Assembly (NCBI GenBank): GCA_028343215.1
Contig: JAOLYB010000002.1
Coordinates: 62,001 to 126,000 of the forward strand
Source: Candidatus Nitrosopelagicus sp.
GTDB lineage: Archaea; Thermoproteota; Nitrososphaeria; Nitrososphaerales; Nitrosopumilaceae
Direction of reading: 5' to 3'
Length of the DNA: 64,000 bases
The translations under genes were made by a program, and so were the position numbers. Positions 1-64,000 of this stretch are shown one piece after another. The notes under the pieces were generated by a model. That model saw nothing but the letters and a program-made list of their open reading frames with translations, did no database searches and was not told the origin of the DNA. Position 1 is the first letter of the stretch, and each line of letters opens with the position of its first letter.

Positions 1-434
1 TCTATTGAAATACCTACTTTTTCATTAACTTCATTAATTATGTGACAAACTTTATCAAAATCTTTGTCTGTTGGTTCTCTCCATGCTGCAACTAAACAAT
101 ATGAGTGTGCACCTGCTTTCTTTGCATCCATTGCTTGTCTAACTACTTCTTCTGCTGACATTAATTGATATTTGTCGATACCTGTATCAAAAAATGCAGA
201 TTGACTACAGAATGTACAATCTTCGCTGCAATAATTTTTTTTAATATTTGCTAATTGCTCAACATCTATTTTTGATCCTTGAAATGTTCTGGTAATCTCA
301 TTTGCTGCATCTGATAATTGGCTCAAAACTTTGTCTTCTACATTGAATAATTCATTTGTCAATTCTTCAGTCAAGCCTTGTTTCTTAAGTACTCTGTTTT
401 TACATTCTAGGATTAACTCTGTTTGGTTTTGCAT
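1..434 (-). CDS. bioB: Biotin synthase BioB, partial (N-terminal part; runs off the left edge)
   Basis: Minus-strand translation MQNQTELILECKNRVLKKQGLTEE...IKKNYCSEDCTFCSQSAFF... has the radical-SAM/BioB Cys motif; next to bioA/bioD. Confidence 0.92.
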   Translation of the reverse strand, partial: MQNQTELILECKNRVLKKQGLTEELTNELFNVEDKVLSQLSDAANEITRTFQGSKIDVEQLANIKKNYCSEDCTFCSQSAFFDTGIDKYQLMSAEEVVRQAMDAKKAGAHSYCLVAAWREPTDKDFDKVCHIINEVNEKVGISI

Positions 435-464
435 ATTCGAAATTAAAAAATTCACTAAATAAGC

Positions 465-492
465 GTTAACCTGTATAAAATCTATGGTTAAC
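465..492. promoter_or_regulatory. Candidate BirA-type biotin operator GTTAACC-N14-GGTTAAC
   Basis: Perfect inverted repeat gttaacc(465-471)...ggttaac(486-492) in the divergent bioB/bioA intergenic region, enclosing TATA-like tataaaat. Confidence 0.72.
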
Positions 493-513
493 CATTAATT
501 AGTCATAAAAAAT

Positions 514-3065
<2,552 letters not shown>

Positions 3066-3070
3066 TAGGT

Positions 3071-4468
3071 TTATTCAACAAATGCGTATCTTCTTTCCCC
3101 ACGCTTATCTGAGGAAATTTGTTCAACATGTTCTAAAATGAATTCTTTTTTTGCATTAAGTATTGATTGATCTGGTGTACGTTTATTCTCGTGTAGTTCT
3201 TCATAATCGGACAAACTCAATCTTTGTCGTTCTCCGATTTCTGTTTCTAAATTCATTTCTTTTACAATTTCTAAATGCTCTGGTTGTATTACTCCGCTGA
3301 ACACCATTGCACTACTGCCACTTCCGTATGATGCAAATCCAAAACGTTTTCCATCCAAGCTTACGCCTTTCTGGAACTCATATTCTAAACAGCTTCTAAA
3401 TCCTAGGTATAATGATGCTGTATAGAGATTTCCAATACTTTTTGATGCAATCAGTGAACTTGCAACTTTACTTTCGTAAATTTCTTGATATGTCTCTGTT
3501 TTTGCAAATCTCTTTGTAAATTCACTATCTTTTGCCATAAATTCTGAATCTGAAATAATTGATTCGATTGTTCCTCGTGGATCATTTGGTATTGGTTCTT
3601 CCATGCCAATTTCTGCAATCACTTCTTTCCATTTTGGTGTATTTCTTAACTCATGTCGAACCAAGTATGCAAGTGCTTTCTTTCCCATATTGCTATATGG
3701 TAAATGCATATTGAAATAATCAATATGATCGAGCATACTCTGACCTTCTTTCATTTCTATTAATCCTGTCTTGAGTGCTTTTCTCTTGTAATCATTTAGT
3801 GCATTTTTAACCTGAATTAGATATAGTAAGTTAGAATACTGACCGTGGACAATTGGTGTTTCTTTTCCAAATGGTCTGTAAAAGTCATATTCATTTTTAA
3901 TTGAGGTTGATGTTACTTTAGGATCAAATTCTAAAAGTCTTGGTGAATCATTTAACAACATTGCAATTGCTCCTCCCCCTTGTGTCATCTCTCCACTAGA
4001 ACCTAAATCATATTTTGCAATATCGGATACCACAACTAACGCATTTTTATCCTCGGATTCTCCTGCACGAATCCAGTTTGTATTATCATACAATGCATAA
4101 GAGCCACTCACACATGCAAATTTACATTCAATTCCTCCGCAGTGTTGGAATGAACCTGCTCCGTAAACTTGTTCTAACATTCCAATAACATACGAATTCA
4201 TTGCTTTAGATTCGTCAAAAGATGATTCGGTTGCAACATACAACCTTCCAATTTCTTCTGGCGATAATTTATTTTTCTGCATAATTTTTAAACATGCATT
4301 TGCAGCTAAACATGCTGGATCTTGATTGGCATCTACAATTGCCATCTTTGAAACTCCTAATCCTTTAACTAATTTTTGAGGATCAAGACCTCTTGCTTCT
4401 GCAAAGTCTCCTGCATCCATGAATAATCGTGGAATGTAAATCGAAATATCGTCAATTCCTGCTGCCAT
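3071..4468 (-). CDS. Hydroxymethylglutaryl-CoA synthase
   Basis: MAAGIDDISIYIPRLFMDAGDFAEARG...; thiolase-fold HMGCS with HCGGIECKFACVSG region. Confidence 0.88.
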   Translation of the reverse strand: MAAGIDDISIYIPRLFMDAGDFAEARGLDPQKLVKGLGVSKMAIVDANQDPACLAANACLKIMQKNKLSPEEIGRLYVATESSFDESKAMNSYVIGMLEQVYGAGSFQHCGGIECKFACVSGSYALYDNTNWIRAGESEDKNALVVVSDIAKYDLGSSGEMTQGGGAIAMLLNDSPRLLEFDPKVTSTSIKNEYDFYRPFGKETPIVHGQYSNLLYLIQVKNALNDYKRKALKTGLIEMKEGQSMLDHIDYFNMHLPYSNMGKKALAYLVRHELRNTPKWKEVIAEIGMEEPIPNDPRGTIESIISDSEFMAKDSEFTKRFAKTETYQEIYESKVASSLIASKSIGNLYTASLYLGFRSCLEYEFQKGVSLDGKRFGFASYGSGSSAMVFSGVIQPEHLEIVKEMNLETEIGERQRLSLSDYEELHENKRTPDQSILNAKKEFILEHVEQISSDKRGERRYAFVE

Positions 4469-4569
4469 TAGCTATGCCTCATGATGTGGGTATATAAGAT
4501 TTCTAGAGTAAATATGATTTACGTAGTGATGAATTTTGTGGCGATCTTATTCATAATATTTGAAATTTT

Positions 4570-5379
4570 CTAATTTTCAAGCATAGAATTAAAAACTCTT
4601 TCAAATACTTCGTATGGCTGTGCGCCAGATAATGTTTGTACTTGTTGACTATTCGAGGAAATTACATAAAATGCAGGAGTTCCTGTTATTCCCAATCTCT
4701 GTGCATCCGCATTGCTTGCGGAAATTTTTTGGGTATATCGTTCATCTATATTACATTCTACAAACGCATCCAGGTCCAATTCAATTGCCTCTGCAAACCT
4801 CAAAAGATTTTCACTACTTGCCCATCCATTATTTTCTCCATTCCAATTACTAAACAATATGTTGTGATATTCCCAGAATTTACCTTGTTCTGAAGCACAA
4901 TGTGCTGCATGAGCTGCAATTACTGAATCTTGACCAATAATTGTATAATCTTTAAAGATAACATTCACTTTTCCAGTCATTACATATTTATCGAAAATTT
5001 TATGTTCTGTATTCTGAAAGTGTACGTTACAAAAATGACACTGATAATCTCCAAATTCAATTACTGTGATGTCTGCATTTGGGTTTCCTAGTATTGGGGA
5101 ACCATTTTCAAAAAATGTATCCATTGTAATTTGTACCGGATCTACTCGTTCTTCGGATAATTGTTTTTCTATCAATGGTGATGATGATCCTGTTAAATCT
5201 CCGACTCCAAAAACTACTATTGCAATACATATTCCGGAAATTATTGCACCAATTGTTAAAGACGGCAGATGTAATGTTTGTTTTTTACTATCTTTTGTAG
5301 TGTTATTTTTTTCTGAAATTGTATAATCTTTACCCTCTATAGAAAATGTAAAATCTTTGTTTGAATCTTTTGCATCCAC
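4570..5379 (-). CDS. DsbA-like thioredoxin-fold protein with N-terminal TM anchor
   Basis: EFGDYQCHFCNVHF active-site-like motif, GITGTPAFYV cis-Pro loop, N-terminal hydrophobic helix. Confidence 0.88.
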   Translation of the reverse strand: MDAKDSNKDFTFSIEGKDYTISEKNNTTKDSKKQTLHLPSLTIGAIISGICIAIVVFGVGDLTGSSSPLIEKQLSEERVDPVQITMDTFFENGSPILGNPNADITVIEFGDYQCHFCNVHFQNTEHKIFDKYVMTGKVNVIFKDYTIIGQDSVIAAHAAHCASEQGKFWEYHNILFSNWNGENNGWASSENLLRFAEAIELDLDAFVECNIDERYTQKISASNADAQRLGITGTPAFYVISSNSQQVQTLSGAQPYEVFERVFNSMLEN

Positions 5380-5451
5380 AAAAAAATGACCAAATCATGT
5401 GATTTAATCCTTCCATTAATTATAAAAGACTGGATTCTCTAACAAATATAG

Positions 5452-6501
5452 ATGAAGAAAGTCTTTGTCAATGGTTATGGTTCAATTGGTAGTCGTATAA
5501 TCCAATTTATCAAAGATGATCCTGAAATTGAATTGGTGGGCGTTGGAAAATATTCTCCAGATTCAAAGGTAAACGAAGCTATAGAAAAAGGGTTTAAGGT
5601 ATACGTTCCTGAAAAAAATCAAAATGCATTTTCTGATTTCACTATAACTGGAAATATAGAATCTGCCTTAGATGAGTCAGATCTTGTAATTGATGCATCT
5701 CCTGGAGGGATTGGTTTTAAAAATAAAAAATTATTTTATGAACCTCGAAATATATCCTCAATTTATCAAGGTGGAGAAAGTGTAGATGGTGAAAATGCAG
5801 TTTCAGATTTATTATTTAATTCAAAAGTGAACTATGCTGATGCGATTGGAAAAAAACATGTTATGCAAGGTAGCTGTAATGTTACTGGAATGGGTCGAAT
5901 TTTAGAACCTTTACGAAAAAATTTTGGAAATTCAATTAAACGATTCGACGTCACGTTGGTAAGAAGATGGGCCGATATTGAACAAACAGATGAAACTGTA
6001 CCTGATACAATTGAATTAACTCAAAGTCCACATCATGGAGATGATGTAAAATCATATTTTGGGAAAGATGCGCCTTTGTTCGTTCGCGCAATTAAAGTTC
6101 CCACCAGACAAATGCATTTGCACATGATGGATATACGGTTTAAAGAAAATGCCCCATCGGTTGATGAGATACATGATGTATTCAAAAATGAGTATGGAGT
6201 TGCAACATTGTGGAATGCAAAAGGAACTAAAGATATAAGGGATTTTGCAGAAAAATTAAATTTTAGTTTTAAAGATACGAACATGATTCACATACACGCT
6301 AACATGACACAAAAAATTGACGATACAATTCAAATGATGTATTCTGATGATCAAACAGGGATTGTAATACCTGAAAACCACATGTTATTGCAAGCGATGT
6401 TGTTTCAAAAATCACATGATGATGCTGTTAAACATACTGAAAAATTATTTAACATGTCTGAGAAAAAAAAATTACTAGAATCTAATTTTAGTAAAGAATA
6501 A
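5452..6501 (+). CDS. gap: Archaeal type II glyceraldehyde-3-phosphate dehydrogenase
   Basis: MKKVFVNGYGSIGSRI Rossmann motif, GSCNVTGMGR catalytic Cys region. Confidence 0.88.
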   Translation: MKKVFVNGYGSIGSRIIQFIKDDPEIELVGVGKYSPDSKVNEAIEKGFKVYVPEKNQNAFSDFTITGNIESALDESDLVIDASPGGIGFKNKKLFYEPRNISSIYQGGESVDGENAVSDLLFNSKVNYADAIGKKHVMQGSCNVTGMGRILEPLRKNFGNSIKRFDVTLVRRWADIEQTDETVPDTIELTQSPHHGDDVKSYFGKDAPLFVRAIKVPTRQMHLHMMDIRFKENAPSVDEIHDVFKNEYGVATLWNAKGTKDIRDFAEKLNFSFKDTNMIHIHANMTQKIDDTIQMMYSDDQTGIVIPENHMLLQAMLFQKSHDDAVKHTEKLFNMSEKKKLLESNFSKE

Positions 6502-7746
6502 TCATTTGATTTTCTCTATTCTAATTTTATCTGGTTTATTTTTTGAAACTTTCTCTATCATTATTCTTAAGGTGCCTATCTCAATTTTATCTCCTTCTTT
6601 TGGTATATCTCGCAATTTCTCATGTAAGAGTCCATTTAGTCGGGAATAGTCATCACCTTCAGGTATGTCGGTTTTGAAAATTTCATTAATTTTATCTATC
6701 TCAATATCTCCGTTAGTTAAAATTGCATCATTCCCTTCACTTTGGAATACTTGTTGCACTGTATCTTTTTCATCATGAATTTCACCTACAATTTCTTCAA
6801 GTAAATCTTCTAGTGTGACACATCCTTCTACTCCTCCAAATTCATCTACGACTATTGCCATGTGTGTCTGCCTTCCTTGCATTTCTTTTAATAAATCACT
6901 AACACGTTTTTCTTGTGATACAAAAATTGGTTCTCTCATTATACTTTCAAGCGATACCACTTTTTCATTTTGTTCTAATGATTTCAAAACATCTCTAACA
7001 TGTACAATTCCTATAATGTTATCACTGTTTTCTGAATATACTGGAATTCTTGAAAAACCACTATTGTTAATTTCAGGTAATGCTTCAAACAATATTTTTT
7101 TAGAATTTAGTATGAACATTTTTGTTCGTGGTGTCATGACTGAACGAATTACTATGTCATCAAAATTTAGTGCTCCGTGAACTAGTTCACTCTCTTGTTT
7201 TTCTATAGCTTTATCTTTTAATCCCTGATCAATTACTCCTTTAATTTCGTCTTCTGTTAACCCTGGTGGATTGTCACTACTTCCCGTTAAACTGATAATT
7301 CCTTTGGTTATTGCTTCTAAAATTCTAACTACTGGGTAAAACGCATAACTGAATACCAATAATACTCTACTATATCTCGCTGCAATTTTTGCGGCATTTG
7401 CATTACAATACGTCTTTGGTGTTATTTCTCCAAAAACTAGTATGAGGAATGTCATAATTCCAATCACTATTGCTAAACCATCGTTTCCAAATATTTTGAG
7501 TGCAATGTCTGTTGCAATTGCAGTTGATGCGACATTTACTAAATTATTTCCTAGATTAACGCTGGCCATCATACGGCTAGGATTTGTTTTTAATTTTAGA
7601 AGCGTTGTTGAGCCTTTCACTTTATCCTTTACCATTTGTTCAATTTTTGAAATTCTAACTCCGACTAGAGCGACTTCTAGTCCACTAAAAAAACCAGAAA
7701 GTCCAATCAAAACTACCAGTAATGGTATCTCAAACTCTAATTGCAA
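6502..7746 (-). CDS. CorC/HlyC-type membrane protein (DUF21 + CBS pair + transporter-associated domain)
   Basis: N-terminal TM region, VMTPRTKMF, VVDEFGGVEGCVTLEDLLEEIVGEI. Confidence 0.92.
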   Translation of the reverse strand: MQLEFEIPLLVVLIGLSGFFSGLEVALVGVRISKIEQMVKDKVKGSTTLLKLKTNPSRMMASVNLGNNLVNVASTAIATDIALKIFGNDGLAIVIGIMTFLILVFGEITPKTYCNANAAKIAARYSRVLLVFSYAFYPVVRILEAITKGIISLTGSSDNPPGLTEDEIKGVIDQGLKDKAIEKQESELVHGALNFDDIVIRSVMTPRTKMFILNSKKILFEALPEINNSGFSRIPVYSENSDNIIGIVHVRDVLKSLEQNEKVVSLESIMREPIFVSQEKRVSDLLKEMQGRQTHMAIVVDEFGGVEGCVTLEDLLEEIVGEIHDEKDTVQQVFQSEGNDAILTNGDIEIDKINEIFKTDIPEGDDYSRLNGLLHEKLRDIPKEGDKIEIGTLRIMIEKVSKNKPDKIRIEKIK

Positions 7747-7892
7747 TTGACAACCTCTAATGATTTTATTTTATTAAAATGAACCCTATTCGTCATATAT
7801 TGTAGTTACACCACATTTCAGATTAATCTAGTTAGATGTGGTTTGTATTAAAGCCTTGAGATTAATTAAAATTGATTTTCTATAATCTGAGC

Positions 7893-9236
7893 CTAAATTT
7901 TTGGAGGTCTAGCAAATCTGTTTTCAGGATCATTATGATAATCAATTGGAAGTAGTGGTTCCTTTTGACGTCCTGTTAAAATTCCTACAACTTTATCATC
8001 TTTTTTAATAATTTCTTTGTCTCTTAATTTTTTTATTCCTGCAACAGATGCACCTGATGCCATTTCACAATCAAATCCGTTTAATCCTACTACAGACATT
8101 CCATCAAGCATTTCTTTATCTGTAACTTCTTCTACAATTCCATCTGTAAAATCTAATGCGCGTAATCCTTTTGCAATGTTTGAAGGTTTTCCAATTTGTA
8201 TGGCTGTTGCTTTAGTTTTTGGTTTAAGATCTTCATTATCATTCATTTTATTATAAAATCTTTCAATCAGTTCAAAATTTGGCGCTCCGTCATTCCATCG
8301 TAATTTTTCTTCATCAAAAATACCATTAAATAATTGATACAGTGTATTTGCACCTTTTGCATTGATCACTGCAATACGTGGAATTTTTTTAATCCATCCC
8401 CATTCGTATAATTCCATCAAACTCTTTCCACAACTGGATGTATTTCCTAATGCCCCTCCTGGATAAACAAGCCAGTCTGGTACTTCCCAGTTTAATGCTT
8501 CAAGTGCCCTATATGGAATTGTTTTTTGTCCTTCTATTCTAAATGGATTTACGGAATTCACAGTATAACTTCCTGGTTCTTCTGCGGCCTTCAAAGATTT
8601 TGTAAATGCATCATCAAAATTTCCATTAACTTTTACCATCTGTGTTCCAAATTGATATGCTTGACTTAATTTTCCAGGAGCTATTTGTCCGTCTGGAATG
8701 TATACGTCACATTCCATATTTTCATTTGCGGCAAACATTCCTGCTGATGCAGATGTGTTTCCAGTTGATGCACAAATAATTTTTTTAGCGTTCATCATTT
8801 TTCCATGAGTGACTGCTGCTGACATACCATTATCCTTGAAAGAACCACTTGGATTGTATCCTTCTGGCTGGAATACTACATTTTCATTATTGATTCCAAC
8901 AAAATCTGCAACCTTGCTCATGTGATATGGTTTTGACTGTCTTCCTTCTGCGCCATCTAGTGAGACCAAATGTTTTGAACATTGTTCGATATCTTCTGTT
9001 TCAATTTCACAAAAATTTAATAATTCTCTAAATCTCCACACTCCGCTTTCATTGTAGATACTTCCTTCTGGGTTTCGTCTTTCATAAAATACGTCTTTCA
9101 AATTTGGATTTGGTTTATTTTCATATTTTACATCAAGTAGAAAGTCACAAGAATCGCATTTTATGGCAAGTGATCTTATTGGGTATATTTTTCCACATTT
9201 TGGATTAATACATACAAGTTTTGCTTGCTGTTGCAT
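7893..9236 (-). CDS. thrC: Threonine synthase
   Basis: PLP fold-type II: EGYNPSGSFKDNGMSAAV, CASTGNTSASAGMFAA; N-terminal zinc-ribbon Cys. Confidence 0.92.
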   Translation of the reverse strand: MQQQAKLVCINPKCGKIYPIRSLAIKCDSCDFLLDVKYENKPNPNLKDVFYERRNPEGSIYNESGVWRFRELLNFCEIETEDIEQCSKHLVSLDGAEGRQSKPYHMSKVADFVGINNENVVFQPEGYNPSGSFKDNGMSAAVTHGKMMNAKKIICASTGNTSASAGMFAANENMECDVYIPDGQIAPGKLSQAYQFGTQMVKVNGNFDDAFTKSLKAAEEPGSYTVNSVNPFRIEGQKTIPYRALEALNWEVPDWLVYPGGALGNTSSCGKSLMELYEWGWIKKIPRIAVINAKGANTLYQLFNGIFDEEKLRWNDGAPNFELIERFYNKMNDNEDLKPKTKATAIQIGKPSNIAKGLRALDFTDGIVEEVTDKEMLDGMSVVGLNGFDCEMASGASVAGIKKLRDKEIIKKDDKVVGILTGRQKEPLLPIDYHNDPENRFARPPKI

Positions 9237-9308
9237 GATTCTAACACAATTTTGCTACTAATTTAAAGGCTGGATTGATAATCTTTACCTCATATTTTCA
9301 TAATATTC

Positions 9309-9343
9309 ACTAAGTAAAGATTTACAACTAATTTTTACTTAGT
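9309..9343. promoter_or_regulatory. 10-bp inverted repeat ACTAAGTAAA-N15-TTTACTTAGT ahead of the 9350 gene
   Basis: Direct reading: actaagtaaa 9309-9318, tttacttagt 9334-9343. Confidence 0.5.
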
Positions 9344-9349
9344 TTCTTT

Positions 9350-9727
9350 ATGGTTGTAGTTGATGAATATTTTCATGATCTAATGAAGAAAATTTTAAAC
9401 AGTTATGATGTAATAAAAAATCTAGACGACTCTAAAGAAGATTTTTTTGTATTAGATGTGGAATTGACTAAAATCAATGGATTGTTACGCGTGTTAGTCC
9501 GAAAATTGGAAGAATTTTCTGACAAAAATATTGAATTTTCAAAATTGAATAAAAAAATACAAAACTATTTTGAAAATTACTATTTTGTTGGTGAACTTGA
9601 AAAAATTAAAGAGGTATATTCAGAAGATCCATTACGTGTCAAACATATTAGAAATTCTATCATACATTCACTTCAAGATGATAAAATGATTTTTAGAATT
9701 TATGACATTGCAAAAGATTTGAAGTGA
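9350..9727 (+). CDS. Hypothetical protein
   Basis: 125-aa charged ORF with ATG. Confidence 0.65.
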   Translation: MVVVDEYFHDLMKKILNSYDVIKNLDDSKEDFFVLDVELTKINGLLRVLVRKLEEFSDKNIEFSKLNKKIQNYFENYYFVGELEKIKEVYSEDPLRVKHIRNSIIHSLQDDKMIFRIYDIAKDLK

Positions 9728-10039
9728 TTATTTTTTCTTTTTTAAAATTTTAGAATCTTTATCTTTTAGTTGTTTGTCCACTTCTGATTTTTTATCCTCG
9801 ACAGCTTTGAAAACTTCTTGTATGAGTCCGTCCAAATGTCCATCTGAAACATCGGGAGATACGGATTCTGCAATATTATTAATTGCAGCGGAAATTTCTG
9901 AACTCACCTGTTCAAAACTTTCAGGATCTTCCGCAGCTGTTGCATATAATGCCTTTAAGTTATCAACCTGATTTAATACTTGATCAGTTAAAGTTAATTT
10001 ATAATCTGCGCCATCTACTGAAATATCCTTTGTTATCAT
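9728..10039 (-). CDS. Hypothetical protein
   Basis: 103-aa ORF, acidic with Lys-rich C-terminus. Confidence 0.65.
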   Translation of the reverse strand: MITKDISVDGADYKLTLTDQVLNQVDNLKALYATAAEDPESFEQVSSEISAAINNIAESVSPDVSDGHLDGLIQEVFKAVEDKKSEVDKQLKDKDSKILKKKK

Positions 10040-10079
10040 AAAATTTGTTCGAAAAGTAGGTTCTTAAAGTTTCTGACTA

Positions 10080-10445
10080 TTAGAATACTATCATATCCAG
10101 TGCATGTGCATCACTAATCAGAGTGGTATGCCTTGAATTTACAACATATCCATTCTTAATTTCTTTTGTAGGAACCCATCTGTTTGTCGAGGTATAGTGT
10201 CTATCTTTGACTAGTCTTTTCTCTACTTCTTCTATATCTAATTCGCCTTCTTCGATTTTTTGTGTTTTAAGATGCTTAATTGTTATTATGACTTTGGTCA
10301 CCTTTACCCTATCTCCAAATTTCCATTGCAAAGGTGTTGTTTCATCAGATACTTCGATTACTTTTATTTTCATTTCTTTATCGCCTAGAACATTTTTACT
10401 AATTAGCATACGTTCGTCAATAAAATCTGAGAAGCTCATACACAA
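10080..10445 (-). CDS. Hypothetical protein
   Basis: 121-aa ORF; start may be internal (MSFSDFIDE). Confidence 0.6.
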   Translation of the reverse strand: MCMSFSDFIDERMLISKNVLGDKEMKIKVIEVSDETTPLQWKFGDRVKVTKVIITIKHLKTQKIEEGELDIEEVEKRLVKDRHYTSTNRWVPTKEIKNGYVVNSRHTTLISDAHALDMIVF

Positions 10446-10495
10446 TTCAATAATTTGTCATTAATAAATAAAGACAAATTTTTTTCCACATAGTG

Positions 10496-11053
10496 CTAAT
10501 TGGCTTTGGAACCTGTTTTTCGATGTTTAGATATGAATGGCATTTTGTAATCTTTCAAGTCCATTTTTTTCTTTTCCCCTTGAATTAAGGCATATGTGTC
10601 ACCATCATATTTGCATACAATGTCTGTAGGATTCTTTTTTTCATTCCATACTTTGTAAAATTCTCTTAATTCTCTCTTTTCGTATTTACCTGTTCCAATC
10701 CTTTTTTTTGATAGAAATTTAAATGCAAGAATTACCTTTCTAGTTTTATACACTGTGAAATTATTTGTCCAACTTAGACATCGAATTATCTGATCAAATG
10801 GAACCATTAATGTAGTTCCTGTTCCAGATTTTGCTTCGATCGTGAATATCACGCTATCTTCATTATTGACACATAAAATATCAGGTAATGCTACACTTGG
10901 GGATCCTAACCTAAACGCTTTCCATCTTTCCAGTTTATTGAATCGTTTTACTAGTGTATCTTCCCAATTATATCCCCTCTGTCTTCTCGTCTGTGCAATT
11001 TTTTTAAAATTAAGCGATTTTGTTTTATTTTCAATTTTTAAATTAGATCTCAT
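10496..11053 (-). CDS. Hjc-like Holliday junction resolvase / archaeal endonuclease-fold protein
   Basis: RGYNWEDTLVKRF...GSPSVALPDILCVNNEDSVIFTIEAKSG: E...PD...EAK nuclease motif. Confidence 0.72.
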   Translation of the reverse strand: MRSNLKIENKTKSLNFKKIAQTRRQRGYNWEDTLVKRFNKLERWKAFRLGSPSVALPDILCVNNEDSVIFTIEAKSGTGTTLMVPFDQIIRCLSWTNNFTVYKTRKVILAFKFLSKKRIGTGKYEKRELREFYKVWNEKKNPTDIVCKYDGDTYALIQGEKKKMDLKDYKMPFISKHRKTGSKAN

Positions 11054-11110
11054 AAATTACATTCGTTTTATTGAATATAGTAATACAGGTTATTCCGTAA
11101 TGACCAATTG

Positions 11111-11434
11111 CTAATTGTTTTCAACAATAAATGAATAATTTGGTTTAGAATTAAAAGATACATTCATTCTAACCGATTGACCTATTTTGGGTGTTGATTT
11201 AGTTGATATGTCTCCCAAAACACGTATGCCCTCATCAATCTCAATTAATCCAAAATATGTGGATTCTTTTTTTGAAAATTCCAATATTTTACCACGATTT
11301 CTAGACTCTTTCCAACTTGTTTTGTCATAACAAATGTGACATATTTCTTTCGGCGGCCATATTGTATTATTACAATTCTCACAATGACATATTTGAAATA
11401 CTCCTTTTTCTAATTGTTCTTCAAAAAATGTCAA
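11111..11434 (-). CDS. DUF35 OB-fold/rubredoxin-like zinc-ribbon protein
   Basis: CHCENCNNTIWPPKEICHIC; overlaps the thiolase gene. Confidence 0.85.
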   Translation of the reverse strand: MTFFEEQLEKGVFQICHCENCNNTIWPPKEICHICYDKTSWKESRNRGKILEFSKKESTYFGLIEIDEGIRVLGDISTKSTPKIGQSVRMNVSFNSKPNYSFIVENN

Positions 11435-12537
11435 TTTTTTAATACCATAATTGAACTTGATGTTCCTGCTGCAGACATGTTGTGAATTAACCCTGTTTCT
11501 GGATTAGAGATTTGACGCTTATCCGATTTTCCTTGAAGCTGATTTATAATTTCTATTGTTTGCGATATGCCTGTAGCTCCTAATGGATGTCCGGCTCCAA
11601 TTAATCCTCCTCGAGGATTTACCATTCTATTTTCAGTATTGAATAAATTTCTAACAAATTCTCCACTTTTTTCATTAGATGTTATTCCTAATTCTGATAA
11701 TGCCATTAACTCGCAAACAGAAAAAGCATCGTGCACTTCAACAACATCTATGTTTTTTGATTCAATTTTTGCCATTTTATATGCTGAATTCGCAGCTATT
11801 CTTGTACTTTCAATTTCATCAAGAATATTTTTTGTAAAACTCGCCGATGTAGTTTTTTGTCCAATTCCTGTAATCCAGATCGGTTGATCAGAATATGTTT
11901 TAGCTTTTTCTTCGGATGCCAATAAAACTGATGAACTTCCTGAACATGAACGTGAACAATCTAAAATTCTGAGATCATCCGTAATTTGTTTGGAATTCAT
12001 TACTTCAGATATAGTCCTAGGCTCGTTACTGTATGCGAGTGGATTATCCATGGCTTGTTTGTGATTTTTAGCAGAAACTATGGCTAATTCCTCTTCAGTT
12101 GTATTGAATTTTCTTTTATGAGATTTAGTGAGCATTGAGCCCCAATAGATTGGATGTTCTAGGGAACCTCTAGATTTATCCCATTCTAAAACCTGTCCTG
12201 GATTGGTTGAAGACTCAACCCCTGAAACTAGTACTAAATCGGATAATCCTGAAGAAATGTATGCGTATGCAGAAATAATGGCGTTTGTACCTGAACTACA
12301 AAGATTTTCAATTGAATGTGAAATTTTAGGTCGTATGCCCATTGTTTCAGATAAAATTGCACCAAGATATTTTGAATTATTATTTGTAGAGACGAGAACC
12401 CCTTCAATATTATTTGAATCAGAATTATTTACAGATTGAATGCAACTACTAGCTGATTCAAAAAGTAATTTTTCAACATCATGGTTATCTTTTGAAAATT
12501 TTGTTTGTCCCGTACCCACTATTGCAACTTTATTCAT
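11431..12537 (-). CDS. Thiolase / acetyl-CoA acetyltransferase-like protein
   Basis: MNKVAIVGTGQTKFS, VEVHDAFSVCELMALSELG, NPRGGLIGAGHPLGATGISQ. Confidence 0.88.
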   Translation of the reverse strand: MNKVAIVGTGQTKFSKDNHDVEKLLFESASSCIQSVNNSDSNNIEGVLVSTNNNSKYLGAILSETMGIRPKISHSIENLCSSGTNAIISAYAYISSGLSDLVLVSGVESSTNPGQVLEWDKSRGSLEHPIYWGSMLTKSHKRKFNTTEEELAIVSAKNHKQAMDNPLAYSNEPRTISEVMNSKQITDDLRILDCSRSCSGSSSVLLASEEKAKTYSDQPIWITGIGQKTTSASFTKNILDEIESTRIAANSAYKMAKIESKNIDVVEVHDAFSVCELMALSELGITSNEKSGEFVRNLFNTENRMVNPRGGLIGAGHPLGATGISQTIEIINQLQGKSDKRQISNPETGLIHNMSAAGTSSSIMVLKN

Positions 12538-13507
12538 TTAATCCTCCTGAAAATGTTTTTGTTAATAATTCAAATGATTCGTTTACATTGTCTATCGGAT
12601 TAAACTGAATGATTGGTAAGTCTATGCCTGTATCTCGAAATAAATTCAGTTTTTTTAATCCCTCGTCAGGTGTACCTGCAATACATAAATCATCCAGCAT
12701 TTTTTCAGATACCAATTCCTCCAAACCGTTCAATCCTGTTTTTTTATATTCGTCGTGAATAATTTGTGTCTCATTCGAGTATCCTGCTGTTTCTAAAAAT
12801 TCCCGATAAATTTTTCCCACTGCGATGTAAAAACTAAGAGTTTTCTTTGCACGATTTCTGGCTTTTTCACCATCATTATGAATACAGGTTATTATTTGTA
12901 ATGTAGTTTCAATCTTTTTCTTTTTCTGCATACGTGAAATTGTATTTTTCATCTCATGTTTGGGTCTTAAATAAAATATTACTCCGTCTGCAATCTCCCA
13001 TGTCATTTCAACCATTTTTCTATTAATAGCTGCAAGATAGATTGGAATTTCTTTTCTTATTGGTTTTGTTAATAATGAAAAATCTTTTAATGAAAAAATT
13101 TCTCCAGAATAATTAATTTTTTCACCACGCATTGCCATGCGTATAATTTCTACATATTCCTTCATTCGTTGAACAGGTGATTCGAATGAATTGCCATGAA
13201 AATTTTCCACAATCGGTACACTACTAGTTCCCAATCCAAGTATTAATCTCCCATTTGAAATATTGTCGATTGTAGATGCGCCCATTGCAATTAAGCTTGG
13301 ACTTCTAGAGTATATGTTGATAATCGATGATCCGATTTTTGAAAATGTGTTTTCTTTAGATGTAAGCCCTAACATGGAAAAATTCTCCATGCCCCACGTT
13401 TCAGGAATCCACATAACCTCGGGTTTTATTTTATTTAGTTTTTGAGAACATTCTAAAACTTCTTCAATTGAAAGCAATGACCCTAAACTGTAAGATAATC
13501 TTATCAT
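12530..13507 (-). CDS. LLM-class F420-dependent oxidoreductase (methylene-H4MPT reductase-like)
   Basis: LILGLGTSSVPIVENFHG, luciferase-like fold signature. Confidence 0.85.
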   Translation of the reverse strand: MIRLSYSLGSLLSIEEVLECSQKLNKIKPEVMWIPETWGMENFSMLGLTSKENTFSKIGSSIINIYSRSPSLIAMGASTIDNISNGRLILGLGTSSVPIVENFHGNSFESPVQRMKEYVEIIRMAMRGEKINYSGEIFSLKDFSLLTKPIRKEIPIYLAAINRKMVEMTWEIADGVIFYLRPKHEMKNTISRMQKKKKIETTLQIITCIHNDGEKARNRAKKTLSFYIAVGKIYREFLETAGYSNETQIIHDEYKKTGLNGLEELVSEKMLDDLCIAGTPDEGLKKLNLFRDTGIDLPIIQFNPIDNVNESFELLTKTFSGGLNE

Positions 13508-14190
13508 TTGAAATATTTAGAATATTTTTTTGATTTTATTTCTTTTGAACATTCTTCAATATCTTTATGAGAGTCTATTGAAAACCAGAGAGCATTCTTG
13601 AATTTTACCGTTTCAAGAGACTTATTTTTTACCATTTTTGGAAAAACAATTCCCTCTAAACTTCCTTTTTTTGGAATTAATTTTTCAATATCTTTTGATA
13701 GGTGATATATTCCAGGATTCATCCAAACATTAGATACATCTTTTTTTTCATTGAATTTTAGAATTTTATTATTTTTAATATCCATTGTGCCAAATTTTGT
13801 TTTTAATTCATTGGCAGCAATCGTGTTTGTTTTTTTTAGAATTTTTTTTAGATCAATATTTGTAACAATATCTCCATTTAGTACTACAAATGATTCTTCA
13901 TTTACATATTTTAGCGCTTTTTTAATCGCACCTCCTGTACCTAGTGGCGTATTTTCAGTTGAAAAAATTATGTCACATCCAAAATTTTTTTTCTTTTTAA
14001 GAAATTTTTCTATTAGATTTGATTTGTAGCCGCTGGAAATAATGATCTCTGTTATTCCATATTTTTTTAAATATTTTATGGTGCGTTCTATTAGTGGTTT
14101 ATTGTTAATTGGAATTAATGGTTTAGGTATCTTATCTGTAATTGGACGTAATCGTTTTCCTCTACCTCCTGCTAAAATTATTGCTTTCAT
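13504..14190 (-). CDS. Sugar-phosphate nucleotidyltransferase
   Basis: MKAIILAGGRGKRLRPITDKIPKPLIPINNKPLIERTI signature. Confidence 0.92.
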   Translation of the reverse strand: MKAIILAGGRGKRLRPITDKIPKPLIPINNKPLIERTIKYLKKYGITEIIISSGYKSNLIEKFLKKKKNFGCDIIFSTENTPLGTGGAIKKALKYVNEESFVVLNGDIVTNIDLKKILKKTNTIAANELKTKFGTMDIKNNKILKFNEKKDVSNVWMNPGIYHLSKDIEKLIPKKGSLEGIVFPKMVKNKSLETVKFKNALWFSIDSHKDIEECSKEIKSKKYSKYFK

Positions 14191-14230
14191 GTTAATTACT
14201 AATATTTTCTATTTTTTAACGTATGTTAAA

Positions 14231-14761
14231 CTATATGATCATCTCAAAAGCAGTCAATCCAAAAAAGTAACCTACTAGCACCATAGTAACCCCCCATCCA
14301 CATGAACCAAGTATTGTGTATAGCAAAAATTTCTTAATACTCATTTTTAATAATCCTGCAGGAACTGAAATCATTTCTCTAAAAACTGGAACCATTCGTC
14401 CAAATAGAACTGCTTTATCTCCATATTTCTCAAACCATTTTTCTACTCTGTCTAACTTTTTTTCAGAAATTCTAACTTTGTTTAGGTATTTCAACAATGC
14501 TGTTCTACCTAATTTTAGAGCTATTAGGTAGATGACTGTGGAACCGATTGATGCACCTAATCCTCCGACAATGCCTAACAGTACGGCTTCTGCAACACTT
14601 AGACCATTTTGTGATGCGATAAATCCTGCAGTTGGAAATACTGCCATGGTGGGAATTGGTGGAATTATAGTTTCAATTAATGCTGCAACGAATACGCCTG
14701 TGTACAAGTACTCTGAAAGTAAATCGGCAATCCATTGAACCAATACTTGTAATTCACTCAT
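14231..14761 (-). CDS. DedA-family membrane protein
   Basis: ETIIPPIPTMAVFPTAGF; FGRMVPVFREMISVPAGLLKM. Confidence 0.88.
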   Translation of the reverse strand: MSELQVLVQWIADLLSEYLYTGVFVAALIETIIPPIPTMAVFPTAGFIASQNGLSVAEAVLLGIVGGLGASIGSTVIYLIALKLGRTALLKYLNKVRISEKKLDRVEKWFEKYGDKAVLFGRMVPVFREMISVPAGLLKMSIKKFLLYTILGSCGWGVTMVLVGYFFGLTAFEMII

Positions 14762-14888
14762 TATCTTTTTTCTCAGTTATGTAGTAGTGTAATTCTGTGT
14801 AACATTCTTTACAATACTCTTCAAATTTAGTATGTTCGCAATCATAACCTTTACTAGTATTTTCTCCGCATTTTTCACATTTTTGCAT
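14754..14888 (-). CDS. Cys-rich microprotein (44 aa), not in ORF track
   Basis: MQKCEKCGENTSKGYDCEHTKFEEYCKECYTELHYYITEKKDNE*; two CxxC pairs; overlaps the dedA start. Confidence 0.7.
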   Translation of the reverse strand: MQKCEKCGENTSKGYDCEHTKFEEYCKECYTELHYYITEKKDNE

Positions 14889-14895
14889 GTGAAAT

Positions 14896-15303
14896 CTAAT
14901 TTGATGACTTTTTTATTTTTATTGCACCTAATGCGATTTGGAAAATTCCTGGTGCAAACAACATTGCAATTGATGACATTGGGTCTCTATCTACGCCTTC
15001 AGGTGCTGGGCTTCCAACCATTGCCAATCCTCCGATTAAAATCAATACACCTGCGACTATTATCATTGCACCTAATCCTTTAGATGATTCCTTAAGTGAT
15101 ATGAAAAATGCAATTATCGGTAAAAGCAATGCGGGTCCACCCAAGCCCATACCTCTTTGCATGTCATTTAATGGTAGGAATCCTTCGTGGTCTGCATTAC
15201 TCATTGCAACTGCGACATCTGCACCATAAAGTACTAACAATCCAATAGCGATTCCAGTAATTACTACAGATGCTTTTAGTAACATATTGATTTTTGAAAT
15301 CAA
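14896..15303 (-). CDS. Hypothetical membrane protein
   Basis: 135 aa with about 4 hydrophobic segments. Confidence 0.72.
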   Translation of the reverse strand: MISKINMLLKASVVITGIAIGLLVLYGADVAVAMSNADHEGFLPLNDMQRGMGLGGPALLLPIIAFFISLKESSKGLGAMIIVAGVLILIGGLAMVGSPAPEGVDRDPMSSIAMLFAPGIFQIALGAIKIKKSSN

Positions 15304-15340
15304 GTATTAATAAACCATTTTGGTAATTCTAGAACTAATA

Positions 15341-16486
15341 CTAGGTTTGTTTTGGCTCAATGACCAAATTTTTCTTCAAATCTTCTATCTGATTAAATAA
15401 TTCGTCGATTCCTTTATTTTCTTTGTCCACTATGTTAACATGACCAATTTTTCGTTGGGGTTTTGATTCTAATTTCCCATACATTTTCAGATAGATATTG
15501 TCTTGTTTTTTTATTAATACATTATATTCACCTTGAAATGTTTTAGGTCCTAAAATATTGTACATGATGGTAGGGGATTTTATCGATGAATCACCTAAAT
15601 CCATTCCCAAAATTGCTCTAAGGTGTTGTTCAAACTGTGATGTGTTACAGGATTGTAACGTGTGATGCCCCGAATTATGAACTCTTGGGGCAATTTCATT
15701 TATCAAAATCTCATCATCTTTTGTGACAAACATTTCTATACCGAAAACACCTGCTCCGTGTAACATTTCCATAGTTTTTTCAGCAATTTTTTCTGCTTGT
15801 TGTTTTACATTTTCAGAAACTCGACCAGGAGCAATTGTAGTTCTTAAAATATTATTTTCATGAATATTTTCTACTACTGGGTATGTTGCAATTTTGCCTT
15901 TTGTATTTCTTGCAGCTATTACTGAAACTTCTTTTTCAAATTTTACAAACTTTTCCACCATCAAAGATTTACCGGCAAACAAATCTAATGCATCATCTAT
16001 GTCGGATTTTGAATTAATTTTATAATTTCCTCGTCCATCATATGCATCTCTTCTTGTTTTTAATAATAATGGTAGTCCCATTTTATCTATCATTTGATTT
16101 ATTTCATCTTTATTTTCAACTTTTTCAAAATCTGCAACTGCGATAGAATTTTCTTTTAAAAATTGTTTTTGAAGTAATTTGTCTTGAATAATTTTTAATG
16201 TATCTGGAGATGGATTGATTTCGGTATGTTCTTCTAATTTTTTTAAGACATCACTATTGCCAGATTCAATTTCATATGTTATAATGTCTGATAATTCAGA
16301 TAATTTTCTTATTGCATCTTCATCTTTAAAATCCGCGATGATTTGTTGAGCTCCAACTTTTGCTGCAGGACAATTCTCTGTAGGATCTAAAACTATGATC
16401 TTCGATATGGCGTCCAAATTTTGTGCCGCTTCTGTAAGCATCATTCCTAACTGCCCTCCGCCAATTATCCCTAAAATTTTACTCAT
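15341..16486 (-). CDS. purK: 5-(carboxyamino)imidazole ribonucleotide synthase
   Basis: MSKILGIIGGGQLGMMLTEAA start chosen at 16486 rather than the track's 16633; ATP-grasp; divergent from purE. Confidence 0.92.
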   Translation of the reverse strand: MSKILGIIGGGQLGMMLTEAAQNLDAISKIIVLDPTENCPAAKVGAQQIIADFKDEDAIRKLSELSDIITYEIESGNSDVLKKLEEHTEINPSPDTLKIIQDKLLQKQFLKENSIAVADFEKVENKDEINQMIDKMGLPLLLKTRRDAYDGRGNYKINSKSDIDDALDLFAGKSLMVEKFVKFEKEVSVIAARNTKGKIATYPVVENIHENNILRTTIAPGRVSENVKQQAEKIAEKTMEMLHGAGVFGIEMFVTKDDEILINEIAPRVHNSGHHTLQSCNTSQFEQHLRAILGMDLGDSSIKSPTIMYNILGPKTFQGEYNVLIKKQDNIYLKMYGKLESKPQRKIGHVNIVDKENKGIDELFNQIEDLKKNLVIEPKQT

Positions 16487-16541
16487 ACTGTAAAACAAAT
16501 TTTGTATTACTAATAGTTTAGCCGAAAATTTTTGATTAAAA

Positions 16542-17147
16542 TTGTTTAAAAATAGCAAAAAGTATGAAAAATTATTGGTAACAAAAAAACCTCTTGTTGG
16601 AATAATCATGGGCTCAAGCTCAGATAGTCGCATAATGCACGGTGCCGCCGAGATATTAGATTCATTTTCAATACCTCATGAAGATCAAATTATTTCTGCA
16701 CATAGAACACCTGAAAGATTAAATGAATATGCCAAGCATGCTGAAAAAAGTAAATTCAAGGTAATTATTGCAGGTGCAGGTGGTGCGGCACATCTTCCGG
16801 GAATGATTGCATCTCATACAACTATTCCCGTTATCGGAGTACCGATAATGGTGTACAACGATAAACAAATGAAAAAAACGGATAAAAACAAATACTCTGC
16901 ATTCGGAGGTCTTGATTCTCTTTTATCCATTTCAGAAATGCCTACAGGTTCCCCTGTTGTAGCTGTAGGGGTGAATAAGGCATCTAATGCAGGAATTTAT
17001 GCATTGAAAATACTGGGAAATTCCTATCCTGAAATTAAAACAAAATTGAAGAAGCATAAATTTGACCAATACACTTCAGTCCTAAAAGAATCTGAAGAAT
17101 TGAAAAAATTAGGTTTATCTAAATTTGTGAAAAAAAAGTTTCGTTAA
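16542..17147 (+). CDS. purE: 5-(carboxyamino)imidazole ribonucleotide mutase (non-ATG start)
   Basis: VGIIMGSSSDSRIMHGAAEIL...SAHRTPERL...GAGGAAHLPGMIASHTTIPVIGVP. Confidence 0.93.
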   Translation: MFKNSKKYEKLLVTKKPLVGIIMGSSSDSRIMHGAAEILDSFSIPHEDQIISAHRTPERLNEYAKHAEKSKFKVIIAGAGGAAHLPGMIASHTTIPVIGVPIMVYNDKQMKKTDKNKYSAFGGLDSLLSISEMPTGSPVVAVGVNKASNAGIYALKILGNSYPEIKTKLKKHKFDQYTSVLKESEELKKLGLSKFVKKKFR

Positions 17148-18376
17148 GACATTACTTGAAATTTAATATTTTTTTCTTGTAAGTGATTTATTAGTTCATT
17201 TGATTGATTTTGGTCCTCGGTTTCAAGACTAATTGTAACTCCTGCAGATCCTGCACTAACATCTGTACTTAACCTATCATGAATTACTTCAACAATATTT
17301 ACATTAATTGAAGATATCTCATCTACTAATTCTTTTAATGCGCCTGGTTTATCTTTTAAAAGAACTGAAATTTTCAACATTCGTCCCATTCCAGATAATC
17401 CTTTAGATACAATTTGTCCTAACAAATACATGTCGATATTACCTCCACATAGAATTGGGACTACTGTTTTTCCTGCTTCCGGTTTATGTTTCAAAATATA
17501 TGCCAATGCAACTGCACCTGCAGGTTCAACAACTGCTTTAGAACGTTCCATCAAAAGAAACATTGCATTAATTATATCGCTATCATCTACAGTTACAATT
17601 TTATCAATTTTTTCCCGAACTATTTCAAAAGTTAATTTACCAGGAGTTTTTACAGAGATTCCATCTGCAATAGTAGTATTTCCACTAACAGTTTCAAGGG
17701 CATTTTTTTCTATCGATTTTTTCATTGCAGGATATGCACTTGATTCAACACCTATTATTTTCACATTTGGGTTTTTTTCTTTAACTGCAGTTATTATTCC
17801 TGCCACCAATCCTCCACCTCCAATTGGAACATAAATCTCATTTACGTTTGGAAGTTGTTCAATTATCTCTAGACCGATAACTCCTTGGCCTGCAATTACA
17901 TGCGAGTCGTCAAATGCATGAATTATCGTTGCATTTGTTTCAGATGATATTTTTTGAGCATGTGCCCAAGATTCATCGTAAGTTAATCCTTGCAATATTA
18001 CATTAGCGCCATAACCTTTTGTCGCAGCTACTTTTGCAGGAGAAGCTGTTTTTGGCATTACAATTGTACAAGGAATATTTTCAATATGTGATGCAAATGC
18101 AACTCCTTGTGAATGATTTCCTGCGGATGCTGCAACCACTCCTTTACTTTTTTCATCATCAGTTAATGATTTAATTTTATAATATGCGCCACGAATTTTG
18201 AAAGAGCCCGTTTTTTGTTCATATTCATTTTTCAGATATACGTTGGCTCCACAAATCTTGCTAAATGTTTCGGAGAACTCTAGAGTTGTATTTCGAATTA
18301 CCTTGCTTTGAGTTTCTCGTGCTTTTATTACATCATCATATGTTACCGTCATGGAATTGTTACAAATTCCATACAT
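17144..18376 (-). CDS. ilvA: Threonine ammonia-lyase with C-terminal ACT domain
   Basis: EQKTGSFKIRGAYYKI, AASAGNHSQGVAFA, VPIGGGGLVAGI. Confidence 0.92.
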   Translation of the reverse strand: MYGICNNSMTVTYDDVIKARETQSKVIRNTTLEFSETFSKICGANVYLKNEYEQKTGSFKIRGAYYKIKSLTDDEKSKGVVAASAGNHSQGVAFASHIENIPCTIVMPKTASPAKVAATKGYGANVILQGLTYDESWAHAQKISSETNATIIHAFDDSHVIAGQGVIGLEIIEQLPNVNEIYVPIGGGGLVAGIITAVKEKNPNVKIIGVESSAYPAMKKSIEKNALETVSGNTTIADGISVKTPGKLTFEIVREKIDKIVTVDDSDIINAMFLLMERSKAVVEPAGAVALAYILKHKPEAGKTVVPILCGGNIDMYLLGQIVSKGLSGMGRMLKISVLLKDKPGALKELVDEISSINVNIVEVIHDRLSTDVSAGSAGVTISLETEDQNQSNELINHLQEKNIKFQVMS

Positions 18377-18462
18377 AATTAATTGTTTGAAATGAATTGA
18401 TTTTTAGATTCGTGCCTATCTTTTTCATAATCCCTAAATACGTGCGATCAAAATGTAAATTA

Positions 18463-18515
18463 TTAATCAAGAGGTACAACTCCCCAAGGCATCAAGCCTA
18501 TGTACCCTTGATTAA
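18463..18515. ncRNA. Candidate structured RNA / 3'-UTR element: bulged 15-bp stem with nested hairpin
   Basis: TTAATCAAG(A)GGTACA ... TGTACC-CTTGATTAA enclosing AGGC-ATCAA-GCCT; overlaps stop of the 18512 CDS. Confidence 0.5.
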
Positions 18516-19357
18516 GAATTATTTTCTAAAACTACGTCTAAAATTTTTGTAATGTTTTGTTTGATCAAAAGTTTATTGTGTTCATCTATTTTCGTTGCAT
18601 CAACTAATCCTTGCTTTGCACCGTTGTCCACATATTCTAAATCTATGTTACACAAACATCCCTCTTCCCCATTTACAAGTTTTTGCTCATCAATCATTAC
18701 TGAGGTTGTATGAAATGTTTCTATCAATAAATTATCTAATTCTCTGAACAATTCATTTTTCTGACCTTGTACATCCACTACTTCTGGCTGTGAGTCGTCT
18801 ATCATTATTTTAATTTTTTTTGCTAATTCTTCGTCATTATAAAATAACTCAAATAATTCTTGTTTTGGCATATCTTTGAATCCTAATTCATTTAATTTTT
18901 CAATTATTAATCTCTCGCCTTCATCTTCATATTTTGATTCGGAGTTTCCATTAATATCAATTAACTCTGCTAATTTTTTTTGTAATTCAATCACCCGTTG
19001 TATTGGCTTGTAATATAGTAAAACATGGTACTGTAATGATGCATGTAATGATAGGATATAATCTCCAATTCTAATTTCAGATTTTGTGAATATACGTCTT
19101 AGATCTTCGTCTGAAGAATATGTGACCCCTTGAGAATTCCATTCAGACAAATAAGATTCAAATCCTGCAAAAAATGTTTCTACATTTTTGATATCAAAGG
19201 TTTCAACTTTCTTAGTTGTACTATCTCCTAACATCACATCGCAACTTACACTCCTCGTAACATTAATAATTTTTTTTAAATATTCTCCTTGAATTTCTTG
19301 GTTAATTTTATTTAATTCCAAAACAAATTCGTTATTTGAAGGATTTCCTATTCTCAT
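18512..19357 (-). CDS. Hypothetical protein
   Basis: 281-aa ORF divergent from the 19397 gene. Confidence 0.72.
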   Translation of the reverse strand: MRIGNPSNNEFVLELNKINQEIQGEYLKKIINVTRSVSCDVMLGDSTTKKVETFDIKNVETFFAGFESYLSEWNSQGVTYSSDEDLRRIFTKSEIRIGDYILSLHASLQYHVLLYYKPIQRVIELQKKLAELIDINGNSESKYEDEGERLIIEKLNELGFKDMPKQELFELFYNDEELAKKIKIMIDDSQPEVVDVQGQKNELFRELDNLLIETFHTTSVMIDEQKLVNGEEGCLCNIDLEYVDNGAKQGLVDATKIDEHNKLLIKQNITKILDVVLENNS

Positions 19358-19396
19358 AGGATTTCTTTTAATTACTTCCTTAAATTGTAATCATTT

Positions 19397-20215
19397 ATGG
19401 AAACATATTCGGATATTCTGTGCCACTTAAAACACGAATTTGTAAAATTGTATAAAGGAAATAGCCACACTACTGAAATTTTACCAAATCTACCTGATGA
19501 ATTACTACAAATTGAAAGTAAACAACTTTTATTATTACACGAATTCCTTGACGCCAATCCAATTTATTCAAATCACATATCTACAAAAATTTCAGATAAG
19601 GGGTATACAATTTTTGAAGGAGATTTGAATAATTACTGGATAGATAGTATTAAACACGATACTAGTTATGCACCATTTTATCCTACATGGATGTTATCTG
19701 CATGGGTTTTAGCACTAACTGCACAAAATCTAGGATTTGAACAAATTATCGATATTGGTTCCGGGGATGGTCGTATCGCATACTGTGGTAAAGTTTTAGG
19801 ATTAGATTCAATCTCAATTGAAATCGATGAAAATTTAGTAAATATGCAGGAAGATTTGTCACTGAAAACAGGAGTCAAGTTTAATCCGGTATGCTCAGAT
19901 GCAACAAATTATGATTTTAAAAAAATCCCTTCAAAAAAATCTATTTTTACTATAGGTGGAGTTCCAGAAATTGGAGAAGTTTTGGCAGAATCTGTTATTC
20001 AAAATGCATTAAAATCATCACATATTGAAAATTCTTCATTCGTACTAACTGGAAGTCATTCTCATCGGGAATTTTCCAGAGATAAAACTCATTTTGGATG
20101 GGGGACTTCAATTAAAAAATTGGAATTAACTGTGGTATCAACAATTTCTTTACCAACATATTGGACCATGGATCAAGACTTTGAGACACCGTATGTTTTC
20201 ACAAAAAAAGAATAA
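19397..20215 (+). CDS. Class I SAM-dependent methyltransferase-like protein
   Basis: QIIDIGSGDGRIAYCGKVLGLDSISIEID resembles motif I/II. Confidence 0.72.
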   Translation: METYSDILCHLKHEFVKLYKGNSHTTEILPNLPDELLQIESKQLLLLHEFLDANPIYSNHISTKISDKGYTIFEGDLNNYWIDSIKHDTSYAPFYPTWMLSAWVLALTAQNLGFEQIIDIGSGDGRIAYCGKVLGLDSISIEIDENLVNMQEDLSLKTGVKFNPVCSDATNYDFKKIPSKKSIFTIGGVPEIGEVLAESVIQNALKSSHIENSSFVLTGSHSHREFSRDKTHFGWGTSIKKLELTVVSTISLPTYWTMDQDFETPYVFTKKE

Positions 20216-20237
20216 AACACAGTGATTTTTTAATAAT

Positions 20238-21056
20238 ATGATAATGGAAAATAACGACGATTCTGTATTACCTTCTACAAGTTCAGAACAAGAGGATACT
20301 AATCAGAAAGGTAGTGTTGTAGATATGATGCTTGGTAAAAGCAGTGAGAAGGTGATAGATTCTGAAACAATGATTCAAGAAACTCAAAAAAGAATTTGGA
20401 GTTCATTGAAAAAAGGAATAGAATATGATGCAACTGTGGATAGATCAGATGCATATCTTAGGCAACATGTACATGAAAAACAATCGATGGTTGTAATGTA
20501 TGTGGATTTGGTAGGTTCTACAGATATTACATTAACATTGCCTGAAGAAAAGGTTGCAATAATAATTAGTTCATTTGCACAAGAAATGGCATTTGCAGTT
20601 AAACATCATGGAGGATTTGTTTTAAAATTTGTAGGTGATGCCGTAATCGGATATTTTGTTCATGCAAGCTCATTGATTGCTGCAGATAATGCAATTAGTG
20701 CTGGAAAATCAATGATAAAGATTATTCAAGAAGGCATAAATCCAATTTTGAACCAATATGATTATCCAGATTTATTTGTGAAAATTGGTATCGATTTTGG
20801 AACCAACATGATTGTCAGATATGGGTCTGATGCTGAAAAATCTCATGTGGATCTTTTAGGCCCTGCAATGAATATTGCAGCAAAAATTCAAGGAAAAGCA
20901 AAACCTCAAGAAATTTTGATAGGAGAAGATGTCTACAATCGCATTCATCCTTCATTACGAAAAGAATTTTCAAAGAAGATTTGGGATGAAGACGAATGGA
21001 AGTATCACAGTAGGGAAACTGGAGAATTGTACCCTGTTTATTATCATTCAGATTAG
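20238..21056 (+). CDS. Class III adenylate/guanylate cyclase-domain protein
   Basis: MVVMYVDLVGSTDITLTLPEE...HGGFVLKFVGDAVIGYF...KIGIDFG...HVDLLGPAMNIAAKIQGKA. Confidence 0.87.
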   Translation: MIMENNDDSVLPSTSSEQEDTNQKGSVVDMMLGKSSEKVIDSETMIQETQKRIWSSLKKGIEYDATVDRSDAYLRQHVHEKQSMVVMYVDLVGSTDITLTLPEEKVAIIISSFAQEMAFAVKHHGGFVLKFVGDAVIGYFVHASSLIAADNAISAGKSMIKIIQEGINPILNQYDYPDLFVKIGIDFGTNMIVRYGSDAEKSHVDLLGPAMNIAAKIQGKAKPQEILIGEDVYNRIHPSLRKEFSKKIWDEDEWKYHSRETGELYPVYYHSD

Positions 21057-21202
21057 ATTGTGAACTTGTCAGGACATTCTACATGTTCATAATGGTGCTC
21101 GGTAAATTGTTCGTCTACAACATACATTACAATTTTGTGTAATTCGACATCTCGGATTATCTTCTCACATTTTAGACACCTTTTCACTTTATCGTGTTGC
21201 AT
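21053..21202 (-). CDS. Cys-containing microprotein (49 aa), not in ORF track
   Basis: MQHDKVKRCLKCEKIIRDVELHKIVMYVVDEQFTEHHYEHVECPDKFTI*. Confidence 0.6.
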   Translation of the reverse strand: MQHDKVKRCLKCEKIIRDVELHKIVMYVVDEQFTEHHYEHVECPDKFTI

Positions 21203-21303
21203 GAAACAATCAAAATTCATGATCGCTATAAGGATCTGCGATCAGAAGAATATGACTAAAAATTGACGTTTGTTCACAATTTGAGCACAAAGGCAACATA
21301 CGA

Positions 21304-21720
21304 ATGCTAAAATATTGTTCAAAACCCATGGTTATCATGGATATGGGATTCTTTAATCATAAAAAAACACCATTTAACACTGCAGATGTAAATCATGGTC
21401 CAGAGGATTCGGTACGATACCCTCCTGCAAGCAAACCTCCTACAGGCGTTACAGGAATCCAAGAAATCCGAGAAAAATTTAATCGAAGAAATGCCTCCCT
21501 AATGCCAAACCTCGAAGATTTTAATCAAATGTTTCGTCAACATGCAGACGGTTTGCTAAATGGGTCTGAATCAATATTTCCTCCAGGCCATCCACTTTAC
21601 AATAAAGAAAAGTCATTTTCACTCTTAAAAGAGGCAAATGATAAACTACTCAAAGAAAATCTTGAGTTAAAAAAACAAATTGAGAAATCTGACAAAAAAT
21701 CATCACAGTCTAATTTTTAA
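21304..21720 (+). CDS. Hypothetical protein (real start probably internal)
   Basis: 138-aa ORF; MGFFNHKKTPFNTADVNHGPEDSVRYPPASK. Confidence 0.6.
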   Translation: MLKYCSKPMVIMDMGFFNHKKTPFNTADVNHGPEDSVRYPPASKPPTGVTGIQEIREKFNRRNASLMPNLEDFNQMFRQHADGLLNGSESIFPPGHPLYNKEKSFSLLKEANDKLLKENLELKKQIEKSDKKSSQSNF

Positions 21721-21895
21721 TAAATTTTTCATATTTTTCCATAATTTTTTCCAAATTCACAAATTCTAATTCTGAAATACTCTCTTTTTCTAATATATTT
21801 TTAAGAATTAGTCTTTCGGAAGTTTCAAGATAATTGATGGCATCAGATTGAAGTATTTTGTTAATTTTTTCTTTAGTATCAGCACTCATTTTCAA
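21710..21895 (-). CDS. Hypothetical protein
   Basis: 61-aa ORF, convergent. Confidence 0.5.
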   Translation of the reverse strand: MKMSADTKEKINKILQSDAINYLETSERLILKNILEKESISELEFVNLEKIMEKYEKFIKN

Positions 21896-21943
21896 AAATC
21901 AATATTTAATGTGGTTTATTAATTATGGAGCATTTTACCCAAT

Positions 21944-22330
21944 ATGGATAGTCGTTCATGGGCAAAAACAGTCACACAGAATAGGAAGAAATGTGAAAAA
22001 ATTTTAGAGAGTTCAAAGGATGTACGTTATGCAGGTGTTTTCAACGAATATGGACGTACAATATCTGGAAAAATTAGACCTGGCGTGAAACCTATTTTTT
22101 CACCAGATTCCGTACGTCATGAATTTTTTGCAATTGCCACTATGATGAGATTAAGAGAAAAAACATCAAAAACATTAGGCGATGTGGAGATTATTTCCAT
22201 AACTCACAAAAAAATCAATATTTTATTATTTTATAAAAATAGGATAACATACTATGTCACTATCAATAAAAAAAATAAATTGAATACACTGTTGATAAAT
22301 AAAATAAGGAAAATAATTACTCGGGCGTAA
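21944..22330 (+). CDS. DUF6659-like thaumarchaeal protein
   Basis: CEKILESSKDVRYAGVFNEYGRTISGKIRPG resembles 57808 CDS (NALLDSNEKIRYVGVYNSFSGDVYEKMQ). Confidence 0.7.
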   Translation: MDSRSWAKTVTQNRKKCEKILESSKDVRYAGVFNEYGRTISGKIRPGVKPIFSPDSVRHEFFAIATMMRLREKTSKTLGDVEIISITHKKINILLFYKNRITYYVTINKKNKLNTLLINKIRKIITRA

Positions 22331-22736
22331 ATCCTACATATCCGGAAGTTTGTCTGTCTTTATTTTCTGAAAAATCAGGTTCAAATAATGAAATCATATA
22401 TCCATCAGGATCTAAAATTATTGCATTTTTTCCTGCTTGCCGTTCTTGGACATCTCGGTATACCTCTATGTTTGCAGAAGATAACTCATCTATTGCAGAA
22501 TTTAAGTCGCCCACAGTTAATCCAATTAAAATTCCATTTTCTTTTGATGAACTTGTATGCGACGTGGTAATAGATGCTGGATGTAAACTTAATACGCCTC
22601 CAGATTGCTGCCCTAAATCTACCCAATTACGCCTTTCATTTTTTATTGGCATTCCTAAAATTTCGTGATAAAACTTAATCGAGACATCCAGATCTTTCAC
22701 TTCCAATATTATATTCCCGATGCGTTTAATGTTCAT
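22317..22736 (-). CDS. Glyoxalase/VOC-family protein
   Basis: VKDLDVSIKFYHEILGMPI...IILDPDGYMISLFEP. Confidence 0.9.
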   Translation of the reverse strand: MNIKRIGNIILEVKDLDVSIKFYHEILGMPIKNERRNWVDLGQQSGGVLSLHPASITTSHTSSSKENGILIGLTVGDLNSAIDELSSANIEVYRDVQERQAGKNAIILDPDGYMISLFEPDFSENKDRQTSGYVGFTPE

Positions 22737-22768
22737 ATCCCCTAAACATCATTATTGGTTATAAGATT

Positions 22769-22990
22769 TTAGGGATTTACTTCGACCATAGTCTCAGTTC
22801 TCTCTACTCCAGGAATTTTTTGTATCTCGGTTGTGACATCTTTTATTTCTGATAATTCTTCAACCTCAATTACGGCTACGGCATCAAATTGGCCACTAAC
22901 AGGAAATGATTCCGTTATTTTATTTATTTTTCTTAATCTTGCAGCTATCAATTTCTTTGGAGATTTTACAAGTATAACTGCTCTTACCAA
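22769..22990 (-). CDS. Stand-alone Lrp/AsnC ligand-binding (RAM) domain protein
   Basis: 73 aa: VRAVILVKSPKK...SFPVSGQFDAVAVIEVEELSEIKDVTTEIQKIPGVERTETMVEV; no HTH. Confidence 0.85.
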   Translation of the reverse strand: MVRAVILVKSPKKLIAARLRKINKITESFPVSGQFDAVAVIEVEELSEIKDVTTEIQKIPGVERTETMVEVNP

Positions 22991-23223
22991 CCTAAATCCA
23001 CCTCTACTTCGATTAATGTTTCCGTGTTTACAATTTCTTTCACATTTTTTAAATCAATAACAACATTGTTGATGTCATCTATTGATGAGTTTAAAATTAC
23101 CGATATGTCTGCTCTGCCTGTAACAACCATGATGTCTTTTGAGATTTTTCTTTTTTTCCTTAAAATTTGAACTACTTTATCCACCATACCCGGTTTTACA
23201 GTAATCATGCATAATGCTTTCAT
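22984..23223 (-). CDS. Stand-alone Lrp/AsnC ligand-binding (RAM) domain protein
   Basis: 79 aa: ALCMITVKPGMVDKVVQILRKKRKISKDIMVVTGRADISVIL...; no HTH. Confidence 0.83.
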   Translation of the reverse strand: MKALCMITVKPGMVDKVVQILRKKRKISKDIMVVTGRADISVILNSSIDDINNVVIDLKNVKEIVNTETLIEVEVDLGW

Positions 23224-23257
23224 GTATTAGACATCATATTGTATGTGAAAAGGATTT

Positions 23258-23509
23258 CTAATCAGAACTTGCTTCTTGAGAACGAGCCTCTTCTAAATAT
23301 GCACGTCTTTCTTCCAACTCACTTTCTTTATCTACGGATAAATCATCATCAACTATAACTATTCCAGAATCTAAAGATTCAGATTCTGATTTTTTCTTAG
23401 ATGCCTTTTTTGTTGTCTTTTTGGCGACTTTTTTTGTTGTCTTTTTGGCGACTTTTTTTGTTGTCTTTTTCTTTTCTGCCATGTGATTCGATGAAAATCC
23501 GAATATCAT
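23258..23509 (-). CDS. Lys-rich repeat protein (histone H1-like tail); likely start at MAEKKK
   Basis: MAEKKKTTKKVAKKTTKKVAKKTTKKASKKK plus acidic C-terminus. Confidence 0.68.
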   Translation of the reverse strand: MIFGFSSNHMAEKKKTTKKVAKKTTKKVAKKTTKKASKKKSESESLDSGIVIVDDDLSVDKESELEERRAYLEEARSQEASSD

Positions 23510-23539
23510 CTTATTAAATATTTCATTATGAAGAATTAT

Positions 23540-23557
23540 AATGCCGAGGGGGAGATT
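23540..23557. repeat. Distal copy of tRNA-Phe 3' end (att-like direct repeat)
   Basis: aatgccgagggggagatt vs aatgccgagggggtgatt at 24913-24930 (17/18). Confidence 0.7.
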
Positions 23558-23609
23558 CCGTCAACCTGTTCAATGCCGACATGCCTAATCAACTTCGATC
23601 TATACTGGT

Positions 23610-23627
23610 GATGTCATATTTGACATC
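23610..23627. other. Hairpin GATGTCA-TATT-TGACATC
   Basis: Perfect 7-bp stem, 4-nt loop, in a noncoding gap 23510-23670. Confidence 0.6.
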
Positions 23628-23670
23628 TTTATGACTAGAAAATGATGTTGATTCTACAGAATTATTGAGT

Positions 23671-24054
23671 TTAATATTTTGGAATATACATTCCCTTCCC
23701 TTTACATTTCTGCCAAATCTCTTGCAGAATATGTAGGGTGTGATCTAGTTTGTCCATTCGTTTTCGATTGGTTTCAACATCTTCCTTTAATTTTCTATAT
23801 TCTTCAAATGTAAAATCCCAATCAATACCAGCTTTACGTGCCTCATTAGCAATTTGTAACTCCATTAGCTGTTCTATGGTTTGTTTTTCATTTGCACCTT
23901 TTCGATAAATATTGATGTACTTTTTTTCGTTGTTAACATGAGGGACCATTTCATCATGTTTTTTTGCGAGAGTTTCAATTTTCTTCCGTAACTCTCTTGA
24001 TTCTTTTGCTAATTCATCATATTTTGATGTGAGAGTTTTTTCAAAATTATCCAT
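23671..24054 (-). CDS. Hypothetical coiled-coil protein
   Basis: 127 aa, heptad-like charged helices; inside the tRNA-Phe-repeat-bounded segment. Confidence 0.68.
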   Translation of the reverse strand: MDNFEKTLTSKYDELAKESRELRKKIETLAKKHDEMVPHVNNEKKYINIYRKGANEKQTIEQLMELQIANEARKAGIDWDFTFEEYRKLKEDVETNRKRMDKLDHTLHILQEIWQKCKGKGMYIPKY

Positions 24055-24057
24055 AAT

Positions 24058-24948
24058 CTAAAATCCTGGTTGGAATCCTGCATCCATGAATCCGCCGCCG
24101 TCACCTGAATCTCCAAAATCACCCCCTTCAGCAGGTAAAACACCACCGGCATCAGTATAACCTTGATCATACGCCATGTTCATGTCTTGCATGTACATTT
24201 CAGAATTCATACCCATGTTTCCCATCATCATTGCCATCATGGAACCATTTACGAATCCCATTATGATGAACAATGGAAAATAACTAATGTTGTTTTCAAC
24301 TTTTTTCTGAAACAATTGTTTATTTTTACTGTCATAAGCAGAACTCATCTCTTTCCATACACTCTCTAATTCTTTACGTTTTTTCTCAAGAATCTGCTTT
24401 CCTTTCTCAGTCAATTCAAAAGGATCGTCTACCTTTCGTAATCCAAGATTTGCTTGATATTCCCTAATTCTTTGTTCTGCTTCTGAATCCATTATTCGTT
24501 GTAGTCTTGCAACGTATTGTTTGAATTGTGGCGTATCTTTTTGTCTCTCTAGTTTTTCCTTTTCACTAAAAGTTAATTTTCTATCAAGTTTCTTTATCAA
24601 ACCCAAGCGATATAATTTTTCAGTACTATCCAACCCTTCCATCAACCCAACATTCAAACTCAAGAGTAGATTCTCTCTCCGTTCAGATTCTAGCAAAGTA
24701 TAGTCAACAGTGTTAAGATTTTCAATTTCTTTTGAAAATTCCCTCTCTTTCTCTATCTTTTCTTCCTCTGATGGTTCTTTCTTTTTTTCTAATTTTTCAA
24801 GATATTCTTTTTCATATTTTTCGAGGTCTTCTTTATCCACGCATGTTATTCGTGTAGTTTTTGATAAGATTTTCTGTGTTGGAGGAACAGGGGGGCTTTG
24901 AACAAGATGTACAATGCCGAGGGGGTGATTTGAACTCCCGACAGCCAC
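24058..24948 (-). CDS. Hypothetical coiled-coil protein with hydrophobic, Gly/Met-rich C-terminus (true start internal, possibly GTG at VDKEDLEKYEKE)
   Basis: Track ORF starts inside the tRNA-Phe gene, so the annotated start is implausible; the rest is strongly coding-like. Confidence 0.65.
   Translation of the reverse strand: MAVGSSNHPLGIVHLVQSPPVPPTQKILSKTTRITCVDKEDLEKYEKEYLEKLEKKKEPSEEEKIEKEREFSKEIENLNTVDYTLLESERRENLLLSLNVGLMEGLDSTEKLYRLGLIKKLDRKLTFSEKEKLERQKDTPQFKQYVARLQRIMDSEAEQRIREYQANLGLRKVDDPFELTEKGKQILEKKRKELESVWKEMSSAYDSKNKQLFQKKVENNISYFPLFIIMGFVNGSMMAMMMGNMGMNSEMYMQDMNMAYDQGYTDAGGVLPAEGGDFGDSGDGGGFMDAGFQPGF
24913..24930. repeat. Proximal copy of att-like direct repeat (tRNA-Phe 3' end)
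   Basis: aatgccgagggggtgatt; paired with 23540-23557. Confidence 0.7.
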
Positions 24949-24988
24949 GTCTTCAGCGTGGTGCTCTCCCAGGCTGAGCTACCTCGGC
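24915..24988 (-). tRNA. tRNA-Phe (GAA)
   Basis: Reverse complement GCCGAGGTAGCTCAGCCTGGGAGAGCACCACGCTGAAGACGTGGCTGTCGGGAGTTCAAATCACCCCCTCGGCA; anticodon loop CTGAAGA, 7-bp acceptor GCCGAGG/CCTCGGC. Confidence 0.93.
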
Positions 24989-25029
24989 ATGAAAAACTTG
25001 CGAATTAATTGAAATTAAAGCGTATCCTT

Positions 25030-25566
25030 TCAAGGATTCCAAACTATGTCTGGTATTTTCTTTCGGTTGTTAATTGAACGTGCTAATACGAACATTAGAT
25101 CTGAAAGTCTATTCAAGTATATTGCTGCATCACTGTTTATTTCTTCATTTTTAGACAATGCCACTACATGAGTTTCTGCTCTTCGAGATATCGTTCTAGA
25201 TAAATGAATGATTGATGCCAATAGCGTGCCCCCCGGAAGAATAAAACTAGTCAAAGGTTCTAACTGAGGTTCCAATAAATCAATTTTTTGTTCTAAGAAT
25301 GTGATCATTTCAGGAGTCGTCCTAATTTTTTTATCGGACATGTTTGGATTTGCAAGATCTGAACCAACGATAAATAAATCATTTTGAATTTTAATCAAAA
25401 TGTCTTTAATTTCAGGATCCAATTCTAGAGATAGTGCAATTCCTAGTGACGAGTTTAATTCATCAATTGCGCCGTATGACATTATTCGTTCATCAGATTT
25501 CCAGACTCTCGAATTATCGAATAGTGATGTTTTACCTTCATCTCCTGTCTTTGTGTATATCTTCAT
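25030..25566 (-). CDS. Cob(I)alamin adenosyltransferase, PduO type
   Basis: MKIYTKTGDEGKTSLFDNSRVWKSDERIMSYGAIDELNSSLG; SRTISRRAE. Confidence 0.93.
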   Translation of the reverse strand: MKIYTKTGDEGKTSLFDNSRVWKSDERIMSYGAIDELNSSLGIALSLELDPEIKDILIKIQNDLFIVGSDLANPNMSDKKIRTTPEMITFLEQKIDLLEPQLEPLTSFILPGGTLLASIIHLSRTISRRAETHVVALSKNEEINSDAAIYLNRLSDLMFVLARSINNRKKIPDIVWNP

Positions 25567-25612
25567 AAAATTTTGGATAACGCATACGTATTAAGGGTAT
25601 GTTAAAATTTAC

Positions 25613-26215
25613 ATGGTGCCAACTCTATTCATCATGATTGAAGTGGATGAAGGAAATGAATTATTTCTTAAAAAAAAATTTAAAGAATCTATTGAAAAAT
25701 ATGAAATAGTTTTAGAGCAGGAACCAAATAATTTAATCGCTTTAAACAATAAAGGATATTCATTAAGTAAATTAAAAAAATATTCTGAAGCATTATCTTG
25801 TTATGATGAATTCCTAAAAAATCACCCAGATGATAAAACCGTATTGATAAATAAAATTTCGATATTCAGAAAAACCAATGAATTTCATAAAGCGATAGAA
25901 ATTTGTGATTATTTATTGGGAAAAAATCCTGATGAGACAATTGTATTATATCATAAATTACGCATTTTGAAAAAATTAGACAAGTTTACCGAATCTAACT
26001 CAATTTGCATAAAATTACTGAATATTTATCCTGAAAATGCGGATGTTTTGTATGATATGGCATCAAATTTTTTAAAACTAAACAATATTGAACAATTTTT
26101 CAAATTTCTTCAAAAAGCGGTAAATGTAATGCCCAATTTGAAAAATAAATCTAAAAACAATAAAGAATTTGAAAAAGTTTTCATGAATGAGAGATTTAGG
26201 GATATCACATCATAG
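25613..26215 (+). CDS. TPR-repeat protein
   Basis: Repeated 34-aa TPR-like units (NNLIALNNKGYSLSKLKKYSEALSCYDEFLKNHP). Confidence 0.87.
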   Translation: MVPTLFIMIEVDEGNELFLKKKFKESIEKYEIVLEQEPNNLIALNNKGYSLSKLKKYSEALSCYDEFLKNHPDDKTVLINKISIFRKTNEFHKAIEICDYLLGKNPDETIVLYHKLRILKKLDKFTESNSICIKLLNIYPENADVLYDMASNFLKLNNIEQFFKFLQKAVNVMPNLKNKSKNNKEFEKVFMNERFRDITS

Positions 26216-26252
26216 CAAAGAACCTTATTAAAAAGAAATTGAATAAAGTGTT

Positions 26253-26777
26253 ATGATTTCTGAATTCTTTTTTCAGATTGCGGAATTAAAAAAATTACCG
26301 CGGTCCGGATGGAAAATAAAAGTAGGGTTAAAGGATTCAGAGTCGGTTGCAGAACATTCCTACATGATGTCTGTAATGTCAATGGTATTATCCGATATGA
26401 AATCTCTTAATTCTGAAAAAGTGCTTAAAATGGCCATCTTACATGATTGGGCTGAATCAAAAATAGGTGACTTTATGCCTGAACAAATTGGATATGATAA
26501 AAAATCTGAATTAGAAAACTATGCAATGAATGAAATTTTAGAATCACTCCCACAAAAAATTCAGAAGGATTATACGAATATCTGGAATGAGTTTTTGGGT
26601 AGAAATACACCTGAATCAAAATTGGTCCATGAATTAGATAAACTAGAGATGGCACTACAGGCAAAAATATATGAAAAAGATACAGATCCTGAAAAAGTCA
26701 AACCATTCATCATTTCTGCAGTTGAGCAAATAATGGATCCGGATGTAAAGAAGATCTTAATGGACATCTTAAAATAA
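26253..26777 (+). CDS. HD-domain phosphohydrolase (YfbR/HDDC2-like)
   Basis: SVAEHSYMMSVMSM, AILHDWAESKIGDFMPEQI, HELDKLEMALQA. Confidence 0.9.
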   Translation: MISEFFFQIAELKKLPRSGWKIKVGLKDSESVAEHSYMMSVMSMVLSDMKSLNSEKVLKMAILHDWAESKIGDFMPEQIGYDKKSELENYAMNEILESLPQKIQKDYTNIWNEFLGRNTPESKLVHELDKLEMALQAKIYEKDTDPEKVKPFIISAVEQIMDPDVKKILMDILK

Positions 26778-26805
26778 ATACAAATTTAGTTTTTAGTATA
26801 GAATT

Positions 26806-27039
26806 ATGTCTGAAAACAATGAGGAATTGATTAAAGCACAAAATGAATTAATTGGAATTTTATTTGAGATTATAAAACGTCTTCAATCCAATAATGATTT
26901 GGATGCAGAGTATTTTCAAATTATTAGTAAAAAAATTAGAACTGAAAATGAAAATTCAAGATTGGAAAAAATTACCAAAGAGCGTGAAGATAATGCAGAG
27001 ATTGTTTCAAGATTGTTAAAACAGATAGAATCTAATTAA
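26806..27039 (+). CDS. Hypothetical protein
   Basis: 77-aa ORF. Confidence 0.55.
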   Translation: MSENNEELIKAQNELIGILFEIIKRLQSNNDLDAEYFQIISKKIRTENENSRLEKITKEREDNAEIVSRLLKQIESN

Positions 27040-27350
27040 TTACCGCAACTACACGAGTCGCCATCATTACAAGTATCATCTACAATTCTAAACTTGTTTG
27101 TTTGCTCAAATTTTGATTGAGCATAATGTGAAATATTCACAATTCGTGATCTAACCTCTTTTACATTCCAACTACCTTCATTTTCAAACCATGATTCAAT
27201 TTCATCAACGTCATACCTTTCGCCGTTTTCATTAATTTCTTTAAAAATTTGTTTTATGAGCGATTCATTTTCAGATGTTAAATCAGATTTATCTTCAACC
27301 AATGTTGTAATTTCGTTTAAACGCATTATTGTTGTATTTAGTAGTGGCAT
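27036..27350 (-). CDS. Hypothetical protein with C-terminal Cys motif
   Basis: 104 aa ending CNDGDSCSCGN. Confidence 0.62.
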   Translation of the reverse strand: MPLLNTTIMRLNEITTLVEDKSDLTSENESLIKQIFKEINENGERYDVDEIESWFENEGSWNVKEVRSRIVNISHYAQSKFEQTNKFRIVDDTCNDGDSCSCGN

Positions 27351-27391
27351 AGAATTGTTAATTTATATCGCTTTTATAATATTTCTATCAT

Positions 27392-27739
27392 ATGCAATAT
27401 TTCCAAGCGTTAAAGATGGGTCAAAAAAGAGTTGAGGCGTCACGTGCATATCTGAACTCAATATCTAATGATAGAGCAATGCCTGCATTAGCATTAAGAG
27501 ATAACAAAACTAACGTATGGGAACCTGTTGGGGAAGAAAATCTCTATGCAGTAGTTGATGAATCATCCGGATTCGTGTTAACTGACTCTAGTGGATATAT
27601 TATTGCAATATGTGATTCAAAAGGCACCTCAAAATCACTAGTTCAGAGTCTTAACCAAGAACAAAAAGATAACATTGTAGAATTATTGAAAAAAGATAAC
27701 ATTGTAGAGTACAAAGGCAAAGTAGCTTTACCTGTGTAG
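27392..27739 (+). CDS. Hypothetical protein
   Basis: 115-aa ORF. Confidence 0.65.
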   Translation: MQYFQALKMGQKRVEASRAYLNSISNDRAMPALALRDNKTNVWEPVGEENLYAVVDESSGFVLTDSSGYIIAICDSKGTSKSLVQSLNQEQKDNIVELLKKDNIVEYKGKVALPV

Positions 27740-27771
27740 ATTTTATTAATGCCGTCTATTATCATACTAAG

Positions 27772-28995
27772 ATGAACAAATATTCTAAAATCATCGAGGT
27801 TAGAGGTCATCTCATAGATTCATTGGTTTTAACAAAAATCTTTGATAGAGTGATGGATCTCGAAGGAAAATTTGAAGTTATGAGAATAACTGTTGGAAAA
27901 CTGAAAACAGATGAAAGTTATGCAAAATTACGAGTTATTGGAAAAAATAGTTCACATCTGAATGAAATAATGACTGCATTACACAGAGAAGGTGCAACTA
28001 CAAAAACCCAGAAAAAATGTAAGACAAAAACAGCTACAAAAAATATGGTATTTCCAGATAATTTTTACAGCACCACAAATAATCATACATCAATTTATCA
28101 CAATGGAAAATGGATTAATGTAGATAACATGATGATGGATAAGTGCATCATAGTAAAAGGAAACAAGGCAGCTTGTGTTCCAATTAGAGAAGTTAGAAAA
28201 GGAGACAAAGTTGTTGTAGGGGAAGATGGAATTAAAGTTACAACCCCTGAACGTCCAAGAGAGGGAATGAATGTTTTCCAATTCATGGGGAGTGGAAGTT
28301 CTAGTGAAAGGCCAACTCAACACATTGCACGTAAAGTTGCAGAAGATATCATCCGAACAAAAAAACAAGGTGGGAAGATTGTGTTAGTTGGAGGTCCAGC
28401 AATCGTACACACAGGTGCAGCTGATGCCGTTGCAAAATTGGTTAAATCAGGACACATAAACGCGGTATTGGCAGGAAATGCACTGGCAGTACATGATGTC
28501 GAATATGCAACACTTGGTACTTCATTAGGAATGAAAGTTAAAGATGGAACACTGGCAGTAAGAGGTCATAGAAATCATATGGATGCGATAAATTCAGTAT
28601 TCAAAGCAGGCTCATTAAAGAAAATGGTGCAGCAGAAAAAATTAACACGTGGAATAATGTATGAATGTATTAAGAAAAAAATTCCATTTGTCCTAGCAGG
28701 CTCATTGAGAGATGATGGACCGTTACCAGATGTAATTACAGATATCGCAGTAGCTCAAAAAGAATACAAGAAAGTTCTGAAGGATGCAAACATGGTCATC
28801 ATGGTATCTACAATGCTACATTCAATTGCTACAGGCAACATGCTTCCAGCAAATGTCAAGGTAATCGTAATTGATATCAATCAACCAACTGTGACGAAAC
28901 TTATGGATAGAGGAACGTGGCAAGCATTAGGAATTGTATCTGATGTAGGTGCATTTCTACCAATGGTCGCAAATCAAATTGGAGGTAAGAAATGA
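27772..28995 (+). CDS. TIGR00300-type LOR/SDH conserved-domain protein (archaeal ornithine cyclodeaminase candidate)
   Basis: EVRGHLIDSLVLTKIFDRVMDLEGKFEV, RPREGMNVFQFMGSGSSSERP, VLVGGPAIVHTGAADAVAKLV. Confidence 0.82.
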   Translation: MNKYSKIIEVRGHLIDSLVLTKIFDRVMDLEGKFEVMRITVGKLKTDESYAKLRVIGKNSSHLNEIMTALHREGATTKTQKKCKTKTATKNMVFPDNFYSTTNNHTSIYHNGKWINVDNMMMDKCIIVKGNKAACVPIREVRKGDKVVVGEDGIKVTTPERPREGMNVFQFMGSGSSSERPTQHIARKVAEDIIRTKKQGGKIVLVGGPAIVHTGAADAVAKLVKSGHINAVLAGNALAVHDVEYATLGTSLGMKVKDGTLAVRGHRNHMDAINSVFKAGSLKKMVQQKKLTRGIMYECIKKKIPFVLAGSLRDDGPLPDVITDIAVAQKEYKKVLKDANMVIMVSTMLHSIATGNMLPANVKVIVIDINQPTVTKLMDRGTWQALGIVSDVGAFLPMVANQIGGKK

Positions 28996-29324
28996 CAGTA
29001 AAAGAAATTGAAAATATTGATTTTGAAAAAGGAGATGGACTTGTTCCAGTAATTGTTCAAGATTCAGATTCAAAAGACGTACTTACCCTAGCATATACAA
29101 ACAAAGAATCACTAGAACTAACTAAAAAAACTGGAAATTCATGGTTTTGGAGCCGTTCTAGAAATAAACTATGGATGAAAGGTGAAGAATCTGGAAATAC
29201 ACAGAAAGTGAAAAAAATACTAGTGGATTGTGATTCAGATGCAATAATTTACTTGGTGGAACCATCAGGTCCTGCATGTCATCTTGGAGAACAAACTTGT
29301 TTTCATAACGATATGAAATCTTAG
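28992..29324 (+). CDS. hisI: Phosphoribosyl-AMP cyclohydrolase
   Basis: VLTLAYTNKESLELT, WFWSRSRNKLWMKGEESGN, DCDSDAIIYLVEPSGPACHLGEQTCF. Confidence 0.94.
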   Translation: MTVKEIENIDFEKGDGLVPVIVQDSDSKDVLTLAYTNKESLELTKKTGNSWFWSRSRNKLWMKGEESGNTQKVKKILVDCDSDAIIYLVEPSGPACHLGEQTCFHNDMKS

Positions 29325-30208
29325 AATTCTTTGATTTGTTTTAACAATTCTTTACTCTTATGAAGTACATTTTCAGGATAACAGTTTAACATCCACCCAT
29401 TATCTATCTTTGAAAACTTCATGTCTTCACACGTTACATCATATTCTTCAATACTGTTATCAAATTTCCAATCAAATCCATTTCTTATTGTGATTTCGGG
29501 GTAATTATGTCCCCTTACCAAAGATATCTCCCACAATTCCTCATCAAAATTAACTTCTGCATACAATGCGTTTGGGTATAGATAGATTACATTTGGATGC
29601 GATAATATTGCATCAAATTCTATTGACGTAACATATTCGTTATGTAGTAAAATAATTTTTTCATATGTAGAAAGAATTTCAGGATTCTGATGAATTGAAA
29701 TATCTGTTATAATTTCATAATCTAAGAGATTTAAAACTTGAAGACCATTAGCACTTGATGTGAATAGAGGATTATACTCATCTTCCAGTTTCACGGTCAA
29801 GCAATCATCATCACGAAATAATACTCCGTGAAATTCCCTATCACAGTCTCCACGATAAAATGTATAAAACCCAGGTTCAGAATAGGCAGCTGCCGTAAAG
29901 ATTGGAAAAACAACAGCAGTTTTTTTATCATTTCTTAAATCATCATAAATCATAGTGTTTGATTCGTCGAGTTCATAGAGAACATCACGCCAAATTTTCT
30001 CCCCATTAATAATTTCAAAATCATTTTCATATGCCATTACTTTGAATAATGATTTAACATTTGTTTGAATTAACGTTTGAGAATTTTCAGATTTTGGAAT
30101 TTGTTTTATTTCAATAATTTCAGCAGTTTCATTAGAGAATACTACGAAATATCCACCAATTGCAATTATTAAAATTACAATTGGAATTATGATTAAGATT
30201 AGATTCAT
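29321..30208 (-). CDS. Hypothetical membrane-anchored extracytoplasmic protein
   Basis: N-terminal TM helix, no recognised domain. Confidence 0.7.
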   Translation of the reverse strand: MNLILIIIPIVILIIAIGGYFVVFSNETAEIIEIKQIPKSENSQTLIQTNVKSLFKVMAYENDFEIINGEKIWRDVLYELDESNTMIYDDLRNDKKTAVVFPIFTAAAYSEPGFYTFYRGDCDREFHGVLFRDDDCLTVKLEDEYNPLFTSSANGLQVLNLLDYEIITDISIHQNPEILSTYEKIILLHNEYVTSIEFDAILSHPNVIYLYPNALYAEVNFDEELWEISLVRGHNYPEITIRNGFDWKFDNSIEEYDVTCEDMKFSKIDNGWMLNCYPENVLHKSKELLKQIKEF

Positions 30209-31611
30209 TGATTTAATTTTGATTTAATTAATTCAAGAGTTTTGACAGGATCAGCTTTACCTTTTGTTTTCTGCATTACTTTTCCAACTAGGAAATTCAC
30301 TGTTTCAGGACGTTCTTTTGCATCAATTACTGCCTGTTTTTCTTCTTCAAAAATTTGAGATATTATGGTATCAATTTCCGATGAATCAGAAACCTGACCC
30401 AAGTCCATTTCGTCCAATACCTCTTTTGTATCCTTGCCTGATTTCATAATTTCTTGAAGTGCAACCTTTGCAGAATTGCGAGTTATTGTTTTAGAGTTTA
30501 TTGCATCAACCAAGTCAGATAGGTGTCTAGAAGTAATCTTTGAATTTTGTTGTTTTTCTTTAGTATCTATGAAACCTATCACATCAGTTGTTATTAGATT
30601 TGCAATATCTTTTGCATTATGATCAGAGTATGCATTTTCAAATAATTTTGAATAGTATCTGTCTGATGCTATAATATCTGCAACCTGTGGTGCGATATCG
30701 AATTTTTGAATATATCTTTCTTTTTTAGAACTAATACTTTCAGGCATATTTTCTTTTAATCTATCTCTTGTACTTTGATCAATTGTTACCCAAGGTATGT
30801 CATTTTCTAAGAAGTATCTGTAATCTTGGTCTTCTTCTTTACTTCTAGAACTAACTGTTATCTTTCTTCTATCATCCCAGTGTCTGGTTTCTTGAGCAAT
30901 TTCGATATCTCTTTCAAACAAACTTTGTTGTCTTGTAATTTCAAAGTGTAATGCTTTTTCCAGGTCATGGAATGAACCTATATTTTTAATTTCAACTTTA
31001 TTTCCTCCTTCGATTGAAACATTTCCATCTGCACGCATTGCACCTTCTAAACCAGGTTCTGCAACCCCTAGGTTTTCCAGTAAATCCGATAAAATATTCA
31101 AAAATACTCTAACTTGACGTGGGCTTTCAAAATCAGGGTCTGTCACAATTTCAACTAACGGAGTTCCTGCACGATTGTAATCTACAAGCGTGATTTTAGT
31201 TCTTTCAGATGCACCCTCGTAAATTATTCGTCCAGGGTCTTCTTCTAATTGAATACGTCTAATCTTGATTTTTTTATCTTCAACACTGACATATCCCTCT
31301 CCTCCCACACTCATATCTCCATAAACATTGAGTTGTGTAATTTGAAAATTTTTTGGTAAATCTGGATAAAAATAATTTTTTCTAAAAAATGCAATTTTTT
31401 CAGGAGTATCACAAGTTAATGCAAGTGCAATACTGGTTGCAGATTCAACTGCTTTTTGATTTAATCTAGGTAATGAGCCGGGTAACCCCATACATACAGG
31501 ACAAATGTTATGGTTTGCTTCAAACTCCCGGTAATTTGCCTTACATGAACAAAATAATTTACTTTCTAACTTTGTTAATTGACAGTGGATTTCCAGTCCT
31601 ATTTTTGTCAT
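30205..31611 (-). CDS. gatB: Asp/Glu-tRNA amidotransferase subunit B
   Basis: KIGLEIHCQLTKLESKLFCSC, CPVCMGLPGSLP. Confidence 0.95.
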   Translation of the reverse strand: MTKIGLEIHCQLTKLESKLFCSCKANYREFEANHNICPVCMGLPGSLPRLNQKAVESATSIALALTCDTPEKIAFFRKNYFYPDLPKNFQITQLNVYGDMSVGGEGYVSVEDKKIKIRRIQLEEDPGRIIYEGASERTKITLVDYNRAGTPLVEIVTDPDFESPRQVRVFLNILSDLLENLGVAEPGLEGAMRADGNVSIEGGNKVEIKNIGSFHDLEKALHFEITRQQSLFERDIEIAQETRHWDDRRKITVSSRSKEEDQDYRYFLENDIPWVTIDQSTRDRLKENMPESISSKKERYIQKFDIAPQVADIIASDRYYSKLFENAYSDHNAKDIANLITTDVIGFIDTKEKQQNSKITSRHLSDLVDAINSKTITRNSAKVALQEIMKSGKDTKEVLDEMDLGQVSDSSEIDTIISQIFEEEKQAVIDAKERPETVNFLVGKVMQKTKGKADPVKTLELIKSKLNQ

Positions 31612-33056
31612 AATGGAACCTCCGGTAAATTGGTCTTTGATTCTAATGCATATGCAGATTGGAATAGTGACTTTTCGTTCAAACTATTTGCCATAATCTG
31701 CATTCCTATAGGAAGTCCATTAATCACACGGTATGGAACGGAAATTGCAGGCTTGCCAGTAAGATTTGCAGTAACGGTATTGTAATCTAACAACATTAGC
31801 GTTACAGGATCATCAATTTTTTCTCCAAATTTAAATGGCTGTACAGGTGCAGTAGGTGAAATAAGATAATCAAATTTTTCAAACGCTTTATTGATTTCAG
31901 AGATTAATTTTGATTTCACTTTTAGTGCCTTTAAGAAATATTTGCCTGCATGCCCTGCAGATGGTACAAATCCTCCTAGAATAATTCTACGTGTTACTTC
32001 TGGTCCAAATTTTGCCCGTGATTTAGATATGTAAGAATTGTATTCATAGCCTTCCGATTCTAATTCATAACCATAACGTATGTTATCATAACGTGCCAAA
32101 TTACTACCCGCTTCAGTTGAAGTTATCGTATAATATGCAGCAACAGTGTAAGGGATGGTAGGAAGTGTTACTTCTTCACATGAAGCACCCAAACTTTCAA
32201 AATCTCCTATAGCATCTTTTGTAGCTATGGAAACTTCTGAGCTTAAACCTTCAGACGTGGTCATTTCTTTTATAATTCCAATTTTCTTGCCTTCAATTCC
32301 ATCTTCAATATTTTCCAGATAATTCACATTATCATTATTAATTGTGGTATCATCATTAGCATCTTGACCAGCAATTATGTTTAACAAAAATGCAGAATCT
32401 TTTACAGTTTTTGTCATTGGACCAATCTGTTCAATACTATTTGCATAAGAAATCAGACCATATCTGCTGATTAATCCATATGTTGGTTTTAGACCTACAA
32501 CTGAACAAAAACTAGCAGGGTTTCTAACAGATCCTCCTGTATCAGAACCTAGGGATGCGAGACATTCATTTGCAGCAACAGATGCAGCACTTCCGCCTGA
32601 AGATCCTCCAGGTACATAGTCAAGATTCCAAGGATTTTTTGTAGGACCAAATGCACTAAATTCAGTAGTCAAGCCCATAGCAAATTCATCCAAATTTGTT
32701 TTACCAGTAATTACTGCATCTTCATCCTGTAAGCGATTTATAACCGTGGCAGTGTATGGAGCGATAAAATTTTCTAATATTTTTGAAGCACATGTAGTTT
32801 TAGTACCTGTGATGCAAATGTTATCTTTGATTGAAATAGGGAATCCATAGCATTGCCCAATTTTATCTCCAGATGATATTTTTTGATCAATTAGTTTTGC
32901 ATCGTTTAGTGCAGAATCATTTAATGATAGATATGCATGTACGTCACTATCTACATCTTTAATTCGTTGTAAAGTTTCAGCGGCAAACTCTTCAACAGTA
33001 AAAGTTCCAGATTTCACATCTTCGATGTATTTTAGAATAGAAGTGTTAAGGTTCAT
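31608..33056 (-). CDS. gatA: Asp/Glu-tRNA amidotransferase subunit A
   Basis: Amidase signature VPGGSSGGSAASVAANECLASLGSDTGGSVRNPASFC. Confidence 0.95.
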   Translation of the reverse strand: MNLNTSILKYIEDVKSGTFTVEEFAAETLQRIKDVDSDVHAYLSLNDSALNDAKLIDQKISSGDKIGQCYGFPISIKDNICITGTKTTCASKILENFIAPYTATVINRLQDEDAVITGKTNLDEFAMGLTTEFSAFGPTKNPWNLDYVPGGSSGGSAASVAANECLASLGSDTGGSVRNPASFCSVVGLKPTYGLISRYGLISYANSIEQIGPMTKTVKDSAFLLNIIAGQDANDDTTINNDNVNYLENIEDGIEGKKIGIIKEMTTSEGLSSEVSIATKDAIGDFESLGASCEEVTLPTIPYTVAAYYTITSTEAGSNLARYDNIRYGYELESEGYEYNSYISKSRAKFGPEVTRRIILGGFVPSAGHAGKYFLKALKVKSKLISEINKAFEKFDYLISPTAPVQPFKFGEKIDDPVTLMLLDYNTVTANLTGKPAISVPYRVINGLPIGMQIMANSLNEKSLFQSAYALESKTNLPEVPL

Positions 33057-33323
33057 CTAATTCATCTTTGGAGCACGAACATAATGTTCACGGAAGTTTT
33101 TTAAGGATTCAATTAGGTTTTTATCATTTGGAATAAATTCATCTTTTCGTAATTCGTTTAAGGATTTTTGTTGAGCAGTGATTTCTTCAGAAGATAGATC
33201 AATTTGGTCTAAAATATCAAAATATTCGAGCATTTTCTTTACACGGCTTACGTGTTCACCATGTTCTTCAAGATCAATTTTCATTAATTCTGCTACTCGG
33301 ATTATTTCTTCTTCATCAACCAT
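33057..33323 (-). CDS. gatC: Asp/Glu-tRNA amidotransferase subunit C
   Basis: 88 aa upstream of gatA; LEYFDILDQIDLS, VRAPKM. Confidence 0.88.
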   Translation of the reverse strand: MVDEEEIIRVAELMKIDLEEHGEHVSRVKKMLEYFDILDQIDLSSEEITAQQKSLNELRKDEFIPNDKNLIESLKNFREHYVRAPKMN

Positions 33324-33367
33324 GTTTTGAAGTAAAATATCCCATAGATATTATTTTGCTAGGACGA

Positions 33368-34678
33368 TTAAGGCGTTAGTCTGTCGACATCTCTAGGGTA
33401 GAACGTTGTATCCCGAATATTTTCAGTTCCAGTAAGAGCCATCATTAATCTTTCAAGACCGATTCCACATCCAGCATGAGGTGGAACACCGAAATCAAAT
33501 ATGTTAAGATGATAATCAAATGCCTCAGTTTTCATGCCTTTATTCTTCATTCTATCCTCTAATTCAGATTTTTTTTCAATTCTTGTGCTTCCAGAAGATA
33601 ATTCCAAATCTCCCCACATCAAATCAAATGATTCAGATATTTTTTCATCGTCTTTTTTCACCTTGACATAGAAAGGTTTTGGTCCCATTGGCCAGTCAAT
33701 AATGAAGTAAAATCCAGTTAAACCGATTTTTTGTAGGTTTTTTGGATACAAATCATCACCCCATTGCGCCTTGACTCCTGCAGCCTGCATCTTTTCAATT
33801 AATTCTGCATATTTGTAACGTGGAATTTTATCAGGAATATCGGGAACGCTAAATTCAACATCTGGGTTTTCTTTTACAAAATTCTGAACCGTAGTGATAC
33901 AGTTTTTGATTAGGTCTTCGATTCTGTCCATCACATCATTATAATCCACATATGCTTCTTCAAAATCAATAGAAATTGCTTCAGACAAATGTCGATTTGT
34001 TCTAGAGGGTTCGGCTCTAAATATTGGAGCGATTTCAAAAACTTTTTCAAAACTCATTGTCAATTGTTCTTTGTAAAGTTGGGGGCTCTGAGCTAAGAAT
34101 GCTTCTTTATTGTAATAGAAGATTGGAAATAATGCTGCACCGCCTTCGGTAGCAGTAGCAATCATTTTTGGAGTATTAATTTCAACAAAATCTTCTTTTC
34201 CAAAATAATCTCGTAGTGCTTTTAGTGTGACACTTCTTGCAAGAAATATTTTTTGCAAAACATTTCGTCTAAGATCAATAGCCCTTACTTCTAATCGAGT
34301 ATCAATATTTTTCACAGTTTTTGCATACGGTTCAAATGGCGGGATTTTTTCAACTTCTGAAAAAACTCTCATCTCACTTGGAACTACCTCGATTCCTGTA
34401 GGAGATTTTTCATTTTTTCTAGTTTTACCAATTACTGCAATTGATGAATGTTCTTTTAGATGTGATAGTTTTTCACGAATATCATCGTCACATTCTCCAC
34501 TTTTTGTGATAATCTGAATATTTCCTAATTTGTCACGAATTGTGGCAAATACAATATTTCCATGACCTCGAACTGTTACGACCCAGCCCATTACAACTAC
34601 ATCTGTACCTTCAGCCAGAGAATTTAATTCAGTTGAATGATGTGTTCGTCTAAGATCTCCTAGTTCAGTTCCAATCAT
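33368..34678 (-). CDS. aspS: Aspartyl-tRNA synthetase (archaeal type)
   Basis: OB fold WVVTVRGHGNIVFATIRDKLG; class II motifs, PHAGCGIGLERLMMALTG. Confidence 0.95.
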   Translation of the reverse strand: MIGTELGDLRRTHHSTELNSLAEGTDVVVMGWVVTVRGHGNIVFATIRDKLGNIQIITKSGECDDDIREKLSHLKEHSSIAVIGKTRKNEKSPTGIEVVPSEMRVFSEVEKIPPFEPYAKTVKNIDTRLEVRAIDLRRNVLQKIFLARSVTLKALRDYFGKEDFVEINTPKMIATATEGGAALFPIFYYNKEAFLAQSPQLYKEQLTMSFEKVFEIAPIFRAEPSRTNRHLSEAISIDFEEAYVDYNDVMDRIEDLIKNCITTVQNFVKENPDVEFSVPDIPDKIPRYKYAELIEKMQAAGVKAQWGDDLYPKNLQKIGLTGFYFIIDWPMGPKPFYVKVKKDDEKISESFDLMWGDLELSSGSTRIEKKSELEDRMKNKGMKTEAFDYHLNIFDFGVPPHAGCGIGLERLMMALTGTENIRDTTFYPRDVDRLTP

Positions 34679-34753
34679 TTAGTTTAAAGTAATTTTTTGG
34701 GTTTATTTTACATTTGGTTTACAATTTTTATTTTAGAGTATAATTGACAGTAT

Positions 34754-34960
34754 ATGAATACGCGAGAGCAAGCTATTGCCTACATATCAGGGGCTATTGC
34801 CACATATTCTCTTAGAAAAGAACGTGGAGAATTGGAAGATCAGGCGTCAATGTATGATTTTCTAGCAAAAACCATTCCTGAAGATCTTGAATCTGAAGCA
34901 AAAATAGAGTTAATCGATGAGATCTTTCAATATGTTTCAAGAAAATTATCTAGGGAATAG
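34754..34960 (+). CDS. Hypothetical protein
   Basis: 68-aa ORF between aspS and purP. Confidence 0.6.
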   Translation: MNTREQAIAYISGAIATYSLRKERGELEDQASMYDFLAKTIPEDLESEAKIELIDEIFQYVSRKLSRE

Positions 34961-34994
34961 ATTCAAAAAGCCAATCGGATAAGAAAAAATACTC

Positions 34995-36020
34995 TTGACA
35001 AGCATTGCCACTTTAGGGTCTCACTGTTCATTACAAGTTTTGAAAGGTGCAAAAGATGAAGGATTCAAAACAATACTTGTTTGTGAAAAAAAACGTGAGA
35101 AATTATATAGACGATTCAAGTTTATTGATGAATTAATTATTGTTGATAAATTTTCCGAGATATTAGATGCAAAAATACAAGATAAACTCAAACAACAAGA
35201 TGCAATATTAATTCCTCATGGAACATTAATTGCTCAAATGAGCTCTGAAGAGATTGAATCTATCACGGTCCCAATTTTTGGCAATAAATGGATTTTGAGA
35301 TGGGAATCGGATAGAACCATGAAGGAACAACTCATGAGAGAAGCAACCCTTCCAATGCCAAAACCCGTAACAGAACCAAAAGATATTGAAAAATTAGTAA
35401 TTGTGAAAAGACAAGGAGCTGCTGGAGGTAAAGGATATTTCATGGCAGCTAATGAAGACGATTACAATACAAAAAGAAATCAGTTAATTTCTGAAGGAGT
35501 AATTTCAAAAGATGAAACGCTTTACATTCAAGAATATGCAGCAGGCGTTCTAGCCTATTTACAATTCTTCTACTCCCCGTTAACTGGAGAATTAGAATTC
35601 TTTGGAGTGGATCAAAGACACGAATCAGACATAGAAGGTTTAGGAAGAATTCCATCAGAACAACAATTAAAATCAAAAAAAGTTCCATCCTTTAATGTAA
35701 TTGGAAATAGTCCTCTAGTTTTGAGAGAATCTTTATTGGATGAGGTGTATAAGATGGGTGAAAATTTTGTTGAAGCCGCAAAAAGAGTTGTATCTCCTGG
35801 CATGAATGGTCCATTTTGTATTGAAGGCGTATATGATGAAAATGCTAAATTTACATCATTTGAGTTTTCAGCAAGAATTGTTGCAGGAACTAACATCTAC
35901 ATGGATGGTTCACCCTACTATTCATTATTGTTCAATGAAAGTATGAGTATGGGAAAAAGAATTGCAAGAGAGATTAAGATTGCAGCAGAAAAAAATGAAA
36001 TAGAAAAAATCGTTACCTAG
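34995..36020 (+). CDS. purP: 5-formaminoimidazole-4-carboxamide ribonucleotide synthetase (TTG start)
   Basis: TSIATLGSHCSLQVLKGAKDEGFKTILVCEKKRE; archaeal ATP-grasp PurP features. Confidence 0.9.
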   Translation: MTSIATLGSHCSLQVLKGAKDEGFKTILVCEKKREKLYRRFKFIDELIIVDKFSEILDAKIQDKLKQQDAILIPHGTLIAQMSSEEIESITVPIFGNKWILRWESDRTMKEQLMREATLPMPKPVTEPKDIEKLVIVKRQGAAGGKGYFMAANEDDYNTKRNQLISEGVISKDETLYIQEYAAGVLAYLQFFYSPLTGELEFFGVDQRHESDIEGLGRIPSEQQLKSKKVPSFNVIGNSPLVLRESLLDEVYKMGENFVEAAKRVVSPGMNGPFCIEGVYDENAKFTSFEFSARIVAGTNIYMDGSPYYSLLFNESMSMGKRIAREIKIAAEKNEIEKIVT

Positions 36021-36022
36021 AA

Positions 36023-36439
36023 TTATTGTAATGCTCTAGGAATTTTTTTGATTAGATGTGAGATAGATATTCTACCTGGACCACTAACAATTATCACTAG
36101 ACTTGCAGCAAGAAGAATCAAATCAAATTCATAACCCTTGTCACCCGTAAGACTAGTTGCACCTTTAACAAGAAAGATTGCTCCAAGCATTACTATCGAT
36201 AGTAATGCACCAGACAATCTTGTTAGAACTCCAATTAAGAGTAAAATTCCAGGTACAAATTCAGCTAGTGCTATAGGAATTTGCATTTCTGCAGGAATGC
36301 CCATACTAGATATCCATCCACCGAATCCAGGATTTCCAAATTTTCCAAATCCATGAACTATGAAGATAACGCCAATAGTTGCACGCATACCCAAATGTGC
36401 AATGTCATGAAGTTTACTTGTAGAAAGTTCTGCATTCAT
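36023..36439 (-). CDS. DoxX-family membrane protein
   Basis: HLGMRATIGVIFIVHGFGKFGNPGF...LLIGVLTRLSGALL. Confidence 0.9.
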   Translation of the reverse strand: MNAELSTSKLHDIAHLGMRATIGVIFIVHGFGKFGNPGFGGWISSMGIPAEMQIPIALAEFVPGILLLIGVLTRLSGALLSIVMLGAIFLVKGATSLTGDKGYEFDLILLAASLVIIVSGPGRISISHLIKKIPRALQ

Positions 36440-36492
36440 ATTTTCTGCATTTTTTTATGAGATAATAATCAATCGGGTGTTTTCTAAATAGA

Positions 36493-36927
36493 CTAGAACG
36501 TTAACGACATTCGAATGTGATCAATTCCAACTCTTTGGAATATCTCTCCTTCTTCAATAAAACCACACTTTTTGTAGAATCCCCTTACAGAGTAGATGGA
36601 ATCCAATATCAGTTGAGAAAAGTTTTTTGTAGAATAATATTCCGTTATTTGTAAAATACAGTTTTTTCCATAATTTTTTGCTCTAAACTCTTTAAGGATA
36701 GCCATCCTCTCGAGCTTTATTGTATTTTCTATACGACGAATTCTTACAGAACCAGCGATTTTTTTTCCATCAAATATTAAAAAATGATCACATGTTTCAT
36801 CATGTTTATCAAATAATTCAGATTCCAAAATTCCTAATTCAGTGTTAAAGACAGATTTACGTATATTTCGTATATGTGAAAAGTCCTCATCATTGAAATT
36901 TAATTTTAATATATTAATTTCAATCAT
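36493..36927 (-). CDS. GNAT-family acetyltransferase
   Basis: IAGSVRIRRIENTIKLERMAILKEFRAKNYGKNCI...VRGFYKKCGFIEEG. Confidence 0.9.
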   Translation of the reverse strand: MIEINILKLNFNDEDFSHIRNIRKSVFNTELGILESELFDKHDETCDHFLIFDGKKIAGSVRIRRIENTIKLERMAILKEFRAKNYGKNCILQITEYYSTKNFSQLILDSIYSVRGFYKKCGFIEEGEIFQRVGIDHIRMSLTF

Positions 36928-36936
36928 AAATGAACA

Positions 36937-37317
36937 TTATTTCTTATTAGAGCTGTTTGGATAGAGATGTAAAGTTGCATCATTATTGTCAAATGTGATT
37001 TCAGCTCTTCCAATTCTACTCTTGTATAGTTTAACTTTTTTACCTTCCACAAAATTAAATTTTTCAATTTCCACTAATGTTAATTCTTCAAGTTTTACCA
37101 AAGTTTTGTAAACGGCAGATAAGGATATGTTTAACTCTTCAGCGATTTTTGGGGCATCTTTTGAATCTTTAGTTATTGAAAATAATACTGAACGATGACA
37201 TGCATTAGTTAATGAATCCATGATTTTTTGAGTTATGTCATATTCACTTAATTGTAAAATATTTGGCTTAGGAAGCGCCTCACGAACAATACTTTTCTTT
37301 ATATTATTTGGGGTCAT
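36937..37317 (-). CDS. Winged-HTH transcriptional regulator
   Basis: YDITQKIMDSLTNACHRSVLFSITKDSKDAPKIAEELNISLSAVYKTLVKLEELTLV. Confidence 0.82.
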   Translation of the reverse strand: MTPNNIKKSIVREALPKPNILQLSEYDITQKIMDSLTNACHRSVLFSITKDSKDAPKIAEELNISLSAVYKTLVKLEELTLVEIEKFNFVEGKKVKLYKSRIGRAEITFDNNDATLHLYPNSSNKK

Positions 37318-37642
37318 TTGGAGTCAAGGTTAATGATGCCTCAGGTTTTTTTATACTTATCTCGGCGTCCTTTATTCTACTCCGGTAAACCTTGAATCTA
37401 CGACCTTTTTCAGAAATTTGCCAGCTGTCTACATGGATTAATGTTAGCTCTTCCAAATCAGAGATTTTTTTATAAACGGAGCTTAAAGGAATTTTATGTT
37501 TTTCAGATAATTCCGCAGCAGTTTTTCCTTTTCGGATAATTGAGAAAATAATTGCACGGGATTCTGCATCGGCTAACATTTCAATAACTTTCTGAGTTAC
37601 ATCATATTTTTTTAATTGAGGTAAAGTTATTCGTTTAGTCAT
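37304..37642 (-). CDS. Winged-HTH transcriptional regulator (paralog of 36937)
   Basis: YDVTQKVIEMLADAESRAIIFSIIRKGKTAAELSEKHKIPLSSVYKKISDLEELTLI. Confidence 0.82.
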   Translation of the reverse strand: MTKRITLPQLKKYDVTQKVIEMLADAESRAIIFSIIRKGKTAAELSEKHKIPLSSVYKKISDLEELTLIHVDSWQISEKGRRFKVYRSRIKDAEISIKKPEASLTLTPNDPK

Positions 37643-37716
37643 GAATGTTTCTAAAATAAACTATATTTAACACACATTATATATTCTTAGAATTTAGAAT
37701 GAGATTATAGAATGAA

Positions 37717-37929
37717 TTAATGGCAAGGGAAACCAGCGGCATGTCTCATATCATGTGTTAATTCATGTATGAACATTTCATCAAATGCTTGTTCACCCAT
37801 AACTACACTGAAAATATGTCCTTGGTCAAAACCTACTACGAATAATCCAAATCCAAATACAAGCGCCAATACAGCAATTGCAATTTTAGAAACACCCGAA
37901 CTAGTAATTGTAGTTTGTTCTTGTGACAT
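37717..37929 (-). CDS. CbtB-like cobalt transporter small subunit
   Basis: Single TM helix followed by ...FIHELTHDMRHAAGFPCH, typical CbtB His-rich C-terminus. Confidence 0.82.
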   Translation of the reverse strand: MSQEQTTITSSGVSKIAIAVLALVFGFGLFVVGFDQGHIFSVVMGEQAFDEMFIHELTHDMRHAAGFPCH

Positions 37930-37983
37930 TGATTTTTTGAAGAAACTTATCTATTTAAAAGTAATTAAAAACCGGCTCATTGT

Positions 37984-38634
37984 ATGAAGATCTATTTTTT
38001 AGCAATACCAATCATTGTTGGAGTACTTATAGGAATTGGGCTTGTTAGTAACTTAGATCAAGATTCCGGTAATTCATCAGTTTTAACCAAAGAGAATCTA
38101 ATCGAAGGAACTATCATAATGGGCAATCCGAATGCCAAGATTACAATAATTGAATTTGGAGACTACCAGTGTACTTTTTGTTATAAATTTCATGATGAAA
38201 CAATGAAGAAGATTACCGACAAATATATCAAAACAAATAATGTGAATTTTATCTATAAAGACTTTCCATTAAATGGTGAACAATCGATTTTGGCATCTGA
38301 AGCAGTCTATTGTGCGCAAAAACAAAACAAGTTTTGGGAATATCACAATACATTGTATAATAATTGGGGAGGGGAAAATACAGGATGGATAACTGAAAAT
38401 GTTTTACTAGGATTTGCCAGAGATTTAGAAATGAATCCGGATGATTTTAGTCAATGTTTAGGAAAATCGGAGTTTAGACAGAAAGTTCTGGATAATGAAA
38501 AATTTGGTCGAGAAATTGGCATCAATGCAACACCGTCATTTTTGATATTTAATGACAATGAGATATATCGAATAATCGGTGCACAGCCATTTGAAAAATT
38601 TGAACAGGCATTTCAAAAACTTGGAAACTCATGA
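37984..38634 (+). CDS. DsbA-like thioredoxin-fold protein
   Basis: EFGDYQCTFCYKFHDETMKKI, GINATPSFLIF; N-terminal TM. Confidence 0.9.
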   Translation: MKIYFLAIPIIVGVLIGIGLVSNLDQDSGNSSVLTKENLIEGTIIMGNPNAKITIIEFGDYQCTFCYKFHDETMKKITDKYIKTNNVNFIYKDFPLNGEQSILASEAVYCAQKQNKFWEYHNTLYNNWGGENTGWITENVLLGFARDLEMNPDDFSQCLGKSEFRQKVLDNEKFGREIGINATPSFLIFNDNEIYRIIGAQPFEKFEQAFQKLGNS

Positions 38635-38679
38635 AATTGATATTTTAACTCAAAAAAGGTTACATAAAATTAATAGAAT

Positions 38680-38862
38680 TTAGCAATCATAACCAATAGT
38701 TTTCATACCATAACAAGGCTTGTTTCCCTTACTCCAGCATTTACAAGAACAAGAAACGGCTTTTCCAGTTTCTAAATCTTTCACAACTTTATGAAATACT
38801 CCTTCTCTAACTTTTGATTCAATAGATATTGTTTCATATCGTTCATCATCCGAATTAGTCAT
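38680..38862 (-). CDS. Cys-rich small protein
   Basis: 60 aa, AVSCSCKCWSKGNKPCYGMKTIGYDC. Confidence 0.6.
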   Translation of the reverse strand: MTNSDDERYETISIESKVREGVFHKVVKDLETGKAVSCSCKCWSKGNKPCYGMKTIGYDC

Positions 38863-38980
38863 TATTCTTAGATATTATATCCCCTAAAAAAAGTTAAAAA
38901 AATAGGTATGTTAGTTAAATGATCAATCATGGATAAGAAATCAGCACATGGAATATTAACGTCACATTCTAAAATCACCT

Positions 38981-39184
38981 ATGGATGGAGAAACAAAATA
39001 TGTGGCTTTGGAAGAATTCTTAATGAATAAAACCGAGAATATTACTCTAACATTCATAGAAATTAACGAAATAATTGGAAAAAAACTTCCAGTACCAAGT
39101 GATTCAGCAGTATTCAAAGCAGGTTACAAAGTTGAGAAGATTGATTTTAAAACAAAATCAGTGATATTTTCAAAAATTGAATAA
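38981..39184 (+). CDS. Hypothetical small protein
   Basis: 67 aa; YVALEEFLMNKTENITLTFIEINEIIGKKLP. Confidence 0.6.
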   Translation: MDGETKYVALEEFLMNKTENITLTFIEINEIIGKKLPVPSDSAVFKAGYKVEKIDFKTKSVIFSKIE

Positions 39185-39253
39185 TCAACTAAAAATCCGT
39201 TAAGCTGCGAACAATCACTAATGTTAATATTCTGAGTCAAGGACTATTAGAAA

Positions 39254-40531
39254 ATGGGAAAATTTGAGGTTCAAAATGTAGATTCTGTAAAAATGTACAA
39301 GATTAGAAAAACATTAGAAGAGTTAACTCAACATTCAGGTCGTGGAACTGAACTTATCACGGTGTATATTCCAAAAGGTCAACAACTTCATGAAGTAATG
39401 ACACAGTTAAGAGAAGAACAAGGTACTGCAGACAATATAAAATCAGATTTGACTAGAACTCATGTGGTAGATTCATTGTCAAAAGTACAACAAAGATTGA
39501 AACTGTACAAAAAAACACCAGAAAAAGGGTTAGTAGTATTCTGTGGTGCACTTCCAAGAGAAGGAGGAGGTCCACCAGGAAGTGAAGTTGTAAAAATATA
39601 TGAAATAGACCCACCTAAAGATTTGACCACATCATTATACCGATGTGATGATCATTTTCATACCGATATTTTGAAAGACATGTTACAAGATGACAATATT
39701 ATTGGGCTATTGGCAATTGATGCAAAAGATGCAGGATGGGGATTATTGCACGGAGACAAACTAGAAGTTTTAAAACAAACAGGTTCAGGAGTTGCAGGAA
39801 AACACAGACAAGGAGGACAATCAGCAAAACGATTTCAAAAATTAAGGGAAATGGAATTACAATACTATTTTAACAGAGTTGCAGAAATAACTAGAGAGTA
39901 TTTTATTGACATCTATAAAGTAAAAGGATTGATTGTATCAGGTCCAGGTCCAACAAAAGAAGAATTTGTGAATAAAGAGTATTTAGAATACAGATTACAA
40001 AATAACATAATCGCTACAATTGATGCATCATATTCAGGTGCAGAAGGAATCAGAGAAGCGTTTTCAAAGTGCTCAGATATTTTATCAAATTTCAGAATGG
40101 TAGAAGAGAAAAAAATAATTGAAAAATTATTTCAAGAAATTAATACAAATTCAGGGTTAGGAAGTTATGGTCTAAAAGAAGTAATTGAGATGTTAAAAAA
40201 TAACATTGCTGGAATGGTGGTTATCTCAGACGATATCAATATGAGTCGAATTCAAAAGACATGTAAAAGATGTTCAAAGGTAGAAGATGAACTGATTGAA
40301 TTTGGAAAAAGAATTGCAAGAAAAACAGAAATGAAGAATATAGCATGTTCAGAATGTAAATCAACAGATTTTGAAATAATTGATCAAGATCTTGTAGACT
40401 ATATTGCATTAACTGCAGCTCAAACGGGAACTAAGGTGGAGGTTGTTTCAGGAAAAACAGAACACGGAGTAATGTTAGGCAGTTTAGGAAATATAGCAGC
40501 TATACTTCGTTATAATCCAAATCGCAGTTAG
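39254..40531 (+). CDS. prf1: Peptide chain release factor aRF1
   Basis: GRGTELITVYIPKGQQL, GTADNIKSDLTRTHVVDSL, GSGVAGKHRQGGQSAKRF (GGQ-like). Confidence 0.95.
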   Translation: MGKFEVQNVDSVKMYKIRKTLEELTQHSGRGTELITVYIPKGQQLHEVMTQLREEQGTADNIKSDLTRTHVVDSLSKVQQRLKLYKKTPEKGLVVFCGALPREGGGPPGSEVVKIYEIDPPKDLTTSLYRCDDHFHTDILKDMLQDDNIIGLLAIDAKDAGWGLLHGDKLEVLKQTGSGVAGKHRQGGQSAKRFQKLREMELQYYFNRVAEITREYFIDIYKVKGLIVSGPGPTKEEFVNKEYLEYRLQNNIIATIDASYSGAEGIREAFSKCSDILSNFRMVEEKKIIEKLFQEINTNSGLGSYGLKEVIEMLKNNIAGMVVISDDINMSRIQKTCKRCSKVEDELIEFGKRIARKTEMKNIACSECKSTDFEIIDQDLVDYIALTAAQTGTKVEVVSGKTEHGVMLGSLGNIAAILRYNPNRS

Positions 40532-40932
40532 AAAGAATCTTTAATCTTTTGTTGTAAATTAGACAATTCATCGTCAGCAGGAATTTCTCTCTTTGTCCAC
40601 ATGGTGGCCTTGTCTGCATATCGAGGAATAATATGTATGTGAACATGAGGAATGATTTGTTTTGCCTCTTTACCATTATTTTGTGCAATACTAAAAGCAA
40701 CAGCTCCCGTGGCTTTAAGAATGGCATTTGCAATTTCAGGAACCAGAGAAAATAATTCAGCCACTTCATTTTTTGGCATATCTATAATTTTCTCATATGG
40801 TTTTTTTGGGATAACTAAAGAATGTCCAGTATCAATAGGATATTTATCTAAAATGGCGACATGGTTTTCATCTTCAAAAATAACATAACCAGGCCTCGTT
40901 CCTTCAATAATTTCTGTGAATAGGGTCATCAC
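40528..40932 (-). CDS. HIT-family protein
   Basis: HSLVIPKKPYEKIID...IPHVHIHIIPRY. Confidence 0.94.
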   Translation of the reverse strand: MMTLFTEIIEGTRPGYVIFEDENHVAILDKYPIDTGHSLVIPKKPYEKIIDMPKNEVAELFSLVPEIANAILKATGAVAFSIAQNNGKEAKQIIPHVHIHIIPRYADKATMWTKREIPADDELSNLQQKIKDSF

Positions 40933-40999
40933 AGATGATTAGACTTGTAGATAGTATAAACGATATTGATTTATTTGGTCGATAAATTTGGAATGAACA

Positions 41000-41599
41000 A
41001 TGGGTAAGAATAGACGTGAAAAGAGAGAAGAAGAACGTGAAGGATTTGCAAGTAAAAGATCATCACAATATCGAATGAGAAATCTCAAAGCGTTAGGAAT
41101 TTTATCTATGATTGGAGTTATTGTTGCATTTGCTTGTTACGAATTTGTTACTTCAACAAACAATGTCCCAGGAGCCCCAGAAAATGCTGGAAAATTGGGA
41201 GATGAGCATATTCATGCATCGCTATTAGTCAGCATATTTGGCGATAAATTTGACTTTTCAACACCAAACTATCAGGTAAAAACACCGTGGATTCACTTTG
41301 AAAATCAAGATGGCGATACAATACACAGACATTCTACAGGAGTGGAACTTGAATTTTTATTCAATTCAATGAGTGTTGGTGTTGACGAAAATTGTTTTAT
41401 TTTCCCAGATGGAAGACAGTTTTGTAATAATGAGGATTATTCATTAAAGTTTTACATTAATCAACAATTGATTGAAGACATACGACAATATATCATCCAA
41501 GAAGATGATAGAATTCTAATCACATATGGAAATGAAGATCAATTAGCTATCGACAAACAGCTAGCAGAGTTAAATGCACAAGCAATCAATAGATTGTGA
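41000..41599 (+). CDS. Hypothetical membrane-anchored protein
   Basis: N-terminal basic segment and TM helix; [20 protein letters not shown]. Confidence 0.72.
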
Positions 41600-43284
41600 G
41601 TAAAATGAAAATTTCAAGTAGGAATGTTGTTGAAGGTACAGCTCGAGCTCCACATCGTGCAATGTATAAGGCAATGGGACTTACAAATGAAGATTTAAGC
41701 AAATCATTTGTTGGAGTATGTCATACAGGTAATGAGGCAACTCCTTGTAACATACATCTTCCAAATCTTGCACAACAAGCAAAACAAGGAGTAACTGATG
41801 GAGGTGCAACACCAAGAGAATTTAGTACAATTGCAGTGAGTGACGGAATTGCAATGGGTCACGAAGGAATGAAATCATCATTAATCAGCAGAGAAGTGAT
41901 TGCAGATTCAATTGAACTAATGGTAAGAGCTCATCAATACGATGCATTAGTTGGAATAGCAGGATGTGACAAAAGTCTTCCAGGTACAATGATGGGGATG
42001 ATAAGACTCAACATACCATCAGTATTTGTGTATGGAGGAACTATCATGCCAGGAATGTTAGATGGTAGAGAGTTAACCGTAGTAGATGTTTATGAAGCCG
42101 TAGGTTCGTATGATGCAGGAAAAATTTCTGCAGAAGAGTTGGAAAATATTGAAAATGTCGCATGTCCTAATGCAGGATCATGTGGTGGAATGTTTACCGC
42201 AAATACAATGGCATCAATTTCCGAAGCGATTGGATTATCATTGCCAGGAAGTGCAAGTCCACCTGCAGAAGATGAAAGACGAAATAAAATAGTCTTTGAG
42301 ACTGGAAAAGCATGTACAAATCTTCTACAATTAGGCATAAAACCACTAGACATTGTAACGTTTGAAGCATTTGAAAATTCAATCACAATGTTAAATGCAG
42401 TAGGAGGTTCAACAAATGGAATTTTGCATTTATTGGCAATGGCAAATGAAGCAGGAATTAATCTCACGTATGATGATTTTGAGAGAATAAGGAAAAAAAC
42501 ACCACACCTTGCAGACATGAAACCTGGTGGAAATTATGTAATGAACAGTTTAGATAAAATTGGAGGAATTCCATTGATCATGAAAAAATTATTAGACAAA
42601 AATTTGATACATGGAGATTCGATGACAGTTACAGGTAAAACTATTAAACAGAATTTAGATGAATTAGCAATTACAGAAGTTCCAGAACAACAAATTGTCA
42701 AATCAGTTGAACAGCCAATACACGAAGTGGGTACTGCAGTAATTCTAAAAGGCACACTAGCGCCAGAAGGTGGAGTGATTAAAACTGCAGGAGTTGAAAT
42801 GAAAGAATTTACAGGAACTGCAAAGGTTTACGATAGAGAAGAATATGCGTTTGAAGCAGTTTCAAAAGGCGAGATAGATGAAGGAGATGTAGTAGTGATC
42901 AGATATGAAGGACCAAAAGGAGGTCCAGGAATGAGAGAGATGTTGTCGACAACTGCAGCCCTTGTAGGTCAAGGACTGGGAAAGAAAGTTGCAATGGTAA
43001 CAGATGGTAGATTTTCAGGAGGAACGCGTGGATTTATGGTAGGACATGTTGCACCAGAAGCATTTGTTGGAGGACCGATAGCACTTGTAAAAAATGGAGA
43101 TGAAATATCAATTAAATTAGAAGATAATTCACTCAACCTAAACATATCTGAAGAAGAATTATCTTCTAGGAAAGAACAATGGAGAAGACCCGCACCAAAC
43201 TACACCACAGGTGCACTTGCAAAGTTCGCATCACTTGTAGGATCAGCAGCAAATGGTGCCATTACAAAACCTGCACAGTATTAA
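41596..43284 (+). CDS. ilvD: Dihydroxy-acid dehydratase
   Basis: [45 protein letters not shown]. Confidence 0.95.
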
Positions 43285-43500
43285 TTATTCAAAATGCTTT
43301 TCACATAACATTATATTTTTTGAATCTAGAGTTTTTGCAGTAAGAGAAGTTCCATCCTGAATTCCTTTTTTGCAAACATAACAATTCATTTCATGTGCAT
43401 CAGTTCTCAAAAATACAGGTTCTGTCTTTAAAATAAAATCCTGAATTAAAGCAGATTTTCCAGAATATACTAATTGGCTCATATCCCACGTAGAATACAA
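43285..43500 (-). CDS. Small CxxC protein, divergent from trp operon (likely start MSQLVYSGKS)
   Basis: MNCYVCKKGIQDGTSLTAKTLDSKNIMLCEKHFE. Confidence 0.62.
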   Translation of the reverse strand: MYSTWDMSQLVYSGKSALIQDFILKTEPVFLRTDAHEMNCYVCKKGIQDGTSLTAKTLDSKNIMLCEKHFE

Positions 43501-43513
43501 TATGATATAAAGG

Positions 43514-43557
43514 TACCGTACTTTACTGTAATATCTATTTAGAGTTTAAATACCGTA
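43514..43557. promoter_or_regulatory. Three TACNGTA boxes around the trpE TATA element
   Basis: TACCGTA 43514-43520, TACTGTA 43524-43530, TACCGTA 43551-43557; TATA-like TTTAAATA 43545-43552. Confidence 0.5.
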
Positions 43558-43577
43558 TTCTAATAGCATGCCTATGG

Positions 43578-44933
43578 GTGAACACCTTTGGAAAACACAG
43601 CATTACTAAGATTCCTCTAGTGTACACTGAAACCCAACCATTTGACGTTTACAATAAAATATCAAGAAACTATACACATTCTTTTTTGTTTGAATCGCTT
43701 GAAGGGCCAGATGAACTTTCAGAGACATCCATCATGGGATTTGATCCGGAATTGGTCGTTAAAGGTTACTTTAACAAAATAACAATTCAAGACAGAGATG
43801 GAAAAATTGAAACAATTCAAACAGATACACCTCTAGATGAAATCAAAAAATTAGTAAAGAAAACCGACGATATGTCTTATCGATATTTGGGCGGAGCTGT
43901 AGGAAATATCGATTATGACGCCATAAGATTATTTGAAAATATACCAGGAAATAGAGATTTGGAAAAACCAATAATGGAATTTGGGATTTACAATGACGGT
44001 ATCCTATATGACAATAAAAAGAAACAATTTTTTTATTTTTATTATGATGAAAATAGAAAAGATACGATAAAGAAAACAGATGGAGATATGGGCATTTTTG
44101 AAATGTCAGATATTAATCCAAATCTAAATGAAGGTGAATTTGAAAACATCGTAAAAAAAGCAAAAGAATATGTTCATAGTGGAGATGTGTTTCAAGTTGT
44201 ACTTTCTAGAAGATTTTCATTTGAAGGGAAAGGAGATTATCTTAAAGTGTATGAAAAACTTCGAGAACTAAATCCTTCACCATACATGTTTCACCTTAAA
44301 ATGAAAGATGACACAATTATTGGATCAAGTCCAGAGATGTTACTAAGAGTAACTGGAAGAGATGTTGAGACATTTCCAATAGCAGGTACAAGAAAAATTA
44401 CAGATGACGAAGAGAAAAATCAAAAATTAAAAGTTGAATTATTGAACGATGAAAAAGAACTTGCAGAACATACAATGCTTGTAGATTTAGGTAGAAATGA
44501 TATTGGAAGAGTCTGTGAATATGGAACTGTGAAAGTAAAAGAATTAATGAAAATCAAGAGATTTAGTCATGTGCAGCACATAGTGACACACGTAGTGGGT
44601 AAATTGAATGAGAAACATGACATGTATGATGCTTTTCAAGCAGTTTTTCCAGCAGGAACAGTGTCAGGAGCACCAAAAGTAAGGGCGATGGAGATAATTC
44701 AAGAATTAGAACCAACAAAAAGGGAAACATATGCAGGAGCCGTAGGTTATTTTTCATATAACGGATGCTGTGATTTTGCAATAGCGATTAGGAGTATTTT
44801 TGCAGAGGGAGATAAAGGATTCGTACAAGCAGGAGCGGGAATTGTATTTGATTCAATTGCAAAAAATGAATTCAAAGAAACAGAACATAAAGCAAATGCA
44901 ATGATTACCGCATTGAAGGAGGCTTCAGAATGA
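43578..44933 (+). CDS. trpE: Anthranilate synthase component I (GTG start likely)
   Basis: FQVVLSRRFSF, FPIAGTRKITDDEE, PAGTVSGAPKVRAMEIIQELE. Confidence 0.95.
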   Translation: MNTFGKHSITKIPLVYTETQPFDVYNKISRNYTHSFLFESLEGPDELSETSIMGFDPELVVKGYFNKITIQDRDGKIETIQTDTPLDEIKKLVKKTDDMSYRYLGGAVGNIDYDAIRLFENIPGNRDLEKPIMEFGIYNDGILYDNKKKQFFYFYYDENRKDTIKKTDGDMGIFEMSDINPNLNEGEFENIVKKAKEYVHSGDVFQVVLSRRFSFEGKGDYLKVYEKLRELNPSPYMFHLKMKDDTIIGSSPEMLLRVTGRDVETFPIAGTRKITDDEEKNQKLKVELLNDEKELAEHTMLVDLGRNDIGRVCEYGTVKVKELMKIKRFSHVQHIVTHVVGKLNEKHDMYDAFQAVFPAGTVSGAPKVRAMEIIQELEPTKRETYAGAVGYFSYNGCCDFAIAIRSIFAEGDKGFVQAGAGIVFDSIAKNEFKETEHKANAMITALKEASE

Positions 44934-45529
44934 AATTTCTAATTATTGACAATTATGATTCTTTTGTATACAATATTGCTCAGAGATTAGGTGAATTGGG
45001 TGTAACATCAGATGTTATTAGAAATGATAAAGTGACAATAAAGAATATTGAAGATTCGGATTATGATGCCATAATTATTTCTCCCGGACCAGGAACTCCT
45101 GATGATGAAAGATATTTTGGAATTTGTAAAAAAGTAATTACCGAACTGGGATCAAAAAAACCAATTTTGGGAGTTTGCCTTGGACATCAAGGAATTATTT
45201 CATGTTTTGGTGGAAAGGTTGTCAATGCAGAAAATATTCGTCATGGAAAAACAAGTCAAGTTACACATACTAACGAATCATTATTCTTAGGAGTAAAAAA
45301 TCCATTTAGAGCAACTAGATATCATTCACTCGTAGGAGAAAAAACTATCATACCAAATTCCTTAAAAATTACTGCCATTGCAGAAGATGACGGAGAGGTG
45401 ATGGGGGTAAGTCATAAAGAATATCTTATCGAAGGAGTTCAATTCCATCCTGAATCTATATTAACAGATGAAGGATCAAAGATATTTTCAAATTTTATAA
45501 AAAAGGTAGAAAAATATGAAAAAAATTAA
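44930..45529 (+). CDS. trpG: Anthranilate synthase component II (glutamine amidotransferase)
   Basis: IISPGPGTPDD, ILGVCLGHQGI, GVQFHPESILT. Confidence 0.95.
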   Translation: MKFLIIDNYDSFVYNIAQRLGELGVTSDVIRNDKVTIKNIEDSDYDAIIISPGPGTPDDERYFGICKKVITELGSKKPILGVCLGHQGIISCFGGKVVNAENIRHGKTSQVTHTNESLFLGVKNPFRATRYHSLVGEKTIIPNSLKITAIAEDDGEVMGVSHKEYLIEGVQFHPESILTDEGSKIFSNFIKKVEKYEKN

Positions 45530-46535
45530 CGGGGATTTAACATTTGATGAAATGTCATCAGTGATGAGTGAAATTCTAAATGGCAAAAATAGTGATGATG
45601 AAATTGCAGAATTTCTCAAAGAATTATCAAAAAAAGGTGAAACAAATGAAGAATTACGTGCAATGTTTACAAAAATGAAAGAGTATTCAGTTAATATCAA
45701 TCCACTATGCCATGGAAACTTAATTGATGTATGTGGTACAGGAGGAGATAATTTGCAGACGTTTAACATTTCCACAACGGCATCATTTGTTATTGCAGGA
45801 GCCGGAGGAAGTGTTGCTAAACATGGAAATCGTTCGGTTTCAGGCATATCAGGCAGTGCAGATATTTTCGAATATTTTGGATTTGATTTGAATTCAGAAC
45901 CATGGGTAGTAGAAGAAATGATTGAAAAAATAGGAATAGGATTCATGTTTGCACCAAAATTTCATCCTGCTATGAAAAATGTTGCTCCAGCTAGAAAAAT
46001 AATTGGTAAAAGAACAGCATTTAATCTCTTAGGGCCATTATGCAATCCAGCAAAAGTAAGACATCAAATGATAGGAGTTTTTGCAGATAATTACATTGAA
46101 AGAATTGCAAAGATTATGCAAAAGAATTTTTCAGATACAGTGTTAACAGTAAGATCTGATGATGGGATGGATGAACTTTCAACAACATCAAAAAACAAAG
46201 CATGTTTATTAAAAAATGAAGAAATTACAGAGTTCATTATTGATCCTAGCAAATATGGCATGAAAAAAGGAAACATATCAGATATTCAAATTACAACAAA
46301 AAAAGATGCCATAGATTCATTTGTCAAAGTATTGAATAATACATCAAATAAAACAATGAAAGAAATTACAATATTAAATTCTGCAGGAGGACTTCTTGTA
46401 GGAGGAATATGTAACAAGTTTGAAGAAGGCATAGAATTAGCTCGACAGACAATAGATAACGGAAAAGCATTTGATAAATTAAAACAGTTTACAAAAGAAA
46501 ATAATGCATCAGATAAATTAGAGGAGTTTGAATAG
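45516..46535 (+). CDS. trpD: Anthranilate phosphoribosyltransferase
   Basis: DVCGTGGDNLQTFNISTTASFVIAGAG, KHGNRSVSG. Confidence 0.95.
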   Translation: MKKINGDLTFDEMSSVMSEILNGKNSDDEIAEFLKELSKKGETNEELRAMFTKMKEYSVNINPLCHGNLIDVCGTGGDNLQTFNISTTASFVIAGAGGSVAKHGNRSVSGISGSADIFEYFGFDLNSEPWVVEEMIEKIGIGFMFAPKFHPAMKNVAPARKIIGKRTAFNLLGPLCNPAKVRHQMIGVFADNYIERIAKIMQKNFSDTVLTVRSDDGMDELSTTSKNKACLLKNEEITEFIIDPSKYGMKKGNISDIQITTKKDAIDSFVKVLNNTSNKTMKEITILNSAGGLLVGGICNKFEEGIELARQTIDNGKAFDKLKQFTKENNASDKLEEFE

Positions 46536-47310
46536 TATGGAAAATATTTTAGAGAAACTTGTCAATAACTCAAGAAAAGCAATTGATAATGGAGTTTATA
46601 ATATTTCAGAATCATTATCAAATTCAGGAATTGATTTAGGTGAAACTATAGTTAATTCACAGAATGCACCGTTGATTACAGAAGTAAAATTTTCATCACC
46701 CGCATTAGGTAATATTAGAAAAGTATCAGACCCAGTAGATATTGCAATGCAAATGGTTAACGGAGGAGCATCTGCATTATCAGTATTAACTCAACCATTT
46801 TTGTTTGATGGATCACCTGAACTTTTTATGAAAGTTAGAAAAGTAGTTGAAATTCCAATGGTGATGAAAGACATAACAATCGATAAAATACAAATCGATG
46901 CAGCTAAAAAAATAGGCGCAGATTATTTTTTACTCATACAATCTCTTTTTGATAAGAAAATGGTGGTTGAAATGGATGAATTAATCGATTATGGGCACAA
47001 GAATGGGGTAAAAGTGATTGTCGAAGCACATACTTTAGATGAATTTGAAAATGCATGTAAAACCAATGCAGACATTGTTGGAATAAATAATCGTAATTTA
47101 GATACCTTGAAAATTGATCTGAACACAACTAAAAACATACTAGAAAAATCAAATCCATCTAAAATCATTATCTCTGAGAGTGGGATTGAGTCAAAAGATG
47201 ATATTCGATTTCTTCATAAATGCGGTGCAAAGGGGTATCTTATAGGTACAGCAATAATGAAAAATGATAACATTGAACAAACAGTTAGAGGATTAGTGAA
47301 TTCTATATGA
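46528..47310 (+). CDS. trpC: Indole-3-glycerol phosphate synthase
   Basis: [40 protein letters not shown]. Confidence 0.93.
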
Positions 47311-48503
47311 AGATAGGAATACCAAAAGATGGGCGTTTTGGCGAATTTGGTGGAAAATATATTCCAGAAACGCTTGCACCTGCAATAGAAGAATTAGAAA
47401 AAAATTATCTCAAGATTAGAAATGATAAAAATTTCAAAAAAGAACTTGGAAGATTATTAATTGATTATGCAGGTAGACCAACTCCAATCTATTTTGCAAG
47501 AAATCTTACAAAAACAATCGGGGGAGCAAAAATCTATTTGAAAAGAGAAGATTTGCTACACGGAGGAGCTCATAAAATCAATAATACGTTAGGACAAGCA
47601 TTACTTGCTAAACGTATGGGTAAAAAAAGAATTATTGCAGAAACGGGAGCAGGACAACATGGAGTAGCAACTGCAATGGCATGCGCAAGTTTAGGATTAA
47701 AAGCTGAAATTTACATGGGGTATGTAGATACATTACGTCAAAAACAAAATGTTTTCAGAATGGAATTATTAGGTGCTAAAGTACACGCAGTGAAATCAGG
47801 TTCAAAAACATTGAAAGATGCAATAAATGAAGCAATGAGAGATTGGATTACAAATGTGGACTCAACATATTATTTGTTAGGTTCTGCAGTAGGACCACAC
47901 CCATATCCTCTGATGGTAAGAGATTTTCAAGCAGTAATTGGAGTAGAGATTAAAAAACAAATGAAGAAAATTCCAAATGCAGTAATTGCATGTGTAGGAG
48001 GAGGCTCTAATGCAATAGGAACATTTTATCCATTAATAGATACAAATGCCAAAATTATAGGAATAGAAGCAGGAGGAAAAGGTGTAAAAACAAAATTACA
48101 TTCAGCTCCTCTCACTGCAGGTAAAAAAGGAGTTTTACACGGAATGATGACATATCTAATGCAAGATAAAGATGGCCAAATTAGTGAAACGCACAGTATT
48201 TCTGCAGGACTGGATTATCCAGGAGTTGGACCAGAGCATGCATTTTTAAAAGATGAAAATCGAGTTGAGTATAAAGCAGTAACTGATGACGAAGTAATTG
48301 ATGCATTTTTAATTCTAACAAGAACTGAGGGAATCATTCCTGCATTAGAATCGGCACATGCAATAGCACATGCAATTAAAATTTCAAAGAAGATGAAGAA
48401 AACAGAATCAATTGTAGTTACCCTATCAGGTAGAGGTGATAAAGACATCGATATTGTAAAGGAGTATTTGGCCAAAAATGTCAAGAATAAAAGAAAAATT
48501 TAA
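47307..48503 (+). CDS. trpB: Tryptophan synthase beta chain
   Basis: [55 protein letters not shown]. Confidence 0.96.
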
Positions 48504-49278
48504 TCAATTAAAATCAAAAAATGAGAGTGCTTTAATCTCCTATATTATGGCAGGATATCCATCAGAAAAAATAACACTTGAAGCAGCAAGAGGCCTAATT
48601 CAAGGCGGTGCAGATATTATCGAGTTAGGATTCCCATTTTCAGATCCAATTGCAGATGGACCAACGATTCAGATGGCAAGCACAGAATCACTGAATAGTG
48701 GAACAAAAATTGAAAATTTCTTTACAATTGTAAAAAAAATACGTAAAGAATCAAACATTCCGTTAGTTTTAATGACATATACAAATATCTTATATAATCA
48801 GACGTATCTGAAATTTATTTCACGAGCTAAACAAGCAGGTATTGATGGATTGATTTTACCAGACATGGCGATAGAAGAATCAAAAGAATATGTCAGAGCT
48901 GCTAAAAAAATAGGAATGGATACAATATTTCTTGTATCACCAAATACTGAAAAAGATCGATTAAAACAAATTATCAAATCCACATCAGGATTTCTTTACA
49001 TGGTCGCAGTTTTTGGTACAACAGGAGTTCAAACTAAAATTCACAAATATACACTAGATGCACTCAAGAATACAAAATATGCTGCAAAAGGAAAAATTCC
49101 TGTAGGAATAGGATTTGGAGTGTCTACCGAAAAGGATGTTCAAAAATACGTTTCGTCAGGGGCAGATGCAGTAATAGTAGGTAGTGCGAACATAAAGATT
49201 ATTGAAAACACGCCTACAAATAAGGTTCAAACACGAATTGCGACATTTACAAAAAAACTAAAGAACAAAACCAGATAA
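48478..49278 (+). CDS. trpA: Tryptophan synthase alpha chain
   Basis: [39 protein letters not shown]. Confidence 0.95.
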
Positions 49279-49303
49279 CGAAATAAACGAATAAAAACTA
49301 GAA

Positions 49304-50920
49304 GTGTTTAAGAAAAAAATGCAGACAAAGTTTATTTTTGTTACAGGTGGAGTTATGTCAGGATTAGGAAAAGGGGTAGTTTCATCATCAATTTGCAAAT
49401 TATTACAGTTATCAGATCAAAAGGTTTCATGTATCAAAATTGATCCATATCTAAATTATGATGCAGGAACAATGAACCCAATTGCACACGGAGAGGTCTT
49501 TGTGACAGATGACGGAGGGGAATGTGATATGGATATAGGAAATTATGAGAGATTTTTGAATCAAGATATACCAAAATCACACAATATTACAACTGCCCAA
49601 ATCTATTCAAGCGTAATAGAATCTGAGCGAAAAGGAGAATATTTGGGAGCGTGTGTTCAAATTATTCCACATGTCACAGATGCAATAAAAGATCGAATTA
49701 AAAAAATTGCTGCAGATGAAGAATTAGAAATACTAGTGGTAGAGTGTGGAGGAACAGTAGGAGATATTGAAAGTTTGCCATTTTTAGAGGCATTAAGACA
49801 AATCAGAGTAGAAGAAGGTTCTGAGAATGTAATTTTTGTTCATGTTACATTAGCCCCATCATTAGATGTAGTAGGGGAACAAAAAACTAAACCTACACAA
49901 CATAGCGTTCAAGAATTAAGAAGAATTGGAATTCAACCAGATTTACTTTGTGTGAGATGTTCCATGCCATTACAAGATAAAACAAGAAATAAAATTTCAA
50001 TGTTTACAAATGTTACAAACAACGACGTATTCTCATGTCACGATGTTGATTCAATTTTCCAAGTTCCTGAAATTTTGTATGGTCAAGGTTTGGTAGATGT
50101 AATTTTCAAAAAATTCAATAAGATGGGATATGTTAATGCATCTCAGAATTGGGACACATGGAATAAGATAGTTAATTCATTACAAAATGAAGGAGATCCA
50201 ATCAATATTGCAATGGTAGGAAAATACGTGACACTTGCAGACAGCTATGTTAGTGTAAATCATGCATTAAAACATGCAGCGGCTTCACTTGGGAAAAAAA
50301 TTACAATAGATTGGATTGATTCAGAAAATATTAACGGAAACGTGGATACATTATCCAAATATAATGGAATATTAGTGCCAGGAGGATTTGGTACCAGAGG
50401 CTCAGAAGGAATAATAAAAACTGCAAATTTTGCAAGAGAACAAAATATACCATATCTTGGAATATGTTTTGGATTCCAATTAGCAGCAGTATCATTTGCA
50501 AGAAATGTTTGTGAACACGTAGATGCAAATTCAACAGAAATTGAACAAAATACCAACAATCCAATAATAGATTTACTCCCAGAACAGGATGGAGTTACAG
50601 ATATGGGTGGTTCATTGAGATTAGGTGCAAATGATATTAATGTGAAACCAAATACAATAGCAAATAAAATTTATGGGCAAGATAAAATTTCAAAAAGACA
50701 TAGACACAGATATGAATTTAATACAAAGTATTTAGATGAATTTGCACAAAAAGGTATGATCTTTTCAGGTGAAAGTGATGAAGGAAGGAGAATGGAAATT
50801 TTAGAAATACCATCTCATAAATTTTTTGTAGGAGTTCAATTCCATCCAGAATTTAACAGTAGACCAGGATACCCAGAACATGTATTCAAAGCATTCACTA
50901 CTGCTGCAAATCAGAATTAA
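49304..50920 (+). CDS. pyrG: CTP synthase
   Basis: TKFIFVTGGVMSGLGKGVVSSSI, LGICFGFQLAAV, VQFHPEFNSRP. Confidence 0.96.
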   Translation: MFKKKMQTKFIFVTGGVMSGLGKGVVSSSICKLLQLSDQKVSCIKIDPYLNYDAGTMNPIAHGEVFVTDDGGECDMDIGNYERFLNQDIPKSHNITTAQIYSSVIESERKGEYLGACVQIIPHVTDAIKDRIKKIAADEELEILVVECGGTVGDIESLPFLEALRQIRVEEGSENVIFVHVTLAPSLDVVGEQKTKPTQHSVQELRRIGIQPDLLCVRCSMPLQDKTRNKISMFTNVTNNDVFSCHDVDSIFQVPEILYGQGLVDVIFKKFNKMGYVNASQNWDTWNKIVNSLQNEGDPINIAMVGKYVTLADSYVSVNHALKHAAASLGKKITIDWIDSENINGNVDTLSKYNGILVPGGFGTRGSEGIIKTANFAREQNIPYLGICFGFQLAAVSFARNVCEHVDANSTEIEQNTNNPIIDLLPEQDGVTDMGGSLRLGANDINVKPNTIANKIYGQDKISKRHRHRYEFNTKYLDEFAQKGMIFSGESDEGRRMEILEIPSHKFFVGVQFHPEFNSRPGYPEHVFKAFTTAANQN

Positions 50921-51917
50921 TTAATTTCGATATTTCATATATTTTCTGGCGTGAATCTCTAATGGAAACTTTCTTTTTGACATACCCTTTTTCTAATAAA
51001 TGGCTCATAGCCAATCTCACAGTTCTATCAGGCAATAATGTTTTTTTTACAAGTTCTTTTTGGCTCATAGAACCCTCATACTCTAAAATCTTAAGAAGTA
51101 ATTTTGAGCTTGGCGGCATATTAAATAATTCTTCAGCAAGTTTAACTTTTTTAGCAATAGCAGAAATTGCTGTCGTATCTTTTTTTAAACGAATAATATT
51201 GGCAGAAGGTTCATAATTTGTAGCTTCTACAGAATTTTTTACTTTGTAACGATCCAACCCATCTAAAACAACTTCACAATGTAATCTTGATGATATTTCA
51301 TCAACTTCAATTACACTTGCATTAGATACAATCAATGGTCTTCTAGTAATATCAAGAGAATTTACAGAAATTATTCCAAATACATCAGAATCTTGGAAAA
51401 TTACAGGACCACCTGCAGACATAGAATATGCAGAAGAACCAATAGGAGTTGAAATAATCACACCATCACTGCTGTCATGCCATACCTCATCACCATTGAC
51501 TCTCAAAGTATGTTCCATCAACATAGCACTTCGAGATGAAAATACTGCAACATCGTTTAAAACAGGATAAACATTTTTTCCATCAATTTTCACACCCAAT
51601 CTAGTTACCTGTTCAGTCTCAAAATCTAGTTTCTTTATACGAGAAATTAATGATGGAAGCTGTTTCAAATCAAGTTGTGAAAGAAATCCATCAGATTCAG
51701 ATTCGTTTATTCCCAAAACAGGAATTGACGAATCAAAAGTTCTATGGAAATAATTTCGAACACCTTTATCCCCTCCGAGAACAAATATGCAATCAGATTT
51801 TTTATTCTTAGATTTTGTTCCAATTTTTGACGATGAAATATTATTTTCATCTAAAATTTTTTTAAGGAATTTTTCAGATGAATCCGTTAGTCCAGTTCCA
51901 AAGATTCCAACATGCAT
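50898..51917 (-). CDS. NAD kinase fused to a C-terminal winged-HTH-like domain
   Basis: FVLGGDKGVRNYF, DGVIISTPIGSSAYSMSAGGPV; then LLLKILEYEGSMSQKELVKKTLLPDRTVRLAMSHLLEKGYVKKKVS. Confidence 0.87.
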   Translation of the reverse strand: MHVGIFGTGLTDSSEKFLKKILDENNISSSKIGTKSKNKKSDCIFVLGGDKGVRNYFHRTFDSSIPVLGINESESDGFLSQLDLKQLPSLISRIKKLDFETEQVTRLGVKIDGKNVYPVLNDVAVFSSRSAMLMEHTLRVNGDEVWHDSSDGVIISTPIGSSAYSMSAGGPVIFQDSDVFGIISVNSLDITRRPLIVSNASVIEVDEISSRLHCEVVLDGLDRYKVKNSVEATNYEPSANIIRLKKDTTAISAIAKKVKLAEELFNMPPSSKLLLKILEYEGSMSQKELVKKTLLPDRTVRLAMSHLLEKGYVKKKVSIRDSRQKIYEISKLINSDLQQ

Positions 51918-51948
51918 AGATAGATTATTTTGTTATGCACAATATATG

Positions 51949-52830
51949 TTAGATCTGCTTAAACTCCACTATATTATAAAAATAAGAACCATTAGTTTCT
52001 AGCGCATTTTTTTCCGGAACTTTCTCAAGACCAAATGCCTTTGATTCTAAGGCAGATTGAGCGGCTCCGCCTGCAAAGGATAGAGCCCATAGAAAGTCTT
52101 TTTCTTTTAACATAGTGCAAACAAATGTAGAACAAAAAATATCTCCAATTCCAGTTGTATCAGTCAGATTAATTTTTGGTAAGTGAATTGTATACAATTT
52201 ATCTTTTACAAGTAAAGATATTTCTTGTTTATTTGTATAAATTACATATTCAATTCCAAGTTTTTGTAATTGTTTAATTCCATCATTACCTGTAAGACCA
52301 GTTAGCGCATGTAATTCATCAGGATTCATCTTGATAGCATTTATGTTGTTAAGATCAAGCGAAGTTCTTTTTAGAGAGATTTCATTGTTGGAATTTTTTT
52401 CTCTTAGAAAACCTTGAGGATCTAAAAAGGTGAAATTATCAGAATTTTTAATTTGCGAATATGTTTCTAAAGAAATTTCATTAAATACAGGACTGATTAT
52501 TACTCCATCATTATCATTTTCTATAAAATTAATTTTATCACACATATTTTCTACGAAGAGTTTTCTATCAGAACCATTTAGTTCAATTTTAAATCGAGTA
52601 GTAGATTGGGAAGACAATGCATCAGGAATATTGATTTTATTTTCTTTGAAAAATTCCTCTAAAGGATAATTTGGACCGAATTTGGTGTATAGATTAACAT
52701 CATGTTTTTGTTTTCGTGCAGTTAATGAGCAATAACTAGCAGGACCTCCAGGCGCATCATATTGTTCATTTTCATAAATAATTGTGTCCATCGTACAATG
52801 AGAAAATATTCCAACTTTCATAATGAGCAA
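51949..52830 (-). CDS. PfkB-family carbohydrate/nucleoside kinase-like protein
   Basis: YDAPGGPASYCSLTA; INLTDTTGIGDIFCSTFVCTML. Confidence 0.84.
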   Translation of the reverse strand: MLIMKVGIFSHCTMDTIIYENEQYDAPGGPASYCSLTARKQKHDVNLYTKFGPNYPLEEFFKENKINIPDALSSQSTTRFKIELNGSDRKLFVENMCDKINFIENDNDGVIISPVFNEISLETYSQIKNSDNFTFLDPQGFLREKNSNNEISLKRTSLDLNNINAIKMNPDELHALTGLTGNDGIKQLQKLGIEYVIYTNKQEISLLVKDKLYTIHLPKINLTDTTGIGDIFCSTFVCTMLKEKDFLWALSFAGGAAQSALESKAFGLEKVPEKNALETNGSYFYNIVEFKQI

Positions 52831-52845
52831 AAATTGTGTTTTGTA

Positions 52846-52950
52846 CTACTTATTTGAATCCTTATTTGCACAATCAGAGCAAAGTGTTTTTCCTTTAACA
52901 AATTTAACTTCAATATTAGAAGCAAGACAATTTTCACACAGTCCAGTCAT
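52846..52950 (-). CDS. Zinc-ribbon microprotein (34 aa), not in ORF track
   Basis: MTGLCENCLASNIEVKFVKGKTLCSDCANKDSNK*; CxxC...CxxC. Confidence 0.62.
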   Translation of the reverse strand: MTGLCENCLASNIEVKFVKGKTLCSDCANKDSNK

Positions 52951-53003
52951 AATTCGTAATTATTCTTGATCTTTAAATTGTTTTTTTGAGAGATAATATC
53001 TCA

Positions 53004-53013
53004 CTTTATATAT
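53004..53013 (+). promoter_or_regulatory. TATA-like element for S26e gene (near-leaderless)
   Basis: ctttatatat about 25 bp upstream of the ATG at 53034. Confidence 0.5.
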
Positions 53014-53033
53014 CGAAGATTTGAATTTCTAAC

Positions 53034-53324
53034 ATGCCATCAAAACGTGCAAGTAGAGGTAGACGAAAAGGAGGAAAAGGTTCGTCAGGTACAATCCAAT
53101 GTGTAAATTGCGCAGGAACTGTTCCAAAAGATAAAGCAAAAAAAGTTACTTCACGTCTAAGCCTAGTAGAACATCAATTAGCGAAAGAATTACGTGCACA
53201 AGGAGCATACATTGCTGCACCGAAAGTTACAAAATGGTATTGTATTTCATGTGCAATACATTTCAAAGTTCTAAAGATTCGTTCAGCAGATCAGAGACGT
53301 AAACATACAAAACTTCGTGGATAA
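53034..53324 (+). CDS. rps26e: 30S ribosomal protein S26e
   Basis: MPSKRASRGRRKGGKG...IQCVNCAGTVPKDKAKK...WYCISCAIHFKVLKIRSADQRR. Confidence 0.92.
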   Translation: MPSKRASRGRRKGGKGSSGTIQCVNCAGTVPKDKAKKVTSRLSLVEHQLAKELRAQGAYIAAPKVTKWYCISCAIHFKVLKIRSADQRRKHTKLRG

Positions 53325-53891
53325 TTATCTATTTTTCATTAAAACTAAAATTCTTTGAGCTAAAGTTATTCCTGCAATAATTATTACAATTATTACTGCA
53401 ATCTCCATAAAACCAATCATTCCTATTATAGCAATAACAAGTAACCTTTCTGCACGTTCACCAATTCCAATTCCTTGCATCTTTATTCCTGCAGCATCGG
53501 CCTTTGCACGTGCATAACTAACCAATAACGAAAGAGTGATGGCTGCAAATACCAAATATGGTTCAGTATAATTTCCGATTAAAATTCCAAAAAAGATTGC
53601 AACTTCGGCAATTTTATCAAATATAGAATCTAGAAACCCACCAGATTTTGACATTTTATTTGCATAACGAGCAACCTGGCCATCAACAATATCAAAGAAA
53701 CCAGAAGCCAATAATGCAATTCCACCTAAAAGTAATGAATATTCAAATCCAATTCCATAAATTATTGATGCAACAAATGCTAATGCAAGACCTATGCCAG
53801 TAAATACATTTGGAGACAATCCCGTAGCTGCAAAAGATTTTCCAATTTTTTGTAATACCGGTTTTAAAGAATCACGTAAGTTATTTAACAA
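53325..53891 (-). CDS. CDP-alcohol phosphatidyltransferase
   Basis: DIVDGQVARYANKMSKSGGFLDSIFDKIAE (DGxxAR...GxxxDxxxD). Confidence 0.92.
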   Translation of the reverse strand: MLNNLRDSLKPVLQKIGKSFAATGLSPNVFTGIGLALAFVASIIYGIGFEYSLLLGGIALLASGFFDIVDGQVARYANKMSKSGGFLDSIFDKIAEVAIFFGILIGNYTEPYLVFAAITLSLLVSYARAKADAAGIKMQGIGIGERAERLLVIAIIGMIGFMEIAVIIVIIIAGITLAQRILVLMKNR

Positions 53892-53900
53892 TACATTTCC

Positions 53901-54767
53901 TCACTTTTGATTCATTGCAAGTATTATTGAAATCATTCTTGCAGCTAAAGACGCAGTAGCACCATTATCAAACATAGGATTCAATTCAACAATATCCGTA
54001 GCTTTAATTTTTTTATTTTTTAAAGCAACTACCATATCATGTAATTCACGAGAAGTAATTCCAATTGCTTCAGGATTTCCAACACCAGGAGCAAAAGCCG
54101 GATCTAAGACATCAAGATCAATACTAACATATAGATTTTCAAATTTTTCAGTTAATTTTTCTAATAATTTTGGACCATTACCATGTTTGATTTCAGAGTC
54201 AGATATAGTTTGAATGTTATTTTCAGTAAGAAATTCTAATTCTTCTTTTACAAATGCACGAGCTCCAACGTGAATTATATTTTCAGGACCACGTTCTTCA
54301 ACAATTCTTCTCAAATATGCAGCATGACTTAATTTAGTACCGGCATATTCATCTCTCAGATCATAATGTGCATCAAACACAACATATCCGGTATCTTTAG
54401 GATAGCTCAAGTAACTACCATAAGTAAGTGAATGTTCACCTCCAAGAATTATTAATTGATTTGATGTATCTTTCAATTCACTCGTAGTTTTTCTAACCAT
54501 ATCAATCATATTTTGAGCAACAACTGTATGTTCTAGATTTCCCAAATCTTTAATGTTAACTTGTTCTAAATCAACACCAAACTCTGGCATAAAAATTTCA
54601 ATATTGTTAAACGCATCACGAATTACATCCGGGCCAAAACGACATCCAGGTTTGTATGAATGAGTTGAATCAAATGGAATTCCAAATAATGTTGCTATAG
54701 GTTCAGAATCATCTGCAGGAGAAATAATCTTTGGAGAACTAGTTAGATACAAATCAGAGTAACTCAT
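53901..54767 (-). CDS. speB: Agmatinase / ureohydrolase family
   Basis: GGEHSLTYGSYLS, VFDAHYDLRDEY, LYVSIDLDVLDPAFAPGVGNPEA. Confidence 0.9.
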   Translation of the reverse strand: MSYSDLYLTSSPKIISPADDSEPIATLFGIPFDSTHSYKPGCRFGPDVIRDAFNNIEIFMPEFGVDLEQVNIKDLGNLEHTVVAQNMIDMVRKTTSELKDTSNQLIILGGEHSLTYGSYLSYPKDTGYVVFDAHYDLRDEYAGTKLSHAAYLRRIVEERGPENIIHVGARAFVKEELEFLTENNIQTISDSEIKHGNGPKLLEKLTEKFENLYVSIDLDVLDPAFAPGVGNPEAIGITSRELHDMVVALKNKKIKATDIVELNPMFDNGATASLAARMISIILAMNQK

Positions 54768-54808
54768 TATACAGATTTCAATTCACTTTAAAATAAAGTA
54801 ATGCCCAA

Positions 54809-54895
54809 TTAATCAGACTGGCATGAAGAATCATCACATAAACAAAAATTATGAGATTCGCCACAATCAGTGCAGATTAGTAACTTTCCATGCAT
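54809..54895 (-). CDS. Cys-rich microprotein (28 aa), not in ORF track
   Basis: MHGKLLICTDCGESHNFCLCDDSSCQSD*. Confidence 0.5.
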   Translation of the reverse strand: MHGKLLICTDCGESHNFCLCDDSSCQSD

Positions 54896-54951
54896 AAGTT
54901 ATATTTACAGAATTTGTATTTAACCGCAAAGAAGGAATGATAAATCATCCA

Positions 54952-56823
54952 TTAAACTTGGATAATTGGTCTTTTTGATAGAAGTGGAGGCAAGTTTAGA
55001 GTTGAATGGGGTTTGCCATCATTTTGTTTAGTGATTTCTTCTACAAAATTATCAAATGATATTTCTCTTACATCACGTTGCGTTCTATCACGAACACTTA
55101 GATTCTCAGAGCCAACCTCTTTTTCTCCAATTACAAGTACATATCTAATCCATTCTTTTTCAGATTCACGAATGCGTTTTCCAATGGATTCATTTCGGTC
55201 ATCAATGTCTACACGAATATTTTGTGCAGTTAGTTTTTCAGAAAGTTTTTGTGAAAATTCTAAGAAATCATCTGTTAGAGGAATTATGCGGACTTGCGTT
55301 GGAGCAAGCCACAATGGGAACATTGGTTTTCTTCCTTCTTTAGCATCAGTAGCACATTTTTCAAGTAATGTATACATTACACGTTCAATTGCACCACTAG
55401 GAGAATTATGTAAAATAATTGGATTTATTGTTGAGTTATTTTCATCAACGAACTCAATTCCATATCTTTTACCATTTTCAACATCAATCTGATCAGTAGA
55501 TAATGCAGATGCTTTTCCTGAGTTGTCTACATAGTTGAATTCCCATTTTAAGACAAAATAGAAAAATCGTTCCTTCCACATTTCAATAAGTACTGGTTTA
55601 TCTAATTTTTTTACCATCTCTAGTATCAAATCTTTATTTTCATTGTAGAAATCTTCAGTGAAACGAATTGCCATTTCATAATCTTCATGTTTAATTCCCA
55701 CATTTGATAAAACATCACGGGATAGATCAAACCGTTTTCTAAATTCAGATATAGCTTGTGGGATATCTTTACAGAAAGCATGACAGTCAGGCATTGTAAA
55801 TGCACGTAACCGTCTAAGACCAACTAATTCCCCAGACTGTTCACGTCTAAAGCTGTAACGAGTTAATTCATACAATCTATACGGTAAATTTTTGTAAGAC
55901 ATTTGAAAGTCATGTGCCATTAAAAATTGTCCAAAACATGCTGCAAATCTTAGAAATAGTTTTTTTCCATCGGCATCAATATTGTATTGTCTTGCAGGAA
56001 ATCGATTGAAATAACTTTCCATACTAGGATGATGTGAGTCATACATTATCGGAGTCTCAACCTCATAACCACCATATTCTTTAACTTTATTTGTAACGAA
56101 TTGTTCCAATAGTCCTTTTATCAAACGACCGTTTGGAAAGTAGCGCATATTCCCATGATCAGATGCAGATTCATAATCTGCAATAGCCAATTTTTTCATT
56201 AATGCTACATGTGGAGGAGGTTCATCAACCTTTCGTTTTTTATCAGATTCATATTTTGCAAGAATTTCTAATTTTTTATGTTTTGAAAAGTTGAACTTAT
56301 CAAACTCGACCATTGTTCCATCAGGAGATAGAATAAACCAGTATGATTTTATTTTTGATTCAGATTCTAATGCAGTAGAAGTTTGTTCTTTTTTATCACT
56401 TGCAGTAATTACTTTGGAACTCTCAGCAAGAGGGTGACCTTTTACTTTTACATTGTATGATTTTGTCCAACCAAAAGGTGCACGACTGACTTCTAGTTCA
56501 GATGAGTTAATTTCCATTAATTTAAGCAAAGACAATGCAGTCGATGGAGCAGACAAATCAGAGCTTAGATGCGCATATGGATACAGTAATAATTTCTTAC
56601 AACCAATTTTTTCCATAGACTCTTTTATTTGCGAAATTGCATCAAGAGCTACGTTATCATCATCTCCATTTTCAACAGCTACAAAACAAACAACAACCTC
56701 ATCTATTGATACAGGTTTTGGATCAATATCTTCAGCGGATTTTATTTCTTTTTTTGTAGCCTCATATGAGATATTATCACAATGTAGTTGCAAGATTCGC
56801 ATAATGACTGGAATATTTGCCAC
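54952..56823 (-). CDS. thrS: Threonyl-tRNA synthetase, archaeal type (likely start MRILQLHCDNISYE)
   Basis: N-terminal editing domain MRILQLHCDNISYEATKKE; HGNMRYFPNGRLIKGLLEQF; class II core. Confidence 0.94.
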   Translation of the reverse strand: MANIPVIMRILQLHCDNISYEATKKEIKSAEDIDPKPVSIDEVVVCFVAVENGDDDNVALDAISQIKESMEKIGCKKLLLYPYAHLSSDLSAPSTALSLLKLMEINSSELEVSRAPFGWTKSYNVKVKGHPLAESSKVITASDKKEQTSTALESESKIKSYWFILSPDGTMVEFDKFNFSKHKKLEILAKYESDKKRKVDEPPPHVALMKKLAIADYESASDHGNMRYFPNGRLIKGLLEQFVTNKVKEYGGYEVETPIMYDSHHPSMESYFNRFPARQYNIDADGKKLFLRFAACFGQFLMAHDFQMSYKNLPYRLYELTRYSFRREQSGELVGLRRLRAFTMPDCHAFCKDIPQAISEFRKRFDLSRDVLSNVGIKHEDYEMAIRFTEDFYNENKDLILEMVKKLDKPVLIEMWKERFFYFVLKWEFNYVDNSGKASALSTDQIDVENGKRYGIEFVDENNSTINPIILHNSPSGAIERVMYTLLEKCATDAKEGRKPMFPLWLAPTQVRIIPLTDDFLEFSQKLSEKLTAQNIRVDIDDRNESIGKRIRESEKEWIRYVLVIGEKEVGSENLSVRDRTQRDVREISFDNFVEEITKQNDGKPHSTLNLPPLLSKRPIIQV

Positions 56824-56856
56824 AACTTATAATTTGCTTAGAGAATATCATATATT

Positions 56857-56982
56857 GTGAAAGAAAAGAAAGATAAGAATCACAAACATTTTGCAAATGA
56901 TGATCCCACAAAGTTTGATGAAAAAAGTGCAGAAGATATAGCAAAAGAAGCAATAAAAAAATTCAAATCATTAAACAGTTAA
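56857..56982 (+). CDS. Small charged protein (GTG start, 41 aa)
   Basis: VKEKKDKNHKHFANDDPTKFDEKSAEDIAKEAIKKFKSLNS*. Confidence 0.5.
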   Translation: MKEKKDKNHKHFANDDPTKFDEKSAEDIAKEAIKKFKSLNS

Positions 56983-57227
56983 CTAAACCCTGCACCAAAT
57001 TCATCACCTTTGGTTAAAGGATCAATATCTTTAGCATTTTTCATTGCAATGTACAAAAATGCTTCATTAACTACCTCTTCAGTATTTGAAATATCTACAC
57101 CCAAAGTAATTGCAAATTTTTGTAAATACTCAAGCGTTTCAGAGGATGGTTCATCTGTAGGAATTTTTTCTTCAGTGATCTTTAATGCAATTTTATCAAT
57201 ACACTGATTCCTAAAACTGTCGTCCAA
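56979..57227 (-). CDS. Hypothetical protein
   Basis: 82-aa ORF. Confidence 0.6.
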   Translation of the reverse strand: MDDSFRNQCIDKIALKITEEKIPTDEPSSETLEYLQKFAITLGVDISNTEEVVNEAFLYIAMKNAKDIDPLTKGDEFGAGFS

Positions 57228-57260
57228 CGTAAAGATATAAAATCACTGTGTAATAAACAA

Positions 57261-57413
57261 TCAAGATTCGTTTTCATCATGTCCAATAACATGTTTTTCA
57301 CAATAATAGAGATCATTCATGTTACAGTAATATGAACAATCATTATCACATAATGCACATTTTGGTTTTTTATCATCAGTAGATAATTTGTAATGATAGT
57401 TTTTACTTTTCAA
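57261..57413 (-). CDS. Cys-rich microprotein (TTG start), not in ORF track
   Basis: MKSKNYHYKLSTDDKKPKCALCDNDCSYYCNMNDLYYCEKHVIGHDENES*; overlaps end of 57403 CDS. Confidence 0.55.
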   Translation of the reverse strand: MKSKNYHYKLSTDDKKPKCALCDNDCSYYCNMNDLYYCEKHVIGHDENES

Positions 57414-57750
57414 TTTTTTCAAGTTCATTTTTTAATGAAATTAAACTACGAAGTATTAATCCAGATAAACCTAAATTTTGTATAAGCATAGTTGCAGAAT
57501 CATTTAATGCATCATCCCCTCTATAACCCTCATCATAAAGTATTTCGATTTGGCCTTGATCTGTATCAACTAACGCAGTGATAATTGAATATTCCCCCAA
57601 ATTTTGATCTGTTTTGATTCTATAGTGTAACAACTCAATTTTTTTAATCTCCACGCCATCTTGTGTTATTTTTCCATCAGAAAAAATCAAATTTCTATCA
57701 TCAGGTTCACGTTCAATTCTTTTTGAATCAGGAATATCGACAAATTTCAT
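57403..57750 (-). CDS. Hypothetical protein
   Basis: 115-aa ORF. Confidence 0.65.
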   Translation of the reverse strand: MKFVDIPDSKRIEREPDDRNLIFSDGKITQDGVEIKKIELLHYRIKTDQNLGEYSIITALVDTDQGQIEILYDEGYRGDDALNDSATMLIQNLGLSGLILRSLISLKNELEKIEK

Positions 57751-57807
57751 ATTTTAAAATTATAAATTAACGTATTAAAAGAAATGAAAAGCTTATAACG
57801 CATTTAC

Positions 57808-58227
57808 TTGTTAAACTCTTTTGTTATGGACTACGGTAAACTTTGTAATGCATTACTAGATTCAAATGAAAAGATCCGCTATGTAGGTGTATACAATTCC
57901 TTCAGTGGAGATGTTTATGAGAAAATGCAGAATGGGACAGCACGGCATTTTGATAAAGATCAAACAAAAAAATCCATGACTCAAGCAATTATGCGATGGA
58001 AAACACGTAAACAATTTTCATCAGAAATTGGAGAACCAGAATTTGCTATGACAAGATATGAAAAAGTGAATAGAATAACCATGGCATGTGGAAAAGACGG
58101 ACTATTGATGTTTAGTACAGAAGTTGATGTACACCTTTGCGATATAATCGATGATGTGACAAAGATGGTAAAAGAACACGTTGGAGAATCAGATAACGAT
58201 GACGGTTCACGTAACATTAGATCCTAA
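57808..58227 (+). CDS. DUF6659-like thaumarchaeal protein
   Basis: LCNALLDSNEKIRYVGVYNSFSGDVYEKMQNG; resembles 21944 CDS. Confidence 0.7.
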   Translation: MLNSFVMDYGKLCNALLDSNEKIRYVGVYNSFSGDVYEKMQNGTARHFDKDQTKKSMTQAIMRWKTRKQFSSEIGEPEFAMTRYEKVNRITMACGKDGLLMFSTEVDVHLCDIIDDVTKMVKEHVGESDNDDGSRNIRS

Positions 58228-58260
58228 AAGCTTATTTTAGTTATATTACAAAATTTTTAT

Positions 58261-59367
58261 GTGAATCACCACCATTTTGAAGGAAAAGACATACCTCACA
58301 TCAAACTTGATTCTAAAACAACAGTAAAAGAATTAGTTGAAATTTATGCAAATTCAGGATTTAACGCAAGACAATTAGGAGAGGCTGCAAAATTATATCA
58401 AAAAATGATTCACGAGAATGCAACTATTTGTTTAACTGTTGCAGGTGCAATGACACCCGTAGGATTTGGGGGAATTATTAAAACACTTTTAGAAAAAGGA
58501 TTTGTAGATTGGATTGTTACAACAGGTGCAAATGTATATCATGAAGATCATTTTGCATGGGGATTGCCAGTAAAACAAGGTCATTTTGAAGTTGACGATA
58601 ACATATTGTATGAAAAAGAAATTGTGAGAATTAGAGATGTGTATGTTAAATTTTACGAGACATTAGAACTAGAAGATAATATAATTCAGAATATGTTTAA
58701 AGACAAATTTTCAGAAAAATCATTTACAACTGCAGAATTTTGTAACGTATTAGGAAGAATTAGTAAAGAAAAATCAAAATTTCCTGAAAAAAGTTTCCTT
58801 ACAACCGCGTATGAATTAGACGTTCCAGTATACGTATCAACACTAAAAGATTCATCTCTTGCAATGAATTTAGCAGTACATAGATTAAAAAATAAACAAT
58901 TCAATTTAGACTTCGTTAGAGAGATTATCGAACAAGCAGCAATTGTTTACAATTCAAAAAAATCAGGCATTTTAGAGCTTGGAGGAGGAGTTCCAAAAAA
59001 TACAGCGCAGCAAACTGGCCCATTGTTAGATCAAATTTTAAGAAAAGATCATGGAGGGCAAAATTACATTATTCAGATTACAGACGCGCGACCAGATACA
59101 GGAGGATTGTCAGGTGCAACATTACAAGAAGGAAAGAGTTGGGGGAAAGTAAAAGATTCACATGAAGATTTGATTACAGTGTACACAGATTCTACAATTG
59201 CATTTCCCATGTTAGCACTTTATGCATTATCAAATGAGGAACCTAGAGAACAAAAAAGAATTTATAAAAAATTAGGTAATTATTATGATACACTACAAGA
59301 ATCAGCTAATAATACTCCAGACAAATTTGCTGATATTCTAAAAAAATCCGATATAAACCTGGATTAA
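58261..59367 (+). CDS. Deoxyhypusine synthase (GTG start)
   Basis: FGGIIKTLLEKGFVDWIVTTGANVYHED; ELGGGVPKNTAQQTGPLLDQIL; DARPDTGGLSGATLQEGKSWGK. Confidence 0.94.
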   Translation: MNHHHFEGKDIPHIKLDSKTTVKELVEIYANSGFNARQLGEAAKLYQKMIHENATICLTVAGAMTPVGFGGIIKTLLEKGFVDWIVTTGANVYHEDHFAWGLPVKQGHFEVDDNILYEKEIVRIRDVYVKFYETLELEDNIIQNMFKDKFSEKSFTTAEFCNVLGRISKEKSKFPEKSFLTTAYELDVPVYVSTLKDSSLAMNLAVHRLKNKQFNLDFVREIIEQAAIVYNSKKSGILELGGGVPKNTAQQTGPLLDQILRKDHGGQNYIIQITDARPDTGGLSGATLQEGKSWGKVKDSHEDLITVYTDSTIAFPMLALYALSNEEPREQKRIYKKLGNYYDTLQESANNTPDKFADILKKSDINLD

Positions 59368-59444
59368 GATTTTTTGTTAGCTTTTCTACGTGCTGCTTTC
59401 TGATCTGCAAATCGTGCATGTTTTCCATCTTTTCTTTTACCCAT
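59364..59444 (-). CDS. Small basic protein (26 aa)
   Basis: MGKRKDGKHARFADQKAARRKANKKS*; overlaps the deoxyhypusine synthase stop. Confidence 0.4.
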   Translation of the reverse strand: MGKRKDGKHARFADQKAARRKANKKS

Positions 59445-59508
59445 GAACAATCGAGAATCTTTTTCAATGTAAATGATTCGGTATGAAAAAAATTAAAAGT
59501 CCTTATTT

Positions 59509-59835
59509 TTGAAACATTTTATGGGAAAAATGTTTTCAATCATAATAATTGCAGTAGCAATTATTGGATTTTCATCTTCAGCATATTTTTTCAGCGAGAC
59601 AAATATCACTATAGAAAGTCCCATATCCATGGAATTTCAAAATAATAGTTCCTTAATGCAAGAAATAGAATCCTGTATTGAACAGAATTTAGCAGGTGAA
59701 AGCTCCGTCGCATTAAATTCATTCAATACAAACATGTTGTTGACGTTAAAACAGACTGCAATGGAAACTGATGATGAAAATGAGTTAGAGCAAATTAAAC
59801 AGAAACTTTACACACTAACTAATTGTGAACCTTAG
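59509..59835 (+). CDS. Hypothetical secreted/membrane-anchored protein
   Basis: 108 aa with N-terminal hydrophobic segment. Confidence 0.65.
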   Translation: MKHFMGKMFSIIIIAVAIIGFSSSAYFFSETNITIESPISMEFQNNSSLMQEIESCIEQNLAGESSVALNSFNTNMLLTLKQTAMETDDENELEQIKQKLYTLTNCEP

Positions 59836-59836
59836 A

Positions 59837-60049
59837 TTAACCTCTATCATATCTGGCACGTTCCAGTGAACGGTCATCTTTTGTTGCTTTTTTCCATTCT
59901 TTGTAATGTTCTTTACATAAACCGGATTTCTTACCAGATGAGTTAAGACGTAATCCAGCATCCTCAACTTTTTTTGTATTAAGAGAACGTGCCGCATCAG
60001 CATCACAGCCATCTACATTACATTTTGTGCCTTTTGAAACAATACCCAT
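59837..60049 (-). CDS. Hypothetical Cys/His small protein
   Basis: 70 aa; CNVDGCDADAARSL...LCKEHYKEWKK. Confidence 0.68.
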   Translation of the reverse strand: MGIVSKGTKCNVDGCDADAARSLNTKKVEDAGLRLNSSGKKSGLCKEHYKEWKKATKDDRSLERARYDRG

Positions 60050-60105
60050 TGTAATAACAACAATTCAACTCTTAATAAAGTTGAAATAAAGAAAAATTTT
60101 GTTCG

Positions 60106-60115
60106 TTTATAAATA
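60106..60115 (+). promoter_or_regulatory. TATA-like element for S25e gene
   Basis: tttataaata about 25 bp upstream of the ATG at 60136. Confidence 0.5.
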
Positions 60116-60135
60116 GCAATTATTGATGTGAGAAT

Positions 60136-60435
60136 ATGGGAAGTAAGAACAAATCCGTCTCATCAAATGAGAAATCACAAAGTGGAAAGGATAAGACAAA
60201 AAAAGATAAGAAAGATCATAGTGAGAAAAAAGAGGTCGATGTATTCATCAACGAAGAACAAGCTAGTAAGATAGTTAAATCATCGAAAGTAATTACGATT
60301 CAAGATTTAGCAAGACAAGCGAATGTAAAAATTTCAACTGCCAACGCATTTCTTAAAAAAGCATTATCAGAAGGAACTGTCAAAAAGGTAGGTGGATTTA
60401 GTGGTCACTATATCTATCAACCAGTTTCACAATAG
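60136..60435 (+). CDS. rps25e: 30S ribosomal protein S25e
   Basis: Lys-rich N-terminus; SKVITIQDLARQANVKISTANAFLKKALSEGTVKKVGGFSGHYIYQ. Confidence 0.87.
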   Translation: MGSKNKSVSSNEKSQSGKDKTKKDKKDHSEKKEVDVFINEEQASKIVKSSKVITIQDLARQANVKISTANAFLKKALSEGTVKKVGGFSGHYIYQPVSQ

Positions 60436-60803
60436 ATAGAAACTTCATCACCAGAATTAACATTCAATAATTCATCACTATTTTCAATAATTTTTCCTAT
60501 CGGGATTAGATCTTTTCCAACCTTTGCATCCTTATAGAAAAAACAAAATGCATGACCTACAGATAAGAATGCAATATCACCTTTTTTGAATTCTTTTCGT
60601 GTGCGTTCACCACCAGATTCAATATGAGATTCAACGTAAACACCACTAGTACCAAGCTTGTGAATTGTCCCATTTACTGGCAATGAGCGAATTATTGTTC
60701 CAACTAAAGAAGGAGAAAGATGACGTTTTAGTTCACATTTGATTTTAGATTTACCGGTTATTTCCAAAATTACTTGTGATTTTGATACAGATCCACCATC
60801 CAT
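60417..60803 (-). CDS. Hypothetical protein
   Basis: 128-aa ORF with beta-rich character. Confidence 0.65.
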   Translation of the reverse strand: MDGGSVSKSQVILEITGKSKIKCELKRHLSPSLVGTIIRSLPVNGTIHKLGTSGVYVESHIESGGERTRKEFKKGDIAFLSVGHAFCFFYKDAKVGKDLIPIGKIIENSDELLNVNSGDEVSIYCETG

Positions 60804-60809
60804 TATGGA

Positions 60810-61400
60810 ATGTACAGCTTTGGATTATATATTGGCATTTTTCAATTAGTTTACTTGTCTGAGCCTGAAGAAACACCAATTACAACTGAAAAAAAAGAAG
60901 AAGAACCAGCTCCATTAGTTCCAGAAGCAAAAATTGATGAAATAATACAACCAGATACGGAAGAGATTGATCCTGATGCAGAAGTTAGCATTCATGCAAC
61001 AATGGAAAAAGCAATTGAAAATTATAGAAAAATCAAAGAAGGAAAATTAGAATTAACAGATAAACAACTAGAGGATTTAGAAAAAGAATGTGAAGTAATA
61101 CGACAAAGAGACATTATTGACGTTGACGTGCAACATGAATCAATTGAATTAAGTTCAGATGGAAAAATATTGATGGGACCACCAACATTGACGAGATTTG
61201 AAAAAGCAAGAATTATGGGAGCACGAGCATTACAATTATCATTAGGGGCACCACCATTCATAGACATACCTGTAAACGCTGCAACATCGCTAGACATATC
61301 AATGAAAGAATTAGAGGAACGAGTCATTCCAATTACAATAAGACGTGTTTTGCCTAATGGTGATTACCAAAACATACCATTGTTAGATTTTAAAGAATAG
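60810..61400 (+). CDS. rpoK: DNA-directed RNA polymerase subunit K (Rpb6) with acidic N-terminal extension
   Basis: LTRFEKARIMGARALQLSLGAPPFIDI; VIPITIRRVLPNGDYQNIPL. Confidence 0.9.
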   Translation: MYSFGLYIGIFQLVYLSEPEETPITTEKKEEEPAPLVPEAKIDEIIQPDTEEIDPDAEVSIHATMEKAIENYRKIKEGKLELTDKQLEDLEKECEVIRQRDIIDVDVQHESIELSSDGKILMGPPTLTRFEKARIMGARALQLSLGAPPFIDIPVNAATSLDISMKELEERVIPITIRRVLPNGDYQNIPLLDFKE

Positions 61401-61413
61401 ACGAATCGTCTAT
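61397..61413. promoter_or_regulatory. 17-bp palindrome ATAGACGA-A-TCGTCTAT upstream of alba
   Basis: Perfect 8-bp arms, one central nt; just upstream of tttaaaag TATA-like box. Confidence 0.5.
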
Positions 61414-61449
61414 ATCATTTAAAAGAAGTCCAGCAAAATTATAATTAAT

Positions 61450-61749
61450 ATGGAATTAGAAGAAGTGAAACGATCAGAAAATAATTTAGATAAAGACGCT
61501 TATTTTGTAAAAAATGAATCAGTCATGACCAGTGCTTTAGATGTCATAACTGCAATGTCAACAACCAAAAGAATTGTTTTGAAGGCTAAAGGAGATCTGA
61601 TTCCAAATGCCGTAGCTGTTGCAAATATTGTAACAGAAAATATGTTAAAAGGAAATTCAAAAATTCAAGATATTAAATTAGACAGTATAATTTCAGAAGA
61701 AGATGGACAAATGATTTCAAATATAGTTATTGTTTTAATAAAAAATTAG
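61450..61749 (+). CDS. Alba-family DNA/RNA-binding protein
   Basis: VMTSALDVITAMSTTKRIVLKAKGDLIPNAVAVANIV. Confidence 0.87.
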   Translation: MELEEVKRSENNLDKDAYFVKNESVMTSALDVITAMSTTKRIVLKAKGDLIPNAVAVANIVTENMLKGNSKIQDIKLDSIISEEDGQMISNIVIVLIKN

Positions 61750-62234
61750 TAAACGCTGCCAGGTCCTTTTAGAAGCATATTTTCACATTCTTTGCAAATT
61801 GCTTCATCTATATCAGATTCTAAATTATGATGAATGTCACAAATTAAGAGACTGGTCTTGATATAATTACAAAGACCAATGAATTTAGATAAACTTGAAG
61901 GCGAATATGCCATGTCAGATGAAAGATCAATTGCTATTTCATTAATCATTTCAGATACTTGTTTTTCAGCAGATAATTTTTTAATTAATTCAGGATCACC
62001 GCGTGTTCCACGAATGTAATTACTAATTGCAGCTTGTGTAACACCTAGCATTTTTGAGATCTCATCTTCACGAACGTTGTGATTCTCAGCCAAGTTTTTT
62101 GCAAGTATTGCACGAAGAGCTGGGATCAAAGTCTTTGATTCAATTTCTGCAGGAAGTAACATGGAATATCTTATCATAATTACTTTATAAGTTCCGCTGA
62201 AATTAGCTGAAACTATCTCTTTCTTAATTAACAA
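61746..62234 (-). CDS. HTH transcriptional regulator (start probably at MLLPAE, 62162, or MIRYSM, 62177)
   Basis: VREDEISKMLGVTQAAISNYIRGTRG HTH; C-terminal CDIHHN...CKECENML. Confidence 0.85.
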   Translation of the reverse strand: MLIKKEIVSANFSGTYKVIMIRYSMLLPAEIESKTLIPALRAILAKNLAENHNVREDEISKMLGVTQAAISNYIRGTRGDPELIKKLSAEKQVSEMINEIAIDLSSDMAYSPSSLSKFIGLCNYIKTSLLICDIHHNLESDIDEAICKECENMLLKGPGSVY

Positions 62235-62265
62235 ATTTTTATTTGAAATGTATTCTAGTTAGATT

Positions 62266-63213
62266 ATGAAAACCGACACGGATCAATGTATGTCAATTTT
62301 ACAAAATGCAGTTAGTGAATGTGATTCAGAATGGATTGCATTATCAGGTGGATTAGATAGCAGCATACTCGCACATCTAAGAAAAGATCAAAGACCACAA
62401 GCAATAACAATAATCACAAAGGATTTTTTAGGAACAGATCTTACTTTTGCACAATTCATTGCCAAACATACGGGTTTGACTCTATCTTTGATGCAAGTAA
62501 ACATGGAAGAAATTCTGGATTCTATTAGCGAGACAATCAAAATTTTAGATAATTTTAACGATATAGAGATACGTAATTCAATCGTTCCACATCTCTATCT
62601 AAGTTCATTGAAAGAAAAAGGAGTTGATTCAGTGATTACAGGAGATGGAGCAGATGAAATTTTTGCAGGGTATAATTTTCTATTAAAGAAATCTAATGAC
62701 GAATTAGATCAAGAATTAGAGCGAATTAAAAAAATCATGCACTTTCCATCAAAAAATATTGCCGAATCATTAAACATGAAAGTTGAAACTCCATTTTTGA
62801 ATGAAGATGTAATAAAATTTTCAAACAGCATTCCAATTTCAAGAAAAATTAATGTTAAAGAAGATAAAAAATATGGAAAATGGATACTTAGAGAAACATT
62901 TGAAAAAGATCTTCCAAAAAATATCATTTGGAGAGAGAAATCACCTATGCAAGATGGATCAGGTACAAATAACCTAACAGGATTGTTCAATACAATAATT
63001 ACAGACGATATTTTTTCACAGAAAAAAACAAAAATCTTGGAAGAGGATGGAGTGTATATCAGAACTAAAGAATCACTGCATTACTACGAATGTTTTAGAA
63101 AGTCTAGTTCAGTTAAAAAATCAAATTCAGATAGAAAATGTCCAGATTGTGATTACGAGATTAATTTAAATTCAAGATTTTGCAGAATGTGTGGTAAATT
63201 TCCTATTAATTAG
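62266..63213 (+). CDS. Asparagine-synthetase-like ATP pyrophosphatase domain protein with C-terminal zinc ribbon
   Basis: WIALSGGLDSSILAHL (PP-loop), GDGADEIFAGY, KCPDCDYEINLNSRFCRMCGKF; no N-terminal glutaminase. Confidence 0.85.
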   Translation: MKTDTDQCMSILQNAVSECDSEWIALSGGLDSSILAHLRKDQRPQAITIITKDFLGTDLTFAQFIAKHTGLTLSLMQVNMEEILDSISETIKILDNFNDIEIRNSIVPHLYLSSLKEKGVDSVITGDGADEIFAGYNFLLKKSNDELDQELERIKKIMHFPSKNIAESLNMKVETPFLNEDVIKFSNSIPISRKINVKEDKKYGKWILRETFEKDLPKNIIWREKSPMQDGSGTNNLTGLFNTIITDDIFSQKKTKILEEDGVYIRTKESLHYYECFRKSSSVKKSNSDRKCPDCDYEINLNSRFCRMCGKFPIN

Positions 63214-63358
63214 ATTTTTTCGACCATTTCTTTGGTTTTTTGATAAAGATCTTTTTACAGCCATCACAACAAAAATGATATTTTTTTGAATTATAATCAT
63301 GCGTGACAGATAAATCCTCATCAAATTCAAGACCACAAACTGGATCTGTAACCTTCAT
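63206..63358 (-). CDS. YHS-domain-like small protein (50 aa), not in ORF track
   Basis: MKVTDPVCGLEFDEDLSVTHDYNSKKYHFCCDGCKKIFIKKPKKWSKKSN*. Confidence 0.75.
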   Translation of the reverse strand: MKVTDPVCGLEFDEDLSVTHDYNSKKYHFCCDGCKKIFIKKPKKWSKKSN

Positions 63359-63454
63359 GGTTTTTTGCAATTAGAGTCGTATTTCTATTTATCTAAACAG
63401 TGAGAACTCATTAATCATAAGAATATCTTATATGGAAAAAAATGAATCCAGTAC

Positions 63455-63622
63455 ATGAAAAAACTTTTTGGTTTATGTCCTGAATGTAAAAAGCAGGAAT
63501 TATTCATGACAGAATACAAATGTCTAAAAATCATAATGAAAACAAAAAATTGGATTGTGTGTAAAAATTGTGATTATGCAATACAAATCGAGAAATTAAA
63601 AAGTAGTTTATGTTGTGTTTGA
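63455..63622 (+). CDS. Zinc-ribbon-like small protein (55 aa), not in ORF track
   Basis: MKKLFGLCPECKKQELFMTEYKCLKIIMKTKNWIVCKNCDYAIQIEKLKSSLCCV*. Confidence 0.6.
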   Translation: MKKLFGLCPECKKQELFMTEYKCLKIIMKTKNWIVCKNCDYAIQIEKLKSSLCCV

Positions 63623-64000
63623 TTAAGATACTAATTTTTTAAGAAATTCATCATATTCGGATTGATTCAATGAATTAATTTTCATTACTTCTAGATTTTC
63701 ATTGACATGTATGCTAGATTTTTGCCCAATTAATGGAGCAAGAACTCCAGGAGTTGAACGAATGAATTGTAAAAGTCCAACAGAAGGGGAGGATGTTGTA
63801 AAGAGGGGCTTTGATTTTGCCCATTCCAAAAGTTTACCTTGCATTAATGGAACACTTGTGAAAACACCAATTCCTAATTCATTTGCAGAGTCTAGAATAG
63901 ATTTTCGTGTTCCAGATACAGTTTGATTTTTCAGTAACATTGCTTGATCAAAATGTAAATTGAAAGGAAGTTGTATGAATCTAAATCCATGATCACTTCC
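63623..64000 (-). CDS. Aldo/keto reductase family protein, partial (runs off right edge)
   Basis: GSDHGFRFIQLPFNLHFDQAMLLKNQ...ANELGIGVFTSVPLMQGKLL...FIRSTPGVLAPLIGQKS. Confidence 0.8.
   Translation of the reverse strand, partial: GSDHGFRFIQLPFNLHFDQAMLLKNQTVSGTRKSILDSANELGIGVFTSVPLMQGKLLEWAKSKPLFTTSSPSVGLLQFIRSTPGVLAPLIGQKSSIHVNENLEVMKINSLNQSEYDEFLKKLVS

Follow-up and report, generated by a model that had tools for sequence, protein, structure and literature searches.

A predicted BirA operator between divergent bioB and bioAD genes in the marine archaeon Candidatus Nitrosopelagicus

In Escherichia coli, the operator bioO lies between the divergent bioA and bioBFCD transcripts. Group II biotin protein ligases, represented by the BirA proteins of E. 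coli (1BIA), Staphylococcus aureus (3RIR) and Bacillus subtilis, share an N-terminal winged helix-turn-helix (HTH), a central ligase and a C-terminal domain. The consensus of the bacterial BirA box is TTGTAAACC-N14/15-GGTTTACAA (PMC545781, citing Rodionov, Mironov and Gelfand 2002), and half-sites of the form TTGTtAACC, from Geobacter, are among the accepted bacterial sites (PMC545781). Within the open-licence literature, our searches brought up no description of a thaumarchaeal BirA operator, nor of BirA at ribosomal genes. Here we describe a palindrome at positions 465–492 of a 64-kb stretch of Candidatus Nitrosopelagicus DNA (the whole stretch is referred to below as the window), which is very probably the operator of a bifunctional biotin ligase/repressor BirA and, as such, would add a new archaeal example to an established class of operators. 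The bioA gene of the window is 98% identical to those in named Nitrosopelagicus records. This reading is based on the presence of an HTH-bearing ligase in the same genome, the conservation of the site with bioB, the occurrence of canonical BirA boxes at the orthologous place in relatives and the lack of sites in lineages whose ligase has lost its HTH. As at bioO, a single BirA palindrome would lie between divergent bioA and bioB transcripts; unlike bioO, it is associated with predicted archaeal TATA/BRE promoters, bioD shares the transcript of bioA, and bioF is found downstream of bioB.

A conserved palindrome between bioB and bioAD

The sequence at 465–492, GTTAACCTGTATAAAATCTATGGTTAAC, is a perfect 7+7 inverted repeat, GTTAACC-N14-GGTTAAC, with half-sites at 465–471 and 486–492 and no assigned strand. 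Both this symmetry and the location between divergent bioB and bioAD had been proposed in the original prediction, and both held, the location once the flanking genes had been matched to protein families. The N-terminal part of bioB (biotin synthase; TIGR00433, E 4e-37) occupies positions 1–434 of the minus strand and runs past the edge of the window (matched stretch G000:C12:61457-62428). On the plus strand, bioA (523–1851; TIGR00508, above cut-off) is followed by the dethiobiotin synthase gene bioD (1848–2543; TIGR00347, above cut-off), with a 4-base overlap between the two genes.

Using a first-order Markov model, the exact pattern is expected 7.5e-5 times per 64-kb window and 0.0012 times per 1.06-Mb genome of such composition; it is found once in the 1.06-Mb Nitrosopelagicus genome, the assembly of which is 75% complete. 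Allowing three mismatches gave two matches in the window against 1.5 expected, which is not significant, and the weight therefore rests on the exactness and the conservation of the site at 465–492. Additional sites near bioY, bioF or acc genes, which had also been envisaged, were not found in this genome, and scanning it with spacers of 12–18 and one mismatch revealed no convincing further site. We give next to no credence to a chance repeat, or to a plain promoter element without a regulator. GTTAAC is self-complementary, AT-rich promoters yield such words and a lone GTTAACGAC is conserved in the promoter of the ribosomal-protein gene uL3 in many genera, all of which speak for such an origin; however, it is contradicted by the conservation of the site, and the minute expectation per genome and the restriction of all exact matches to two loci also speak against it. 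Moreover, GTWAACC-N14-GGTTWAC is present in 99 of 171 genomes of the family, whereas the reversed control pattern occurs in 12 of these 171 and the count beyond the family is 3 of 129 (counts read from a table).

As anticipated, the site is conserved in relatives. In an alignment of 22 divergent bioB–bioA loci, anchored on the half-sites, no locus failed and GTTAAC-N16-GTTAAC was kept in 22/22; the left half-site frequently has T for its second C, and mean column identity in the spacer was 63%. This motif occurred, once each, in 22 of the 31 genomes of the genus. A scan for bioB covered 22 members of the genus: the motif was present in all 16 genomes with bioB assembled and absent from all six without bioB, which are incomplete assemblies.

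Two nucleotides outside each half-site lies an octamer that we assign as the probable TATA box of the adjacent gene: TTATTTAG on the minus strand (455–462), 20 nt before the bioB ATG (434), and TTAATTAG on the plus strand (495–502), 20 nt before the ATG at 523. Both sides of the window thus share the layout GTTAAC-N2-TATA octamer-N20-ATG. In relatives, TTATTTA or TTAATTA is kept on the bioB side and TTAATTA, TTATTTA or TTATTA on the bioA side. The operator therefore probably sits between two divergent, leaderless promoters and, as these likely flank it symmetrically, a single BirA dimer could shut both. Translation of bioA probably starts, leaderless, at the ATG at 523 rather than at 514, since relatives lack the upstream ATG (ATA in L007, AAT in L011) and the downstream one has the same TATA-N20-ATG spacing as bioB.

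The original prediction had instead placed the bioA promoter within the operator, at TATAAAAT in the spacer (474–481, plus strand), so that BirA would act mainly by burying this TATA box. The element is present in the window and retained in the nearest relatives (L003–L007, L009 and L015), but it is missing from L008, L010, L011–L014 and L016–L021, in which the half-sites, and with them the operator and the genes, remain. It is thus unconserved, whereas the TATA-like octamers outside the half-sites are kept and lie at an equal distance of 20 nt from both start codons. The spacer promoter is probably wrong, and an operator working mainly by such burial appears improbable.

Regulation from between the two outer promoters would, by analogy with bacterial BirA, be triggered when biotin is plentiful and unbiotinylated carboxylase carrier domains are few. 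BirA charged with biotinyl-AMP would dimerise, and the two N-terminal winged helices of the dimer would bind the two GTTAACC half-sites. The bound dimer would cover the ground just upstream of both putative TATA boxes, where TFB/BRE contacts are expected to form, and bioB (leftward) and bioAD (rightward) would be repressed together.

The biotin ligase and its relation to the bacterial BirA box

The sole biotin ligase found in the genome (L002:1153-2154, minus strand, 333 aa) carries the N-terminal HTH that had been predicted for it (HTH_11, PF08279, E 5.8e-14), together with BPL_LplA_LipB and BPL_C domains. It aligns end to end with the BirA proteins of E. coli and S. aureus and has the three-part organisation of group II ligases, although its recognition-helix stretch, SRVAVWKHIKKI, differs from theirs. 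The gene directly upstream (L002:2154-2669) overlaps the start of birA by one base and encodes a product of 171 aa that matches winged-HTH families only weakly (TrmB/HTH_34, below cut-off).

The site shares its architecture, spacing, core AACC/GGTT and location at biotin genes with the bacterial BirA box. It differs in that the half-site is GTTAACC, not GTAAACC, which amounts to one departure (A to T) in each 7-bp core; the window also has GC and CA where the 9-bp half-site has its outer TT/AA, and the operator does not overlie a bacterial promoter but is flanked by two probable archaeal TATA boxes. The proposed match to the BirA-box architecture is nevertheless well founded, as intermediates within the family connect the GTTAACC form with the exact consensus. 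At the orthologous position before bioB, we found exact TTGTAAACC-N14-GGTTTACAA in L244 (G021) and L306 (G138), near-canonical boxes in genera g6, g8 and g9, and GTAAACC-N14/15-GGTTAAC hybrids in g3, g13, g18 and g22. A member of another family of the order (L307) has TGTAAACC-N14-GGTTTACA before an apparent bioB. G022 (g22) has two sites: the N15 hybrid box at bioB and, directly upstream of bioA (L281:1501-1528), a second BirA-like site, GTTAACC-N14-GGTTAAT.

Within the family, the boxes thereby form a natural gradation, with hybrids linking the canonical form to GTTAACC, and the recognition helix changes alongside from SRA to SRV. Nitrosopumilaceae with canonical GTAAACC boxes have the recognition-helix stretch SRAAVWK[HN]; SRA is found in the canonical-box genera, and SRV or SRT where GTTAACC half-sites occur. 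That the helix shifted along with the half-site is suggestive only, because the changes are clustered on the tree.

The HTH and the sites were also compared across lineages. No HTH_11 could be detected in the ligases of g5 (G004, G026), g7 (G006), g11 (G010) and g16 (G015, G049), and in that of G023 it fell below the cut-off. Neither bioB nor uL3 carries a site in g5, g7, g16 and G023, and uL3 has none in g11, where bioB falls at a contig end. Genera with an intact HTH carry at least one site, with the sole exception of g17 (G016; among L257, L241 and L258, which cover g15 and g17), where the HTH is intact and neither bioB nor uL3 has a recognisable site. A match in G016 (L270) was discarded as chance as it lies inside a coding gene, and those in L284 and L286 were discarded likewise. 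On the ligase tree, the HTH state changes four times and site presence three times, never in opposite directions; a tree-based test of the association pointed in the right direction, with three to four independent HTH losses being too few for significance.

A second site upstream of the uL3 ribosomal-protein operon

The exact site was present in 46 of 151 genomes of the family, and every exact match was situated either 49–99 bp before bioB or 75–78 bp before uL3; the match on G143:C14 lies at the end of a contig that shares the sequence of the bioB site in L074. The identity of uL3, which heads the main ribosomal-protein operon and is followed by uL4, uL23 and uS19, was confirmed. Sites at uL3 (for example, L112:5821-5848, L114:13386-13413 and L121:9182-9209) are confined to g4, g12 (Nitrosopumilus), g14, g15 (Nitrosarchaeum-type) and g19, which group together in the ligase tree as a single clade (SH-aLRT 96). 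In many genomes the uL3 site is 8–12 kb away from the bioB site. Spacing was N14 in all 39 distinct site-bearing uL3 promoters, in which the half-site columns were 96–99% conserved compared with 61% in the spacer. The distance from the site to the TATA box is nearly the same at the two loci, 14–15 nt at uL3 and 12–13 nt at bioB, the latter as measured in Nitrosopumilus-type genomes, where bioA is located elsewhere. Upstream of Nitrosopumilus bioA (L022–L080), which is often divergent from bioD, we found no BirA box; the intergenic region there has a conserved stretch of another kind, TTGATTAAT..ATCGGTTAATTATTAAG, which probably represents two facing promoters without one.

In the genus to which the window belongs, the site is present at bioB and absent from uL3: the uL3 promoter (L188) contains no palindrome, and a lone GTTAACGAC is found behind a TATATAAT box. 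In the genera without a palindrome at uL3 (L188, L189, L195, L211, L213 and others), the uL3 promoter has a strongly conserved TATATAATGGGGTTAACGAC and one GTTAACGAC between the TATA box and the start codon; this arrangement may have been the seed of the later operator half-site.

The reverse distribution is seen in g15, where the bioB site is gone and the uL3 site is present in 18/18 genomes, one of which has a single unrelated extra match. In five of these genomes the uL3 site is the only GTWAACC-N14-GGTTWAC, even with up to one mismatch, and no N15 site was detected in the eleven genomes scanned from g15, g17 and others, save chance-level matches in the larger G013. The BirA HTH is intact in g15 and in G013 (g14), both of which keep the uL3 site without a bioB site. 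Overall, the uL3 site was seen only in lineages with an intact HTH, but it maps to a single gain on the ligase tree. Were bioB the sole target of BirA, nothing should have kept the HTH from decaying, as it did in g5, g7 and g16; its persistence in g14 and g15 thus favours BirA acting at uL3, although the HTH may be retained there for ligase function instead. Judged from these genomic patterns, BirA control of uL3 is plausible but unproven.

The presence of the same site before a ribosomal-protein operon in one clade, and the independent gain and loss of the two sites (bioB only in g1, uL3 only in g15), could also mean that a different, growth-related regulator owns the palindrome at both loci and that BirA is not involved. 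This appears very improbable, given that, in the orthologous place, the bioB site passes by degrees into the exact bacterial BirA box and that loss of the ligase HTH coincides with loss of the sites; no other protein is needed. We lean slightly towards an extension of BirA control, in the Nitrosopumilus/Nitrosarchaeum clade, from biotin synthesis to the uL3 operon. The status of biotin and carboxylase, reflecting CO2 fixation by the biotin-dependent acetyl/propionyl-CoA carboxylase of these autotrophs, would then feed directly into ribosome production, and uL3 would be the sole remaining BirA target in the Nitrosarchaeum-type genus.

Marine ammonia-oxidising archaea, which count among the dark ocean's most abundant CO2 fixers, thus gain a concrete, predicted regulator–operator pair of a kind common to bacteria. 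The uL3 sites are more surprising than the result in the window and are the part worth pursuing: they hint that a vitamin sensor may help to set ribosome production and, if BirA does act on the Nitrosopumilus uL3 operon, the synthesis of ribosomes would be tied directly, at the level of transcription, to a cofactor of carbon fixation.
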